Source: Sinorhizobium saheli (GTDB taxonomy: Bacteria > Pseudomonadota > Alphaproteobacteria > Rhizobiales > Rhizobiaceae). From it: a stretch of 64,000 nucleotides of DNA. The notes under the pieces were generated by a model that searched no databases, was not told the DNA's origin, and saw only the letters and a program-made list of their open reading frames with translations. This document shows positions 1 to 64,000 of this stretch, one piece after another. The stretch covers positions 1 to 64,000 of the forward strand of contig NZ_LNQB01000082.1 of the NCBI RefSeq assembly GCF_001651875.1. Reading direction: 5' to 3'. The position numbers and the translations under genes were made by a program. How positions within the stretch are numbered: position 1 is the first letter of the stretch; every line of letters begins with the position of its first letter.

Positions 1-64
1 ACTTGCATGTGTTAAGCCTGCCGCCAGCGTTCGTTCTGAGCCAGGATCAAACTCTCAAGTTGAG
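1..64 (-). rRNA. rrs: 16S ribosomal RNA, 5' end only (partial)
   Basis: The reverse complement of this stretch reads as the conserved start of bacterial 16S rRNA, with AGAGTTTGATCCTGGCTCAG followed by the alphaproteobacterial GAACGCTGGCGGCAGGCTTA. The gene runs leftwards out of the window, so only about 64 bases are present. The mature 5' end is set by similarity to known 16S molecules and may be off by a few bases. It would be the first gene of an rrn operon transcribed away from the rest of the window. Confidence 0.97.
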
Positions 65-443
65 AATTCAATCATTGGCATTACGTCACGTCTGAATCGA
101 CGAGAACTCACACCCTTCTTCAATCGGCACCGACCTAAGTCAGAACCAAGAAAAATGGTGTAGTCTCTTGTCAAAACGTGACCGCCAAAGTCTCTTTCCA
201 AGAGGCCTGAGCCTCTCGCGAGCTCCGCCGCCCACGTTTCTCTTTCTCTATCTTCAATTGTCAAAAAACCAACGGAGAAAAACCCCGTCAACGTTCCCGC
301 GAAAGCCAAAACTCAATCGTTCCAGCCCCGCTCAATCAGCATCCGCCAATCAGGAAACTCAAGAGCGAGAGACATCGTCGCCAGCAGCGCCGCCGCCCTC
401 GTCAGTGATCGGGCTTATAGACCCGCTCCCTTTCCCCAGTCAA
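65..443 (-). promoter_or_regulatory. rrn promoter and long 16S leader
   Basis: On the minus strand there is a TTGACT -35 hexamer (438-443), a 17-base spacer and a CTATAA -10 hexamer (415-420). This fits the CTTGAC-N17-CTATAT consensus described for Sinorhizobium housekeeping promoters. A GC-rich stretch follows the -10, as is common at rRNA promoters. Transcription would start near 408 and leave a leader of about 340 bases before 16S. The leader holds a small hairpin near 199-217 and further TTGACA hexamers near 170 and 255 without convincing -10 partners. I see no protein-coding gene here. The function is inferred from the motif and position. Confidence 0.7.
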
Positions 444-712
444 CATCCATTTTCAAAAAAATCTGAGAAAATCGTAAGTCGCTGAAAATACGAGGGGAAT
501 TTCGAGAACGTTGCAGAACGCGGCAGGATTTCCACCGGAACGGGTCCGGTTCGCCTGCTTCCTGCGCTTCCGGGATGCCATCTCATATGGTTAACGACAT
601 TCTCCGCTTCAAGACCCCTTCTGGATGCGCTCTTCGGCCTCGAAGGCGCTTCTCCATCGTGGCCAAGGGCTGCTAAGGTCCGGCCGGTCTTTATTCGCGG
701 GAGAACTCGAAA
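444..712. other. intergenic region between rrn promoter and first protein gene
   Basis: No gene or clear repeat is visible in these 269 bases. The region lies between the divergently oriented rrn promoter and the cyclodeaminase-like gene and must hold the promoter of the latter. I could not pick out convincing -35 and -10 boxes for it. Confidence 0.5.
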
Positions 713-1660
713 ATGCTGGTACTCGATGCAGCCGAGACGCGCTCGGCCCTGCCCTGGGACGGGCTCGTCAAGGCGCTCGGCGACATGTTCGCCAAAGGGT
801 GCGTCATGCCGGTGCGCCATCACCACGAGGTCGAGGTCCCCGGCGAGGCAGACGCGACGCTGCTCCTGATGCCGGCGTGGCAGCCCGGCGCCTATATCGG
901 CGTCAAGATGGTGTCGGTGTTTCCCGGCAACCAGACACGCGGCCTGCCGGCGATCCATGGCAGCTACCTGCTCTCCTCCGGCAAGACCGGCGAACTGCTG
1001 GCGATCGTCGATGGCGGCGAGCTCACCGCCCGGCGCACCGCCGCCGCTTCCGCGCTCGCGGCGCGCTATCTCGCGCGGCCGGACGCGCGCTCGATGCTGA
1101 TGGTCGGGACGGGAAGGCTTTCCGCCAACGTCATCGAGGCGCATGCCTCGGTGCGCCCGATCCGCGAAGTCGCGGTCTGGGGGCGCGATCCCAGGAAGGC
1201 GGAAGCGACCGCCAGGGAGCTCGACCTCAAGGGCGTTTCGGTTTCCGTCGCGACCGATCTCGAAACGGCCGCGCGCGAGGCGGACATCATCTCCTGCGCG
1301 ACGCTTTCTTCCGAGCCGCTGATTTGCGGCGACTGGCTGAAGCCCGGCGCGCATCTCGACCTCATCGGCGCCTTCAAGCCGACCATGCGCGAATCGGACG
1401 ACCGGGCCGTCGCCCGGGCGAGCCTCTTCGTCGACACGCGCGACGGTGCACTGAAAGAAGGCGGAGACATCGTCCAGCCGCTCCGCGCCGGCGTCATCAC
1501 CGAGGCGTCGATCCGCGCCGACCTCTTCGAGCTTGCCCGCGGCACCCACCCCGGCCGCACGGCGCCCGACGAGATCACCCTGTTCAAATCGGTGGGGGCC
1601 GCGCTCGAAGACCTCGCCGGCGCGGTGCTCGCCTTCGAGGCAAGCGGAGGCAGAAGCTAA
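713..1660 (+). CDS. ornithine cyclodeaminase / mu-crystallin family protein
   Basis: This 315-residue protein has the length and layout of the ornithine cyclodeaminase/mu-crystallin family: an N-terminal substrate domain followed by an NAD(P)-binding Rossmann region (roughly residues 115-250). It contains family-type segments such as GGELTARRTAAASALAA and the dinucleotide-binding stretch after LMVGTGRLS. Members include ornithine cyclodeaminase, alanine dehydrogenase and pyrroline-2-carboxylate or ketimine reductases, so the substrate cannot be read from sequence. The ATG at 713 has GGGAGAA about 8 bases upstream. The next gene starts 116 bases downstream and concerns transport, so co-function is possible but unproven. 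Confidence 0.85.
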   Translation: MLVLDAAETRSALPWDGLVKALGDMFAKGCVMPVRHHHEVEVPGEADATLLLMPAWQPGAYIGVKMVSVFPGNQTRGLPAIHGSYLLSSGKTGELLAIVDGGELTARRTAAASALAARYLARPDARSMLMVGTGRLSANVIEAHASVRPIREVAVWGRDPRKAEATARELDLKGVSVSVATDLETAAREADIISCATLSSEPLICGDWLKPGAHLDLIGAFKPTMRESDDRAVARASLFVDTRDGALKEGGDIVQPLRAGVITEASIRADLFELARGTHPGRTAPDEITLFKSVGAALEDLAGAVLAFEASGGRS

Positions 1661-1776
1661 GCCGTTTCACCGAAACGTGACGGCGGCACAGGGCAGCCTG
1701 CATTGACGCCGCCAGGCCTTGCCTTACCCTTCGGCCACGACTGGACGGCCAGCGATCGGGGGAGTTAGCGGACATC

Positions 1777-3003
1777 ATGATCAGGCAAGCAGCACGATGG
1801 ATCGCGGCGACCATGCTGGTGCTCGGCCTTGCCGGACGCGCCGCCGCAACCGACGTCAACGACTGGGATTCGGTCGTCGCCGAAGCGAAGGGCCAGACGG
1901 TCTATTTCAACGCCTGGGGCGGCTCGGAGAACATCAACGCCTATATCCGCTGGGCCGGCGAAGAGATGAAGGCGCGCTACGGCGTCACCGTCGTCCATGT
2001 GAAGCTCGACGACACGGCGAAGGCGATCGCAACCGTGCTTGCCGAAAAATCGGCAGGACAGAACGAGGGCGGCTCGGTCGATCTCGTCTGGATCAACGGC
2101 GAGAACTTCGCCGCGATGAAGCGTGAAGGCCTGCTTTACGGGCCCGACTGGGCGACGAAGTTGCCGAACTGGCGCTATGTCGACCGCGAGAACATGCCGA
2201 CGGTGCTCAAGGATTTCACCATTCCGACCGACGGGCTGGAGAGCCCCTGGGGCGGGGCAAAGCTGGTGTTCTTCTACGATTCGGCGCGCACCGAGGCGAG
2301 CGAGCTGCCCCGATCGGCGGCGGATCTCCTGAAATGGGCCGGGGCCCATCCGGGGCGCTTCTCCTATCCGCAGCCGCCCGATTTCACCGGCTCCTCCTTC
2401 CTGAAGCAGGTGCTGATCGAGCTCACGGCCGACAAGGCCAGGCTGCAACGGCCGGCCGACGACGCGACCTTCGAAGCCGCCGTCGCGCCGCTCATCGCCT
2501 ATCTCGACAGGCTGACGCCCTTGCTCTGGCGCAAGGGCAAGGCCTATCCGCAGAACTATCCGGACATGAAGCAGAAGCTCGCCGACGGCGAGCTCGACAT
2601 AATCTTCGCCTTCAATCCGGCGGAAGCCTCCTCCGCGATCGCCAATGGCGAGCTGCCGGACACGGTGCGCTCCTTCGTCTTTCCGGGCGGCACGCTCGGC
2701 AACACGCATTTCGTCGCCATCCCCTACAACGCCCAGGCCAAGGCCGGCGCGCTGCTTCTCGCCGATTTCCTTCTTTCGCCCGAGGCGCAATTGCGCAAAC
2801 AGGATCCGAAAATCTGGGGCGACCCGACCGTGCTCTCGCTCGCCAAGCTCGCCGCCGCCGATCGCGATGCCTTCGCGCGCCTCGACCTCGGCGTCGCGAC
2901 GCTTGCGCCCGAGGCGCTCGGGCCCATGCTCGACGAACCGCACCCGGACTGGATGACGCGGATCGAAACCGAATGGATCCGGCGCTATGGGGCTGCAAAC
3001 TGA
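1777..3003 (+). CDS. ABC transporter periplasmic substrate-binding protein, YnjB-like
   Basis: The 408-residue protein starts with a Sec signal peptide (about residues 1-25, ending near RAAAT) and continues as a periplasmic binding protein of the iron/thiamine/spermidine-type class. The stretch QTVYFNAWGGSENINAYIRW and the downstream order of a fused permease and an ATPase match the E. coli YnjBCD set, whose substrate is not firmly known. The ATG at 1777 is preceded by GGGGGAG. The 3' end overlaps the permease start by 17 bases, which indicates one operon. A thiamine-like or small-anion substrate is possible, but nothing in the sequence decides it. Confidence 0.85.
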   Translation: MIRQAARWIAATMLVLGLAGRAAATDVNDWDSVVAEAKGQTVYFNAWGGSENINAYIRWAGEEMKARYGVTVVHVKLDDTAKAIATVLAEKSAGQNEGGSVDLVWINGENFAAMKREGLLYGPDWATKLPNWRYVDRENMPTVLKDFTIPTDGLESPWGGAKLVFFYDSARTEASELPRSAADLLKWAGAHPGRFSYPQPPDFTGSSFLKQVLIELTADKARLQRPADDATFEAAVAPLIAYLDRLTPLLWRKGKAYPQNYPDMKQKLADGELDIIFAFNPAEASSAIANGELPDTVRSFVFPGGTLGNTHFVAIPYNAQAKAGALLLADFLLSPEAQLRKQDPKIWGDPTVLSLAKLAAADRDAFARLDLGVATLAPEALGPMLDEPHPDWMTRIETEWIRRYGAAN

Positions 3004-4708
3004 GAGCCCGGGCCCGGTGCCGTTCGGCATGCCGTTGCGGCGCCTCCTCAGCGGCAACGCGCTGCTCGTCGTCATTCTCGGGCTGCCGGTCCTTGCCGGC
3101 GTCGCCGGCGCCATCCTGCCGGCCTTCGGCTACCTGCCGGCGCTCGGCGGGCGCGACCTGACGCTCGTTCACCTTGTCGAGCTTGCCCGCCAGCCGCACG
3201 TTCTTCGCTCCGCGCTCACCGGTCTTGCGGCAGGGCTGATCACCACCTTCGCCGCCCTGGCGATCGTCGGCACTTTCGTCGCGGGCTTTGCCGGCACATG
3301 GGCCTTTACCCGGATTCAGCACCTCGTTTCTCCCCTGCTTGCCGTTCCGCATGCGGCGGCGGCCTTCGCCCTTGCCTTCCTCGTCGCCCCGTCGGGCTTT
3401 CTCCTGCGGCTCGCCTCGCCCGAACTCACGGGCTTCACGCGCCCGCCCGATTGGCTCGTGCCGAACGACCCCTACGCGCTTTCGATGATTGCCGGGCTCA
3501 TCAGCAAGGAGGTTCCCTTCCTCTTCCTGGTGGCTCTCGCAGCCCTGCCGCAGCTCGCCGTTGCAAGGGCGGCACGACTGACGGCGGCGCTCGGCTACGG
3601 CCGGGTTCTCGGCTTCGGCGTCAGCCTCTGGCCGGCGCTCTACCGGCAGATCCGGCTGCCGGTCTTCGCCGTGCTCGCCTATTCCGTCTCGGTCGTCGAC
3701 GTCGCCATCATCATCGGGCCGCAACTGCCGCCGACATTGCCGGTGCGCATCGCCCAATGGGCAGCCTATCCCGACCTCGATGCGCGCTTTCTCGCCTCGG
3801 CCGGCGCGCTGGTGCAGCTTGCCACCGTCCTCGCCGCAATGGCGATCTGGAACGTGGCCGAACGGTTCGGCAGGATCGCGCTCGCCCGGCTCACCTCTTC
3901 GGGGCGGCGCCTCGCCGAGGACGGCGCCCTCCGCGTTGCAGCCGCCCTTTTGATGACGGGCTGCGCCGTCACGATTTTCGCGGGGCTCGGGCTCCTCTCC
4001 CTCTGGTCGGCCGCCGGCCTCTGGCCCTTTCCGGACGCGCTGCCGGAAAGCCTGACGACGAGGACGTGGTTGCGAACGTTGCCGCAACTCCGGGTACCGC
4101 TCGGCACCACGATTGCCCTCGCGCTCTCTGCGGCATTGCTGGCGCTGCTCGTCGCGATCCTGCTTCTCTACCGCAACGGCGGAAGGAAGAACGGCGCCGG
4201 CTACCGGCTGCTCTATCTGCCCCTGCTGGTGCCCGAGATCAGCTTCGTCTTCGGCCTGCAGATCCTGTTGTTCTCGGCCGGGGTCTCGCCGGCCTTCGCG
4301 AGCGTGCTGGCGGTGCATTTCCTGTTCGTGCTTCCCTACGTGCTCCTGTCGCTCTCGGCCCCCTGGCGCGAGCTCGACCCGCGCTTCGAAAGGATCGCCG
4401 CCGGACTCGGCAAATCGCCGCTCGAAATCCTGTTCAAGGTCCGGTTGCCGCTGCTTTTCCGCGCCTGCCTGACGGCGCTTGCCGTCGGCTTCTCGGTCTC
4501 GGTCAGTCTATACCTGCCGACGCTGCTCGTCGGCTCGGGGCGGCTGACGACGATCACCACCGAGGCGGTCGCGCTCGCCTCGGGCGGCGACCGCCGGGTC
4601 ATCGGCGTCCATGCGCTCGTCCAGTCGCTCCTGCCCTTCCTCGCATTTCTCGTTGCGTCGCTCGGGCCGCAGTTGCTATTCCGCAACCGGCGGGCAATGA
4701 GGACGTGA
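2987..4708 (+). CDS. ABC transporter fused permease, YnjC-like
   Basis: This 573-residue protein is almost entirely hydrophobic and contains two successive permease domains of the binding-protein-dependent type (about residues 50-270 and 330-565). Each has an EAA-like cytoplasmic loop, for example TAALGYGRVLGFGVSLWPAL and AAGLGKSPLEILFKVRLPLL. Two-domain permeases of this size are typical of YnjC, ThiP and FbpB. The gene overlaps the end of the binding-protein gene and ends one base before the ATPase start codon, so all three are translationally linked. An in-frame ATG at 3029 is an alternative start. Confidence 0.88.
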   Translation: MGLQTESPGPVPFGMPLRRLLSGNALLVVILGLPVLAGVAGAILPAFGYLPALGGRDLTLVHLVELARQPHVLRSALTGLAAGLITTFAALAIVGTFVAGFAGTWAFTRIQHLVSPLLAVPHAAAAFALAFLVAPSGFLLRLASPELTGFTRPPDWLVPNDPYALSMIAGLISKEVPFLFLVALAALPQLAVARAARLTAALGYGRVLGFGVSLWPALYRQIRLPVFAVLAYSVSVVDVAIIIGPQLPPTLPVRIAQWAAYPDLDARFLASAGALVQLATVLAAMAIWNVAERFGRIALARLTSSGRRLAEDGALRVAAALLMTGCAVTIFAGLGLLSLWSAAGLWPFPDALPESLTTRTWLRTLPQLRVPLGTTIALALSAALLALLVAILLLYRNGGRKNGAGYRLLYLPLLVPEISFVFGLQILLFSAGVSPAFASVLAVHFLFVLPYVLLSLSAPWRELDPRFERIAAGLGKSPLEILFKVRLPLLFRACLTALAVGFSVSVSLYLPTLLVGSGRLTTITTEAVALASGGDRRVIGVHALVQSLLPFLAFLVASLGPQLLFRNRRAMRT

Positions 4709-5374
4709 ATGCAGGAAATCGCCGAGGCAAAATCCCTGACGCTGGCGGACGTTGCGATCCGGCTCACGGGCCGGACGCTGCTTGCCGTTTCGGCGACCAT
4801 CCTGCCGGGCGAGGTGCTGACGATCATGGGACCGTCGGGCTCCGGCAAGTCGACGCTGCTCGCCTTTGCCGGCGGCTTTCTCGATCCGGCCTTCGAGGTG
4901 AGCGGGCGCATCCTGGTCGGCGCCGAGGACCTGACGCAAGTTCCGGCCAATCGGCGCCATGCCGGCATCCTGTTTCAGGACCCGATGCTCTTTCCCCACC
5001 TTTCGGTCGGCGGCAACATCGCCTTCGCCATACCGCCGGCCGTCAAGGGCCACAAGGCGCGCCGGGCGCTGGCCGAGGCAGCGCTCGAGGAGGTCGGCCT
5101 CGGCGGCTTCTTCGATCGCGACCCGGAGACGCTTTCAGGCGGCCAGAAGGCGCGTGTGGCGCTGCAGCGGCTGCTCGTATCGGCGCCGCGGTTCCTGCTC
5201 CTCGACGAACCCTTCTCGAAGCTCGATGCGGCGCTTCGGCAGCAGACGCGCGAGCTCGTCTTTTCAAAGGCGAAGGCGGCGGGCCTGCCGACCATTCTCG
5301 TCACCCACGACAGCGCCGACGCGCAGGCCGCCGGCGGCCGCGTGATCGAGGTCGGGAGCGAGGAGGAGGCCTGA
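4709..5374 (+). CDS. ABC transporter ATP-binding protein, YnjD-like
   Basis: A 221-residue single-domain ABC ATPase. It has Walker A (GPSGSGKST, around residues 34-42), a Q-loop (ILFQDPMLFP), the signature LSGGQKARVAL, Walker B (FLLLDEPFSKLD) and the H-loop histidine (LVTHD). It would energise the preceding fused permease. The gene follows the permease without a gap and its TGA overlaps the ATG of hrpB by one base. The short length, with no C-terminal regulatory domain, fits YnjD. Confidence 0.92.
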   Translation: MQEIAEAKSLTLADVAIRLTGRTLLAVSATILPGEVLTIMGPSGSGKSTLLAFAGGFLDPAFEVSGRILVGAEDLTQVPANRRHAGILFQDPMLFPHLSVGGNIAFAIPPAVKGHKARRALAEAALEEVGLGGFFDRDPETLSGGQKARVALQRLLVSAPRFLLLDEPFSKLDAALRQQTRELVFSKAKAAGLPTILVTHDSADAQAAGGRVIEVGSEEEA

Positions 5375-7833
5375 TGCGCGCGCTCCCGCCCCTGCCGGTC
5401 CGCGAGATCCTGCCCACGCTCGCCGAGGCGCTCGCCGCTTCGCGCTCCGTCGTGTTGTCGGCGCCGCCGGGCGCCGGCAAGACGACGCTCGTGCCGCTGT
5501 TCCTGCTCGATCAGCCCTGGCGCGGCGACGGCAAGATCATCCTGCTCGAACCGCGGCGGCTCGCCGCGCGCGCCGCGGCCTGGCGCATGGCCGAGCTGCT
5601 CGGCGAGAAGGCCGGCGAGACCGTCGGCTACCGCATGCGGCTCGACAACCGCATCTCGGCGAAGACGCGGATCGAGGTCGTGACCGAGGGCGTCTTTAGC
5701 CGGATGATCCTCGACGATCCCGAGCTCTCCGGCGTCTCTGCCGTCCTCTTCGACGAGTTCCACGAGCGCTCGCTCGATGCCGATTTCGGACTGGCGCTGG
5801 CGGTCGACGTGCAGTCGGCGCTGCGCGACGACCTGAAGATCATCGTCATGTCGGCGACGCTCGACGTCGAGCGCATCGCCAGGCTCCTCGACGATGCGCC
5901 GGTTTTGACGAGCGAGGGCCGCAGCTTCCCGGTCGACATCCGCCATGAGAACAGGAACGCCGGCGAAAGCGTCGAGGACGCCATGGTCCGGACGATCGCG
6001 GAGGCGCATCGATCCGAAGCGGGGTCGATCCTCGCCTTCCTGCCCGGCCAGGCCGAGATCGCCCGCACCGCCGAGCGCCTCGCCGGACGCTTGGGCGAGG
6101 CGACCGCGATCGTGCCGCTCTACGGCAATCTCGGCCAGAAGGAACAGGACGCGGCGATCCGCCCGGCAGCGAAAGGCACGCGCAAGATCGTGCTTGCGAC
6201 CTCGATCGCCGAGACTTCGATCACCATCGACGGCGTCCGGATCGTCGTCGACAGCGGACTGCAGCGGCTGCCGGTGTTCGAGGCCTCGACCGGGATCACC
6301 CGGCTCGAAACCGTGCGCGTCTCGAGGGCCTCGGCCGACCAGCGCGCCGGCCGCGCCGGGCGAACCGAGCCCGGTATCGCGATCCGGCTCTGGCATGCGG
6401 GCCAGACGGCGGCGCTTGCCGCCTTCACGCCGCCGCAGATCCTTGCAAGCGACCTTTCCGGCCTGCTGCTCGACCTCGCCCATTGGGGCGTTTCCGACCC
6501 GTCATCGCTGAAGTTCCTCGATCAGCCGCCGGAGGCGACGCTGCGCGAGGCCCGCAACCTGCTCGTCGACCTCGGGGCGCTCGATGCCGTTGGGGCGCTG
6601 ACCGCGAGAGGCCGCCAGATCCGCGACCTGGCGCTGCCGGTGCGGCTCGCCGCAATGGCGGTTTCGGCTGCCGAAGAGGGGCAGGCGCGGGAGGCCTGCC
6701 TCATCGCGGTGCTGCTCACCGAGCAAGGGCTCGGCGGCAACGCTATCGACATCGAGGAACGGCTGCGCCGGTTCCGCAGCGACCGGGGCGACCGGGCGGA
6801 AGCGGCACGCGGACTTGCCAGGCGCATGGCCGCAGATCTCGGCGCGCCAAAGACGGATGGCGAGCGCTCGTCGCCCGGACCGCTGCTGATGCACGCCTTT
6901 CCGGATCGCATCGCCCTGCAGCGCGGCGGGCGCGGCCGCTTCGTGATGGCGAACGGACGCGGCGCGGAAGTGCCGGAGACCGAGCGGCTGGCCGCGGCCG
7001 AGATGCTGGTCATCGCCGACCTGACCGGACGCGCCGGCGCGCAGCGGGTCCTGGCGGCGGCGGAAATCACCAGGGGCGACGTCGAGGCGCATATGCCGGA
7101 GGCGATCGTTACCGAGGAGCAGAGCTTCTTCGACCGGGCAAGCCGGCAGGTGCGTGCCCGCCGGGTGACGCGGCTCGGAGCGATCACCTTCGAGGAAAAA
7201 CCGCTCCCCCGCCCGAGCGGCGAGGCGGCGGCGCGGGCGCTCGCCGATGGCGTTCGCCAGCTCAGCCTCGCCGCCGTGCCCTTTCCGAAGGACGTGGCGC
7301 AACTGCGCGACCGCATCGGCTTCCTGCACCGCTCGATCGGCGCGCCCTGGCCCGACATGGCGGATGACGCCTTGCTCTGCCGCCTCGACGAATGGTTCGT
7401 TCCTTTCCAGCACGAGGCCGGCGGCCTCGACGGGATAAAGGGGCGCGATCTGGCCGAGGGGCTCCTGTCGCTCGTTCCCTACGGCCTCCAGCGCGATCTC
7501 GCCAGGCTGGCGCCAACCCATTTCGAGGCGCCGACGGGCCAGCGCCACCCGATCCACTACGATGGCGACGAGCCGCTCCTGTCGATCCGCGTGCAGGAGC
7601 TGTTCGGCCTGAAGGCGCATCCGACCATCGGCGACGGCCGGCTGCCGCTGCTGCTCGAACTGGTCTCGCCCGGCCACCGCCCGATCCAGACCACCCGCGA
7701 CCTGCCGGGCTTCTGGGCCGGCTCGTGGAAGGATGTGCGGGCCGACATGCGCGGCCGCTATCCGAAGCATCCCTGGCCGGAAGACCCGGCCAATGCCGTG
7801 CCGACGACACGGGCGAAACCGCGCGGGAGCTAG
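5374..7833 (+). CDS. hrpB: ATP-dependent helicase HrpB
   Basis: An 819-residue DEAH/RHA-type helicase. It shows Walker A (PPGAGKTT, residues 31-38), a DEFH motif II (127-130), motif III MSATLD, and motif VI QRAGRAGRTEPG. The HA2-like middle region is followed by the HrpB-specific C-terminal domain ending near KHPWPEDPANAVPTTRAKPR. Length and domain order match bacterial HrpB, whose role is still poorly defined. The ATG at 5374 overlaps the stop codon of the upstream ABC ATPase gene. The reading frame is open far upstream, but that part is antisense-like noise inside the permease gene. Confidence 0.93.
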   Translation: MRALPPLPVREILPTLAEALAASRSVVLSAPPGAGKTTLVPLFLLDQPWRGDGKIILLEPRRLAARAAAWRMAELLGEKAGETVGYRMRLDNRISAKTRIEVVTEGVFSRMILDDPELSGVSAVLFDEFHERSLDADFGLALAVDVQSALRDDLKIIVMSATLDVERIARLLDDAPVLTSEGRSFPVDIRHENRNAGESVEDAMVRTIAEAHRSEAGSILAFLPGQAEIARTAERLAGRLGEATAIVPLYGNLGQKEQDAAIRPAAKGTRKIVLATSIAETSITIDGVRIVVDSGLQRLPVFEASTGITRLETVRVSRASADQRAGRAGRTEPGIAIRLWHAGQTAALAAFTPPQILASDLSGLLLDLAHWGVSDPSSLKFLDQPPEATLREARNLLVDLGALDAVGALTARGRQIRDLALPVRLAAMAVSAAEEGQAREACLIAVLLTEQGLGGNAIDIEERLRRFRSDRGDRAEAARGLARRMAADLGAPKTDGERSSPGPLLMHAFPDRIALQRGGRGRFVMANGRGAEVPETERLAAAEMLVIADLTGRAGAQRVLAAAEITRGDVEAHMPEAIVTEEQSFFDRASRQVRARRVTRLGAITFEEKPLPRPSGEAAARALADGVRQLSLAAVPFPKDVAQLRDRIGFLHRSIGAPWPDMADDALLCRLDEWFVPFQHEAGGLDGIKGRDLAEGLLSLVPYGLQRDLARLAPTHFEAPTGQRHPIHYDGDEPLLSIRVQELFGLKAHPTIGDGRLPLLLELVSPGHRPIQTTRDLPGFWAGSWKDVRADMRGRYPKHPWPEDPANAVPTTRAKPRGS

Positions 7834-7865
7834 ACGTTGAGCCGGATTCCGATCCGCAGGCAAGA

Positions 7866-8062
7866 CCCTCCCGAAAGACCCCTCCCCAACCCCTCCCGAA
7901 AGAACCCCTCCCCAACCCCTCCCCACAAGGGGGAGGGGCTTTTTGGGGCGCAGCGGCTCCGCCTTGATTTCGGCGTTGAGGCCAGACGCAAGGGCCGAAA
8001 ATGGCACGGCGATCGCAGCGGGCTCTGAAGCCCCTCCCCCTTGTGGGGAGTGGTCTTTTCCA
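7866..8062. repeat. intergenic palindromic repeat, copy 1 (CCCCACAAGGGGGAGGGG type)
   Basis: Two inverted arms flank about 95 bases: one at about 7912-7945 and one at about 8028-8062. Both contain CCCCACAAGGGGGAGGGGCTT in opposite orientation. Just before the left arm, ACCCCTCCCCAACCCCTCCC is tandemly repeated (7878-7925). This copy lies in the 380-base gap between hrpB and actS, which holds nothing else apart from the actS promoter region. The same arm type recurs near 26740-26910. Confidence 0.85.
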
Positions 8063-8213
8063 AGCAGCACAATCGCGCCGGTCGCAGTTGCTGGCCCGCA
8101 CCAGCGCATCCAAGCTGCATAAACGGTGCTTTGCGGCGGGCACTGGATCGGACTAGACTCCTCTGAATACACCCGCTCTCCCGAAGAGGGCACAGGCGGA
8201 CACGGAAGGCAAC

Positions 8214-9506
8214 ATGGCGGCGGCGGCACTTCACAACGACCTCAACAGCAATCGCAGCCTCAGGCTGCAAACGCTCGTGCGCCTGCGCTGGCTGGCGGTC
8301 GGCGGGCAGTCGATCGCCGTCGTCATCACGGCCCTGTGGCTGCAGTTCCCGCTGCCGCTCATCTCCTGTTCGGTGCTGATCGCGAGCCTCGCGCTCCTCA
8401 ACGTCATCCTCACCGTCCGCTACCCGCCGACGCAGCGGCTGACGCCGCCGGCGGCCTTCGTGCTGCTCGGCCTCGACCTCGCACAGCTGACCGCGCTGCT
8501 CTTCATCACCGGCGGGCTTTCCAACCCCTTTGCGCCGCTGCTTTGCGTGCCGGTCATCATCTCGTCGGCGTCGCAGCCGAAGCCGCACAGCATCGTGCTT
8601 GCCGGTCTCGCCGTGATCGGCATCACCGCACTCGCCTTCTCGCCCTTTCCGCTGCCCTGGTATCCCGGCACGGTCCTGTTGATTCCACGAGTGCTGACGG
8701 TCGGCATATGGTTCGCGATCGTCTCGATGACGGCCTTTGCCGCCTTCTACACCTATCGGGTCTCGCTCGAGGCGAGCGAGCTTTCCGAGGCGCTGACAGC
8801 GACGGAACTGGTGCTCCAGCGCGAAAAGCACCTGTCGCAGCTCGACGGCCTCGCCGCCGCCGCGGCCCACGAGCTCGGCACGCCGCTCGCGACGATCAGC
8901 GTCGTCGCCAAGGAGATGGAGCGGGAGCTCGGTGACGACCCGCGCTTCGGCGAGGATGTTCACCTCCTGCGCAGCCAGAGCGAGCGCTGCCGCGATATCC
9001 TGAAGCGGCTGACGACGCTCTCGTCCGAAAGCGAGGAGCACATGCGGCTGCTGCCGCTCTCGTCGCTGATCGAGGAGGTGATGGCGCCGCATCGCGAATT
9101 CGGGATCGAGATCGAGCTCAGGGAGAAAGGCGGCCGCGCCTCCGAGCCCGTCGGCATCCGCAATGCCGGCATCCTCTACGGGCTCGGCAACCTTCTCGAA
9201 AACGCTGTCGACTATGCCCGCAGGAAGGTGACGGTCACCACCGAGCACACGGCCGAGCGCGTCCGGGTGACGATCGAGGACGACGGCGACGGATTTGCGC
9301 CGGACATCCTCGCGAGAATCGGCGAACCCTACGTCACGCGGCGGCAGAAGGACGACAGCGCCGGCGGGCTCGGCCTCGGCCTCTTCATTGCCAAGACGCT
9401 GCTCGAGCGCTCCGGCGCGCGGCTCCGATTCGAAAACGGCAATCCCGGCGCCCGGGTCAGCGTCGAATGGCCGCGCGCGCTGATGGATGCCAAGCTGGCG
9501 AAATGA
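8214..9506 (+). CDS. actS: redox-sensing membrane histidine kinase ActS (RegB family)
   Basis: This 430-residue sensor kinase has about six N-terminal membrane segments (residues 25-180). They include the RegB-type quinone-site motif GGLSNPF (residues 100-106). The kinase core follows: H-box AAAAHELGTPLATI with His219, then ERCRDIL with Cys259 in the position expected for the redox-active cysteine of RegB, an N-box (NLLENAVDYA), and DDGDGF and GLGLGLF nucleotide-binding boxes. With its response regulator 88 bases downstream it forms the ActS/ActR (RegB/RegA, PrrB/PrrA) pair, which controls respiration, carbon fixation and acid tolerance genes in rhizobia and relatives. The ATG has GGAAGG upstream. 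Confidence 0.93.
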   Translation: MAAAALHNDLNSNRSLRLQTLVRLRWLAVGGQSIAVVITALWLQFPLPLISCSVLIASLALLNVILTVRYPPTQRLTPPAAFVLLGLDLAQLTALLFITGGLSNPFAPLLCVPVIISSASQPKPHSIVLAGLAVIGITALAFSPFPLPWYPGTVLLIPRVLTVGIWFAIVSMTAFAAFYTYRVSLEASELSEALTATELVLQREKHLSQLDGLAAAAAHELGTPLATISVVAKEMERELGDDPRFGEDVHLLRSQSERCRDILKRLTTLSSESEEHMRLLPLSSLIEEVMAPHREFGIEIELREKGGRASEPVGIRNAGILYGLGNLLENAVDYARRKVTVTTEHTAERVRVTIEDDGDGFAPDILARIGEPYVTRRQKDDSAGGLGLGLFIAKTLLERSGARLRFENGNPGARVSVEWPRALMDAKLAK

Positions 9507-9594
9507 CTTTTGGCAGATTATTGAAGACAGGCGTGAGGAAACTCAGATAGTTTTCAGTAGAACCGTCGGGTTTTTGCTGAGGGATTGAAGAAAA

Positions 9595-10179
9595 ATGATC
9601 GAAAAATCGACGGCTGCACCAAGCGCCCACTCCGCGGATGCCGACCTGATCGGGCCCGACAAGAGCCTGCTGATCGTCGACGATGACGGGCCGTTCCTGC
9701 GCCGCCTGGCGCGGGCCATGGAGGCGCGCGGTTTTGCGGTCGAGATCGCCGAGTCCGTCGCCGAAGGGATCGCCAAGGCGAAGACCCGCCCGCCGAAGCA
9801 TGCGGTCGTCGATCTCCGGCTCGGCGACGGCAGCGGCCTCGACGTGATCGAGGCGATCCGCGGGCGCCGCGACGACACGCGGATCATCGTGCTGACCGGC
9901 TACGGCAACATCGCCACCGCCGTCAACGCGGTGAAGCTCGGCGCGGTCGACTACCTCGCCAAACCCGCCGATGCCGACGACATTCTTGCGGCGCTCATCC
10001 AGCGTCCGGGCGAGCGGGTGGAGCCGCCGGAAAATCCGATGTCGGCCGACCGGGTGCGCTGGGAACACATCCAGCGCGTCTATGAGATGTGCGACCGGAA
10101 CGTTTCCGAAACCGCACGTCGCCTCAACATGCACCGCCGCACGCTGCAGCGCATCCTGGCAAAGCGCGCGCCGAAATAG
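9595..10179 (+). CDS. actR: response regulator ActR (RegA/PrrA family)
   Basis: A 194-residue response regulator. The receiver domain (about residues 24-140) has the acidic pair in LLIVDDDG, the phospho-acceptor Asp73 in VVDLRLGDG, Thr in VLTGYG and the conserved Lys in LAKPAD. A proline-rich linker leads to a Fis-type helix-turn-helix at the C-terminus (VSETARRLNMHRRTLQRIL). This compact layout is that of RegA/PrrA/ActR. It lies directly downstream of its cognate kinase gene, although the 88-base gap could hold its own promoter. The next gene is convergent, with a palindromic repeat between them. Confidence 0.94.
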   Translation: MIEKSTAAPSAHSADADLIGPDKSLLIVDDDGPFLRRLARAMEARGFAVEIAESVAEGIAKAKTRPPKHAVVDLRLGDGSGLDVIEAIRGRRDDTRIIVLTGYGNIATAVNAVKLGAVDYLAKPADADDILAALIQRPGERVEPPENPMSADRVRWEHIQRVYEMCDRNVSETARRLNMHRRTLQRILAKRAPK

Positions 10180-10213
10180 GCGGCGGGTTACAGACTTCTG
10201 CCCGCTGGCTCGC

Positions 10214-10340
10214 CCCCGGCCTGCCGGCCACCTTCTCCCCGCAGGCGGGGCGAAGGGGACTCGCGGCACTTGCCCAAGTCCCCTCTCGCCGTCAAAACGG
10301 GGCTAGGGTGAGGGGCAAGCCCGAGGAGAGGGGCAAACCT
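10214..10340. repeat. intergenic palindromic repeat, copy 2
   Basis: The stretch GCCGGCCACCTTCTCCCC, GCAGGCGGGGCGAAGGGG and a second half CCCCTCTCGCC...GGGTGAGGGG forms the mosaic of short palindromes seen elsewhere in this window. It lies between the convergent actR and mmcB-like genes and probably forms hairpins in both transcripts. Confidence 0.8.
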
Positions 10341-10351
10341 CGCCTAGCTCC

Positions 10352-10876
10352 CTAATCCCGCACGCCGCCCAGGATATCGCGAATCGATTCGCCGAGTTCG
10401 CCGTTGCGCTCGGCGGCCCATTCGGCGAGCATCAGGCGCTGTGCCGCGGCGCGGGCGAAGGCCTGTGTCACCGATTTCCGCGTGGCCGGGGGCAGGCGAT
10501 GCTCGGGGGCTTCGCGCAGCATATGCGCCTCGTAGCCGTCGGAGAGCATGAGGCCGCATTCCTCCGGAAAGATGTCGAGCGGCAGCTCCGCATGGGTCGC
10601 GAAGAACAGGCGGTCGCAGTGGAGCCGGTACTCCGGCCATTTGCGGTCGACTCGGAAGTCCTCGATCGAGGTCTTGATCTCCACGATCCAGATCTCGCCC
10701 TTGGCCGAAAGCGAGATCAGATCCGCCCGCCTGCCGCTTGCAAGCGTCAGCTCCGGCAGCACGGCGTGGCGCAGCTCGGCGAGCAGCCGCTGCACGCCGC
10801 GGCGCACCTTCAGCGCCCGTTCGGACTGACGCCCGTCGACGAGCGGGTTGTCGCCATGGATCGATAGTATCGTCAT
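10352..10876 (-). CDS. MmcB family DNA repair protein (PD-(D/E)XK-type fold)
   Basis: The 174-residue protein (ATG at 10876) carries a nuclease-like pattern: RRADLISLSAKGEIWIVEIKTS, where Asp and the E-x-K pair match a PD-(D/E)XK core, followed by EDFRVDRKWPEYRLHCDRLFF. This is the hallmark of the alphaproteobacterial MmcB family, linked in Caulobacter to DNA damage responses. A longer reading frame starts at 11044, but the extra N-terminus is low-complexity and runs towards the divergent gene, so the shorter form is preferred. It is transcribed alone and converges with actR. Confidence 0.82.
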   Translation of the reverse strand: MTILSIHGDNPLVDGRQSERALKVRRGVQRLLAELRHAVLPELTLASGRRADLISLSAKGEIWIVEIKTSIEDFRVDRKWPEYRLHCDRLFFATHAELPLDIFPEECGLMLSDGYEAHMLREAPEHRLPPATRKSVTQAFARAAAQRLMLAEWAAERNGELGESIRDILGGVRD

Positions 10877-11154
10877 TCCCGGGCTCCGGCTGGCATCGTT
10901 CTCGGTGTCAAAGTCTCGGTCCGCTCCTGTTCCCGAAATCGGCAGCGGCCGCCGCCACGCTCGAGCGCCTGGAAGAGCGCGGCGCTCCCCGCCCCCTTGT
11001 TGCAAAAAAGCAATCGTCGCGGAATTTACACTTTTTAGCCACATTGCGGCGGCGCGGTCCCTTGCGCGGCGCAGTGCAATCGAAAATAAGCTTCTGTCGC
11101 TGACGGCCGGACACCCTCCCCCGTATCCTCCTGACTTTCTATTACGAGACCCCC

Positions 11155-11829
11155 ATGCGCTTCCGCAACGCTCTCCTTTTGTGCAGCCTGGCGGCCACGA
11201 TCGCCCTTGCCGGCTGCTCGCAAACCACGACCACGGCCGGCCCCGCTCCCCAAGGCGAAAAAGTCGCGACGAATCAGATCTTCTCCGGCAATTATGGCCC
11301 TGTTGAGGACCATGGATATGCGCTGCCGGCCATCCCGATCAACCGCGTCGACCAGCGATTCCATCGCCAGATCGTCGACTATCCGACGAAGGAACGCCCC
11401 GGCACCATCGTCGTCAACACGCCGAGCCGCTTCCTCTACTACGTGCTGCCGGGCGGCAAGGCCGTGCGCTACGGCATCGGCGTCGGCAAGCAGGGTTTCG
11501 CCTGGGAAGGTGAGGCCTATGTCGCCTGGAAGCAGGAATGGCCGACCTGGCATCCGCCAAAGGAAATGGCCGAGCGCAAGCCGGAAGTCGCCAAATACGT
11601 CGAAGAAGGCATGGGCCCGGGCATCAACAATCCGCTCGGCGCGCGCGCCCTCTATCTCTTCAACAAGGAAGGCAAGGACACGCTCTTCCGCCTGCACGGC
11701 ACGCCGGAATGGTCCTCGATCGGCACCGCCGCCTCGTCCGGCTGCATCCGGCTGATGAACCAGGACATCATCGACCTCTATTCGCGCGTCCGCCCCGGCC
11801 GCAACACCCGCGTCGTCGTGCAGCAGTAG
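11155..11829 (+). CDS. L,D-transpeptidase (YkuD domain) lipoprotein
   Basis: A 224-residue protein with a lipoprotein signal peptide: a hydrophobic stretch and lipobox LAGC, with Cys21 as the lipidated residue. The rest is a YkuD-type catalytic domain with the motif HGTP...SSGCIRL, where Cys197 is the predicted nucleophile. Such enzymes make 3-3 peptidoglycan cross-links or attach proteins to peptidoglycan in the periplasm. In rhizobia they are abundant and tied to polar growth. The gene is divergent from mmcB and followed by an intrinsic terminator. Confidence 0.92.
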   Translation: MRFRNALLLCSLAATIALAGCSQTTTTAGPAPQGEKVATNQIFSGNYGPVEDHGYALPAIPINRVDQRFHRQIVDYPTKERPGTIVVNTPSRFLYYVLPGGKAVRYGIGVGKQGFAWEGEAYVAWKQEWPTWHPPKEMAERKPEVAKYVEEGMGPGINNPLGARALYLFNKEGKDTLFRLHGTPEWSSIGTAASSGCIRLMNQDIIDLYSRVRPGRNTRVVVQQ

Positions 11830-11850
11830 TTGTCTGCAGCTTGAAATGCG

Positions 11851-11887
11851 AAGGGCCGCCGGTCGAATGCCGGCGGCCCTTTCGTTT
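11851..11887 (+). terminator. intrinsic terminator after the L,D-transpeptidase gene
   Basis: A 12-bp perfect stem (AAGGGCCGCCGG at 11851-11862 with CCGGCGGCCCTT at 11870-11881) and a 7-base loop are followed by CGTTT. The U tract is short, so termination may be partial. It starts 22 bases after the stop codon. Confidence 0.75.
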
Positions 11888-11910
11888 GCCATCAACAGTG
11901 CGCCTTCGGC

Positions 11911-11989
11911 TGCCCCTTACCCTAGCCCTCTCCCCGCAGGCGGGGAGAGGGGACTTGGGCGGCGGTCGCGGCAGCGGGATGAGGGGCCG
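11911..11989. repeat. intergenic palindromic repeat, copy 3
   Basis: The element includes CCTCTCCCCGCAGGCGGGGA, then GAGGGGACTTGGG, and ends in GGATGAGGGGCC, matching the mosaic repeat family of this window. It lies between the convergent L,D-transpeptidase and malate synthase genes. Confidence 0.8.
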
Positions 11990-12016
11990 ATGCCGGCGGC
12001 GACCGCCGTCACTTTC

Positions 12017-14188
12017 TCAAACCACCTGCTTCGCCTTCAACTCCCGCCGGCGGCGGTGCAGCACCGGCTCGGTGTAGCCGTTCGGCTGCTCGCGGCCCTT
12101 GAGCACCAGATCGAGGGCCGCCTGGAAGGCAATCGATTCGTCGAAGCGGCCGGCCATGGGCGTGTAGTTCGGATCGCCGGCATTCTGCCGGTCGACGATC
12201 GCCGCCATCTTCTTCATCGTCTCGACGATCTGCCGTTCGCTGACGATGCCGTGGTGCAGCCAGTTCGCCATGTGCTGCGAGGAGATGCGCAGCGTCGCGC
12301 GGTCCTCCATCAGCCCGACATCGTTGATGTCGGGAACCTTCGAGCAGCCGACGCCGTGATCGACCCAGCGCACGACATAGCCGAGAATCCCCTGCGCATT
12401 GTTGTCGAGCTCGCGCTGGATGTCCTCCTCCGTCCAGTTCGGCCGCGGCACGACCGGGACTGACAGGATGTCGGCGAGCCTGGCGCGGCCCCTGCTCTTC
12501 AGGCGCGCCTGGACCTCGGCGACATTGACGCGGTGGTAGTGCGTGGCGTGCAGGGTCGCGGCGGTCGGCGAGGGAACCCAGGCGGTGTTGGCGCCCGCCT
12601 TCGGATGGGCGATCTTCTGCTCCAGCATCGCCGCCATCAGGTCCGGCATCGCCCACATGCCCTTGCCGATCTGGGCATGGCCGGCAAGCCCGCATTCGAG
12701 GCCGATATCGACGTTCCAGGTCTCGTAGGCCGAGATCCAGGCCGCCTGCTTCATGTCGCCCTTGCGGATCATCGGGCCGGCTTCCATCGAGGTGTGGATC
12801 TCGTCGCCGGTGCGGTCGAGGAAGCCGGTATTGATGAAGACGACGCGTTCGCGGGCGGCGCGGATGCATTCCTTGAGGTTGACGGTCGTGCGCCGCTCCT
12901 CGTCCATGATGCCCATCTTCACGGTGTTCGGCGCCATGCCGAGCGCCGCCTCGACACGGGCGAAGATCTCGCAGGCGAAGGCGACCTCCTCCGGACCATG
13001 CATCTTCGGCTTGACGACATACATCGAACCGGCGCGCGAATTCGCCCGGCGTCCGTTCGGGCCGATGTCGTGCAGTGCGATCAGCGCCGTCACCATGGCG
13101 TCCATGATGCCTTCCGGAACCTCGTTCCCTTGTCCGTCGAGGATCGCCGGATTGGTCATCAGGTGGCCGACATTGCGCACCAGCATCAGCGACCGGCCGG
13201 GAAGCGTCAGCGTGGTGCCGCCCGCGGCCGAATAGACGCGGTCGGTATTGAGCCGGCGCGTGAACGTCCTGCCGCCCTTCGCCACCGTTTCCTCGAGATC
13301 GCCCTTCATGAGCCCGAGCCAGTTGCGATAGACGACCACCTTGTCCTCGGCATCGACGGCGGCGACAGAATCCTCGCAATCCATGATCGTCGTGACCGCC
13401 GATTCGAGGATGACGTCGGAAATGCCGGCCGCGTCGGCCATGCCGATCGGCGTCGTCGCGTCGCGGACGATGACGATGTGGAGGCCGTTCCGGCGAAGAA
13501 CGATCTCGGACGGCGCCGTGGCGTCGCCGGCATAGCCGGCGAAATCAGCGGGATTGCCGGGAGCGACCTTCGCGCCGTTTGCGAGCGTGACGGAGAGCGC
13601 CGAGCCTTCGACCGCAAAGGATTTTGCGTCGCTCCAGCGGGCGCCCTCGAGCGGCACGGTCGCATCGAGGAAATCGCGCGCCCAGGCGATGACCCGCGCT
13701 CCGCGCACCGGGTTGTAGGCCTTGCCGCGCTCGGCGCCGTCGGCCTCGGCAATCGCGTCGGTGCCGTAGAGCGCGTCGTAGAGCGAGCCCCAGCGCGCAT
13801 TGGCGGCGTTCAAGGCATAGCGTGCGTTCATGACCGGTACGACCAGCTGCGGCCCGGCGATCGTCGCGATCTCCGGATCGACATTCGCGGTCGAGACGGA
13901 GAAAGCGGGGCCTTCCGGCAGGAGATAGCCGATCTCCCTCAGGAAGGCTTCGTAGGCCGCGATATCGACCGGTTGCCCGTGCTCGCGATACCAGGCATCG
14001 AGCTTCTCCTGGAGCTCGTCGCGCCTGGCGAGAAGGGCCCGGTTCTTCGGTGCGAGATCGTGGACGATCTGCGAGAGGGCGGCAAGGAAGTGCTCGGGAT
14101 CGACGCCCGTGCCCGGCATCGCCTCTTCGACCAGGAAGCGGTGGAGCCCCGCATCGATCTTCAAATCATATTTCTCAACGCGGTCCAT
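12017..14188 (-). CDS. glcB: malate synthase G
   Basis: This 723-residue protein matches malate synthase G, the long monomeric isoform, in length and sequence. Recognisable parts are the N-terminal [19 protein letters not shown], the active-site region [20 protein letters not shown], the TIM-barrel segment and the C-terminal cap with [20 protein letters not shown]. It condenses glyoxylate with acetyl-CoA to malate in the glyoxylate shunt, needed for growth on acetate, glycolate or fatty acids. It appears to be a single-gene transcript. A large inverted repeat lies just upstream of its start (14235-14283). Confidence 0.95.
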
Positions 14189-14234
14189 GCGGCAGCTCCT
14201 GAAATCTCGGTTTTCGGTATTCCAATAGGTAGGA

Positions 14235-14283
14235 GCGGGACGCCCGCGGAAAAGCGCTTCGCACTCTTCCGCGGGCGTCCCGC
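14235..14283. repeat. 17-bp perfect inverted repeat upstream of glcB
   Basis: GCGGGACGCCCGCGGAA (14235-14251) and its exact reverse complement (14267-14283) enclose a 15-base loop. It sits between the end of the hydantoinase gene and the start of glcB, both on the minus strand. No U tract follows on either strand, so a simple intrinsic terminator is not obvious. It could act as a transcript-end structure for the upstream gene or within the glcB leader. Confidence 0.8.
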
Positions 14284-14421
14284 CTCGTGCGGCAGTTTCT
14301 CACCAATTCATTGCCTGTCAATTCCGCAAGGATGCGAAGAATTGTTTCCGAAATGGAAAAGATTGCGGCCATATGAGACGTGGGGTGCAGGCGAATACCG
14401 CACCCCCTTTCGCTCACCCCT

Positions 14422-16419
14422 CTATTGGGCGATCCGCGGCCTGCCGCTCGCCGCGGCGATGAAGCGGGCCTCGATCAGCTTGCGGCGGCCTTCCACCTCC
14501 GGCGCATCGACTTCCTCCCGCATCGTTGCGGCCGGCTCCTCGGCGCCGTTCGCGCGCGCGGTCTCGAGCGCCATCGTCTCGGCGCGCCGGCGGGCGACCT
14601 CGAAGGCTTCGCCCTCATCCAGAAAGCGCTCGCTCACCCCGGCGCCGTTGACGATGAAGATGCCCTCCTCCGGCGTCGTCACGAAGACGGTGACGGACGC
14701 CCGCACCTGGCCGACCACGGCGCCGACGGCGTTGGCGACGTCCGCCTCCGCCGGAATGGCCGCCTCGGTGGCGAGCATCGTCGCGATCGCCGGGTAATAG
14801 ACCGGTGCCGAGGCGCCGAGGCCGACAAGGGGCCGGTCGAGGCCGATCGAAAAGCGGACGATGCCGGGTTCGCGCTTCAGCGCCCGGTCGACGGCGTGCG
14901 AGGCGGCGGGATCGATGGCTGCGCCATCCTCGTTGAGGCAGGCCTGCAGGATCACTTCCGAGGACTGTCGCGTCACCCGGTCGACGATCATCTGCGCCAG
15001 GGCTTTGGCCGACGGCGCGATCGGCTGGCCGGAACCGTCCCTTGTGCGGGCGGCGATCTCGAGCCCGAGGCGCGCCGCCGCGGCATTCCACTGCGCCTGG
15101 CCGCCCAAGACGTGCATCGCGTCGGAAGGGGTGAGGCCGCAGATGTGCACGAGCCCCCTTCCCACGAGCCGGTCGAGCGTCGCGCGCTGCGGCGTGCTGA
15201 CAAGCAACTCGGCGAGCGCCACGGGCACCATGCCGATGCGGTCGTAAAGCGCCTGCTCCTGCGGCTGGAGGCCGCTTGCGAGATGGTCGGGCAGGCCGGT
15301 GCGGACGGCAAAGCGGCCGTCGTGGCGGCCGGCATGGGTCGCGCGCAGCTGCTTCTCGAGCACCGAGAGCACGGCGTCGCCGTGGAGCGCCGCCGCGAGG
15401 CTCAGGGGCAGGAAGCGGCGCGGACCGAGGTCGAGCCTGGCCTTGAGGCCGCGGTCATTGATCTTCACCTCCGAATCGCCGCCGAGGCCATAGGTGCGCA
15501 TGGCGACCGCCTCGACCATGGTGCGGAAGCCGCCGACGACCGCCCCTTCCGCATCGAGCCGCGGGCGCCCCGCTTCGAGCACGGCGACATCCGTGGTCGT
15601 GCCGCCGATGTCCGAGACGACGGCGTTTTCGAGGCCCGTCAGATAACGGGCGCCGACGAGGCTCGCCGCCGGGCCGGACAGGATGGTCTCGATCGGCCTC
15701 AGCCGCGCCTCGGCCGCCGAGATCAGCGCGCCGTCGCCGCGCACCACCATCATCGGCACGTCGATGCCGCGCGCTTTGAGGAAATCCTCGCAGGAGCCGA
15801 TCAGCCGGTCGATCATCGACACCAGCCGGGCGTTCAGAAGCGTCGTCAGCGCCCGGCGCGGGCCCCCGAGCCTGGTGGAAAGCTCGTGGCTGCAGGTCAC
15901 CGGCAGGTGCGAGATCTCGCGGATGCGCTCGCGCACGCGCTTCTCGTGGTCCGCATTGCGCACGGCGAAATAGCCGGCGATGGCGAAGGAGGAGACTTCC
16001 TCTGCGAGCCTCGGCAGCGCCTCGTCGAGCGCGCTCATGTCGAGCGGCGTCTCGCCGCCATGGACGTTGTGGCCGCCGGGCAGGAAGAGCACCGGATCGG
16101 ACCCCAGCGCCTCCTGAAGCCCGTCCCGCTTCAGGTCCTGCGGACCGAAGCCGATCATCACCAGACCGGCGCGGCCGCCCTGCCCTTCGACAAGCGCGTT
16201 GGTGGCAAGCGTCGTCGAGAGCGAGACGAGGCTGATCGCCGAGACCGGAATCCCGGCCTTCTCCAGGACGGCTTCGACAGCGCCCGAGATGCCTTCGGCA
16301 AGGTCGTGACGGGTGGTCAGCGCCTTGGCCTTGGCAACGACGCCGGTCGCTTCGCTGAAGAGGACGGCATCGGTGTAGGTGCCGCCGGTGTCGATGCCGA
16401 GAAGAAGATGCGAGGTCAA
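14422..16419 (-). CDS. hydantoinase/oxoprolinase family protein (HyuA-like)
   Basis: A protein of about 665 residues of the HyuA/OplA ATP-dependent amidohydrolase family. The N-terminus has the ASKHA-type phosphate motif LLGIDTGGTYTDAVLF, and a second motif NAVVSDIGGTTTDVAVLEAGRP lies in the middle. The best start is a TTG at 16419 directly before TSHLLLGIDTGG, because no in-frame ATG occurs near the conserved N-terminus. The frame is open further upstream, but that part is not conserved-looking. Usual partners (a HyuB subunit) are absent, so the substrate is unknown. The gene is followed, after the inverted repeat, by glcB. Confidence 0.85.
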   Translation of the reverse strand: MTSHLLLGIDTGGTYTDAVLFSEATGVVAKAKALTTRHDLAEGISGAVEAVLEKAGIPVSAISLVSLSTTLATNALVEGQGGRAGLVMIGFGPQDLKRDGLQEALGSDPVLFLPGGHNVHGGETPLDMSALDEALPRLAEEVSSFAIAGYFAVRNADHEKRVRERIREISHLPVTCSHELSTRLGGPRRALTTLLNARLVSMIDRLIGSCEDFLKARGIDVPMMVVRGDGALISAAEARLRPIETILSGPAASLVGARYLTGLENAVVSDIGGTTTDVAVLEAGRPRLDAEGAVVGGFRTMVEAVAMRTYGLGGDSEVKINDRGLKARLDLGPRRFLPLSLAAALHGDAVLSVLEKQLRATHAGRHDGRFAVRTGLPDHLASGLQPQEQALYDRIGMVPVALAELLVSTPQRATLDRLVGRGLVHICGLTPSDAMHVLGGQAQWNAAAARLGLEIAARTRDGSGQPIAPSAKALAQMIVDRVTRQSSEVILQACLNEDGAAIDPAASHAVDRALKREPGIVRFSIGLDRPLVGLGASAPVYYPAIATMLATEAAIPAEADVANAVGAVVGQVRASVTVFVTTPEEGIFIVNGAGVSERFLDEGEAFEVARRRAETMALETARANGAEEPAATMREEVDAPEVEGRRKLIEARFIAAASGRPRIAQ

Positions 16420-16511
16420 TTTCTGCTTAGGTCCGTAGTGAGGATCGGGAGAAGGGGATCGTCCCGGTGATAGGGCATATTTTCGGGAAAAACCATCGCG
16501 TGGGAGCGACC

Positions 16512-16525
16512 TTTGCGCGCGCAAA
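16512..16525. promoter_or_regulatory. palindrome TTTGCGCGCGCAAA, possible operator
   Basis: A perfect 14-bp palindrome about 95 bases upstream of the TTG start of the hydantoinase-family gene and downstream of the P450 gene. It could be an operator for the hydantoinase gene, but no regulator is encoded nearby and only one copy was seen. Confidence 0.3.
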
Positions 16526-16539
16526 TGCAGCGAACCGGC

Positions 16540-16567
16540 GGGTGCGGCGTAGAGGCCTGCCGCACCC
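16540..16567 (-). terminator. hairpin downstream of the P450 gene
   Basis: GGGTGCGGC (16540-16548) pairs with GCCGCACCC (16559-16567) around a 10-base loop, 16 bases past the P450 stop codon. There is no U tract, so it may be a weak terminator or a 3'-end stabiliser. Confidence 0.45.
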
Positions 16568-16583
16568 GGAGAGCGCGACAACG

Positions 16584-17978
16584 CTACCGCAGCGACACCC
16601 GCATCGGCAAGCCACCCCGGGGCTGCGTCGTCAGCCTTTGCACCGGCCAGGGATGGGTCTCGTCCGTCAGGTCGAAGCGGTAGCGGTGCATGAGAACGGC
16701 GAGGGCGATCACCGCCTCCTGGAGCGCGAAGGTCGCGCCGATGCAGACGCGCGGGCCGGCGCCGAAGGGCAGATACTGGAAGCGGTTGATCTTCTCGCGG
16801 TTTTCCGGAAGGAAGCGTTTCGGCATGAATGCCCTGGGCTTCTGCCAGTAGAGGGCGTGGCGGTGCAGCGTCCACGGCATGATCAGCACCGAAATGCCCT
16901 TGCGGATCGGCACCCGCTCGCCCTCGGGCGACGTCCATTCGTCCGCCTCGATCGCCGCGCGATTGATCGACGGCGCCGGCGGATAGAGCCGCAGCGCCTC
17001 CTCGAAGGCGGCGAGCACGTGCGGCATGCGGCCGAGCCAGTCGACGGGATCGGCGCCGGTCGAGAGAACTTCGTCGATCTCGCGCTCCATGACTTCACGA
17101 TAGGCGGGCGTATTGGCGACGCAGTAGAGACACCAGGCAAGGGCGCGCGCCGTCGTCTCGTGGCCGGCGCCGATGAAGGTCAGGATATTGTCCTCGATCT
17201 CGGAGGTCGAAAGCCCTTCCGGCCCCTCGAGCTGGAGGAGCAGGGTGAGGAAGTCGTTCGGGACTTTGGCGGGCTCTGCCGCCATCCGCCGCCGACGCTC
17301 GGCCATCGTTTCGGAGACGACCCCGCGGAAGCGGTCGAGCACCTTGCGGCCGCCGATGCGGGTGAGCCGCGGCACCCAGCGCGGCGCCACGAGCAGGTCC
17401 ATCGGATCGACGCGGCCCATGCGCTGCAGCAATTCTTCGACATTGGCGGCGAAACCCTGCTTCTCGACGGCGATCTCGCCGGAAAACAGCGTCTCCGCCA
17501 GGATTTCGAAGGTGAGCTCCGTCATGTCGACGGCGATATTGGCGACGGAGGGCCCGGAGGCGGCGCGTGCGTAGCGCCCCGCGAACGCCTCGGAGACGCG
17601 GAGCATCTGGCCGGCGAAGCCTCTCGAATGGCGGGGCGTGAAGACCGGCGCCATCGCCTTGCGCGATCGCTTCCAGACCTCGCCCTCCGCCGTCAATAGG
17701 CCATCCCGAAGAATCGGCCGCAGGATCAGCCGCCGCACGTTCAACATCTCGTAGTTGGCGGCGTTCTCGACGAGAATATGGCGGATCAAGCCCGGATCGT
17801 TGACGATGAGCGTGCGCTGGTTGATGAACTTCGTCTCGATCCAGGGGAGCGTATAGGAGGGCTCGCCCCAGAGCTCGAGCGGATTGCGCAGCACGGTGCG
17901 AATGATCTCGAGCCGCGTCGGAATGTGGGTGCGCGGGACGGGCGCGGGCGGCTCGAACGGCTCCGGTCGCGTGTCCAT
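16584..17978 (-). CDS. cytochrome P450
   Basis: This 464-residue protein has all P450 hallmarks: the I-helix oxygen-binding motif GAGHETTA, the K-helix ExxR in EEALRLYPPAP, the PERF-like segment AFMPKRFLPENREK, and the haem-thiolate loop FGAGPRVCIG with the cysteine ligand. It has no N-terminal membrane anchor and no fused reductase, and no ferredoxin or reductase gene is nearby, so its redox partners are elsewhere. The overall look (PPAPSINRAA, SPEGERVPIRKG) recalls the P450s related to fatty-acid or terpenoid hydroxylases of CYP102/CYP4-like clades. The substrate is unknown. Confidence 0.93.
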   Translation of the reverse strand: MDTRPEPFEPPAPVPRTHIPTRLEIIRTVLRNPLELWGEPSYTLPWIETKFINQRTLIVNDPGLIRHILVENAANYEMLNVRRLILRPILRDGLLTAEGEVWKRSRKAMAPVFTPRHSRGFAGQMLRVSEAFAGRYARAASGPSVANIAVDMTELTFEILAETLFSGEIAVEKQGFAANVEELLQRMGRVDPMDLLVAPRWVPRLTRIGGRKVLDRFRGVVSETMAERRRRMAAEPAKVPNDFLTLLLQLEGPEGLSTSEIEDNILTFIGAGHETTARALAWCLYCVANTPAYREVMEREIDEVLSTGADPVDWLGRMPHVLAAFEEALRLYPPAPSINRAAIEADEWTSPEGERVPIRKGISVLIMPWTLHRHALYWQKPRAFMPKRFLPENREKINRFQYLPFGAGPRVCIGATFALQEAVIALAVLMHRYRFDLTDETHPWPVQRLTTQPRGGLPMRVSLR

Positions 17979-18093
17979 GGTGGTGCCTTTCCTGACCCCC
18001 TACCGTTTCAGTTTTTCAGGGCGCAATCAAGAAAATGCTTCACAGGAATGACGAGGCAAGGCCGGAACGATGACGGCCTCCCCGTAAGAGCGC

Positions 18094-19044
18094 TCACAGC
18101 AGGGCTTCGAGCTCGGCGAGCTTGTTGTTGACGAGCCAGCCGTAGTAGTTCTCCTCCGGCCAGTGAACCTCGCCGCCCTGGTTCTTCGCCGCGAGGGCGG
18201 CGGCGCGCGCCTCCGGATTGCCGACATTGTAGAGGGTCGCGGTCAAGCCCGGATTGTTGGCGATGTCCATGCCGGCAATCGAGCGGTAGGCGTCGATCGA
18301 ATGGCGGATCGAGGCCGCCATATAGGCGAGCGACACGTCCGGATCCATGATCGCCTCGTAGACGCTCGCGGCATCGTTCGCGTCGAGGCGCGGATACCCG
18401 GAGACGCGCGACACCTTGTCCGTCAGCATCAGCGCGGTCAGCGGATTGATCTGGCCGAGCCCGAAGGTCTGGCCGGCAAAGAACGGCTGGAAGAAGACGG
18501 CGCTGAAGCGGTTGTTCGGGAAGGTCCTGCCGCCGAGCGTGCGGCCGCGGAACTCGCTGTCCCACACCCGCTCGCGGCAGCTCCAGAGCGCGTAGGAGCC
18601 CTTCTTGCCGGCGCAAGCGGCAAATTGCGGCCGCTCGACGAATTCGGCGACGGTCTCCCCGTCATAGCCGAACTGGAAACTGTTGCCGGCATAGGCGGCG
18701 GCCTTGACGTAATAGGCCTGGAGCCGGTCATAGGCGTCGACATTATAGGTATGCTCGCCGACGATCGCGCCGATCATGTGGATGGGTGCGATGCCGTAGG
18801 CGCTGGCGATCGCCTTGATCTTGCCGACGAGCGCGCGGTCGCTGGCGAGGAGATCGCGCACCTTCTCGTATTTCGCGTCGAACGAGGTCCGGCCCGCCTT
18901 GGTGCGGCGGACGGAAGCGCCGGGGATGCCCGGCTGCTCGGCATGGCGGTTGCCCGGCGGGACGACCTGGAGTCCGGTCGCGGCCGAGGGGCCGGCGGAG
19001 AGGCAAAGCGTGACGATCACGAGCAGGCAGGCGGTGAGACGCAA
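18094..19044 (-). CDS. DUF1402 family secreted protein with lysozyme-like motifs
   Basis: A 316-residue protein with a signal peptide (about residues 1-22). It matches what I recall of the DUF1402 family found in rhizobia. In order it contains AIVGEHTYN (Glu97), FGLGQINPLTA (residues 194-204) and TLYNVGNPEA (270-279). These resemble the E-x-x-x-N, GLxQI and AYNxG motifs of soluble lytic transglycosylases. I infer a peptidoglycan-binding or cleaving role in the periplasm; this is not established. It lies downstream of the hslVU operon but beyond a strong terminator, so it should have its own promoter. Confidence 0.75.
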   Translation of the reverse strand: MRLTACLLVIVTLCLSAGPSAATGLQVVPPGNRHAEQPGIPGASVRRTKAGRTSFDAKYEKVRDLLASDRALVGKIKAIASAYGIAPIHMIGAIVGEHTYNVDAYDRLQAYYVKAAAYAGNSFQFGYDGETVAEFVERPQFAACAGKKGSYALWSCRERVWDSEFRGRTLGGRTFPNNRFSAVFFQPFFAGQTFGLGQINPLTALMLTDKVSRVSGYPRLDANDAASVYEAIMDPDVSLAYMAASIRHSIDAYRSIAGMDIANNPGLTATLYNVGNPEARAAALAAKNQGGEVHWPEENYYGWLVNNKLAELEALL

Positions 19045-19155
19045 GTTCTGTTTTCCTGTGAAATTCTTCGGATCGAATCCGTTCGGGCGCGGCCCCTACG
19101 GCAGAATCATGTCGGAATCATGCCTTATTTCTTAACGGCCCGCTCATCGATCTAC

Positions 19156-19193
19156 AAAAAAATGGGGGCGCCTGTCGAGTGACAGGCGCCCCC
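19156..19193 (-). terminator. strong intrinsic terminator of the hslV-GNAT-hslU operon
   Basis: On the minus strand a perfect 13-bp stem (GGGGGCGCCTGTC with GACAGGCGCCCCC) and a 4-base loop are followed at once by ATTTTTTT. It starts 37 bases after the hslU stop codon and separates it from the DUF1402 gene. Confidence 0.92.
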
Positions 19194-19229
19194 ACGTTTC
19201 CGTGATCATCGATCCGCCGAGCGCGGGTG

Positions 19230-20534
19230 TCACAGGATATAGCGCGACAGGTCGGTATTGGCGGCAAGGTCGCCGACATGCTTGCGGACATAGGCCGCAT
19301 CGATCGTCACGGCCTGGCCGCCGCTGTCGGGGGCGGTGAAGGAAATTTCGTCGAGGACCCGTTCCATCACCGTCTGCAGCCGGCGTGCGCCGATGTTCTC
19401 GACATTGGCGTTGAGCTGGACGGCGACCTCGGCCAGCGCATCGATGGCATCCTCGGTGAAATCGAGCGCCACGCCCTCGGTTTCGAGCAGCGCCCTGTAC
19501 TGGCGGATGAGGCTCGCCTCCGTCTCTGTCAGGATGCGGCGGAAATCCTCCTTGGTCAGCGCGCGCAGCTCGACCCGGATCGGCAGGCGGCCCTGCAGCT
19601 CGGGCAGAAGGTCCGACGGTTTCGACACATGGAACGCGCCCGAGGCGATGAAGAGGATGTGGTCGGTCTTCACCGGCCCGTATTTCGTCGCCACCGTCGT
19701 GCCCTCGACGAGCGGCAGGAGGTCGCGCTGGACGCCCTCGCGCGAAACGCCGGCACCGATGCCGCCGTCGCGAGCGGCGATCTTGTCGATCTCGTCGAGG
19801 AAGACGATGCCGTCGTTCTCGGCCGCCGCGACCGCCTCGCGCTGGATCTGCTCGTTGTCGAGCAGCTTGTCGGACTCGTCGTTGACCAGGAGCTCATAGG
19901 AATCCTTGACGGTCGTCTTGACCTTCCTGGTCCTGCCGCCGAGCGCCTTGCCGAACATTTCGGAGAGGTTCAGCACGCCGATATTGGCGCCCGGCATACC
20001 CGGAATCTCGAAGGTGCCCGGCGTGCCGGTTTCGGCGATATCAATCTCGATTTCCTTTTCGTCGAGCTCGTTGGCGCGCAACTTCTTGCGAAAAGAATCG
20101 CGCGTCGCCGGCGAAGCGGTCGTGCCGACCAGCGCGTCGAGCACCCGCTCCTCCGCATTCTGATGGGCCTTGGCCTTCACCTCGCTGCGCTTCTTCTCAC
20201 GCACGAGCGTGATTCCGACCTCGACGAGGTCGCGCACGATCTGCTCGACGTCGCGGCCGACATAGCCGACCTCGGTGAACTTGGTGGCCTCGACCTTGAC
20301 GAAGGGCGCGCCGGCGAGCTTGGCGAGGCGGCGGGAAATCTCGGTCTTGCCGACACCGGTCGGGCCGATCATCAGGATGTTTTTCGGCATGACCTCGTCG
20401 CGCAGCTCGTCATCGAGCTGCTTGCGCCGCCAGCGGTTGCGCAGCGCGATCGCCACGGCACGCTTCGCGTCCTTCTGGCCGATGATGTAACGGTCGAGCT
20501 CCGACACGATTTCCCGGGGTGAAAAGTTGGTCAT
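19230..20534 (-). CDS. hslU: HslU ATPase subunit of the HslVU protease
   Basis: A 434-residue AAA+ unfoldase, the usual HslU (ClpY) length. It shows N-terminal [24 protein letters not shown], Walker A GPTGVGKT, the I-domain insertion (about residues 110-240), Walker [13 protein letters not shown], and the conserved C-terminus ending DLSRYIL that docks into HslV. With HslV it forms the ATP-dependent HslVU protease of the cytoplasm. The ATG at 20534 is preceded in frame by a TTG and overlaps the stop codon of the acetyltransferase gene by one base. Confidence 0.96.
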
Positions 20535-21049
20535 CAAGTCCTCTCAAATTCCGTCCGCGTCAGCTCCATGAGCAGGGTTCGACCGGACTCGTCTATCCAT
20601 TCGCCGAAGGGCACGAAGCCAGCCTTCGCATAGGCCCTGACCGCCCGGCGGTTGCCCGCGTCGGGGTCGATGACGATGCGGGCGGCGCCGTCGTCAAACA
20701 GCCTGCCGGCAAAGGCCCTGAGCGCGAGCGCCGCAACGCCCCTGCCGGTCATTTCGGGCGGGCCGATGAAGATGTCGACGCCCGGTGTGTCGGAGGGCAG
20801 GTCCCGGGCCCAGGGCTCGTCGTAGCGCGACGGCGTCCAGGACTGGATGTAGCCGGCCGGCTCGCCCTTCACGTGGAAGACGAAGCCGTCGACCTCGCCA
20901 TTCGCACAACCGTCGACGATCTCGCCGAGTTCCACGTCCGGATCGCCCCACCATTGCCGGACATGCGGCTCGGAAAGCCAGGCAAGGAGCATCGGCCGGT
21001 GGCGCTCGGCCACGCGCTCGAAGCTCACATCCGCCGGCTCAATCCGCAT
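20534..21049 (-). CDS. GNAT family N-acetyltransferase nested between hslV and hslU
   Basis: A 171-residue protein with GNAT features: [12 protein letters not shown] near the N-terminus, PAGYIQSW in the core strand, the acetyl-CoA loop [16 protein letters not shown] and [16 protein letters not shown] at the C-terminus. It resembles the AAC(6')-like or IucB/RimJ-type acetyltransferases, but the acceptor is unknown and an antibiotic-resistance role should not be assumed. Its start overlaps the hslV stop by 11 bases and its stop overlaps the hslU start, so it is translationally coupled inside the protease operon. Confidence 0.85.
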
Positions 21050-21596
21050 CCAGCGTCTCCATGACGACATTATGGTTGGTGTAGACGCAGATATCCCCGG
21101 CGATCTCGAGCGCGCGCCGGGCGATTTCCTCGGCCGACTTGTCGCTGTCCATGAGCGCCCGCGCCGCGGCGAGCGCGTAGTTGCCGCCGGAACCGATGGC
21201 GATCGTGCCATGTTCCGGCTCGAGCACGTCGCCATTGCCGGTGATCGCGAGCGTCACCGACCGGTCGGCGACCAGCATCATGGCCTCGAGGTTGCGCAGA
21301 TATTTATTGGTGCGCCAATCCTTGGCAAGCTCGACGGCCGCGCGCATCAGTTGCTCGGGATATTGCTCCAGCTTCGCCTCGAGCCTTTCGAGCAGGGTGA
21401 AGGCGTCGGCGGTCGCGCCGGCGAAGCCGGCGATGACGTCGCCCTTCGACAGGCGCCGGACCTTGCGGGCATTGCTCTTCATCACCGTCTGGCCAAGGCT
21501 CACCTGGCCGTCGCCGGCCATCACCACCTTGCCGCCCTTGCGCACCGTGATGATGGTCGTCGCGTGCATCGTTCCGTAGGGATTGTGTTCGCTCAT
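21039..21596 (-). CDS. hslV: HslV peptidase subunit of the HslVU protease
   Basis: A 185-residue proteasome-beta-type peptidase. The N-terminus [12 protein letters not shown] precedes the catalytic Thr13 of [20 protein letters not shown]. The protein continues with KVRRL and [21 protein letters not shown] and with [15 protein letters not shown], all typical of HslV. Maturation removes the propeptide to expose the threonine. The reading frame is open about 900 bases upstream, but the conserved N-terminus fixes the start at 21596. The operon is divergent from hisB across 267 bases. Confidence 0.95.
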
Positions 21597-21863
21597 GAAA
21601 ATACCTGTCGGCCCCGGCAGCGGGACGTTGCGGCTCACGGAGCCTGGTTGCTTGAGGCCTATGTAAGTCTCGGCGGCGCGATTGCAAATATCCGGGGTCG
21701 CCCCGGCGCGCCTTTCCGCTTCAACCCGCCGGCGTGACCGAATCTCTTCTGCGGTTCTGGATATTTCACGCCTCCCCTGATATGGAGCGGCTCTGTGGCG
21801 AAGTCCGGAAAGGAAAGGCGGCGCGGCGCCCCTTCCGACCGCTTGAATTGGTAGGAGAGCCTG

Positions 21864-22472
21864 ATGGCAGATGTGACGCAGAACCGCACCGGCCAAGTTT
21901 CGCGCAAGACGAATGAAACCGCCGTCAGCGTCTCCGTCAATATCGACGGGACCGGCGCGTCGAAGATCTCGACCGGCGTCGGCTTCTTCGACCATATGCT
22001 CGACCAGCTCTCCCGCCATTCGCTGATCGACATGGACATCAAGGCGGAGGGCGACCTCCATGTCGACGACCACCACACCGTCGAGGACACCGGCATTGCG
22101 ATCGGCCAGGCGATCGCCCGGGCGCTCGGCGACCGCCGCGGCATCACCCGCTACGCCTCGATCGATCTCGCCATGGACGAGACGATGACGCGCGCCGCCG
22201 TCGATGTCTCGGGCCGGCCCTTCCTCGTCTGGAACGTCGCCTTCACCTCGCCGAAGATCGGCACCTTCGATACCGAGCTCGTGCGCGAATTCTTCCAGGC
22301 GCTTGCCCAGCATGCCGGCATCACGCTGCATGTGCAGAATATCTACGGCGCCAACAACCATCATATCGCCGAGACCTGCTTCAAGTCCGTCGCCCGCGTG
22401 CTGCGCACCGCAACCGAAATCGACCCGCGCCAGGCTGGACGCGTTCCCTCGACCAAGGGGACGCTCGCCTGA
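21864..22472 (+). CDS. hisB: imidazoleglycerol-phosphate dehydratase
   Basis: A 202-residue monofunctional HisB that dehydrates imidazoleglycerol phosphate in histidine biosynthesis. Metal-ligand motifs [28 protein letters not shown] and [15 protein letters not shown] are intact. The ATG at 21864 has GGAGAG upstream. It opens the his cluster hisB-DUF2628-hisH-hisA-hisF-hisE, which ends in coaA. Confidence 0.96.
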
Positions 22473-22497
22473 GCCGGCCCATATCTGGCTGAAGACC

Positions 22498-22974
22498 ATG
22501 GCCTCCTATCTGATCATGACCCCGCCCGGCGCACCGGCAGACGACGAGAGGGCGCAGTTCATCGCCGACGGCTTTTCCTGGGCCGCGTTCTTCTTCCCCG
22601 CGCTCTGGCTCATGGCCAAGCGCGCCTGGCTCCTCGGGCTCCTCATTGCCGTTCTGCAGATTTCGTTGATCCTTCTGTCGACGGTCCCCGGCGGCTTCAC
22701 AGCCGCACTGGTGATGCAGGTGGCGCTCAGCCTTCTCGTATCGCTCGAAGGGCCGCTTCTCGTCGCCCATCGTCTCTCAGCACGGGACTGGACCCTTCGT
22801 TCGATCATTCCGGCGGACGATCTCGAAACGGCCGAGGTGATCTACTTCGCGAACACGAAGACGGCGGCGCATGACGGCAAAGCGGCTCCGTTGGCGTCGA
22901 TCGAATGGTCGAAGACGAAACGGCCGGGCGGCACGGCCGGACTCGGCTTCTTTGAACCCTATGGAGAGCGCTGA
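22498..22974 (+). CDS. DUF2628 membrane protein inside the his cluster
   Basis: A 158-residue protein with two or three hydrophobic segments between about residues 25 and 85 ([33 protein letters not shown]-like and [19 protein letters not shown]) and a soluble C-terminus. It resembles the DUF2628 family of small inner-membrane proteins, whose function is unknown. It begins 25 bases after hisB and its TGA overlaps the ATG of hisH, so it must be co-expressed with histidine biosynthesis. Homologues between hisB and hisH are, as far as I recall, a rhizobial habit. Confidence 0.8.
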
Positions 22975-23624
22975 TGCGGGTCGCCATCATTGACTACGGA
23001 TCGGGCAACCTGCGCTCGGCCACCAAGGCCTTCGAGCGGGCGGCGCGCGAGGCGGGCATTGCTGCCGAAATCGAGCTCACGGACGAGCCGGACCGCGTGG
23101 CCTCGGCCGACCGGATCGTGCTGCCGGGCGTCGGCGCCTATGCCGATTGCCGGCGGGGCCTCGCCGCCGTCAGCGGCATGGAGGAGGCGCTGGCGGAGGC
23201 CGTCGAGACGGCCGGCCGGCCGTTCCTCGGCATCTGCGTCGGCATGCAGCTCATGTCGTCCCGCGGGCTCGAAAAGACCGTGACCAGGGGATTCGGCTGG
23301 ATTCCGGGCGATGTCGTCGAGATGAAGCCCGGCGACCGGTCGCTCAAGATCCCGCAGATCGGCTGGAACACGCTGCGGCTCAGTCGCCCGCATGCGCTCT
23401 TCGAAGGCATTTCGACCGGCGCGAACGGGCTGCACGCCTATTTCGTCCATTCCTACCACCTCGCGGCGGCGAATGCCGGGGACGTGGTCGCCGAGACGGA
23501 CTACGGCGGACCGGTGACCGCCTTCGTCGCGCGCGACAACAAGGCGGGCGCGCAGTTCCACCCGGAAAAGAGCCAGACGCTCGGCCTCGCTCTCATCTCG
23601 AATTTCCTGCGGTGGAAGCCGTGA
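22974..23624 (+). CDS. hisH: imidazole glycerol phosphate synthase subunit HisH
   Basis: A 216-residue class I glutamine amidotransferase subunit. The nucleophile cysteine lies in [13 protein letters not shown], with the His and Glu of the triad in QFHPEKS near the C-terminus. It supplies ammonia to His[24 protein letters not shown] is typical of the N-terminus. It is coupled to the upstream DUF2628 gene by an ATGA overlap, and hisA follows after 33 bases. Confidence 0.96.
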
Positions 23625-23657
23625 GGCTTCCCGCACCCTGTTGATCGGACGAACCAG

Positions 23658-24395
23658 ATGATCCTCTTTCCCGCAATCGACCTCAAGGACGGGCAATGCG
23701 TGCGCCTGAAGCTCGGCGACATGGAGCAGGCGACCGTCTACAATCCCGATCCGGCCGCCCAGGCCCGGGCCTTCGAGGAACAGGGCTTCGAGTGGCTGCA
23801 TGTCGTCGACCTCAACGGCGCCTTCGCCGGCGAGACGGTGAACGGTGCGGCGGTCGACGCCATCCTCAAGGCGACGAAGAACCCCGTGCAGCTCGGCGGC
23901 GGCATCCGCACGCTCGAGCATATCGAGAACTGGCTTTCGCGCGGGCTCGCGCGCGTCATCCTCGGCACCGTCGCCGTGCGCGATCCGGCGCTGGTGATCG
24001 AGGCCTGCCGCAAATTCCCGGGCCGGGTCGCGGTCGGCATCGACGCCAAGGGCGGCAAGGTGGCGGTCGAGGGCTGGGCGGAGGCCTCGGAGCTCGGCGT
24101 GATCGAGCTTGCGAAGAAATTCGAGGGTGCCGGCGTCGCGGCGATCATCTATACGGATATCGACCGCGACGGCATCCTGACCGGGATCAACTGGGCCTCG
24201 ACGCTGGAGCTCGCCGATGCGGTGACGATCCCGGTGATCGCCTCGGGCGGGCTCGCCTCGATCGACGATATCCGGCGGATGACGGAACCGGATGCAGCGA
24301 AGCTCGAAGGAGCGATTTCCGGCCGGGCGCTCTATGACGGACGGATCGATCCGAGGCAGGCCCTGGCGCTGCTCAACGCAGCGAGAAAGCGATAG
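23658..24395 (+). CDS. hisA: phosphoribosyl-ProFAR isomerase HisA
   Basis: A 245-residue TIM-barrel isomerase of histidine biosynthesis. [16 protein letters not shown] carries the catalytic Asp on strand 1, and [14 protein letters not shown] carries the second catalytic Asp. The phosphate-binding segments VQLGGGIRT and [12 protein letters not shown] are present. The gene lies 33 bases after hisH and 4 bases before hisF. Confidence 0.96.
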
Positions 24396-24399
24396 ACCG

Positions 24400-25176
24400 A
24401 TGACGCTCAAAGCCCGCGTGATCCCCTGCCTCGACGTCAAGGACGGCCGTGTCGTCAAGGGCGTCAATTTCGTCGACCTGATCGATGCCGGCGACCCGGT
24501 GGAGGCGGCGCGCGCCTATGACGCCGCCGGCGCCGACGAGCTGTGCTTCCTCGACATCACCGCCTCCTCCGACAACCGCGAGACGATCTTCGACGTCGTC
24601 GCCCGCACCGCCGAGCAATGCTTCATGCCGCTCACCGTCGGCGGCGGCGTGCGGCAGGTATCGGACATCCGCAAGCTGCTGCTGGCCGGCGCCGACAAGG
24701 TGTCGATCAACACCGCGGCGGTGAAGAACCCGGACTTCGTGGCGGAGGCCGCCGACAAGTTCGGCGACCAGTGCATCGTCGTCGCCATCGACGCCAAGAA
24801 GGTCTCGGGCGACGGCGAGGCCGAGCGCTGGGAGATCTTCACCCATGGCGGCCGCCAGCCGACGGGGATCGATGCCGTCGAATTCGCGGGCAAGGTCGTC
24901 GATCTCGGCGCCGGCGAGATCCTGCTCACCTCTATGGACCGCGACGGCACGAAGAGCGGCTACGACATCGCGCTGACGCGGGCGATCGCCGATGCGGTGC
25001 GCGCGCCGGTCATCGCTTCCGGCGGCGTCGGCACGCTCGACCACCTGGTGGAAGGCGTCCGCGACGGCCATGCCAACGCGGTGCTCGCGGCCTCGATATT
25101 CCACTTCGGGACTTACAGCATCGGCGAGGCGAAGCGCTACATGGCCGAGCGCGGCATCCCGATGCGGCTCGACTGA
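24400..25176 (+). CDS. hisF: imidazole glycerol phosphate synthase subunit HisF
   Basis: A 258-residue cyclase subunit with the TIM-barrel motifs [36 protein letters not shown] and [15 protein letters not shown], which include both catalytic aspartates. It pairs with HisH. The ATG at 24400 follows the hisA stop after 4 bases. A palindromic repeat of about 170 bases separates it from hisE, the next gene of the pathway. Confidence 0.96.
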
Positions 25177-25202
25177 GGCAGAGACAATGCGGGCGCGGTG
25201 CT

Positions 25203-25370
25203 ACCCCCTCTGGCCTGTCGGCCATCTCCCCCACAAGGGGGGAGAATATGTGCGGCACGCTCAGCACGTCCGCCTGTGCGCTCCGCTTGCGGCAGCGTAT
25301 CGTTCGGACGGGGGCAGCCGCTTGTCTTCTCCCCCCTTGTGGGGGAGATGGCCGGCAGGCCGGAGGGGGT
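25203..25370. repeat. 44-bp inverted repeat inside the his operon, copy 4
   Basis: The left arm (25203-25246) and right arm (25327-25370) are 44 bases each and reverse-complementary except at two places. In the plus-strand RNA both exceptions become G-U pairs, so the transcript could form an unbroken 44-bp stem around an 80-base loop. The arms contain GGCCATCTCCCCCACAAGGG. The sequence belongs to the same broad palindromic family as the other intergenic repeats here and lies between hisF and hisE. Confidence 0.92.
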
Positions 25371-25407
25371 CGACCGGGATACCGCACAAGACCCAAGGGA
25401 GCCAAAC

Positions 25408-25731
25408 GTGACCGAGTTTACTCTTTCCGACCTCGAACAGATCGTCGCGACCCGCGCCAAGGCAGCGCCGGAGGACTCCTGGACAGCCAAGCTGGTTGCG
25501 GCCGGTCAGCCGAAGGCAGCCAAGAAACTCGGCGAGGAAGCGGTCGAAACGGTGATCGCGGCGGTCAGTGGCGACCGCAAGAATCTGGTCGATGAGAGTG
25601 CCGATCTCCTCTATCATCTTATGGTCGTATTGAACATCGCCGCCGTCCCGTTGCAGGATGTCATGAGCGAACTGGCCAGGCGGACCAGCCAGTCCGGCCT
25701 GCAGGAAAAGGCAAACCGGCAGAATCCATGA
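25408..25731 (+). CDS. hisE: phosphoribosyl-ATP pyrophosphatase
   Basis: A 107-residue HisE of the MazG-like all-alpha fold: [31 protein letters not shown] and [14 protein letters not shown] hold the acidic metal-binding residues. It hydrolyses PR-ATP to PR-AMP. The start is a GTG at 25408 with AAGGGA upstream. It is separated from hisF by the inverted repeat, and its TGA overlaps the ATG of coaA, so coaA and hisE are coupled. Confidence 0.94.
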
Positions 25732-26723
25732 GCATCGCCGCGGAAGACATCGAACCGGCCGACATTCCCGGCAATCTCACGGGGGGCGAATATTCGCCCT
25801 ACCACGTCTTCTCCGCCGAGGAATGGTCGCGCTTTCGCGCCGACACGCCGCTGACCTTGACGGCCGACGAGGTGCAGCGGCTGCGCTCGCTCAACGACCC
25901 GGTCGACCTCGACGAGGTGCGGCGGATCTATCTCTCGCTGTCGCGGCTCCTGTCGGCCCATGTCGAGGCGTCGCAGATCCTCTTCCAGCAGCGCAAGCGA
26001 TTCCTCAGCATGTCGGACGAGACGAAGACCCCGTTCGTCATCGGCATCGCCGGTTCGGTCGCCGTCGGCAAGTCGACGACGGCGCGCATTCTTGCCGAGC
26101 TGCTCGCGCGCTGGCCGTCGAGCCCGAAGGTCGACCTCGTCACCACCGACGGTTTCCTCTACCCGAACGCGATCCTGCAGCGGGAAAACCTGATGGACCG
26201 CAAGGGCTTCCCCGAGAGCTACGACATCGGCGCGCTCCTGCGCTTCCTCTCGGCGATCAAGGCGGGCCGGCCGAACGTCAAGGCGCCGACCTATTCGCAC
26301 CTGACCTATGACGTCATCCCCGACCATTTCCAGGTGATCGACCGGCCGGACATCCTGATCTTCGAGGGGATCAACGTCCTGCAGTCACGCGATCTGCCCG
26401 CCCACGGCAAGATCGTGCCGATGGTTTCCGATTTCTTCGACTTCTCGATCTATATCGACGCCGAGGAAAGCCTCATCCATAGCTGGTACGTCAGCCGCTT
26501 CATGCGGCTGCGCGAAACGGCGTTCCAGAACCCGCAATCCTTCTTCCATCGCTATTCGACGATCAGCGAGGACGCGGCGCGGGCGATCGCCGAGGGCCTC
26601 TGGCACAACATCAACCTGAAAAACCTGCACCAGAACATCCTGCCGACGCGACCGCGCGCCGACCTCATCCTGCAGAAGGGTCAGAACCACCTGACCGAGA
26701 CGGTGGCGCTGAGAAAGCTTTGA
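25728..26723 (+). CDS. coaA: type I pantothenate kinase
   Basis: A 331-residue CoaA. It has the P-loop [17 protein letters not shown] and conserved kinase segments [31 protein letters not shown] and IFEGINVLQ. It phosphorylates pantothenate in the first committed step of coenzyme A synthesis. Its start overlaps the hisE stop codon, and it converges with alkB across repeat copy 5. Confidence 0.95.
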
Positions 26724-26735
26724 AGGTTAGGGTTC

Positions 26736-26912
26736 TCTTTTGGAAAAAAGCCCCTCCCCACAGGTGGGAGGGGCTCGCGATGACGCGCCTGCTCCTTCTT
26801 TTTTCAGCCATTCCGAAAGCTCAGACCGTTAAAACTGGCAACTGCGCCCGCCGCGGTCGCAGAGGCCCCTCCCACCTGTGGCGACGGGTTGGGGAGGAGT
26901 CTTTTGGAAAGC
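26736..26912. repeat. intergenic palindromic repeat, copy 5
   Basis: Inverted arms near 26736-26773 and 26868-26912 contain TTTTGGAAA at their outer ends and GCCCCTCCCCACAGGTGGGA, GGGGCT and a partial complement inside. The CCCCTCCCC/GGGGAGGGG arm type matches copy 1. It fills the space between the convergent coaA and alkB genes and could serve as a two-way transcript end. Confidence 0.85.
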
Positions 26913-26913
26913 C

Positions 26914-27525
26914 TCAAAGATTGACCCGCCTCAGCGTCAGATTGAGCCGCCCGCCGTTCTTCAGGAGCGTCGAGGTGTTCGGGTAGATGCGGTCGACGCC
27001 GTGGAAGGCGAGACGGCCCTCGCCGCCGAGCACCACCACGTCGCCGCTTTCGAGCCTGAACGACACGGTCTGCGCGCCGCGGCTGCGGCCGCCGACGCGG
27101 AAGAGGCAGCTGTCGCCGAGCGAGATCGAGACGACGGCCGTTTCGAGGTCGCGCTCGTCCCGGTCCTGGTGCAGTCCCATGCGGGCCTCGGCGGAGTAGA
27201 AATTGATGAGACAGGCCTCGGGCGTCTTGTCGCTGCCGGAGACGGCGCGCCAGATATCGATGAGTATGTCCGGCATCGGCGGCCAGGGCCTGCCGCTAAC
27301 CGGATGCTCCGGCTGGTAGCGATAACCAAGCTCGCGGTCGGTCACCCAGCCGAGCGCGCCGCAATTCGTCATACGCACCGACATCGGCTTGCCGGTCTTC
27401 GGCATCTCCGGCACGTAGAGCGGCGCTTCGGCGACGACATGGCGGACGGCCTCGACGAGCGCCTCCTGTCGCGAGCGGTCGAGGAAACCGGGAATATGTC
27501 TCACCCCTTTCGGCAGCACCAGCAT
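26914..27525 (-). CDS. alkB: AlkB-type 2-oxoglutarate/Fe(II)-dependent dioxygenase
   Basis: A protein of about 203 residues with the AlkB fold signature: Fe ligands in LHQDRDE (His and Asp) and FHGVDR (the distal His), and the 2-oxoglutarate-binding RLNLTLR near the C-terminus. LINFYSAEARMGLHQD is very close to E. coli AlkB, which repairs 1-methyladenine and 3-methylcytosine in DNA and RNA. I prefer the ATG at 27525. A GTG seven codons upstream (27546) is an alternative. No Ada-like regulator is adjacent. Confidence 0.9.
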   Translation of the reverse strand: MLVLPKGVRHIPGFLDRSRQEALVEAVRHVVAEAPLYVPEMPKTGKPMSVRMTNCGALGWVTDRELGYRYQPEHPVSGRPWPPMPDILIDIWRAVSGSDKTPEACLINFYSAEARMGLHQDRDERDLETAVVSISLGDSCLFRVGGRSRGAQTVSFRLESGDVVVLGGEGRLAFHGVDRIYPNTSTLLKNGGRLNLTLRRVNL

Positions 27526-27623
27526 GGACGTCGTCCCGTCATTCACTATCGATCGAAAGGGATGTAGCGCTTGCCGCGGCCGCCGGCGACCCGGAAATCG
27601 TCTTGGCGGGAACGGGGGACTCG

Positions 27624-27795
27624 CCCGTCATCCGGCTGCCGGCCACCTTCTCCCCGCAAGCGACCGCAAGCGGGGCGAAGGGGACAAGCGGCTTGCTCCG
27701 AGCGCCCTCGGCCGGCTGGCCGCTATCAAGGCGGCGTGGCCGGCGTTGAATGGAAGGCGCGGCCGGGCGGCAAGTCCCTTCTCCCCGCGGGCAGA
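27624..27795. repeat. intergenic palindromic repeat, copy 6
   Basis: It contains GGCTGCCGGCCACCTTCTCC with a CCCGCAAGCGACCGCAAGCGGGG palindrome and, after about 100 bases, CCCTTCTCCCCGCGGGCAG. It lies between arfB and alkB, both on the minus strand, and so downstream of arfB. Confidence 0.75.
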
Positions 27796-27816
27796 TACAA
27801 TGGGCTTGCCTGGACT

Positions 27817-28251
27817 TCACTCGCCCTCAGGCCGCCCGCGCAGCTTCTTGATCTCGCCCCGGCCGGATTTCTCCTTCAGCCGCCGCTCGATGGAACCGCG
27901 GGTCGGCTTCGTTTTCCGGCGCGGCGGGGGTGGCGGCTCTGCGGCCTTCAGGATCAGCTCCTTCAGCCGCTCGCGGGCGTCCTCGCGGTTGCGCTCCTGG
28001 CTGCGGAAGCGGCTGGCCTCGATCATCAGCACGCCGTCCTTGGAGGCGCGGCGACCTGCCAGTTTCAGCGCATTGGCCTTGACCCGCTCCGGCAGCGCCG
28101 GCGACGCCTGGATATTGAAGAAGAGCTGGACCGCGGTCGAGACCTTGTTGACGTTCTGCCCGCCCGGACCGCCGGCCAGCACGAATTGCTCCGTCAGCTC
28201 CCAGCCGGCGATCACGATGCCGTCGTTGATGTAAAGCGGTTCGCTCGCCAT
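27817..28251 (-). CDS. arfB: alternative ribosome-rescue factor ArfB (YaeJ)
   Basis: A 144-residue class I release-factor-like protein with the catalytic GGQ in LAGGPGGQNVNKVSTAVQL. A basic C-terminal tail (PPPPPRRKTKPTRGSIERRL and beyond) would enter the empty mRNA channel of stalled ribosomes. It lacks the codon-recognition domain of RF1/RF2, which fixes the family. It hydrolyses peptidyl-tRNA on non-stop ribosomes. The proline run before the tail is a common rhizobial variation. Confidence 0.93.
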   Translation of the reverse strand: MASEPLYINDGIVIAGWELTEQFVLAGGPGGQNVNKVSTAVQLFFNIQASPALPERVKANALKLAGRRASKDGVLMIEASRFRSQERNREDARERLKELILKAAEPPPPPRRKTKPTRGSIERRLKEKSGRGEIKKLRGRPEGE

Positions 28252-28263
28252 GATTCACTCCTA

Positions 28264-28390
28264 CTGCATGTCTCCTTAAATCGATCTCGATTCAGGGACA
28301 AAGACATGCAGCATTTCACGCGCCTGATAAGACGCGCGGCGCCACAGGGACGTTCTATCGCACAGCGCCGCGCAGTTGGAAACGGCCCGG
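28264..28390. repeat. second intergenic repeat family, copy A (CTGCATGTCT palindrome)
   Basis: The outer arms CTGCATGTCT (28264-28273) and AGACATGCAG (28302-28311) enclose an inner AATCGA/TCGATT pair. They are followed by GCGCCTGATAAGACGCGCGG and a GCGCC...GGCGC-type segment. A related element in the same orientation lies at 50143-50245. From memory, similar sequences are common between rhizobial genes. It separates arfB from pckA. Confidence 0.75.
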
Positions 28391-28400
28391 CTAGAACGCA

Positions 28401-28428
28401 GAAACCCGGCCGCAGGCGACCGGGTTTC
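28401..28428 (-). terminator. terminator-like hairpin downstream of pckA
   Basis: GAAACCCGG (28401-28409) pairs with CCGGGTTTC (28420-28428) around a 10-base loop, 22 bases after the pckA stop codon. The U tract on the minus strand is poor, so efficiency is uncertain. Confidence 0.6.
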
Positions 28429-28449
28429 ACGTGAATCATGTCTTGGCGA

Positions 28450-30060
<1,611 letters not shown>

Positions 30061-30397
30061 GGTCAAGCTTCCTTCGTGTTTGGCCATTGGCGTTGAATTT
30101 CGTCGGAACATACCGGCTAGGCCAACGCAAGACAAGACTCCGACTTAAAAAACGATAATGATATCAGTATATTAATCGATTTAAAGAAAATTATGCTTTT
30201 TTTAATCGGTTGAATTACGCATCCCACAAGCCTACTTGCGACATGACTGGCGGGGAAAGAGAACCGGGTGCTTTTGCGCTTCGCCACAATTTGTTCCACC
30301 TTTATACTCAAGTAACGCAGCCGTGACTTGCGGCTGCCGCCGTTTCCTTCGAGAGCGGATGCCGGCGCCGGACCCTAAAAGATGGAGTTGAAAAACG
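30061..30397. other. divergent pckA/chvI control region
   Basis: This 337-base gap is much more AT-rich than its surroundings between about 30140 and 30220. Besides the operator-like pair listed separately, I see no repeat or RNA gene. It must contain both the pckA promoter and the promoter of the chvI operon; the latter was not identified with confidence. Confidence 0.7.
30166..30214 (-). promoter_or_regulatory. two LacI-type operator-like sites at the pckA promoter
   Basis: TTAATCGATTTAA (30172-30184) and TTTAATCGGTTGAA (30201-30214) share the pattern T-n-AA-n-CG-n-TT-n-A with a central CG, as LacI/GalR-family operators do. Their centres are 30 bp apart, about three helical turns. On the minus strand a TATACT hexamer (30166-30171) abuts the first site, so a repressor there would block a pckA promoter. 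In S. meliloti pckA is controlled by the LacI-type PckR, and I infer these are its sites. Confidence 0.6.
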
Positions 30398-31120
30398 ATG
30401 CAGACCATCGCGCTTGTCGATGACGACCGCAACATCCTGACATCGGTGTCCATTGCGCTGGAAGCCGAGGGCTACAAGGTCGAAACCTATACCGACGGCG
30501 CCTCCGCGCTCGAGGGCCTTTTGGCGCGTCCGCCGCACCTGGCGATCTTCGACATCAAGATGCCGCGCATGGACGGCATGGAACTGTTGCGCCGGCTGAG
30601 GCAGAAATCCGACCTGCCGGTGATCTTCCTGACCTCCAAGGACGAGGAGATCGACGAGCTCTTCGGCCTCAAGATGGGCGCGGACGATTTCATCACCAAG
30701 CCGTTCTCGCAGCGGCTGCTGGTCGAGCGCGTCAAGGCGATCCTGCGGCGCGCGCCGAACCGCGACGCCGCCGCAGCCGTGGTCGGCTCGCCCAAGAACG
30801 GCGAGACGCCGTCGCGCTCGCTGGAGCGCGGCCAGCTCGTGATGGACCAGGAGCGCCATACCTGCACCTGGAAGAGCGAGCCGGTCACGCTGACGGTGAC
30901 GGAGTTCCTCATCCTGCATTCGCTGGCGCAGCGCCCCGGCGTCGTGAAGAGCCGCGATGCGCTGATGGACGCCGCCTATGACGAGCAGGTCTACGTCGAC
31001 GACCGGACGATCGACAGCCACATCAAGCGGCTTCGCAAGAAGTTCAAGATGGTCGACAGCGACTTCGACATGATCGAGACGCTCTACGGCGTCGGCTACC
31101 GCTTCCGCGAGACGGCCTGA
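30398..31120 (+). CDS. chvI: response regulator ChvI
   Basis: A 240-residue OmpR/PhoB-type regulator. The receiver domain has LVDDDRN, phospho-acceptor Asp52 in [17 protein letters not shown] and ITKPFS. The C-terminal winged helix ends [15 protein letters not shown] and [13 protein letters not shown]. Its length equals ChvI of S. meliloti and Agrobacterium. With ExoS (ChvG) it controls exopolysaccharide, flagella, envelope and acid-stress genes and is essential for symbiosis or virulence. The kinase gene follows after 303 bases. Confidence 0.96.
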
Positions 31121-31147
31121 GGCGAACGGCTGGGGCGCGGCTCCCCG

Positions 31148-31173
31148 GACTTGCCTTCGCGACTTGCCTTCGC
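31148..31173. repeat. 13-bp tandem duplication between chvI and exoS
   Basis: GACTTGCCTTCGC occurs twice without a gap (31148-31160 and 31161-31173). It lies in the 303-base stretch between chvI and exoS (31121-31423), which otherwise holds GC-rich inverted segments such as GGCCGGTTCCGGC and no recognisable gene. Confidence 0.8.
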
Positions 31174-31423
31174 GTCGATTGTGGCTCATTGAGAACCGGT
31201 GCGGAGGCTGAACGGGAAGGCGCGAGGCGCGATCGCCTGCGACCGGCCGAACCCTCGGGGTGGGCCGGTTCCGGCGGGTGGCGCGACCGGAAGGCCCGAG
31301 CGCGTGCCTGATGGCGGGACGGAGCGCCGGCGCATAGCGCCGCGCCGACGGACCGGCGACGGGCCGGGCCCCGCGCCAGTGAATGAGGAAGGCGGCGAGC
31401 GTTTCGCCGTGGGAGCGGAAGAC

Positions 31424-33211
31424 TTGGTAGAAGTCTTGCAGGGCGATATCGAAGATTCTGACGGGCGGCTGACCGGGTTGCGGGGGCAGCGCCGATGGGC
31501 GCATCCCTTCACGCTCATCCGGCGCCTGTTCGGCAATGCCGTGTTCTCGAGTCTCACGCGGCGCATCGTCTTCTTCAACCTCGTGGCGCTCGTGGTCCTG
31601 GTCGGCGGGATCATGTATCTGAACCAGTTCCGCGAGGGCCTGATCGACGCCCGGGTGGAGAGCCTGCTGACGCAGGGCGAGATCATCGCCGGCGCCATTT
31701 CCGCCTCCGCATCGGTCGACACCAACTCGATCACCATCGATCCCGAAAAGCTGCTCGAGCTGCAGGCGGGCGAGAGCATCACGCCGCTGCCGAGCGACGA
31801 GGACCTGGAATTCCCGATCATCCAGGAGCGCGTCGCGCCGGTGCTGAGACGGCTGATCTCGCCGACGCGCACTCGCGCGCGCCTGTTCGATGCGGACGCC
31901 GACCTGCTGCTCGACTCCCGGCATCTCTATAGCGGCGGTCAGGTGCTTCGTTTCGACCTGCCGCCCGTCGATCCGGAAACGCCGAGCTTCGCGGAGCGGC
32001 TCAGCACCTGGTTCAACCGGCTCCTGCAGCCGGGCGACCTGCCGCTCTACAAGGAGCCGCCGGGGGGCAACGGGTCGATCTATCCGGAAGTGATGAATGC
32101 GCTGACCGGCGTGCGCGGCGCCGTCGTGCGCGTCACCGAGAAGGGCGAGCTCATCGTCTCGGTGGCGGTGCCGGTGCAGCGTTTCCGCGCCGTGCTCGGC
32201 GTGCTGTTGCTGTCGACGCAGGCGGGCGACATCGACAAGATCGTCCATGCCGAAAGGCTGGCGATCATCCGCGTCTTCGGCGTGGCGGCGCTCGTCAACG
32301 TCATCCTGTCCCTGCTTCTGTCGTCGACGATCGCCAATCCGCTGCGCCGGCTGGCGGCGGCCGCCATCCGCGTGCGCCGCGGCGGCGCGAAGGAGCGCGA
32401 GGAAATTCCCGACTTCTCCTCCCGCCAGGACGAGATCGGCAACCTCTCGGTCGCCCTCAGGGAGATGACGACCGCGCTCTACGACCGCATCGCGGCGATC
32501 GAGAATTTCGCCGCCGACGTCAGCCACGAGCTCAAGAACCCGCTGACGTCGCTCAGAAGCGCCGTCGAGACCCTGCCGCTCGCGCGGACCGAGGAGTCGA
32601 AGAAGCGGCTGCTCGACGTCATTCAGCACGACGTCCGGCGCCTCGACCGGCTGATCAGCGATATTTCCGACGCATCCCGGCTCGATGCCGAGCTTGCCCG
32701 CAGCGACGCCAAGAAGGTCGACCTCGAAAAGCTGCTCGGCGACCTCGTCGACATTTCGCGCCAGGTTCGCGGCAAGAAGAAGCAGGTGCTGCTCGACTTC
32801 GTCGTCGACCGCAAGGACAATCCGCGGGCAAGCTTCGTCGTCAGCGGCTACGAGCTGCGCATCGGCCAGATCATCACCAACCTGATCGAGAACGCCCGCT
32901 CCTTCGTGCCGGAGCCGAACGGCCGCATCATCGTCCGGCTGGCCCGCTCGCGCTCGCGCTGCCTCGTCTATGTCGAGGACAACGGCCCGGGCATCCAGGC
33001 GGAAGACATCGACCGCATCTTCGAGCGCTTCTACACGGACCGGCCGGAGGGCGAGGATTTTGGCCAGAACTCCGGGCTCGGCCTGTCGATCTCGCGCCAG
33101 ATCGCCGAGGCGCATGGCGGAACGCTCAAGGCCGAGAACATCATCGACAAGGGCGGCAAGATTGCCGGCGCCCGCTTCGTCCTGTCGCTGCCGGCCGAGC
33201 CGCACCCGTGA
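31424..33211 (+). CDS. exoS: sensor histidine kinase ExoS (ChvG)
   Basis: With a TTG start at 31424 the protein is 595 residues, the length I recall for S. meliloti ExoS. A GGGAGCGGAAGA ribosome site precedes the TTG. Two membrane segments (about residues 47-67 and 280-305) flank a periplasmic sensor domain, followed by HAMP, the H-box DVSHELKNPLTSLRSA with His368, and N, G1 and G2 boxes (NLIENARSF, EDNGPGI, GLGLSIS). ExoS partners with ChvI and, in S. meliloti, with the periplasmic inhibitor ExoR. GTG starts at 31379 and 31409 are alternatives. It overlaps hprK by four bases. Confidence 0.93.
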   Translation: MVEVLQGDIEDSDGRLTGLRGQRRWAHPFTLIRRLFGNAVFSSLTRRIVFFNLVALVVLVGGIMYLNQFREGLIDARVESLLTQGEIIAGAISASASVDTNSITIDPEKLLELQAGESITPLPSDEDLEFPIIQERVAPVLRRLISPTRTRARLFDADADLLLDSRHLYSGGQVLRFDLPPVDPETPSFAERLSTWFNRLLQPGDLPLYKEPPGGNGSIYPEVMNALTGVRGAVVRVTEKGELIVSVAVPVQRFRAVLGVLLLSTQAGDIDKIVHAERLAIIRVFGVAALVNVILSLLLSSTIANPLRRLAAAAIRVRRGGAKEREEIPDFSSRQDEIGNLSVALREMTTALYDRIAAIENFAADVSHELKNPLTSLRSAVETLPLARTEESKKRLLDVIQHDVRRLDRLISDISDASRLDAELARSDAKKVDLEKLLGDLVDISRQVRGKKKQVLLDFVVDRKDNPRASFVVSGYELRIGQIITNLIENARSFVPEPNGRIIVRLARSRSRCLVYVEDNGPGIQAEDIDRIFERFYTDRPEGEDFGQNSGLGLSISRQIAEAHGGTLKAENIIDKGGKIAGARFVLSLPAEPHP

Positions 33212-33684
33212 GCGCCCGCCCGGCGAACGTCCATGGCACAGCCATCGTCCTCGGCACGACCGGGTTCCTGGTCACAGGGCCGTCCGGCTCCGGCAAGTCG
33301 GCGCTGGCGCTCGCCTGCATTTCGCAGGTGCGGCGCCGCGGCCGCTTTGCCGCGCTCGTCGCCGACGACCGGGTGGATCTTTCGCTCGAGAACGGGCGGA
33401 TCATCGCGCGCTGCCCGCCGTCCATCCGCGGCCTGATCGAGGTTCGCGGCGGCGGCATCGCCGCAGTCGAAACCATCCCGGCCTGCGTGCTCGACTGGGC
33501 GATCATGCCGGTCAGGGCCCCTTTCGATCCCCGCCTGCCGCCGGAACAGGAGGAATTGCTCCTGGAAATCGGCCGGAACCTGCCACTGTTGCGCGTTCCG
33601 ACCGAAGGACTGCTATCACCGGTAGATGCGCTTGCCGTTTTGCTGCCCGGGAAACCAGGAGTTTGGCCTCATTCGCAGGCATGA
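33208..33684 (+). CDS. hprK: HPr kinase/phosphorylase, short alphaproteobacterial form
   Basis: At 158 residues this is only the catalytic C-terminal half of HprK. It starts (GTG overlapping the exoS stop) directly with VHGTAIVLGTTGFLVTGPSG and Walker A GPSGSGKS. The N-terminal domain of the Firmicute enzyme is absent, as is usual in alphaproteobacteria. It phosphorylates a serine of HPr and ties PTS state to the downstream genes. RGGGIAAVETI-type signature residues follow the P-loop domain. Its position after exoS suggests crosstalk between envelope signalling and carbon or nitrogen status. Confidence 0.9.
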   Translation: MSARPANVHGTAIVLGTTGFLVTGPSGSGKSALALACISQVRRRGRFAALVADDRVDLSLENGRIIARCPPSIRGLIEVRGGGIAAVETIPACVLDWAIMPVRAPFDPRLPPEQEELLLEIGRNLPLLRVPTEGLLSPVDALAVLLPGKPGVWPHSQA

Positions 33685-33822
33685 AGACTTGTTTTTTGGC
33701 ATTTTTGGCTTGCACTTCGCCTTTTCCTTGCCAAGATGGCCGCCCCAACAGGTGGACGAAATTGCTGCATTGCGATATCTCCCCATCGACGAGTTGCAAA
33801 TGCAGTTGGAGCAAGATTACCC

Positions 33823-34224
33823 ATGATCGGACTTGTGCTTGTCACCCATGGCAAGCTGGCGGATGAGTTTCGGCATGCATTGGAGCACGTCGTCGGTCCG
33901 CAGAAATTCATCGAGACCGTCTGCATCGGCCCCGAAGACGACATGGATCAGCGGCGCCAGGATATCCTCGATGCCGTGGACAAGGCCAATGAAGGCAATG
34001 GCGTCATCATCCTGACCGACATGTTCGGCGGCACGCCCTCCAACCTCGCCATCTCGGTCATGCGCAGCGGCAGCGTCGAGGTGATCGCCGGCGTCAACCT
34101 GCCGATGCTGATCAAGCTCGCCGGCGTGCGCGGCGAAAGCGACATGGACAAGGCGCTCGTCGAGGCGTCCGAAGCCGGGCGCAAATACATCAACGTCGCC
34201 AGCCGCGTGCTGAGTGGAAAATGA
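33823..34224 (+). CDS. PTS EIIA component, mannose family
   Basis: A 133-residue EIIA-Man-type protein. MIGLVLVTHGKLADEF places the phosphorylated His9, and VIILTDMFGGTPSNLA is the family signature. No EIIB, EIIC or EIID gene accompanies it, so it is likely a regulatory EIIA, as known for the rhizobial PTS that lacks sugar permeases. The start at 33823 is fixed by the conserved N-terminus; the open frame extends upstream without homology. There are 138 bases between hprK and this gene. It overlaps ptsH by four bases. Confidence 0.92.
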   Translation: MIGLVLVTHGKLADEFRHALEHVVGPQKFIETVCIGPEDDMDQRRQDILDAVDKANEGNGVIILTDMFGGTPSNLAISVMRSGSVEVIAGVNLPMLIKLAGVRGESDMDKALVEASEAGRKYINVASRVLSGK

Positions 34225-34514
34225 TGGATCATCGCCCCGACACGGCACTGACGCGCGAGCTGCTCATCATCAACAAGCGCGGCCTGCATGCGCGCGCCTC
34301 GGCGAAATTCGTGCAGACGGTCGAGGCCTATGACGCCGAGATCACCGTCTCCAAGGACGGCATGACCGTCGGCGGAACCTCGATCATGGGGCTGATGATG
34401 CTCGCCGCCAGCACCGGCTGCACGGTCTGCGTCACCGCCAGCGGCGTCCAGGCCGAGGAAGCCCTCAACGCCCTCGACGCGCTGGTGCGCGACAAGTTCG
34501 GCGAAGAGATGTGA
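34221..34514 (+). CDS. ptsH: phosphocarrier protein HPr
   Basis: A 97-residue HPr with the active-site histidine His23 in NKRGLHARASAKFV. The regulatory Ser54 lies in GGTSIMGLMML and would be the target of HprK. It relays phosphate from EI-type enzymes (PtsP, elsewhere) to the EIIA protein encoded just upstream. A short extra N-terminus (MMDHRPDTALT) precedes the core. The start overlaps the EIIA stop codon. Downstream lies repeat copy 7. Confidence 0.95.
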   Translation: MMDHRPDTALTRELLIINKRGLHARASAKFVQTVEAYDAEITVSKDGMTVGGTSIMGLMMLAASTGCTVCVTASGVQAEEALNALDALVRDKFGEEM

Positions 34515-34544
34515 AATCCTTTCGGCGTTGTCGCTGCACGAGAT

Positions 34545-34683
34545 TGCCCCTCACCCTAGCCCTCTCCCCGCACGCGGGGAGAGGGGACCGGCGGCTCCCG
34601 GTTGAGAGACTAAGGCGGCGCGGCATGGCCCTTCTCCCCGCCTGCGGGGAGAAGGTGGCGGCAGCCGGATGAGGGGCCCCGGC
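34545..34683. repeat. intergenic palindromic repeat, copy 7
   Basis: CCTCTCCCCGCACGCGGGGA, GAGGGG and, further on, CCTTCTCCCCGCCTGCGGGG with AGAAGGTGGCGGCAGCCGGA make the usual mosaic of short palindromes. It lies between ptsH and ahcY and ends about 20 bases before the ahcY operator-like site. Confidence 0.85.
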
Positions 34684-34705
34684 CCGTCATCCAGCTCGAT
34701 ATAAA

Positions 34706-34727
34706 CATATAAAGACCTCTTTATATG
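34706..34727. promoter_or_regulatory. ahcY operator-like palindrome (SahR/ArsR-family type)
   Basis: CATATAAAGA, a CC centre and TCTTTATATG form a 10+10 perfect inverted repeat about 130 bases upstream of the ahcY start. It overlaps TATAAA hexamers (34700-34705 and 34708-34713) that could be -10 boxes. AT-rich palindromes with AAAGA/TCTTT arms upstream of ahcY and methionine-cycle genes are, as I recall, sites of the ArsR-family regulator SahR, which senses S-adenosylhomocysteine. The regulator gene is not in this window. The assignment is inference. Confidence 0.65.
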
Positions 34728-34857
34728 CCGGTTGCCCTCACCGGCGATTCCTGATAGACCGGACCCACTCTCCCCGCGAGCTTCAAGCGCGGGAGGCATC
34801 GTCATGCCGCCAAATCGCCACGGGCCGGCGGCCCCAAGGATCAGCCTGGAGAAATTC

Positions 34858-36258
34858 ATGACCGCAACTCAGGACTACATTGTCGCCGACATCGGGCTTG
34901 CCGATTTCGGCCGCAAGGAAATCGCCATCGCCGAAACGGAAATGCCGGGCCTGATGGCCTGCCGTGAGGAGTTCGGCGCCGCACAGCCGCTGAAGGGCGC
35001 CCGCATCACCGGCTCGCTGCACATGACGATCCAGACCGCCGTGCTGATCGAGACGCTGGTCGCGCTCGGCGCCGAGGTCCGCTGGGCCTCGTGCAACATC
35101 TTCTCGACGCAGGACCACGCCGCCGCCGCGATCGCCCAGCGCGGCATCCCGGTCTTCGCCGTCAAGGGCGAGACGCTCGAGGAATACTGGTCCTACACCG
35201 ACAAGATCTTCCAATGGGCCGATGGCGGCTTGTCGAACATGATCCTCGACGACGGCGGCGACGCCACCATGTACATCCTGCTCGGCGCGCGCGCCGAAGC
35301 CGGCGAGAACGTGTTGTCCAATCCCGGCTCGGAAGAGGAGGAAATCCTCTTCGCGCAGATCAAGAAGCGCCTTGCCGCGACGCCCGGCTGGTTCACCAGG
35401 CAGCGCGACGCCATCAAGGGCGTGACGGAGGAAACCACCACCGGCGTCAACCGCCTCTACCAGCTCCAGGCCAAGGGCCTCCTGCCCTTCCCGGCGATCA
35501 ACGTCAACGACAGCGTCACCAAGTCGAAGTTCGACAACAAGTACGGCTGCAAGGAATCGCTCGTCGACGGCATCCGCCGCGGCACCGACGTGATGATGGC
35601 CGGCAAGGTCGCCGTGGTCTGCGGCTACGGCGACGTCGGCAAGGGCTCGGCCGCTTCGCTTCGCGGCGCCGGCGCCCGCGTCAAGGTCACCGAGGTCGAC
35701 CCGATCTGCGCGCTGCAGGCGGCCATGGACGGCTATGAAGTGGTCCAGCTCGAGGACGTCGTCTCGACCGCCGACATCTTCATCACCACGACCGGCAACA
35801 AGGACGTCATCCGCATCGAGCACATGCGGGAGATGAAGGACATGGCGATCGTCGGCAATATCGGCCACTTCGACAACGAAATTCAGGTCTCGGCGCTCCG
35901 GAACCTGAAATGGACCAACGTCAAGCCGCAAGTCGATCTCATCGAGTTCCCGAAGGGCCACCGCATCATCCTGCTTTCGGAGGGCCGCCTCCTGAACCTC
36001 GGCAACGCCACCGGCCATCCGTCCTTCGTGATGTCTGCCTCGTTCTCCAACCAGGTCCTGGCGCAGATCGAGCTCTTTACCAAGGGCGAGACCTACAAGA
36101 ACGAGGTCTACGTGCTGCCGAAGCAGCTCGACGAGAAGGTGGCGCGCCTGCATCTCGCCAAGCTCGGCGCCAGGCTCACCGAGCTGTCGGAGGAACAGGC
36201 CGCCTATATCGGCGTCAAGCCGCAGGGCCCGTTCAAGGCCGAACACTACCGGTACTAA
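34858..36258 (+). CDS. ahcY: adenosylhomocysteinase
   Basis: A 466-residue S-adenosylhomocysteine hydrolase, which splits SAH into adenosine and homocysteine in the methyl cycle. Motifs include [16 protein letters not shown], the NAD-binding [20 protein letters not shown] and the C-terminal KAEHYRY, where Lys and Tyr contact NAD. The ATG at 34858 has GGAG upstream and gives the known rhizobial length. An in-frame ATG at 34804 is less likely. The leader (34728-34857) has two short hairpins, near 34775-34798 and 34797-34810. A strong terminator follows. Confidence 0.96.
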
Positions 36259-36288
36259 TCCTTACCCGGGCAATCCACAACATCTTGT

Positions 36289-36325
36289 GGCCGCGACCTT
36301 GACAAGAGGTCGCGGCCGCTTTTTT
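36289..36325 (+). terminator. intrinsic terminator of ahcY
   Basis: GGCCGCGACCT (36289-36299) pairs with AGGTCGCGGCC (36307-36317) around a 7-base loop and is followed by GCTTTTTT. It starts 30 bases after the ahcY stop codon and isolates ahcY from divL. Confidence 0.93.
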
Positions 36326-36556
36326 GGGCCGCGCCCTTCCGGCCGAATCGTCAAAGAAGTATGCTTAAGTCATTGATTCGTGACGCTGGTGCGGACCTTT
36401 GAGCGTCGCGGATGCGGATGTCTTGTCGGAAAGCGGCAAACAGACGGAGACAGACCGGGGATGCAATCGGAACCGACGCAAACCCTTCCGGGGGTTTTCG
36501 GTGCATGGCGACGCGAGGTCGGCGGCAATTTCCGGACGAACGGGGACAGCGGCGCC

Positions 36557-39040
36557 ATGAAAGCACAACGATCGATTTTCTTTCGCAAAGGACGAGCGGC
36601 CGCGACGCTGTTGCGGCGCCTCCTCGCCGGCACGGTGATCTTCGCGGCCACCGACGCCGCCGCGCAAGCGACCGCACCGGTCGCCAGGGCCATATTCGGC
36701 TCCTCCGAGGTCGTGACCTTCTCGGTCCTGATCGGCGTCATTTCCGCCGCCATGATCTCGGCGATCTGGCTCATCCGGCAGCGCGGCAACATCGAAGCGG
36801 AGAACCGCGAGCTGCGCACCGAACTGGCGGATGCGAACCAGCGGATTTCCCGCTTCCAGGCGCTCATCGCCGACAAGAACCGCCGTATCGTCATCTGGGA
36901 CGGGCTGGCGGAACGCCCGGAATTTCTCGGCCAGCTCCCCATCGAAACCGGCGCGCCGCAGAACGACCGCGACTTTCTCGCCTTCGGCCGCTGGATCAAG
37001 GCGCAATCGGCAGGCGAGCTCGAAAAGGCGATCGAGATGCTGCGGGCGCAGGCGCAGAGCTTCGACCTGGTGCTCGAAACCCAGCGCAACGAGGTGCTGG
37101 AGGCCCAGGGCCGGGTTTCCGGCGGCCGGGCCTTCGTGCGCTTCATCGCCCTCAACAATCTGAGGGCCGAGCTTGCGGAGCTGAAGCTCGGGCGCGATCG
37201 GCTGCACGCATCGCTCTCGACGTTGCGCACGCTTCTCGACGAGATCGATCTGCCCGTCTGGCAGCGCGGCACCGACGGCAGGCTCGAATGGGTCAACGCG
37301 GCCTATGCCGATGCCGTTGAGGCGCAGAGCGCCAATGCGAGCGTCGCCGAGGGGCGCGAGCTCCTGTCCACCGCCGCGCGCGAAAAGATCCGCGCCGTCT
37401 CGACCTTCGAGGCGCCCTACCGCGACAAGGTCTCGACCGTGGTCAAGGGCAACCGGACGTTCTTCGATGTCGTCGACGCCCGCGGTCCGGCCGGTTCCGC
37501 CGGCATCGCCATCGACGTTTCCGGCATCGAGGCCGTGCGCGAGGAACTGGTGCGGACGCTGAAGAGCCACGCCGAAACGCTCGAGCACCTGGCGACGCCG
37601 GTGGCGATCTTCGACGGCGACCAGCGGCTGCAGTTCTACAACCAGGCCTTCCAGCGGCTCTGGGACCTCGACATGGGCTTCCTGGAACGCAAGCCCGGCA
37701 ACGGCGAGGTGCTCGATCGCCTGCGCGCCGGCGGCAAGCTGCCGGAGCAGCTCAACTGGAAGCAATGGAAGGCGAACGCGCTTTCCGTCTACCAGGCGCT
37801 CGACACCCAATCCGACCTCTGGCACCTGCCGAACGGCCAGACGCTGCGCGTCTTCGCCACGGCGCGGCCGCAGGGCGGCGCGACCTGGGTCTTCGAGAAC
37901 CTGACCGAGAAGGTCGATCTCGAAACCCGCTACAACACCCTCGTCCAGGTCCAGGGCGAGACCATCGATCACCTCGCCGAAGGCGTCGCCGTCTTCGGGC
38001 CCGACGGCCGCATCCGGCTGTCGAACCCGGCCTTCCGGGCGATCTGGGGCATCAGCGAGGCGGAGGCGAAGCCCGGCACCCATATCCGCGCGGTCGAGCA
38101 GGCGTGCCTCGCCTCCTATGACCAGCCGGACGGCTGGAAGCGCTTCGCCCACATCATCACCAGCTTCGACGACGAGCGGCCGTCGAGCCGCGGCATCCTG
38201 GAGCTGCGCACCGGCCTGATCCTCGATTATGCGGTGATCCCGCTGCCCAACGCCCAGACGATGCTGACCTTCGTCAACATCACCGACAGCGTGCGCGTCG
38301 AGCGGGCGCTGACCGAGAAGAACGAGGCGCTGCGCAAGGCCGATGCACTGAAGAACGATTTCGTCCATCATGTTTCCTACGAGCTGCGCTCGCCGCTGAC
38401 GAACATCATCGGCTTCGCCGATCTCTTGAAGACGCCGGCCTTCGGCGAGCTCAACGCCCGCCAGGCGGAATATGTCGACCACATCGCCACCTCTTCCTCG
38501 CTGCTCCTGACGATCGTCAACGACATCCTCGATCTCGCGACGGTCGACGCCGGCATCGTCGAGCTCGACATGGCGGAGGTGAACCTCATCGACCTCCTCG
38601 ACGACGTGGCGCAGCAGATGGCCGAGCGGCTGATCGAGAGCGGCGCGACGCTGCGGATCGACGCTCCCGACAATCTCGGCCGCATCGTCGCGGACCAGCA
38701 GCGGCTCAAGCAGATCTTCATTAAGCTTCTGACCAACGCCGCCAATTTCGCGCCGGACGGCAGCACGATCGACCTCAAGTGCCGGCGCGAGGGCGGCGAT
38801 TTCCTCTTCTCCGTCACCGATACCGGCCCGGGCATCCCGCAGGACGTGCTGAACACCGTGTTCAACCGCTTCGAAAGCTACGGCCAGAGCGGCGGCGCCG
38901 GCCTCGGCCTGTCGATCGTCGAGAGCTTCGTCAGCCTGCACCACGGCACCGTCTCGATCCGCAGCAAGGAGGGCGAGGGCACGGAGGTCACCTGCCGCAT
39001 CCCCTCCGCCGAAATGCCGAAGATCATTGCGGCGGAATAG
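36557..39040 (+). CDS. divL: DivL-type cell-cycle kinase with Tyr in place of the H-box His
   Basis: With the ATG at 36557 the protein has 827 residues: a signal-like N-terminus, a membrane segment (VVTFSVLIGVISAAMISAIW), a coiled coil, several PAS-like regions and a kinase core. The H-box reads FVHHVSYELRSPLTNIIGFA, with Tyr608 where a kinase has His; N, G1 and G2 boxes are intact (LTNAANFAPDG, DTGPGIP, GLGLSIV). This Tyr is the mark of DivL, which binds phosphorylated-state DivK and modulates CckA and so CtrA in Caulobacter and Sinorhizobium. An upstream ATG (36461) would add 32 residues. The tsaE fusion gene begins at the next base. Confidence 0.88.
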   Translation: MKAQRSIFFRKGRAAATLLRRLLAGTVIFAATDAAAQATAPVARAIFGSSEVVTFSVLIGVISAAMISAIWLIRQRGNIEAENRELRTELADANQRISRFQALIADKNRRIVIWDGLAERPEFLGQLPIETGAPQNDRDFLAFGRWIKAQSAGELEKAIEMLRAQAQSFDLVLETQRNEVLEAQGRVSGGRAFVRFIALNNLRAELAELKLGRDRLHASLSTLRTLLDEIDLPVWQRGTDGRLEWVNAAYADAVEAQSANASVAEGRELLSTAAREKIRAVSTFEAPYRDKVSTVVKGNRTFFDVVDARGPAGSAGIAIDVSGIEAVREELVRTLKSHAETLEHLATPVAIFDGDQRLQFYNQAFQRLWDLDMGFLERKPGNGEVLDRLRAGGKLPEQLNWKQWKANALSVYQALDTQSDLWHLPNGQTLRVFATARPQGGATWVFENLTEKVDLETRYNTLVQVQGETIDHLAEGVAVFGPDGRIRLSNPAFRAIWGISEAEAKPGTHIRAVEQACLASYDQPDGWKRFAHIITSFDDERPSSRGILELRTGLILDYAVIPLPNAQTMLTFVNITDSVRVERALTEKNEALRKADALKNDFVHHVSYELRSPLTNIIGFADLLKTPAFGELNARQAEYVDHIATSSSLLLTIVNDILDLATVDAGIVELDMAEVNLIDLLDDVAQQMAERLIESGATLRIDAPDNLGRIVADQQRLKQIFIKLLTNAANFAPDGSTIDLKCRREGGDFLFSVTDTGPGIPQDVLNTVFNRFESYGQSGGAGLGLSIVESFVSLHHGTVSIRSKEGEGTEVTCRIPSAEMPKIIAAE

Positions 39041-40555
39041 ATGAAATCCCTTGAGCTCCTCCTTGAAGACGAGGCCGCCACCATCGCGCTTGGCGAGGAC
39101 CTGGCGCTGGCGCTGAAAGCCGGCGACTGCGTCGCGCTTTCGGGCGATCTCGGCGCCGGCAAGTCGACCTTCGCCCGCGCCTTCTTGAGGGCGATGGCCG
39201 ACGACGAGACGCTCGAAGTGCCGAGCCCCACCTTCACGCTGGTGCAAAGCTACGAATTGCGCATTCCGGTCGCGCATTTCGATCTCTATCGGCTCGCGGA
39301 CGCATCGGAGCTCTACGAGCTCGGCTTCGACGAGGCGCTCTCGGACGGCATCTGCCTCGTCGAATGGCCGGAGAAGGCGGAGGAGGCGCTGCCCGCCGAC
39401 CGCATCACGCTCACCTTCACGCACGTGGGAGAAGGGCGCCGGCTCATGATCACCGCCCCCGACGCGGCCTTCGGGCGGATCAGCCGATCACTCGCCATCC
39501 GCAGCTTCCTCGCGCAGGCCGGACTTGCCGGCGCCCGCCGCCGGCACTTGAGCGGCGACGCCTCGATCCGGGCCTATGAGCGCATCCGCGCGGGCGAAGG
39601 CGAGCCGGCGAAGATCCTGATGGATGCGCCGAAGCACACGCCGGGCCCGATCCTTCAGGACGGCAAATACTACCAGCAGCTCGCCCATATCGCCGAGGAC
39701 GTGATCCCGTTCGTCGCCGTCTCGGAACTCCTGCGCAAGCGCGGCTTCGCCGCACCGGCGATCTACGCCCGCGACCTCGACCAGGGCCTGCTCATGATCG
39801 AGGACCTGGGTTCGGAAGGCATCCTCGATCCGCAGGGCCGGCCGATCGCGGAGCGCTATGTCGAGAGCGCGCGGCTGCTCGCCCGCCTCCACAGCGAACC
39901 GGCGGAGCGCGACATCCCGGTCGCCGAAGGCCTCGTCCACCACATCCCCGATTTCGACCGGACGGCGATCAAGATCGAAACGAGCCTGCTCATCGACTGG
40001 TACCTGCCGTGGAAACGCGGGCGGCCCGCCTCGGACGCGGAGCGGGACGCCTATTTCGCCATTTGGGACCGGCTCGTCGATATTCTCGCAGCGGCGGAGA
40101 AGAACCTGGTGCTGCGCGACTACCATTCCCCGAACATCCTGTGGCGGGCCGACCGCTCCGGCCTCGACCGGATCGGCATCATCGATTTCCAGGATGCGAT
40201 GATCGGCCCGGCGGCCTACGACCTTGCCGCGCTCGTGCAGGACGCACGCGCGACCATCGAGCCGGATCTCGCCCGGCGGATGATGGAGGCCTACATTGCC
40301 GAGCGCAGGGCCGTCCGCCCCTTCGACGAGGCGGCTTTCTCACGCGACTGGCACATCATGGCGGCGCAGCGCAACTGCAAGCTCGCCGGCATCTGGGTGC
40401 GGCTCAAGGAGCGCGACGGCAAGCCGGGCTATATGAAGCACATGCCGCGCACTTTCGCCTATCTGGAGCGCGCGCTTTCCCATGACGTGCTGACACCCTT
40501 GCGCGATTGGTGCATTAAGGCTGGAATCCTTGCCAGCGAATCAGCAACCTCATAG
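39041..40555 (+). CDS. tsaE: fusion of TsaE ATPase and AmgK-like sugar phosphotransferase
   Basis: A 504-residue fusion. Residues 1-150 are TsaE, the ATPase of the t6A37 tRNA modification complex, with Walker A SGDLGAGKSTFARAF and SPTFTLVQSYE. From about residue 165 an aminoglycoside-phosphotransferase-type kinase follows, with LVLRDYHSPNILW (catalytic loop) and IGIIDFQDAMIGP (metal-binding Asp). The kinase half resembles AmgK, the anomeric MurNAc/GlcNAc kinase of peptidoglycan recycling, and a MurU-like gene starts 6 bases downstream. The fusion joins tRNA modification to cell-wall recycling and is known in Rhizobiales. It directly follows divL. Confidence 0.9.
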   Translation: MKSLELLLEDEAATIALGEDLALALKAGDCVALSGDLGAGKSTFARAFLRAMADDETLEVPSPTFTLVQSYELRIPVAHFDLYRLADASELYELGFDEALSDGICLVEWPEKAEEALPADRITLTFTHVGEGRRLMITAPDAAFGRISRSLAIRSFLAQAGLAGARRRHLSGDASIRAYERIRAGEGEPAKILMDAPKHTPGPILQDGKYYQQLAHIAEDVIPFVAVSELLRKRGFAAPAIYARDLDQGLLMIEDLGSEGILDPQGRPIAERYVESARLLARLHSEPAERDIPVAEGLVHHIPDFDRTAIKIETSLLIDWYLPWKRGRPASDAERDAYFAIWDRLVDILAAAEKNLVLRDYHSPNILWRADRSGLDRIGIIDFQDAMIGPAAYDLAALVQDARATIEPDLARRMMEAYIAERRAVRPFDEAAFSRDWHIMAAQRNCKLAGIWVRLKERDGKPGYMKHMPRTFAYLERALSHDVLTPLRDWCIKAGILASESATS

Positions 40556-40561
40556 GAAATC

Positions 40562-41293
40562 ATGCCCATCACCAATGCCATGGTGCTTGCGGCCGGACTG
40601 GGCACCCGCCTGCGGCCGATCACCAACACGCTGCCGAAGCCGCTCGTGAGCATCGCCGGCAAGCCGATGATCGACTATGTGCTGGATCTGCTTGCCGCCG
40701 CCGGCGTGACGAAGGCCGCTGTGAACGTGCACCATTTCGCCGACCAGATGGAGGCCTATCTCAGCCGCCGCGAGGCGCCGCGCATCGTCTTTTCCGACGA
40801 ACGGGACGCGCTGATGAATTCCGGCGGCGGGCTGGCAAAGGGATTGAAACTGCTCGATGACGGGCCGGTACTCGTCATGAACGCCGATCTCTTCTGGGTC
40901 GGCGAGAAGGCGGAAGAGCCGAGCAACCTGCAGAGGCTCGCCGATTATTTCGACCCGGAGCGCATGGACATGGCGCTGCTCTGCGTCCGGCTCGAGGATA
41001 CGACCGGCCACAACGGCAAGAAGGATTTTTCGCTCTCCGAAGACGGCCGGTTGAGGCGCTATGAGGAAGGCATGGACAATCCCATCGTCTATGCCGGCGC
41101 CACCGCGCTTCACTCGCGGCTCTTTGCCGATGCGCCCGGCGACGCGTTCAACCTCAACATCTATTTCGATCGGGCGATCGCCAGGGGACGCCTGTTCGGC
41201 CTGATGCTCGACGGCCACTGGATGACGGTCGGCACGCCCGAAGCGATCCCCGAGGCCGAGGCCGTCATCCGGCGATTCTGCCCGGGAGGATGA
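40562..41293 (+). CDS. murU: nucleotidyltransferase, MurU-like (MurNAc-1-phosphate uridylyltransferase)
   Basis: A 243-residue sugar-nucleotidyltransferase. The N-terminal signature MVLAAGLGTRLRPITNTLPK and KPMIDYVLDLLAAAGV are clear, with a metal-binding VLVMNADLFW. Placed directly after an AmgK-like kinase, it fits MurU, which turns MurNAc-1-phosphate into UDP-MurNAc in the recycling route that bypasses de novo synthesis. Related enzymes acting on mannose-1-P or glucose-1-P cannot be excluded from sequence alone. The GTG start of addB follows 1 base after its stop. Confidence 0.8.
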   Translation: MPITNAMVLAAGLGTRLRPITNTLPKPLVSIAGKPMIDYVLDLLAAAGVTKAAVNVHHFADQMEAYLSRREAPRIVFSDERDALMNSGGGLAKGLKLLDDGPVLVMNADLFWVGEKAEEPSNLQRLADYFDPERMDMALLCVRLEDTTGHNGKKDFSLSEDGRLRRYEEGMDNPIVYAGATALHSRLFADAPGDAFNLNIYFDRAIARGRLFGLMLDGHWMTVGTPEAIPEAEAVIRRFCPGG

Positions 41294-41294
41294 C

Positions 41295-44200
41295 GTGACC
41301 CGACGAAGCGCGAACGTCTTTACGGTTCCCGCTGGCCTGCCCTTCCTGAAGACGCTGGCCGAGAGCCTCCTGAGCGGCGCGCTGACGTCGAAATTCCGCT
41401 ATGACCCGGCCGATCCCCTGGCGCTCGCCGGGGTGACGATCTTCGTGCCGACGCGCCGCTCGGCGCGCGTGCTGCGCTCGGAATTCGTCGACCTGCTCGG
41501 CGGTCGCTCCGCCATCCTGCCGATGATCCGCGCGCTCGGCGAGACCGATGACGACAGCGGGTTCTTCGACGCGGAAGTGCCGGCGATCCTCGATCTCGCG
41601 CCGCCCCTTTCCGGCACCGCCCGCCTCATCGAGCTCGGCCGCCTCATCCTCGCCTGGCGCAATCGCCTGCCGCAGGTGGTTCTCGACATCCATGCCGAAA
41701 GCCCGCTGATCGCACCGGCGAGCCCCGCCGACGCCATCTGGCTGGCGCGCAATCTCGCCGAGCTCATCGACGCGATCGAGACCGAGGAACTCGCCTGGGA
41801 TCAGCTCGACGGGCTCGACGGCGGCGAGCATGCGCTGTGGTGGCAGCTGACGCTCGCCTTCCTGAAGATCGCCCGGACCTATTGGCCGGAGCGGCTCGCC
41901 GAACTGAAGCGCTCCTCGCCGGCACGCCACCGCAATGCGGTGCTCAAGGCCGAAACCCAGCGCATTGCCGCCGGCAAGGTCGAGGGGCCGATCATCATCG
42001 CCGGCTCGACCGGCTCCATTCCGGCGACCGCGGCGCTGATCGCGGCGGTCAAGGCGCTGCCGAACGGCACCATCGTGCTCCCCGGCCTCGACCAGGCGAT
42101 GAGCGAGGCCGAATGGCAGCTGATCGTCGGCGACACGGCGCCGGGCTCGACCGCGAGGGATCCGGCCAGCCGAACGCATCCGCAATATGGCTTCCATCGC
42201 CTCATGAAGCGCATGGGCATCGACCGCAGCGACGTGCCGGTGCTCGGCCGCGTCGACGACGACCTCGACTATCGCAGCGCCGTGCTCTCGCGGGCGCTGC
42301 TGCCGGCGAAGGCGACGGACAGCTGGACGCAGGCGCGCGCTGAGTTCGACCCGGAGAAGCTCGCTTCCGCCTTCGCCGACGTGGCGCTGATCGAGGCAGC
42401 GAACGAGCGTGAGGAGGCAACGGCGGTCGCCATTGCGCTTCGGCTGGCCCTCGAGGGCGACGAGGAAAGCCAGGCGGCGCTGATCACGCCGGATCGCGGC
42501 CTTGCGCGCCGCGTCGGGGCCGAGCTCGCCCGCTTCGGCATCGAGGCCGACGATTCGGCCGGCATCCCGCTCTCGGCGACCCCCGCCGGCGCCCTCACCC
42601 GCCTGCTTCTGGAAGCCGCCTTGCGGCCGAACGACCCGGTGCCCCTGGTCGCCCTTCTCAAGCATCCGCTCGCGCGCTTCGGGGCGGCGCCCGAGGATGC
42701 GCGTCACGCCGCGGATGCGCTCGAACTCGTGGCGCTGCGCGGCGGCACCGACGTCGCCGACATTGCCGCGCTCGAAACCGTGCTCGACAAGGCGCTTGCC
42801 AAGCGGAACACCGACCGGCATCCGCCGCCATGGCTGAGCGCCGTCGGCATCGACGACATTGCGCTCGCGCGGTCGCTTGCCCGGCGCATCTCGGCCGCCA
42901 TGGAGCCTTTGACCGGCGCGCTCGTGCCGGGCGCCGTAAGCGGCCATGATCGCTCGCTGGTGCTGACGCTCGCCGATTGGGCCGAGCGAACGGGCAGGGC
43001 GCTGGAGGCGGTCGCCGTCGACGAGCGCGGCAGCCTCGGCGAGCTCTGGGCTTCGGAAGCCGGCGAAACACTGGCGACGCTGCTGACCGGCATCATCGAG
43101 ACCGAAGGGCAGATGGAGGCAGACGGGCCGCAATGGTGCGACATCGTCGAGGCGCTTGCCGCGAGCGAGGCGGTCAAGCCGCGATCGATGCGCCATCCCC
43201 GCGTCTTCATCTTCGGGGCGCTCGAATCGCGCCTGCAAAGCGTCGACCTCGTCGTGCTCGGCGGCATGAACGAAGGCACCTGGCCGGGCCAGACCTCGAA
43301 CGATCCGCTCCTGTCGCGGACGATGAAGGCGGGGGTCGGCCTCGAGCCGCCGGAGCGGCGCATCGGCCAGCTCGCGCACGACTTCCAGATGGCCTGCGGC
43401 ACGCGCCGGCTGATCTTTTCGCGCTCGATGCGCCAGGGATCGGCACCGACCGTCGCGTCCCGATGGCTGCAGCGCCTGCAGGCGCTCGGTGGCGAGAAGC
43501 TCAACGAGCAGCTCAAGGCGAATGGCGCCAGCTATCTCCATTGGATGCGCATGCTCGACGAAGGCGACCGCCAGCCGCTCGCCGAGCGGCCGGAGCCGAG
43601 GCCGCCGGCCGAGCTGCAGCCGCGCAAATATTCCTTCAGCGAGGTGACGCGGCTCCGGCGCGACCCCTATGCCATCTATGCGCGGCGGATCCTCCGGCTT
43701 CAACCGCTCGAGCCGTTCAACCGCGACCCGGATGCGGCCGAGCGCGGCCTGCTCTACCACCGGATCGTCGATCGCTTCGTGAAGGGCGGCTTCGATCCCG
43801 CCACGCGCGAGGGCGAAGCCGCGATGATGCGGCTCACCGACGAGGCCTTCGACGAGGAGAAGCTGCCCGCCCATATCGACACCATCTGGCGCCCTCGCTT
43901 CCACGCGGTCGGCAGGGCCTTCCTCGAATGGGAACGTGATCGCCGCCACGGCATCGCCAGGTCGTTCACCGAGGTCCCGGCGGCGATGGAGCTCGGCCTT
44001 GCCGACATCCGGCTGACCGGCATCGCCGATCGGCTCGACCGGCTCACGGACGGCACAGTCGACATCATCGACTACAAGACCGGATCGAGCCCCTCGCCCA
44101 AGGAGGCCCGCGCGCTGCTCGACCCGCAGCTCGCCCTCGAGGCGGCCGCACTCAAGGCCGGCGCCTTCCGCGCCGTCGGCCCCGCCAGGCCGCACTCGCT

Positions 44201-44474
44201 GCGCTACGTCCGGCTGAAGCCCGGCAGCCGTTTCGCCGTCGACACGGTCGACAACGAGGGCGGCCGCGCCAGGGACACGAAATCCACCGATCAGCTGGCG
44301 GAGGCATCGCTCAGCGAACTCAGGAAACTGCTCGCCGCCCTGATGAGCGGCCGGCACGGCTTCGCCTCGCGCCTGATCGTCCAGAAGGAACGGGACTACG
44401 GAGGGGAATACGACCATCTGGCGCGCGTCGCCGAATGGGCGACCGCCGACAGCGAGGACGACGATGAGGAGTGA
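41295..44474 (+). CDS. addB: double-strand break repair protein AddB
   Basis: A 1059-residue AddB of the alphaproteobacterial type: a degenerate helicase-like N-terminal part (VFTVPAGLPFLKTLAESLL, VTIFVPTRRSARVLRSEF) and a C-terminal RecB-like nuclease with GIADRLDR and VDIIDYKTG as catalytic motif. With AddA it processes double-strand ends to Chi-like sites for RecA loading. The GTG start at 41295 lies 1 base after murU. The stop overlaps the start of addA. Confidence 0.94.
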   Translation: MTRRSANVFTVPAGLPFLKTLAESLLSGALTSKFRYDPADPLALAGVTIFVPTRRSARVLRSEFVDLLGGRSAILPMIRALGETDDDSGFFDAEVPAILDLAPPLSGTARLIELGRLILAWRNRLPQVVLDIHAESPLIAPASPADAIWLARNLAELIDAIETEELAWDQLDGLDGGEHALWWQLTLAFLKIARTYWPERLAELKRSSPARHRNAVLKAETQRIAAGKVEGPIIIAGSTGSIPATAALIAAVKALPNGTIVLPGLDQAMSEAEWQLIVGDTAPGSTARDPASRTHPQYGFHRLMKRMGIDRSDVPVLGRVDDDLDYRSAVLSRALLPAKATDSWTQARAEFDPEKLASAFADVALIEAANEREEATAVAIALRLALEGDEESQAALITPDRGLARRVGAELARFGIEADDSAGIPLSATPAGALTRLLLEAALRPNDPVPLVALLKHPLARFGAAPEDARHAADALELVALRGGTDVADIAALETVLDKALAKRNTDRHPPPWLSAVGIDDIALARSLARRISAAMEPLTGALVPGAVSGHDRSLVLTLADWAERTGRALEAVAVDERGSLGELWASEAGETLATLLTGIIETEGQMEADGPQWCDIVEALAASEAVKPRSMRHPRVFIFGALESRLQSVDLVVLGGMNEGTWPGQTSNDPLLSRTMKAGVGLEPPERRIGQLAHDFQMACGTRRLIFSRSMRQGSAPTVASRWLQRLQALGGEKLNEQLKANGASYLHWMRMLDEGDRQPLAERPEPRPPAELQPRKYSFSEVTRLRRDPYAIYARRILRLQPLEPFNRDPDAAERGLLYHRIVDRFVKGGFDPATREGEAAMMRLTDEAFDEEKLPAHIDTIWRPRFHAVGRAFLEWERDRRHGIARSFTEVPAAMELGLADIRLTGIADRLDRLTDGTVDIIDYKTGSSPSPKEARALLDPQLALEAAALKAGAFRAVGPARPHSLRYVRLKPGSRFAVDTVDNEGGRARDTKSTDQLAEASLSELRKLLAALMSGRHGFASRLIVQKERDYGGEYDHLARVAEWATADSEDDDEE

Positions 44475-47400
44475 TGCATCCGGGCCGGAGCAGCGGACGC
44501 CGCAGGCGTGGCTCGACTGGACGACCGAGCGGCAGGCGCTCGCCTCCGACCCGGCGCGTTCCGCCTGGGTTTCCGCCAATGCCGGGTCCGGCAAGACGCA
44601 TGTGCTCACCCAACGCGTCATCCGCCTCCTGCTCGCCGGCTGCCGGCCCTCCGCCATCCTCTGCCTGACCTATACGAAGGCGGCCGCTTCGGAAATGTCG
44701 AACCGGGTGTTCGAGCGGCTTGCCGAATGGGCCACGCTCGACGACGCGGCACTCGAAAGGCGCATCGAGGCGATCGAGGGCAAGCGCCCGTCGCTCGCAA
44801 AGATAAAGGAGGCGCGGCGGCTGTTCGCACGCGCCCTCGAAACGCCGGGCGGGCTGAAGATCCAGACGATCCACGCCTTCTGCGAGGCACTGCTGCACCA
44901 GTTCCCGCTGGAGGCCAACGTCGCCGGGCACTTCTCCGTCCTCGACGACCGGGCCGCCGCGGTGCTGCTCGCCGACGCGCGCCGCGCGCTCCTGACGGCG
45001 ACGGCCGCGGCCGACGACCGGGAACTTGCCGGCGCCTTCGCCACCGTCCTCGACCTTGCCGACGATACCGGCCTCGAAAAGCTGCTTGCGGCGATCGTCG
45101 CCGAGCGGGCGCCGATCCAGGCTTTCCTCGACCGGGTCGCAGGACGCGGCGGCCTCGAGCGGCATCTCGGCGCGGCCCTCGGCCTGAAGCCCGGCGAGAC
45201 GGCGGACACCGTGATGGCGGGCGCCTGGCCGCTCGCCGGCCTCAACGGAGCGGCGCTCGATCGCTATATCGACATTGCCCTGCGCCTCGGCGGCGCCAAG
45301 GCCTCCGCCTTTGCCGAGGGCCTGCGAAAGCTCCGGGCGATCGAGGACACGGCGGAGCGCTACCGCGGATTGGTCGAGCTCTTCTACAACGGCGGCGGCA
45401 AGCCGAAAGCGGAATCCACCTTTCTCAACGCGGCGATGCGGCGCGAGGCGCCGGAGCTCGCGATCCTCGTCGAAGAGGCGCGCGACCACATGGTCGCCTG
45501 CGCCGATCGCCTCAGCATCGTGCGGATGTATGACGCGACCCGTGCCGCCCTCATCCTCGCCGAGCGGCTCAATCGCGACTACGAGGCGCTCAAGAAGGCC
45601 CGCAGCCAGCTCGACTTCGAGGACCTGATCACCCGCACGGCGGCGCTGCTCTCGCGCAGCGACGTCGGCGCCTGGGTGCATTACAAGCTCGACCAGGGGA
45701 TCGATCACATCCTCGTCGACGAGGCGCAGGATACGAGCCCCGCGCAGTGGACGATCATCCAGTCGCTGGCGGCCGATTTCTTCGCCGGCGAAACGGCGCG
45801 GGCGGACGACCGGACGATCTTTGCCGTCGGCGACGAGAAGCAGTCGATCTATTCCTTTCAAGGGGCGCGGCCGGAGCGTTTCGCCCGGGAGAGCGTGGTG
45901 ACGGAGCGGCGGGTGATTGCCGGCCAGAAGCATTTCAGTTCCATCCGCCTGCAGCTTTCCTTCCGCTCGACCGTCGACGTGCTTTCCGCCGTCGACACCG
46001 TCTTTGCCAATCCGGGCAATGCGAGGGGCCTCAGCGCCGCGAACGAGGCGATCGTGCATGCCTCGAACCGGATCGGCCACCCGGGCGCCGTCGACCTGTG
46101 GGATGTGATCGCGCCCGAGCCGACGGTTTCGGAAGAAGAGTGGACGGCGCCCTTCGACGCGACACCCGAGCGCGCGCCGGTCAACGTCCTCGCCCGGCGC
46201 ATCGCCGCGGTTCTCGAAGACTGGATCGGCCGCGAAACGGTGATCGAAAAGGGCGTCCGCCGCCCGATGCGTCCGGGCGACGTGATCGTGCTCGTGCGCA
46301 AGCGCGACGCCTTCGTCAACGCGCTGACGCGCGCGCTGAAGCGCCGCGGCAATATCCCGGTCGCCGGCGCCGACCGGCTGGTGCTGACGAGCCACATCGC
46401 CGTGCAGGACCTGATGGCGCTCGGCCGTTTCGTGCTTCTGCCCGAGGACGACCTGTCGCTTGCCGCACTCCTGAAGAGCCCGCTCTTCAATCTTGGCGAA
46501 GACGACGTCTTCGAGCTTGCCGCGCGACGGGCGGAGGGCGAAAGCCTCTGGCGGCGCCTGCAGCAGGCGGGCGCGGAGGAGATGAGCCGCCATCACGGGG
46601 TGGTGCAACGGCTTCGCGCCTATTCGACGCTCGCCCATGACCTGCTGCCGCATGATTTCTATGCCCGCATCCTCGGCGCCCACGGGGGCCGGCGCGCCTT
46701 CCTCGCACGGCTCGGCAGCGAGGTCAGCGACATCCTCGACGAATTCCTGACTTTCGCGCTCGACCACGAGAGAAGCGGCCTGCCGGGCCTGCAGGCCTTC
46801 GTTTCGACGCTGGAGATCGAGGCTCCGACGGTCAAGCGCGAACAGGACAAGGAGCGCGACGAGGTGCGCGTCATGACGGTGCATGCGGCCAAGGGCCTCG
46901 AGGCGCCGGTCGTCTTCCTCGTCGATGGCGGCGGCGAGGCATTCGTCCGCCAGCAGGTCTCGGACCTGCGCTTTCTGGAAAGGCAGCAGCCGGATCGCTC
47001 CGTCGTCTCCGTTCCGGTCTGGCGCGCACCGGGCTCGGCCCCGAACTCGCTGATCGATGCCGACAATGCGCGGCTGAAGCGACTGGCCGAGGAGGAATAT
47101 CGCCGGCTCCTCTATGTCGGCATGACCCGCGCGGCCGACCGCCTGATCGTCTGCGGCTATCGCGGCCAGCGGCAGAACGTCGACACCTGGCACGCCATGG
47201 TTCAGGGCACCCTTGCGCAGGACCTCAAGGGCCGCGGCGCGCCGACGACCTTCCGTGCCGGCGGCGAGGAATGGGCAGGGCTTGCATGGCGGGAAACGCC
47301 GGTGGCGCGCGACCTGCCGGCACGGGAAGGCGGCCTCGCCGGTCCGCGAGCGGCACCGGCCGGCCTGCCGCGGGCGCTCTTCACCCCCCTGCCGGCGCCG

Positions 47401-48033
47401 CGGCGGCTGCCGCGGCCGCTGACGCCATCCGGCACCACTGTCGCGATCGACGACCCGGACGGCGAATCGATCATCGGATCGGCTCTTTTTGCGGAGAAGG
47501 CGGCGCCCAAATTCTCGATGCTGCGCGGCGCGATCCTCCACCGCCTGCTGCAAGTGCTGCCGGCGCTGGAAAGCGCCGAGCGCCAGGCCGCGGCCGAGCG
47601 CTACCTGGAGCGTTCGGTGCCGCGCTGGCCGGCGGCGGAGCGCCGGGCGCTTTCGGATGCGGTCCTCAATGTGCTCGACCACCCGGAGCTTACGGCGCTC
47701 TTCGGCGAGCAAAGCCGGGCGGAAGTCTCGGTGATGGGCACGCTCAAGCTCGGCGGCCGCGAATTCGCGGTCTCGGGCCGGATCGACCGGCTGGCCGTCT
47801 CCGGCAACACCGTGACGATCGCCGACTACAAGACCAACCGCCAGGTGCCCGCCTCGTCCGACGAGATCGCGCCGGTCTATCGGAACCAGCTCGCCATCTA
47901 TCGCGAATTGTTGAAACCACTCTATCCCGGCAAGCGTTTCCGCTGCGTGCTGATCTTCACCGAGGGCCCGGCCATCCGGGTGCTGCCCGAGCCCATGCTC
48001 GACAGGAGCCTTGAAGAGCTCTCGACAAAGTGA
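44464..48033 (+). CDS. addA: double-strand break repair helicase AddA
   Basis: A 1189-residue UvrD-family helicase-nuclease. Walker [21 protein letters not shown] sits at about residues 36-55; DEAQDTSP is motif [17 protein letters not shown] motif [20 protein letters not shown] motif V and [13 protein letters not shown] motif VI. The C-terminal nuclease shows GRIDRL and [11 protein letters not shown]. It is the AddB partner. It starts inside the last codons of addB and ends 85 bases before trxA. Confidence 0.95.
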
Positions 48034-48118
48034 GATACACGATATTGAAAATCCGGTGGCAATGCCTCACATGAGGCACAACATCTGGACACGCCATTCC
48101 GAACGCAAGGAGCAGCCG

Positions 48119-48442
48119 ATGGCTACTGTGAAAGTCGATACGTCCAATTTTCAGAAGGAAGTGCTGAACTCGGCCGAACCGGTGGTCGTCGACTTCTGGG
48201 CCGAATGGTGCGGCCCGTGCAAGATGATCGCGCCGAGCCTCGAGGAAATCGCCACCGAGCTCGCCGGCAAGGTCAAGGTTGCCAAGCTCAACATCGATGA
48301 AAACCCGGAACTCGCCGCCCAGTACGGCGTCCGCTCGATCCCGACGCTCGCCCTGTTCAAGGCCGGCGAAGTCGCCGACATCAAGGTCGGTGCCGCGCCG
48401 AAGACCGCGCTCAGCTCCTGGATCGCGAACGCCGCCGCCTGA
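48119..48442 (+). CDS. trxA: thioredoxin
   Basis: A 107-residue thioredoxin with the active site [10 protein letters not shown] (Cys31 and Cys34), the cis-proline motif SIPTLALF and the usual length. It reduces cytoplasmic disulfides with thioredoxin reductase. AGGAGCAG precedes the ATG. Although near addA, it has an 85-base leader (48034-48118) with a possible promoter of its own, and it ends in a strong terminator. Confidence 0.96.
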
Positions 48443-48464
48443 GGCGTCGGTTCACGCAGGATCG

Positions 48465-48490
48465 AAAGCCCGGGCTCGCCCGGGCTTTTT
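48465..48490 (+). terminator. intrinsic terminator of trxA
   Basis: AAAGCCCGGGC and GCCCGGGCTTTTT pair around a short loop, with the T run at 48486-48490. It begins 22 bases after the trxA stop. Confidence 0.93.
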
Positions 48491-48529
48491 CTTGTCGGGG
48501 AAGCGGAAATGCAAGGGGGATGGCGTTTG

Positions 48530-48700
48530 CCCCTCACCCTTGGACTTGCATGTGTTCGGGCCGAGCGAGGCGCCGCCCCTCATCCGCCTGCCGGCACCTT
48601 CTCACCATGCTGATGGGGAGAAGGGACAAGCGGCGTGGCCGCGAGCCCCCTTCGCCCCGCTTGCGGGGAGAAGGTGGCCGGCAGGCCGGATGAGGGGCAG
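48530..48700. repeat. intergenic palindromic repeat, copy 8
   Basis: The element runs from GCCCCTCACCC to GGCCGGATGAGGGGC and includes GCCGGCACCTTCTCACC, GGGGAGAAGGGACAAG and CCCGCTTGCGGGGAGAAGG. It lies between convergent trxA and folC. Confidence 0.85.
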
Positions 48701-48729
48701 AGGCTAGGCAAACCCTGCTGTTGCGAGCC

Positions 48730-50073
48730 TCACCGCGGCGGCGTGCCGTTCTCCGCGAGCACATCGCCGACGAGGTACAGCGAGCCGCCAATCAGGATGC
48801 GCGGCGGCACCGGGTCCTCCTCGGTGAGTTCGGCGATCTGGCCGAGCGCCTCGGCGACCGAGGAGGCCGCATTGGTCTCCAGCCCGGCAAAGGTGGCGTC
48901 GGCGGCCAGCGCCACCGGATCAAGGCCCGCGTCGGAGCCCTGGATCGGCACCGTGAAGACCTGTTCGGCGATGTCGAGAAAGGCCCTGAAATAGCCGACC
49001 GGATCCTTGGTGTTGATCATGCCGATGATCAGGAACAGCGGCCGCGGCTCGCGCTCCTCGAAGGTCGCCATCGCCTCGGCGATGACCTGGCCTGCGCCCG
49101 GATTATGGCCGCCGTCGACCCAGATCTCGGCGCCCGGCGGCCCGTGATGCGAAAGCCTGCCGCCGGCGAGGCGCTGCAGCCGGCCCGGCCATTCGACGCC
49201 GGCCAGGCCCTTTTCGATCGCCGTCTCGGAAACATCGAAGCCGGCGGCCCGGACCGCGCGGATCGCGGCGGCGGCATTGGCATATTGATGCCGGCCCGGC
49301 AGCCGCGGCAGCGGCAGGTCCGCAAGGCCGTTTTCGTCCTGGAAGATCAGCCGGCCGAATTCCTCGTGCGCCATGAAATCCTGGCCGTAGACGGAGATCG
49401 GGCAGCCGAGCCGCTCGGCGGTCGCGACCAGCACGTCGCGTGCGCCGTCTTCCTCCTGGTGGCCAATCACCACCGGGCAGCCGCGCTTCATGATCCCGGC
49501 CTTCTCGGCGGCGATCAATTCGACCCGATCGCCGAGATAGGACTGGTGATCGAGCGAGATCGGCATGATGACCGAAACCGCGGGCCGGGCGATGACGTTC
49601 GTCGCGTCATAGCGGCCGCCGAGGCCGACCTCGATGATCGCCACGTCCGCCGGATGCTCGGCGAAAAGCAGGAAGGTGACCGCCGTCAGGAGTTCGAAGA
49701 CGGTGATCTTCTCGCCGCCATTGGCGTCCGCCACGCGCCGCACGGCATCGGCAAGAACCTGGTCGCCGACCAGCGCTCCCCGGCCGCCCTTGACACCGAG
49801 GCGGTAGCGCTCATGCCAGTTCACGAGATGCGGCGAGGTATGCACATGGACGCTCAGTCCCTCGGCCTCGAGGATCGAGCGGCAAAAGGCGGTGACCGAG
49901 CCCTTGCCGTTGGTGCCGGCAACATGGATGACCGGCGGCAGCCGCCGCTCGGGATTGCCGAGCGCCGCAAGCAGGCGGGTGATCCGGTCCAGGGACAGGT
50001 CGAACCCCTTGGGATGGAGGGCGAGAAGCTTGTCGATCTCCCGCGCCGCTTCGCTGACCCGCGTCGCCGTCAT
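48730..50073 (-). CDS. folC: bifunctional folylpolyglutamate/dihydrofolate synthase
   Basis: A 447-residue Mur-ligase-family enzyme. The ATP site is VAGTNGKGSVTAFCRSILE, followed by FTSPHL-type VHTSPHLVNWHER, and the central domain has VGLGGRYDATNV. It adds glutamate to folate and makes dihydrofolate from dihydropteroate. It is the last gene of the trpFBA-accD-folC group. A 303-base gap with a repeat separates it from accD, so co-transcription is uncertain. Confidence 0.94.
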   Translation of the reverse strand: MTATRVSEAAREIDKLLALHPKGFDLSLDRITRLLAALGNPERRLPPVIHVAGTNGKGSVTAFCRSILEAEGLSVHVHTSPHLVNWHERYRLGVKGGRGALVGDQVLADAVRRVADANGGEKITVFELLTAVTFLLFAEHPADVAIIEVGLGGRYDATNVIARPAVSVIMPISLDHQSYLGDRVELIAAEKAGIMKRGCPVVIGHQEEDGARDVLVATAERLGCPISVYGQDFMAHEEFGRLIFQDENGLADLPLPRLPGRHQYANAAAAIRAVRAAGFDVSETAIEKGLAGVEWPGRLQRLAGGRLSHHGPPGAEIWVDGGHNPGAGQVIAEAMATFEEREPRPLFLIIGMINTKDPVGYFRAFLDIAEQVFTVPIQGSDAGLDPVALAADATFAGLETNAASSVAEALGQIAELTEEDPVPPRILIGGSLYLVGDVLAENGTPPR

Positions 50074-50142
50074 GGTTGTAGCTCCGAGAACTGATCCATT
50101 CTAACAAATCGAGGCGCGGAAGGCGGGCGGAAACCCCACTTC

Positions 50143-50245
50143 CCGCATGATTCCCCGGATCGACATAGGAGAAAATCATGCGGCAAGTCAAAATGCTACA
50201 GCGACTTCCGAGCGTCTGATTTGGACACGCGGCCGAACGGGCGGA
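50143..50245. repeat. second intergenic repeat family, copy B (CCGCATGATT palindrome)
   Basis: CCGCATGATT (50143-50152) and AATCATGCGG (50174-50183) form the first palindrome. It is followed by AAATGCTACAGCGACTTCCG and GCGTCTGATTTGGACACGCG, matching the tail of copy A (GCGCCTGATAAGACGCGCGG). It lies in the 303-base gap between accD and folC, where I see no gene. Confidence 0.7.
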
Positions 50246-50376
50246 AAAAGCAATCGCGCGTCGCTCGCTCAAGCCGGCGGAACACGCGGGGCAGCGCGCG
50301 TTCCATCCGGATCGGGATCACGATGGCATCATTCTCATAGGCGCCGGATCCCGGTGGAAACGACGCACACCCGTCC

Positions 50377-51294
50377 TCATCCCGCGCTCGCCGCGAGCGG
50401 CAACGCGGCGACCTGCGAGCCGCCTTCGCGCTTGGCCGCCTCGGCCGGCTTCTTCATCAGGATCTTGAGCACCCGCGCGAGCGTCGCCGGGATGTCGTGG
50501 CGCTTGACCACCATGTCGACCATGCCGTGCTCGAGAAGATATTCGGACGTCTGGAAGCCCTCGGGCAGCTTTTCGCGCAAGGTCTGCTCGATCACGCGCT
50601 TGCCGGCAAAGCCGATCTCCGCCCCGGGTTCGGCGAGGTGGATGTCGCCGAGCATCGCATAGGATGCGGTCACGCCGCCGGTCGTCGGGTTGGTGAGGAC
50701 GACGACATAGGGCAGTCCCGCTTCCTTCAGCATGTTGACCGCCACGGTCGTGCGCGGAAGCTGCATCAGCGAGAGGATGCCTTCCTGCATGCGGGCGCCG
50801 CCCGAGGCCGGGAACATCACCAGCGGGCATTTCTCGGCGATCGCCCGCTCGAAGGCCTTCACGATCGCCTCTCCGGCCGCAAGCCCGAGCGAGCCGCCGA
50901 TGAAGTTGAACTCATGGGCGACCGCCACGAGCTTGACGCCCTGGACGTGACCGAGGCCGGCGACGATCGTGTCCTCGAGCTCGGTCTTGGCGCGGCTGTC
51001 GCGCAGGCGGTCGGTATACTTCTTCGAATCGCGGAACTTGAGCGGGTCCTGCGCCACCTTCGGCTGCGGCAGCGCCTCGTAGATTCCGCCGTCGAAGAGG
51101 TCCCTCAGCCGGGCCCTCGCCGGCATCTTCATGTGGTAGCCGGATTGCGGGATGACCCACTTGTTCTCTTCGAGATCGCGGTGGAACACCATCTCGCCGG
51201 TTTCAGGGCACTTGATCCAGAGGTTCTCCGGAACTTCCCTGCGGCCGAGCATCGAATTGATCTTCGGCCGAACGTAGTTTGTGATCCAGTTCAC
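50377..51294 (-). CDS. accD: acetyl-CoA carboxylase carboxyltransferase subunit beta
   Basis: A 305-residue AccD. The carboxyltransferase body is clear ([62 protein letters not shown]). In contrast, the N-terminal zinc ribbon is degenerate: only Cys29 in [10 protein letters not shown] remains, and the other three ligand positions are Thr32, Ile48 and Ser51. It forms the malonyl-CoA-producing carboxyltransferase with AccA. It lies 52 bases after trpA. Confidence 0.94.
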
Positions 51295-51346
51295 TTAGGT
51301 AAACTCCTGAAGATTTCCTTCGGGTTCTGCGCGTCAATATAGGCGA

Positions 51347-52186
51347 TTATTCGGCTGCTGCGAGCCTTGCCGCCCTGACGCCGGCCGAAAGCCCCCTGAC
51401 GAGCGCTTCGACACCGGGGACCGTTGCTTCCGTGGCGTGGCCCTCTTCCGTCAGGCTCGACGCGATCTGGTTGACGATAGCCGTGCCGACGACGACGCCA
51501 TCGGCCGAGGCGCCGATGGCACGGGCATGCTCCGGCGTCTTCACGCCGAAACCGACGCAGACGGGCAGCCGCGTATGCGCCTTGATGCGCTGAACCGCGC
51601 CGGCGATCAGCGACGGATCCGGCAGCGCCGAGCCGGTGATGCCGGTCATCGACACGTAGTACACGAAGCCGGAGGTGTTTTCGAGGACCTTGGGCAGACG
51701 GCGGTCGTCCGTCGTCGGCGTCGCCAGGCGGATGAAATTGATGCCTTTGTCGAGCGCCGGGATACAGAGTTCGTCGTCCATTTCCGGCGGCAGGTCGACG
51801 ACGATCAGGCCGTCGACGCCGGCGTCGAGCGCGTCGGCGAGGAAGCGGTCGACACCATAGACGTAGATCGGATTGTAGTAGCCCATCAGCACGATCGGCG
51901 TGCGCTGGTCGTCCTGCCGGAAGCGGCGGGCAAGCTCGAGCGTCTTGGCAAGCGTCTGGCCGGCTTTCAGCGCCCGCTGGCCGGCAAGCTGGATCGCCGG
52001 GCCGTCGGCCATGGGGTCGGAGAAGGGCACGCCGAGTTCGATGACGTCGGCGCCGGCCTTGGGCAGCGCCTTCATGATCGCCAGCGACGTGTCGAAATCC
52101 GGGTCGCCGCCCATGAAATAGGTGACGAGGACCGGACGACCTTGCGCCGCGACATCGGCGAATCTTTGCTCCATGCGTGCGGTCAT
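51347..52186 (-). CDS. trpA: tryptophan synthase alpha subunit
   Basis: A 279-residue TIM-barrel subunit that cleaves indole-3-glycerol phosphate. The catalytic Glu is in [17 protein letters not shown], the catalytic Asp in [14 protein letters not shown], and the phosphate site in [15 protein letters not shown]. It starts 3 bases after trpB and is followed by accD. A small extra C-terminus follows the usual end. Confidence 0.96.
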
Positions 52187-52189
52187 TCG

Positions 52190-53410
52190 TTACTGCCCCA
52201 TACCCAGAATTTTGCCGACGGTGAAGATGTCCTTGTCGCCGCGGCCGGAGAGATTCATCAGGATGATCTCGTCCTTGCCCATCTTCGGCGCCCGCTTGAT
52301 GACCTCGGCCAGCGCATGCGACGGCTCCAGCGCCGGAATGATGCCTTCGAGCCGCGTCAGCGTCTGGAACGCCTCGAGCGCCTCGTGGTCCATGATCGGC
52401 ACATATTCGACGCGGCCGATATCGTTGAGCCAGGCATGTTCCGGACCGATGCCGGGATAGTCGAGCCCGGCGGAGATCGAATGGCCTTCCTTGATCTGGC
52501 CGTCGCCGTCCTGGAGCAGGTAGGTGCGGTTGCCGTGCAGGACGCCGGGCGAGCCGGCGGTGATCGAGGCGCAATGCTCGTCGCCGTCGAGGCCCTTGCC
52601 GCCCGCTTCGACGCCGACGATCTTCACGCTCTCGTCATCGAGGAAGGGATGGAAGATGCCGATCGCGTTGGAGCCGCCGCCGACCGCGGCAATGACGAGG
52701 TCCGGCAGGCGGCCTTCGGCTTCGAGGATCTGCTGCCTGGCTTCCTGGCCGATGACGGCCTGGAAGTCGCGCACCATCTCCGGATAGGGATGCGGCCCGG
52801 CGGCCGTGCCGATCAGGTAATAGGTGGTGTCGACATTCGTCACCCAGTCGCGCAGCGCCTCGTTCATGGCGTCCTTGAGCGTGCCGTGGCCGGCCGTCAC
52901 CGGCTTGACCTCCGCACCCAGCAGCTTCATGCGGAAGACGTTCGGCGCCTGGCGCTCGACGTCGGTCGCGCCCATGTAGACGACGCAGGGCAGGCCGAAG
53001 CGCGCGGCAACCGTCGCGGACGCGACGCCATGCTGGCCGGCACCGGTCTCGGCGATGATCCGGGTCTTGCCCATGCGTTTCGCGAGCAGAATCTGGCCGA
53101 TGCAATTGTTGATCTTGTGCGAGCCGGTGTGGTTCAGCTCCTCGCGCTTGAAATAGATCTTGGCGCCGCCGAGCTCGGCGGTCAGGCGCTCGGCGAAATA
53201 GAGAGGGCTCGGCCGGCCGATATAGTGGGCGCCGAGCTTTTCGAGTTCCGCCTTGAAGGCCGGGTCGTCCTTGGCCCTGGTCCATTCGTCCTGCAGGTCG
53301 AGGATCAGCGGCATCAGCGTTTCGGCGACGAAACGGCCGCCGAAGATGCCGAAGCGGCCGTCCTCGTCGGGTCCGGCCCTGAAGGAGTTCGGTTTATGAA
53401 CCTGATTCAC
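52190..53410 (-). CDS. trpB: tryptophan synthase beta subunit
   Basis: A 406-residue PLP enzyme that condenses indole with serine. The PLP lysine lies in [14 protein letters not shown], the phosphate-binding loop in VGGGSNAIG, and a typical ending [10 protein letters not shown] is present. RETGAGQHG appears here as AETGAGQHG. The ATG overlaps the trpF stop codon by three bases. Confidence 0.96.
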
Positions 53411-54081
53411 GTCTTGCTCCCTGATCGTGGCCGTTGCGCTTCCGCCCGGCGAACAGCCTCGAAAAACGCGTCCATGAGCTTCAAATCCTTGACACCCGGC
53501 GCGCGCTCGACCCCGGAGAATATATCGACGGCACTTGCGCCGGTCAGCGAAAGCGCCTCGCCGATATTGTCTGCATTCAATCCACCGGAAAGCATGTAAT
53601 CGACGCTTCCGTCAAGCGCGTCGAGCAGCTTCCAATCGAAAGAGACGCCGTTGCCGCCCGGCAGTTCCGAGCCGGCCGGCGGCTTGGCGTCGAAGAGAAA
53701 GCGGTCGGCGATACCGACATAGGGACCGATCCGCTCGAGGTCGGAAGCCTCGCGCACCGACAGGGCCTTCATCACCGGCAGGCCGTAGAGCGCCTTGACG
53801 GTCAGTACCCGGTCCGGGCTCTCGCTGCCGTGGAGCTGCAGGATATCCGGACGGAGCGCCGACACGATCTCGTCGAGATCGTCATTGTCCGCATCGACCG
53901 TGACGGCCACGATCTTCGCCCGGCCGCGCACGCGATCCCCGAGGCGGCCGGCATCGTCCGGCTCGATGTTGCGGGGGCTCTTCGGGAAGAAGATGAAGCC
54001 GGTATGCGAAGCGCCGAGCGCCACGGCGTGCTCGATAGCCTCCGCGGTCTTCAATCCGCAAATCTTTATTTCGGTTTTCAT
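53407..54081 (-). CDS. trpF: phosphoribosylanthranilate isomerase
   Basis: A 224-residue TIM-barrel isomerase. [20 protein letters not shown] holds the catalytic Cys, and [19 protein letters not shown] and [16 protein letters not shown] are typical. It opens the trpF-trpB-trpA-accD group. The start at 54081 is fixed by the conserved N-terminus although the frame is open upstream. No obvious tryptophan attenuator was seen in the 144 bases upstream that are free of repeats. Confidence 0.95.
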
Positions 54082-54225
54082 GGGAAGCGACCTTGCACGA
54101 AATGCCGCCCGAGTCGAGCAAAACCGTTGCTCGCCGCCGGCATTATAGTGAGGCGCCGTAACCGGCTGCCGCATTCTATCACGATCGAGTCTTACGGCTC
54201 GCATCCGCGGCGAGTTTCCCCGGGG

Positions 54226-54367
54226 GCGCCCCTCATCCGGCCTGCCGGCCACCTTCTCCCCGCAGGCGGGGCGAAGGGGACTCGCGGCGGCGCCTCAGTC
54301 CCCTCTGCCCGCCTGCGGAAGATCACACGGGCGTCTCTCCCTGCATGCGGGGCATGCGGGGAGAGGA
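54226..54367. repeat. intergenic palindromic repeat, copy 9
   Basis: It begins GCGCCCCTCATCCGGCCTGC and contains CCTTCTCCCCGCAGGCGGGG, CGAAGGGGAC and a degenerate second half. It sits between the YgjP-type peptidase gene and trpF, both on the minus strand. Nothing else was seen in this 333-base gap except the short tandem repeat listed next. Confidence 0.8.
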
Positions 54368-54377
54368 CCCTACCTAC

Positions 54378-54411
54378 AGCACGCTCAGCTTGACCAGCAC
54401 GCTCAGCTTGA
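54378..54411. repeat. 18-bp-period direct repeat just past the peptidase gene
   Basis: AGCACGCTCAGCTTGA occurs at 54378-54393 and again at 54396-54411 with a CC spacer, a few bases after the stop codon of the peptidase gene. It looks like a recent small duplication. Confidence 0.85.
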
Positions 54412-54414
54412 GAG

Positions 54415-55170
54415 CTAGCCGAAATCGATCGCGTGCAGCATGGTGCCGTTGCGCTTCAGCCAGTGCTTGGCATCGCTCGTTTCCGGGCACAATCTTTCGC
54501 AGAGCGCCCAGAATGAGGGGCCGTGGTTCATCTCCTGGAGATGGGCGACCTCGTGGGCGGCGAGATAGGCGATCACCTTCGGCGGCGCCATGGCGATCCG
54601 CCAGGAGAAGCTCAAGTCGCCCTCGGCGGAACAGGAGCCCCAGCGGCTGCGGGTATCCTTGAGGCTGAGCGAGCGCGCCCGGCGTCCGATCCGCCCGGCA
54701 TAGACGGCGACGAGGCGCTCGAGTTCCCCGCGCGCCTCCTTCTTCAGATAGTCGGCGATGCGCCGGCGCAGGTGCTCCTCGGCACCGCCGACCCGCAAAA
54801 TTGCCTCGTCCCCGATCATCACGGCCTCGGTCAGCCCGCGAAGCCGGCCGGTCCTTTCGATGCGATGGGCAACGCCGCGGATGAGGATGGAGCCACCGTG
54901 CTCGAGCTCGCTTTCGCCGGAGAAGCGGGCAAGCCTGGTCATCAGCCAGCCCTGATGGCGGGTGAGGAATGCGCTGACCTCGCGCTCCGGCAGCCCCTTC
55001 GGCACGGTCAGCTTCAGCGCCCGCCCACCCGGCTCGATGCGAAGCGTCATCCGCGTCGCGCGCTCGTTCTGCCGGATGGTCAGGGGAAGGACCTTGCCGG
55101 CGACTTCGATATCGCGCGTGACATCGGGGACCGTTCCATTGCCACGGCGCCGCTGGAGAGAAGGAAACAT
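54415..55170 (-). CDS. YgjP/SprT-like M48-type metallopeptidase (DUF45)
   Basis: A 251-residue protein with the zinc motif AHEVAHLQEMNHGPSFWALC, where HEVAH and the downstream His are the expected ligands. RSRWGSCSAEGDLSFSWRIA upstream is characteristic of the DUF45 (YgjP, WLM-like) family. It has no signal peptide, so a cytoplasmic role is likely; the substrate is unknown. A GTG or later start near TRDIEVAGKV would shorten it by about 15 residues. Confidence 0.88.
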   Translation of the reverse strand: MFPSLQRRRGNGTVPDVTRDIEVAGKVLPLTIRQNERATRMTLRIEPGGRALKLTVPKGLPEREVSAFLTRHQGWLMTRLARFSGESELEHGGSILIRGVAHRIERTGRLRGLTEAVMIGDEAILRVGGAEEHLRRRIADYLKKEARGELERLVAVYAGRIGRRARSLSLKDTRSRWGSCSAEGDLSFSWRIAMAPPKVIAYLAAHEVAHLQEMNHGPSFWALCERLCPETSDAKHWLKRNGTMLHAIDFG

Positions 55171-55225
55171 TGGGCCTTTCTAGCCGATTCGCGGCGCCTT
55201 CAGGTAGAGCGGAATGCGAGCGGAC

Positions 55226-55372
55226 GCCGGCGCCTTCTCCCCGGGGAAAAGAGGCTGGCGGCGCCGACTTTGTCCCCTCTCATCCGCGCGCAAAGGGCGG
55301 GAGCCAAGCGGCTTGTCCCTTCTCCCCGTCAAAACGGGGAGAAGGTCGCGGCAGCGGGACGAGGGGCAACCG
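55226..55372. repeat. intergenic palindromic repeat, copy 10
   Basis: CCGGCGCCTTCTCCCCGGGG at one end and CCCTTCTCCCCGTCAAAACG, GGGAGAAGG and GACGAGGGGC at the other form the mosaic. It fills most of the 247-base gap between the DUF2852 and peptidase genes. Confidence 0.8.
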
Positions 55373-55417
55373 CGCCTCCGGCGTTTCATGTGAAACACCG
55401 GAGACCGTTCCGTCCAA

Positions 55418-55846
55418 TCAGTGCGCCTCGAAGCCCGGCGCCGACCCTTCGCGGCCGTTCTTGCGCTCGCGCATGAAGCGGTCGAACTCCTCCTGGTCCT
55501 TGGCGCGGCGGAGCTCGCGCACATAGGCATCGAATTCCTCGCGCATCTCGTCGAGCTTGCGGCGCTCTTCGTCGAGACGGCGAAGCTCCGCCTCGCGCCA
55601 GTCGTCGAAGGCGACATTGCCGGTGCGATGGTGCGCCCAGTGAGCGCGATGCTGGTGGCGTCTGAAGCCGGCACACATGCGATCCACTCCTTCATTGGCG
55701 TCCTTCTTGAAGGCCCTCAGCTTGTCGCCGAACAGGATATAGGCAAGCATTGCCAGACCGAGCGGCCAGAACACAATGAAACCCAGCACCATCAGCGCAA
55801 TGGTCGCAGGCGTCCAGTCCGGACGGATCAGTGCAGATTGGTTCAT
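55418..55846 (-). CDS. DUF2852 domain protein
   Basis: A 142-residue protein with one hydrophobic segment (TIALMVLGFIVFWPLGLAML) near the N-terminus followed by a long charged helix rich in Arg, Glu and Asp (REAELRRLDEERRKLDEMRE and on), probably a coiled coil. This is the DUF2852 pattern of alphaproteobacteria; the function is unknown. The ATG at 55846 is preceded by AGGAATCC. An ATG six codons upstream is an alternative. Confidence 0.85.
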   Translation of the reverse strand: MNQSALIRPDWTPATIALMVLGFIVFWPLGLAMLAYILFGDKLRAFKKDANEGVDRMCAGFRRHQHRAHWAHHRTGNVAFDDWREAELRRLDEERRKLDEMREEFDAYVRELRRAKDQEEFDRFMRERKNGREGSAPGFEAH

Positions 55847-56012
55847 CTTCAGGATTCCTTGCAATCAACGCGCCGCCCATCGCGGCCCGATGAAAACGAT
55901 GTGGGAAACCTGTGCCCGGTCCGCAAGACGTCGCGTCCCGGAATCGGCCAAGACCTTGACTCTCAATCGGCAAATCGCGAGGTCAAGCCTTGACGGATCG
56001 CGTTGCCGGAAA

Positions 56013-56034
56013 GCCGCCGGACGCCTCCGGCGGC
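56013..56034 (-). terminator. terminator-like hairpin downstream of phaZ
   Basis: GCCGCCGGA and TCCGGCGGC pair around a 4-base loop 5 bases after the phaZ stop codon, followed on the minus strand by a short TTT. It is a plausible but weak intrinsic terminator. Confidence 0.55.
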
Positions 56035-56039
56035 GGGTC

Positions 56040-57314
56040 TCAGGCCGACTTCCCGCCCTTGATGATCTGCTTGACCGGCTTCAGATGGCGCGAGTGCTCG
56101 CGCTGGAAGGCGACGATGCGCGGCGCGATCTCGCGGCGGAAGCGCGAGCCGTTGAAGACGCCGTAGTGGCCGACATCCGGCTGCATGTAATGCATGCGCA
56201 TGTGTTCAGGGATGTTGGTGCAGATGGTCTGCGCCGCCTTGGTCTGCCCCACGCCGGAAATGTCGTCGTTCTCGCCCTCGACGGTCAGCAGCGCCACCCG
56301 GCGGATCGCGGAGGGGTCGACCCGCTTGCCGCGGTGCATCATCTCGCCCTTCGGCAGCGCATGCTGGACGAACACCACCTGCACGGTCTGCAGGTAGAAC
56401 TCCGCCGTCAGGTCCATGACCGCGAGGTATTCGTCGTAGAAGTCGCGATGCTTGTCGGCGGCGTCGCCGTCGTTCTTGACGAGATGGGCGAAGAACTCCT
56501 TGTGGGCGATCAGGTGACGGTCGAGGTTCATCGACATGAAGCCCGAGAGCTGCAGGAAACCCGGATAGACCATGCGCATGAAGCCCGGCTGCGGCCAGGG
56601 CACCGGCATGATGACATTGTCCCGGAACCACTCGATCGGCCGCTGCTCGGCGAGCTGGTTCACCGCGGTCGGATTGATGCGGGTGTCGATCGGGCCGCCC
56701 ATCAGCGTCATCGACGACGGCGCCAGCGGGTCGCCCTCCGCCTCCATCAGCGAAACCGCCGCCAGAACCGGCACCGCCGGCTGGCAGACGCCGATCACAT
56801 GGGTATCCGGCCCGAGATGGTGGAGCATCTGGATGACGTAGTCGATATAGTCGTCGAGATCGAAGGTTCCCTCGGAGAGCGGAACCATGCGGGCGTCGAT
56901 CCAGTCGGTGATGTAGATGTCGGAATGGGGCAGCAGCGCCTCGACCGTTCCGCGCAGGAGCGTCGCATAGTGGCCGGACATCGGCGCGACCACCAGGACT
57001 TTCGGATCCGCGGCCCGGCCCTTGGGCAGGGAGCGGGCGAAATGGATGAGATTGCAGAAGGGCGCGCGCCAGACGATCTTCTCCTTGACCGGCACCGGCT
57101 GCCCGTCGACAACCGTCTCGGCGAGGCCGAATTCCGGCTTGCCATAGCGGCGGGTGGCGCGCTCGAAAACCTCGAGCCCCGCGGCCGCGGCACGGCCGAA
57201 ATAGGTGTGCGATACCGGGTTCATCGGGTTGCTGAAGGCCAGCCGCATGGCGTCCGCCGCTGTCCGCCACGGTGCCATCATTGCATGGTTCATTTCGTAA
57301 AGCTGGTAGAACAT
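56040..57314 (-). CDS. phaZ: intracellular polyhydroxybutyrate depolymerase
   Basis: A 424-residue protein of the intracellular PHB depolymerase family. The N-terminus MFYQLYEMNHAMMAPWR is characteristic. The lipase-like box is HVIGVCQPAVP, with Cys177 as the nucleophile rather than Ser, as known for this family. The Asp and His of the triad lie in the C-terminal half (LTVEGENDDISG, PDVGHYGVFNGS). It mobilises stored PHB granules. The start at 57314 is fixed by the conserved N-terminus. Confidence 0.93.
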   Translation of the reverse strand: MFYQLYEMNHAMMAPWRTAADAMRLAFSNPMNPVSHTYFGRAAAAGLEVFERATRRYGKPEFGLAETVVDGQPVPVKEKIVWRAPFCNLIHFARSLPKGRAADPKVLVVAPMSGHYATLLRGTVEALLPHSDIYITDWIDARMVPLSEGTFDLDDYIDYVIQMLHHLGPDTHVIGVCQPAVPVLAAVSLMEAEGDPLAPSSMTLMGGPIDTRINPTAVNQLAEQRPIEWFRDNVIMPVPWPQPGFMRMVYPGFLQLSGFMSMNLDRHLIAHKEFFAHLVKNDGDAADKHRDFYDEYLAVMDLTAEFYLQTVQVVFVQHALPKGEMMHRGKRVDPSAIRRVALLTVEGENDDISGVGQTKAAQTICTNIPEHMRMHYMQPDVGHYGVFNGSRFRREIAPRIVAFQREHSRHLKPVKQIIKGGKSA

Positions 57315-57422
57315 GGGACGCGTACCCCTTGTTTCAATCAGTGACAATGCCGCTCCCAATCGGACGAAAGCCTGCGATTGCTGGTCCTGGTGTCCGCACT
57401 GGCCGGCAGACTACCATGTTTT

Positions 57423-57437
57423 TTGTGCAGTGCAACA
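57423..57437. promoter_or_regulatory. TTGTGCAGTGCAACA motif upstream of phaZ, PhaR-like
   Basis: This near-symmetrical site (TGCA, G, TGCA) lies about 110 bases upstream of phaZ in an AT-rich stretch. PhaR/AniA, the PHB-responsive repressor, is reported to bind TGC/GCA-rich sites. The link is a guess from position and resemblance. The rest of this 310-base gap has no recognisable gene. Confidence 0.35.
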
Positions 57438-57586
57438 TAAGACCCCCTCACGTTTTAGGGAATCATATTACTAATATACGGAGATAGCATTGCGCGGCCG
57501 GTCGCGCCATGACGTTCGTACCTCACGAACCGGAAATCGCGATAAACGGCCGCTCGTCCCCAGGAAACAGCGGTTTGAGCCGGCGG

Positions 57587-57613
57587 CCGGTCGGCCCCAT
57601 CGCGGCCGACCGG
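57587..57613 (-). terminator. hairpin downstream of the zinc dehydrogenase gene
   Basis: CCGGTCGGCC and GGCCGACCGG form a perfect 10-bp stem with a 7-base loop, 12 bases after the stop codon of the last gene of the sugar operon. There is no U tract, so it may only mark the transcript end. Confidence 0.45.
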
Positions 57614-57624
57614 ATCGGCGGAGC

Positions 57625-58647
57625 TTATGCGGACGCGACCCGGATGACGGCCTTGACGAGGCCCCTCTTGTCGTGTGCCCAACGCGGCAGGTCGTGCACG
57701 GCCCCGTCGAGCGTCGTGCGGTGCGTGACAAGGGCTTCGACCGGCACGAGCCCGTTGGCGATCGAGGCGATCACGTGATCGAAATCCTCGCGCGTCGCAT
57801 TGCGGCTGGCGACGAGCGTCATCTCGCGCTTGTGGAACTCGGGATCGGAGAAGCGGATCTCCTCCTTGACGACGCTGACGAAGACCAGCGTGCCGCCATG
57901 GGCGACGTGGGAGAAGGACCGCTCCATCGAGGCGGCATTGCCGGTGGCGTCGAAGACCACGTCGAAACCCTCCCCGCCGGTCGCTGCCGCGACCGCCGTT
58001 TCGACCGCGCCATCGGCAAGGATGCCGCGGGCGAAGCCGAGCGCGCCCTCGGCGAAGGCGAGACGCTCGGCGCTCGTGTCGAGGAGCCGCACCTCGTGGC
58101 CGGCGATGCGCGAGAAGATCGCCGTTCCAAGGCCGATCGGCCCGGCGCCGATCACCAGCGAGCGGGCGCCGGCGGCAACGCCGGACCGCCGCACCGCATG
58201 GGCGCCGATCGCCAGGAACTCGACCGTCGCGGCCGCCTCGGGCGAGAGGTCGTCAGCCGGATAGAGGTTATTTTCCGGCATGACGATTTCCTCGCAAAAG
58301 GCGCCATCGGTATGGACGCCGAGGACCCTTATCGCCGTGCAGCAATTCGGCTTTCCCTGCCGGCAGGCGACGCAGCCGCCGCAGGAAATGTAGGGATTGA
58401 CGACCACCAGCGTTCCCGGCGCCAGCCGCGTGTCCGGTCCGCCTTCGATCACCGTCGCCGAGATCTCGTGGCCCATCACGCGCGGATATTCGAGGAAGGG
58501 GTGCTTGCCCTCGAAGATGTGATAGTCGGTGCCGCAAATGCCGACCCGGCTGACGGTCAGGCGCACCCAGCCGGCGCCAGGGGTCGCCGGGCGTTCGCGG
58601 GCGACGAGTTCGAGGCGGCCCGGCTCCGGGCAGACGACGGTTTTCAT
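57625..58647 (-). CDS. zinc-dependent medium-chain alcohol dehydrogenase
   Basis: A 340-residue medium-chain dehydrogenase. Catalytic zinc ligands lie in GICGTDYH and MGHE; the structural zinc site is CGGCVACRQGKPNCC; the cofactor site is LVIGAGPIGLGTAIF. It resembles sugar-acid or polyol dehydrogenases of the L-galactonate/threonine type. As the last gene of the sugar-import operon it probably oxidises a sugar or an intermediate, but the substrate is not clear. The start at 58647 gives the family N-terminus MKTVVCPEPGRLELVARERP. Confidence 0.88.
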   Translation of the reverse strand: MKTVVCPEPGRLELVARERPATPGAGWVRLTVSRVGICGTDYHIFEGKHPFLEYPRVMGHEISATVIEGGPDTRLAPGTLVVVNPYISCGGCVACRQGKPNCCTAIRVLGVHTDGAFCEEIVMPENNLYPADDLSPEAAATVEFLAIGAHAVRRSGVAAGARSLVIGAGPIGLGTAIFSRIAGHEVRLLDTSAERLAFAEGALGFARGILADGAVETAVAAATGGEGFDVVFDATGNAASMERSFSHVAHGGTLVFVSVVKEEIRFSDPEFHKREMTLVASRNATREDFDHVIASIANGLVPVEALVTHRTTLDGAVHDLPRWAHDKRGLVKAVIRVASA

Positions 58648-58687
58648 GCGGCGCTCCGACGTTTCGTGGCGGTTTGATGCAAGCGAC

Positions 58688-59662
58688 TCATCGCGCGCCA
58701 CGGCGCCTGAGCTGGTCGAAATAGACGATGACGATGATCAGCAGGCCGGTGATGATGCGCTGCCAGAAGGAATTGACGTTCAAGAGGTTGGCACCGTTGT
58801 TGATCGTCGCGAGGATGAAGGCGCCGAGGAGCGGCCCGTGAACCGAGCCGACGGCGCCGAAGAGGCTCGTGCCGCCGATGACCGACGAGGCGATCGCCTG
58901 CAGCTCCCAGCCCTCGGCCTGCGTGGCATTGCCGATGCCGATGCGCGAGGCGAGCAGCAGGCCGACGAAGGCGGCGCAGGTCGAGGACAGGATATAGGCG
59001 AGATAGATCGTGCGGTTGACGTTCACCCCCGAGAGGCGGGCGGCCTCGCTGTTGGAGCCGACGGCGAAGAGATAGCGGCCGAAGCGGCTCAGATGCAGGA
59101 AGACGTAGGCAGGAACCGCAACGACGATGACCATCCAGAACAGGCTGGGGATGCCGAGGAAATCCGCGCGCGAGAAGGTGGTGAATGCCTCGTTGGTGAT
59201 CGAGATGGTCGAGCCGTTGGTGATCAGGAGGCCGATGCCGCGCAGCGACGTCAGGGTCGCGAGCGTGATGATGAAGGGGGGGAGGCCCATGCGGACGATG
59301 CCAAAGGCATGGAAGACGCCGATCAGCACGCCCATCAGCAGCGTCGCGAGGAGCGCCAGCCACAGCGGCACGCCGGCGGCAAGGAGCCAGGCGACGACGA
59401 CGCTGGAGAAGCCGACGACGGCGCCGACGGAGAGATCGATGCCCGCCGTGATGATCACGAAGGTCTGGCCGACGGCGAGGATCGCGGTCATCGCGCCCTG
59501 GCGCAGGAGGTTGCTGATGTTGTTGGGCGTCCAGAATGCGTTGGTCGCCAGGCCGAGAAGCAGCCAGAGCACGATCAGCAGCCCGAAGAGCGTCAGGCCG
59601 AACAGGATGCTGACGCCTTTCCGCGGTGCCGGCCCCGCACTCTCAATCGTTTCCACACTCAT
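58688..59662 (-). CDS. sugar ABC transporter permease, RbsC-like
   Basis: A 324-residue membrane protein of the ribose-type permease family with about eight to ten helices. AVGQTFVIITAGIDLSVGAV and SVIGGTSLFGAVGSVHGPLLG are family signatures. It forms the channel with the double ATPase encoded 39 bases upstream. The dehydrogenase gene follows after 40 bases. Confidence 0.93.
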   Translation of the reverse strand: MSVETIESAGPAPRKGVSILFGLTLFGLLIVLWLLLGLATNAFWTPNNISNLLRQGAMTAILAVGQTFVIITAGIDLSVGAVVGFSSVVVAWLLAAGVPLWLALLATLLMGVLIGVFHAFGIVRMGLPPFIITLATLTSLRGIGLLITNGSTISITNEAFTTFSRADFLGIPSLFWMVIVVAVPAYVFLHLSRFGRYLFAVGSNSEAARLSGVNVNRTIYLAYILSSTCAAFVGLLLASRIGIGNATQAEGWELQAIASSVIGGTSLFGAVGSVHGPLLGAFILATINNGANLLNVNSFWQRIITGLLIIVIVYFDQLRRRGAR

Positions 59663-59701
59663 CGCTTTTCTCCCTGCATTCCTTGTTTCCAGTTGCGGCG
59701 T

Positions 59702-61255
59702 TCAGGCGTTGATCGCCTGCGCCAGCACTTCCTCATGACTTGCTGCGCGGTAGTCGTGGCTCGCAACCAGCCGCCCCTGCCGGAACACGTGCAGGCGGTC
59801 GGCGAGTTCGTAGACCTCCGGCAGGTAGGAGGAGATCAGGATGATCCCCGCCCCGTTTTCGAGCAGACGGGCGAAGAGCCGATAGATTTCCGCCTTGGTG
59901 CCGACGTCGACGCCGACGGTCGGCTCGTCGAAGATGAACAGTCTGGCGCCGTGGCTGAGCCACTTGCCGATGACGATCTTCTGCTGGTTGCCGCCGGACA
60001 TGGCGGAGGCGAGCACGCGGCGCGACGGGGTCTTGATCTGCAGATCGCGGATCTGGCGGTCGGCATTGGCCGCCTCCTCGGCGCGATTGATCGTCAGGCC
60101 GCGCGTCATCCGCCGGAAGACCGGCAGATTGATATTGAGGCCGATCGGCAGGTTGAGGCAGAGGCCCTGGTCGCGGCGGCTCTCCGGCGCGAGCGCGATG
60201 CCCAGTTCCATCGCGGTGCGCTCATTGGCGATCGAGACCTTGCGGCCCTGCCAGTAAATCTCGCCGGCGGTCGTCGGATGACGGCCGTAGAGGCCGAGGG
60301 CGAACTCGCTGCGCCCGGCGCCGATCAGCCCGTATAGCCCGACGATCTCGCCGGCCCGGACGGTGAGCGACACGTCGCGGAAGCCCGGGCCCGAGAGGCC
60401 CCGCGTCTCGACGATCGTCTCACCCGGCGCGAAATGCTCCTTGTGGTAGATCTGCTCGATCGTGCGGTTGATCATCAGGGCGATCAGTTCGGCCTCGTTC
60501 GTCTCGGTGATCGGGCGCGTGCCGACATGGGTACCGTCGCGGAGCACCGAGACGCGGTCGGCGAGCTCGAACACTTCCTCGAGCCTGTGGCTGATATAGA
60601 CGATCGTCACCCCCTGGCTCTGCAGCCTGCGGATGAGGCGGAAGAGCTGCGCGGACTCCTGCCCGGTGAGGTAGGCCGTGGGCTCGTCGAAGATCAGGAA
60701 CTGCGTGCCGCGCATCGCCGCCCGCGCGGTGGCGACCAGTTGCTGCTGGCCGATCGTCAGGCTGCCGAGCTCGGCATTGGCGGGCAGGTTGAAGCCGAGG
60801 TCGTCGAGCACGGCCTGGGCGGCATCGGTCATGGCACGCTTGCGCATGAGGCCGCGGCTGTTCATCTCGTCGCCCAGGAACATATTGGCGGCAACGCTCA
60901 GATGCGGGCAAAGCACCACCTCCTGGTGGACCGCATTGATGCCGCGGGCGATCGCCTCGTTGGGGTTGGCGAGCGCGACGGGCGCGCCGCACCAGAGGAT
61001 TTCCCCCGAGGTCCGCGGGATGACGCCGGTCAGAAGCTTGATCAGCGTCGACTTGCCGGCGCCGTTCTCGCCGACGATCGCGTGAATCTCACCGGAAAGG
61101 AAGGTCATGGTCGCAGGCTTCAGCGCCTCGACGGCACCGTAGTTCTTTTTCAGGACCTTGAGTTCCAGAATAGGTTCACCCTTGGGAACCGGATGCCCAA
61201 CCGCCGTGATTTGCCCATCATGGCGTTGGGTGACCTCGCTAAGCCCTGTCATCAT
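59702..61255 (-). CDS. sugar ABC transporter ATP-binding protein, RbsA-like (two ATPase domains)
   Basis: A 517-residue tandem ATPase. The N-terminal half has Walker A GENGAGKSTLIK, signature LTIGQQQLVATARA and Walker B FLIFDEPTA. The C-terminal half has the usual degenerate P-loop GLIGAGRSEF, signature MSGGNQQKIVIGK and Walker B LFIFDEPTVGVD. This arrangement defines the carbohydrate uptake CUT2 family (RbsA, MglA, XylG). An extra N-terminus of about 25 residues precedes ILELKVLKKNYG, so a later start is possible. Confidence 0.94.
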   Translation of the reverse strand: MMTGLSEVTQRHDGQITAVGHPVPKGEPILELKVLKKNYGAVEALKPATMTFLSGEIHAIVGENGAGKSTLIKLLTGVIPRTSGEILWCGAPVALANPNEAIARGINAVHQEVVLCPHLSVAANMFLGDEMNSRGLMRKRAMTDAAQAVLDDLGFNLPANAELGSLTIGQQQLVATARAAMRGTQFLIFDEPTAYLTGQESAQLFRLIRRLQSQGVTIVYISHRLEEVFELADRVSVLRDGTHVGTRPITETNEAELIALMINRTIEQIYHKEHFAPGETIVETRGLSGPGFRDVSLTVRAGEIVGLYGLIGAGRSEFALGLYGRHPTTAGEIYWQGRKVSIANERTAMELGIALAPESRRDQGLCLNLPIGLNINLPVFRRMTRGLTINRAEEAANADRQIRDLQIKTPSRRVLASAMSGGNQQKIVIGKWLSHGARLFIFDEPTVGVDVGTKAEIYRLFARLLENGAGIILISSYLPEVYELADRLHVFRQGRLVASHDYRAASHEEVLAQAINA

Positions 61256-61354
61256 GCCCTCCTCGTCCTGTCTGGATGAGCGGCCGCCTCGAGGGCCGGC
61301 CGCTTACCGTGGTGTGCCGCGGCGGCCTTGCGGCCGCCGCGCGCTTTCGCTTCC

Positions 61355-62344
61355 TCAGTTGACCTTCGGGTTCAGCAGCGCGTCGATCTTCGGCTCGCTC
61401 ATGTTGGCCTTGGTGACGAGGTTGGCGCCGGTGTCGACATTTGCCTCGACCTTCTCGCCTTTCGAGACCGCGAGCGCCGTCTTCACGCCATCATAGCCCA
61501 TCCGGTAGGGGTCCTGCACGACGAGACCGGCGAGCACCCCTTCCTTGAGGAAGCCGACGGTCTTTTCGTCGCTGTCGAAGCCGATCACCTTGATCTTGTC
61601 GCCGAGCTTGTTCTCGGCGATCGCCTGGCCGACGCCTTGGGCCATGATCAGGTTGGAGGCGAAGACGCCGACGAGATTGGGGTTGGCGGTGATGAGGTCG
61701 GTCATGATGTTGAGGCCGGTCGTCGCCTGGCCGTCGGCATATTTGTCGGCAACGACCTTGAGGCCCGGATATTTCGTCTTGATCTGATCGAGGAAACCTT
61801 CGCGGCGCTGATCGAGCGATCCGACGCCGGGCAGGTTGGTGATGATCGCGACTTCGCCCTCTTCCTTGCCGGTCGCTTCCTTGATCGCCGCGGCGAGGCC
61901 GTCGGCGGCGATGCGGCCGCCCTGGACGTTGTCCGTCGTCAGGAACGACGAGAAGGCCTTCGAATCGGCGGCCGAATCGATACCGATGATCGGCACGGAC
62001 TTGGCGGCTTCGTCGATCGGCTTGCCGAGCGCCTTGAATTCGGTCGGGGCGATGACGACCGCTGCCGGTGCGCCGGCGACGGCATTTTCAAGAATGCTGA
62101 TCTGGCCGTTGATGTCGGATTCCGCCTGGGCGCCGAGCTCCGGCACGTTGACGCCGAGATCCTTGCCGGCCGCCCGCGCACCCGCAAGCACGATCTGCCA
62201 GTAGAAGGATGTCGTGTCCTTGACGATGATCGGGATGGTGACGTCCTGCGCAAAGGATGTCGCGGGCGCCATGGCCACCAGGAAGGCGGCGCCGGCCAGG
62301 GCGTTGAAGGCGCGGCGGGAAAGAATGCGTTTGGCTATGCTCAT
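61355..62344 (-). CDS. sugar ABC transporter substrate-binding protein, RbsB-like
   Basis: A 329-residue periplasmic protein with a signal peptide ending near ATSFAQD and the ribose-type PBP fold: IPIIVKDTTSFYWQIVLAGA, VIAPTEFKAL, IIGIDSAADS, GVFASNLIMAQGVGQAI and GFDSDEKTVGFL. These are typical CUT2 binding-protein stretches. It is encoded 102 bases after the aldo/keto reductase gene, with AGGAGAA before the ATG. The ligand is not decided by sequence; a 6-deoxy- or pentose-type sugar fits the neighbours. Confidence 0.93.
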   Translation of the reverse strand: MSIAKRILSRRAFNALAGAAFLVAMAPATSFAQDVTIPIIVKDTTSFYWQIVLAGARAAGKDLGVNVPELGAQAESDINGQISILENAVAGAPAAVVIAPTEFKALGKPIDEAAKSVPIIGIDSAADSKAFSSFLTTDNVQGGRIAADGLAAAIKEATGKEEGEVAIITNLPGVGSLDQRREGFLDQIKTKYPGLKVVADKYADGQATTGLNIMTDLITANPNLVGVFASNLIMAQGVGQAIAENKLGDKIKVIGFDSDEKTVGFLKEGVLAGLVVQDPYRMGYDGVKTALAVSKGEKVEANVDTGANLVTKANMSEPKIDALLNPKVN

Positions 62345-62447
62345 CGGGTTCTCCTCTCAAGTAACACCTTGTTGTTCCGTTGTGGGGGCCGGTCCGCCAG
62401 GTGCCTGCGGTCCGATCCTTATTGAAAAAAGCAGACGGCCGTCGGCG

Positions 62448-63467
62448 TCAGACCCGCACCGCATCCGCCCCGAGTTCGGGCGCGACGAGCGTGTAGGGCT
62501 CGAAGGCTGCGAAATCCTCCGGGGCGATCTTCCGTCCGGTCAGTTCCATGTTCCGCGCGAGGCTCGAAGGCTTGGCGGTGCCGAGCAGGACGGAGGCGAC
62601 CTGGGGGTTGGCGAGCGGAAATTGCAGCGCCGGCGCGGCGAGCGGCATGCCGCGCTCCGCCGCGATCCGCTCCATCGCCGCCACCTTGGTGCGCACCTCC
62701 TCGGTCGCCGGCATGTAGTCGAAATGCGCGCCCTCCACCGGACCGGTCGCCAGGATGCCGGAATTGAACACGCCCCCGACGACGAGCGACGTCTCTTTGC
62801 TTGCGCAAAGCGGCAGCAGCTCGGCGACCGCCGAGCGGTCGAGCAGGGTGTAGCGGCCGGCAAGCAGGATGCAGTCGATGTCGGCCTGGCGCATGACGTC
62901 GAGGCAGACCGGCACCTCGTTGACGCCGAGGCCGTAGGCGGAAATGACGCCGCCCGACTTCAGCTCCTCCAGCGCCTTCAGGCCGGACTCGAGGAGCTGG
63001 CGCAGGTAGACGGCGTTCTTCGCCGCCCCATGGGTATAGCCGCCGATGTCGTGGACGTAGAGGATGTCGATGCGGTTGAGGCCGAGCCGGGCATAGCTCA
63101 TCTCCACCGAGCGCATGATCCCGTCATAGCCATAGTCGTAGGTGGCATCGAAATTCAGTGCCTTGACGTAGGAATAGTCCGGAACCTCGTCCTCGGGCAC
63201 CGGATGCAGGAGCCGGCCGACCTTGGTCGAGAGCACGAACGAGTCGCGCGGCTTGTCGCGCAGGAAATCGCCGACCCGCCGCTCGGCGAGTCCGAGCCCG
63301 TACCAGGGAGCGGTGTCGAAATAGCGGATCCCCGCCTCCCAGGCAGCATCGAGCGTCGCCATCGCCGCCTCGCGCGGGCATTCGCGATAGAGGCCGCCGA
63401 GCCCGGCGGTGCCGAAACTGTATTCGGTCACCGAAAGACTGGTCCGGCCGATCTTCCTCGTCTGCAT
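62448..63467 (-). CDS. aldo/keto reductase, L-fucose (D-threo-aldose) 1-dehydrogenase-like
   Basis: A 339-residue aldo/keto reductase. The catalytic Asp and Tyr occur in IRYFDTAPWYGLGLAERRVG, and the substrate Lys in VLSTKVGRLL. DILYVHDIGGYTHG and LLGTAKPSSLARN complete the fold. The DIGGYTHG-type stretch and length resemble D-threo-aldose 1-dehydrogenase / pyridoxal dehydrogenase-like enzymes, which oxidise L-fucose to its lactone. Its operon with a sugar importer and a UxaA-family dehydratase supports a sugar-oxidising role. The exact sugar is inference. Confidence 0.85.
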   Translation of the reverse strand: MQTRKIGRTSLSVTEYSFGTAGLGGLYRECPREAAMATLDAAWEAGIRYFDTAPWYGLGLAERRVGDFLRDKPRDSFVLSTKVGRLLHPVPEDEVPDYSYVKALNFDATYDYGYDGIMRSVEMSYARLGLNRIDILYVHDIGGYTHGAAKNAVYLRQLLESGLKALEELKSGGVISAYGLGVNEVPVCLDVMRQADIDCILLAGRYTLLDRSAVAELLPLCASKETSLVVGGVFNSGILATGPVEGAHFDYMPATEEVRTKVAAMERIAAERGMPLAAPALQFPLANPQVASVLLGTAKPSSLARNMELTGRKIAPEDFAAFEPYTLVAPELGADAVRV

Positions 63468-63509
63468 TCCCTGTCTCCTCCCTGCAAGGATGCGCTTTCC
63501 TATTCTAAT

Positions 63510-63645
63510 CGCCCCTCATCCGGCCTGCCGGCCACCTTCTCCCCGTTCTGACGGGGAGAAGGGGACTGGCGGCGCTGCCTCGATCCCTCTCCCCGCCTGC
63601 GGGGAAAGGGTCGGTCCCCGGGTTAAACCCGAGGAGAGGGGCAAA
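63510..63645. repeat. intergenic palindromic repeat, copy 11
   Basis: CCCCTCATCCGGCCTGCCGG, CCACCTTCTCCCCGTTCTGA with CGGGGAGAAGGGGAC, and CTCTCCCCGCCTGCGGGG make up the mosaic. It lies between the uxaA-family gene and the aldo/keto reductase gene of the sugar operon. Confidence 0.85.
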
Positions 63646-63669
63646 GTGACCGAGGCCGCCTGCCTCCGC

Positions 63670-64000
63670 TTACAAGGTCGCCCCCAGGTGCCAGGGGACG
63701 AACTCGTTGTCGCCGTAGCCGAAGAGCTCGCTCTTGGTCTTGCGGCCGGATGCCGTCTCGATGATGAGCTCGAAGATCTCGCGGCCGAGGCCGGCGATCG
63801 TCGCCTCGCCGGAGGCGATGACGCCGCAGTCGATGTCCATGTCCTCCTCCATGGCGCGATAGAGCGCCGTATTGCTGGTGAGCTTGATCGACGGTGCGGG
63901 TCGGCAGCCGAAGCAGCTGCCGCGTCCGGTGGTGAAGGCGATGACGTTCGCGCCGCCCGCGACCTGGCCGGTGGCCGAGACCGGGTCGTAGCCGGGCGTG
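63670..64000 (-). CDS. UxaA-family sugar-acid dehydratase, C-terminal part (partial)
   Basis: The frame from the right edge to TAA at 63670 encodes the last 110 residues of an altronate/galactarate-type dehydratase. NVIAFTTGRGSCFGCRPAPS is the family signature, followed by IKLTSNTALYRAMEEDMDID and GREIFELIIETASG. The 5' part is outside the window. In a sugar operon it would dehydrate an aldonate such as L-fuconate or altronate. It is transcribed towards the aldo/keto reductase gene. Confidence 0.9.
   Translation of the reverse strand, partial: TPGYDPVSATGQVAGGANVIAFTTGRGSCFGCRPAPSIKLTSNTALYRAMEEDMDIDCGVIASGEATIAGLGREIFELIIETASGRKTKSELFGYGDNEFVPWHLGATL

Follow-up and report, generated by a model that had tools for sequence, protein, structure and literature searches.

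A TsaE domain joined end to end to an AmgK-type kinase in Sinorhizobium saheli and in most sampled genomes of the Rhizobiales

A single gene of Sinorhizobium saheli encodes a 504-residue protein in which TsaE, the ATPase of tRNA t6A formation, is fused to an AmgK-like kinase of peptidoglycan recycling. The gene lies in the window, that is, the whole 64,000-nucleotide stretch of DNA analysed here. A sequence-only reading of the window had proposed this fusion, and the proposal holds: TsaE and AmgK models are the best matches to the two halves of one open reading frame, and both halves share one open frame in 139 of 150 genomes sampled from the order Rhizobiales. We consider it very likely that this is an ordinary bifunctional fusion that arose by end-to-end merging of neighbouring genes, with each half doing its usual job, and that it was favoured by co-expression. 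Across most of the order, TsaE, a member of a network reported to be essential, is made as one chain with a recycling kinase absent from some relatives. A literature search returned no paper on a TsaE–AmgK fusion among the matches listed; the present analysis adds the scale of the fusion, its repeated origin, a junction predicted to share a helix, and the existence of kinase-less relatives. NCBI, we believe, names such fused proteins as bifunctional.

Organization of the locus

The features of the locus are as follows.

36380..39040, + strand: PAS/histidine-kinase-like gene, probable divL, with Tyr at the phospho-acceptor position (HHVSYELRSPL)
39041..40555, + strand: fused gene, 504 aa, TsaE plus AmgK-type kinase, ATG start (ORF, Pfam, NCBIfam)
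39041..39460, + strand: TsaE half, aa 1–140, Walker A GDLGAGKST with K41, plus D81 and E108
39461..39517, + strand: predicted joining helix, aa 141–159, the TsaE C-terminal helix continuing as the AmgK first helix (AlphaFold)
39485..40552, + strand: AmgK-type kinase half, aa ~149–504, with D360, N365 and D382 (Pfam, NCBIfam, structure)
40562..41293, + strand: MurU-type nucleotidyltransferase gene, 243 aa, ATG start (NF045697, PDB 4y7t, 8hhd)
41295..44474, + strand: addB, GTG start one base past the murU-type stop (TIGR02786, 1230 bits)
44464..48033, + strand: addA (TIGR02784, 1569 bits)

The ATG of the fused gene at 39041 abuts the stop codon of the upstream gene (TAG, 39038–39040). Its own stop codon (TAG, 40553–40555) is followed by GAAATC and then by the murU-type ATG at 40562, so that the 6-base spacer and the MurU-like identity claimed from the letters alone are both confirmed, the coordinates exactly and the identity at family level. 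We take DivL to be characterized by a Tyr at the position normally occupied by the phospho-accepting His, which matches the gene at 36380–39040. This probable divL lies directly 5′ of the fusion with zero spacer, and a cell-cycle regulator thus belongs to the same cluster. At the other end of the region analysed, positions 1–62 of the window match 16S rRNA on the minus strand, clipped by the window edge.

The TsaE half

Pfam places TsaE at residues 9–131 (E 1e-37; 129 bits vs a cut-off of 26.6). The NCBIfam model TIGR00150 scores 111 bits, above its cut-off of 60, and a second, narrower TsaE model, NF007931, reaches 110 bits, below its cut-off of 246. This is the one TsaE match in the S. saheli genome, where PF00814, the TsaD family, is matched twice, at 317 and 105 bits. 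The shorter match (105 bits) is presumably TsaB, as TsaB and TsaD are paralogues. Residues K41, D81 and E108, which we take to be the catalytic ATPase-site residues of TsaE (P-loop Lys, Asp and Glu), occur in every row, fused (119 of 119) or unfused (51 of 51); the same is true of D360, N365 and D382 in the kinase half, which we assume from the APH/choline-kinase fold to be catalytic and metal positions. These counts refer to rows and not to genomes: three fused and seven unfused repeats were removed, and at least G167 still contributes two rows. Both halves of the fused protein look active from these residues.

Stand-alone TsaE proteins of known structure (Bacillus subtilis YdiB, 5np9; Haemophilus influenzae HI0065, 1htw; Thermotoga maritima, 6n9a) show 34–36% identity and Z scores of 20–22, the predicted model matching 5np9 with Z 21.6 over 148 residues, and seven solved TsaE sequences match this half by sequence. 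Unlike the fused protein, the stand-alone proteins carry no kinase domain. One TsaE entry in the PDB bears the label 'cell wall biosynthesis', which, as a guess, the fusion may help explain.

The TsaD–TsaB–TsaE network is reported to be essential in bacteria (PMC10792529); as to essentiality by domain, the available part of PMC8770471 says nothing on TsaE. Essentiality calls made for whole genes may conflate two functions at a fused locus, where insertions that disrupt the second half may show up as a recycling phenotype.

The kinase half

Within the second half, Pfam detects APH at residues 215–428 (E 2e-20). The best NCBIfam model is that of AmgK, NF045698 (residues 154–491, 219 bits, E 1e-64), with a score below the cut-off of 500, a value passed by only 2 of 289 class genomes and, among 14 control genomes, only by Caulobacter. 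A second AmgK model scores 115 bits and the best kinase model of another family 22 bits. The sequence-only reading had named two findings that together would speak against it, and one of them, some other phosphotransferase family matching better, did not turn up: no such family comes close, AmgK leading the non-AmgK kinases by about 200 bits.

The nearest solved structure to the kinase half is 3csv, a putative aminoglycoside phosphotransferase of Silicibacter sp. TM1040 (Z 34.2, 310 residues, 33% identity); its function is given by that putative name only, and its chain of 322 residues lacks a TsaE part. In three genomes (G427, G401 and G511) an extra kinase match, at 35–39% identity and without a TsaE part, lies elsewhere in the genome.

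A continuous helix is predicted across the junction

The AlphaFold model of the full protein (59 rows) has a mean pLDDT of 95.9 and a pTM of 0.92, and in it helix H141–159 runs unbroken across the join (block pLDDT 98). The alignments of seven TsaE chains cover model residues 1 to 152–160 and that of 3csv begins at residue 148, which suggests that in the model the last helix of the TsaE parent and the first of the kinase parent fall on the same residues. TsaE of T. maritima and of Escherichia coli is likewise described with a C-terminal helix (PMC11648230). Many of 18 unfused TsaE tails compared carry W..RL or a close variant, R...FL is the usual start of unfused kinases, and fused proteins have a W..RL-like tail and then the kinase start at once. 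Read this way, the junction is a natural TsaE tail joined to a natural AmgK start. The gap between the domain matches hardly varies: it spans 21–27 bases in order loci (31 of 31) and 18–27 bases in named loci (80 of 80, the best 80 of 585 confirmed). A domain count of 59 of 59 rests on loci chosen as fused and is not used as evidence.

A junction of this kind could mean that the halves influence each other, for example if substrate binding by the kinase altered the docking of TsaE on TsaB–TsaD, so that t6A output followed wall recycling or the reverse. tRNA modification and wall recycling would then be directly linked. The continuous helix in a high-confidence model, the near-fixed gap and retention in most of the order are all points in its favour. 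Nevertheless, we regard such a functional fusion as unlikely, given that fused forms arose from neighbouring genes more than once, that relatives with separate genes manage without it, and that seven genomes of the order carry TsaE but no kinase (see below). A more specific proposal, in which the shared helix would make TsaE and kinase one rigid machine and recycled wall sugar on the kinase half would alter the TsaE reset of the t6A enzyme, seems to us quite improbable; if true, it would tie translation quality to wall turnover across a whole bacterial order. Two of these observations do count against co-expression as the best explanation: the predicted rigid junction exceeds the needs of loose tethering, and near order-wide retention is something that a purely neutral event need not show.

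Spread of the fusion within the order

The 150 order genomes were evenly drawn, and 148 gave a match; no match was found in G469 or in G524, which is 61% complete. Among the 139 genomes with an uninterrupted frame across both halves, 133 gave a single match across nearly the whole protein, four gave a match in two pieces (G400, G449, G456 and G504, the last assigned by ORF), and in two the match spanned the join and stopped further on (G393, G408). The remaining matches comprise seven genomes with TsaE only and two in which the contig ends within the locus (G402, G416). All 80 named loci examined are fused; as the best 80 of 585 confirmed, they represent the closest kin, and their names include Rhizobium, Mesorhizobium, Brucella, Bartonella, Bradyrhizobium, Labrys, Bosea and Aurantimonas. 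The nearest named relative among the matches listed is Ensifer aridi, at 85% identity. Because genomes outside the order commonly have the two as separate neighbouring genes, a sequencing error or assembly slip that joins two genes might be suspected; conservation of the open frame across the join, in the 139 sampled genomes as in these 80 loci, refutes this, and we practically dismiss it.

The fusion arose more than once from neighbouring genes

The class sample comprised 86 genomes, of which 81 gave a match, 62 with both halves and 19 with TsaE only. The halves are fused in seven of the 62 (G000, G018, G019, G044, G058, G070, G083) and adjacent in 45. Adjacent genes are mostly out of frame (41 of 62, with −65 to 448 bases between matches); in four, checked by ORF, they share a frame that a stop codon interrupts between the two (G002, G037, G050, G054). 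The halves lie apart in the other 10, in some perhaps only because a contig is broken. In a hand-chosen set of larger loci with both halves, tsaE, amgK and murU are consecutive in 36 of 36. In 28 of these addB follows, and in 27 a DivL-like gene immediately precedes the three; other loci of this set are without addB or the DivL-like gene, or their sequence ends. The full cluster is an old alphaproteobacterial one, ahcY–divL–tsaE–amgK–murU–addB–addA, whose outer members vary.

We placed 90 rows with TsaE and kinase in a quick tree without bootstrap, with 36 of its 86 inner branches open and with some rows that are long or of odd composition. The 33 fused rows of the order form one clade (SH-aLRT 100), and the tree requires seven changes between the fused and unfused states, three of them forced by supported branches. 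A single origin of all fused rows was rejected, as forcing all 41 into one clade cost 175 log units (p-AU 0.0003). The clearest case is a pair of the same genus, G279 (fused) and G065 (unfused), which are sisters at 100. These data argue that the fusion arose more than once in the class, and by the tree it arose once within the order and stayed. One genome, G184, contains both a fused (L062) and an unfused (L080) tsaE–amgK copy; at a stated contamination of 5%, the assembly may mix two organisms.

TsaE without the kinase in some relatives

The seven kinase-less genomes of the order belong to three families. In two genomes of family f179 (G438 and G507) the cluster reads ahcY–divL–tsaE–murU–addB–addA, amgK alone being missing, and in another (G389) tsaE lies beside divL, with murU–addB–addA on another contig. 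The fourth f179 genome (G474) and two genomes of f222 (G433, G502) are without amgK and murU, with tsaE still before addB; in G391 (f181), also without both genes, tsaE lies 3′ of a DivL-like gene. K41, D81 and E108 of TsaE are kept in all seven, and TsaE without the kinase is thus a naturally occurring state. No relocated kinase was found with profile A2, which a distant one could escape, in any of eight genomes (these seven plus G469). A suspected broken MurU in G389 was rejected, the alignment putting the stop near the natural end.

In a tree of other genes, f179 nests among fused lineages, a placement that depends on one branch at 95 resting on one 37%-filled row (L226), under a weak root (31). 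Families f222 and f181 group with unfused lineages, and on this ground kinase loss in all kinase-less families was rejected. Absence of the kinase is probably a secondary loss in f179, and f222 and f181 may never have had the fusion. Three of the four f179 genomes (L218 in G438, L219 in G507, L220/L221 in G389) have AnmK and an uninterrupted MurU with no detectable AmgK; in this family an unrelated kinase may fill the AmgK step, or MurU may have a new substrate.

The sequence-only reading had left open whether the fusion simply preserves co-expression or lets one domain influence the other. Unfused neighbours in the same order of genes, repeated origin and kinase-less TsaE together make co-expression the better fit: the fusion would mostly keep both products made together from one start site, and this suffices as an explanation.

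Salvage partners and the link to fosfomycin

The best NCBIfam model for the 243-residue gene is MurU, NF045697, at 230 bits, below its cut-off of 370, and among PDB sequences it matches 4y7t (1e-33) and 8hhd, named MurU (3e-29). The same S. saheli genome has an AnmK match and a NagZ match above cut-off (222.7 vs 207). Its best MupP score is 101 bits vs a cut-off of 359, from a protein that scores higher as phosphoglycolate phosphatase. At the threshold used, MurU is present in 142 of the 150 order genomes, the copy in G398 being cut by a contig end, and AnmK in 136, a few as fragments. All four sampled genomes of family f204 (G415, G456, G490, G520) have the fusion and MurU with no AnmK match; here the supply of MurNAc to the kinase may bypass the anhydro step.

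If the halves keep their usual roles, TsaE would cycle on and off TsaB–TsaD with ATP during t6A formation, the kinase would phosphorylate MurNAc, perhaps also GlcNAc, at C1, and the MurU product would make UDP-MurNAc, bypassing the fosfomycin target MurA. The missed AmgK and MurU cut-offs, the MupP scores, f204 without AnmK and the MurU of f179 without the kinase count against this explanation. Some of these points would suit a kinase acting on a sugar other than MurNAc, namely the scores under both equivalog cut-offs and the lineages that have kinase and MurU with no AnmK match, as would the presence among the fold matches of an N-acetylhexosamine 1-phosphate kinase (4ocj, Z 18.8). We hold another sugar to be very unlikely, since AmgK leads all non-AmgK kinase models, murU is directly next, and published work in Agrobacterium tumefaciens points to AmgK/MurU salvage (PMC9790009). 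Moreover, MurNAc-linked muropeptides, observed in the cytoplasm of that organism, would need no AnmK (PMC9790009).

An effect of AmgK and MurU on fosfomycin sensitivity, also suggested in the sequence-only reading, finds support in print. A fosfomycin Tn-seq screen in A. tumefaciens points to AmgK (Atu0026) and MurU (Atu0025) as the likely MurNAc salvage route (PMC9790009). By locus number these genes adjoin DivL, Atu0027 (PMC3577659), just as the genes in the window adjoin the probable divL. The available text of PMC9790009 does not mention a TsaE part in Atu0026, and its fused status is drawn from gene order and relatives: Atu0027 and Atu0026 are consecutive, leaving no room for a separate tsaE, so that Atu0026 is very probably a fused gene. 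Insertions in Atu0026, if recovered without drug, should then sit in the kinase half, because of the reported essentiality of the TsaD–TsaB–TsaE network.

Loss of amgK in Caulobacter is reported to raise fosfomycin sensitivity (PMC13046382, PMC11980594) and MurNAc levels (PMC13046382). There, AmgK (CCNA_03649) and MurU (CCNA_03650), a pair numbered CC_3535/CC_3536 in PMC11980594, are encoded by adjacent genes, as here; unlike the fused protein, CCNA_03649 is listed as AmgK alone in the accessible part of PMC13046382. Two sampled genomes, G063 and G278, lie above the Caulobacter-type AmgK cut-off, and in G063 tsaE is a separate neighbour. Four genomes of family f177 (G387, G436, G472, G505), of only 1.3–1.4 Mb, have the fusion, MurU and AnmK, with the fusion and MurU at just 29–34% identity.
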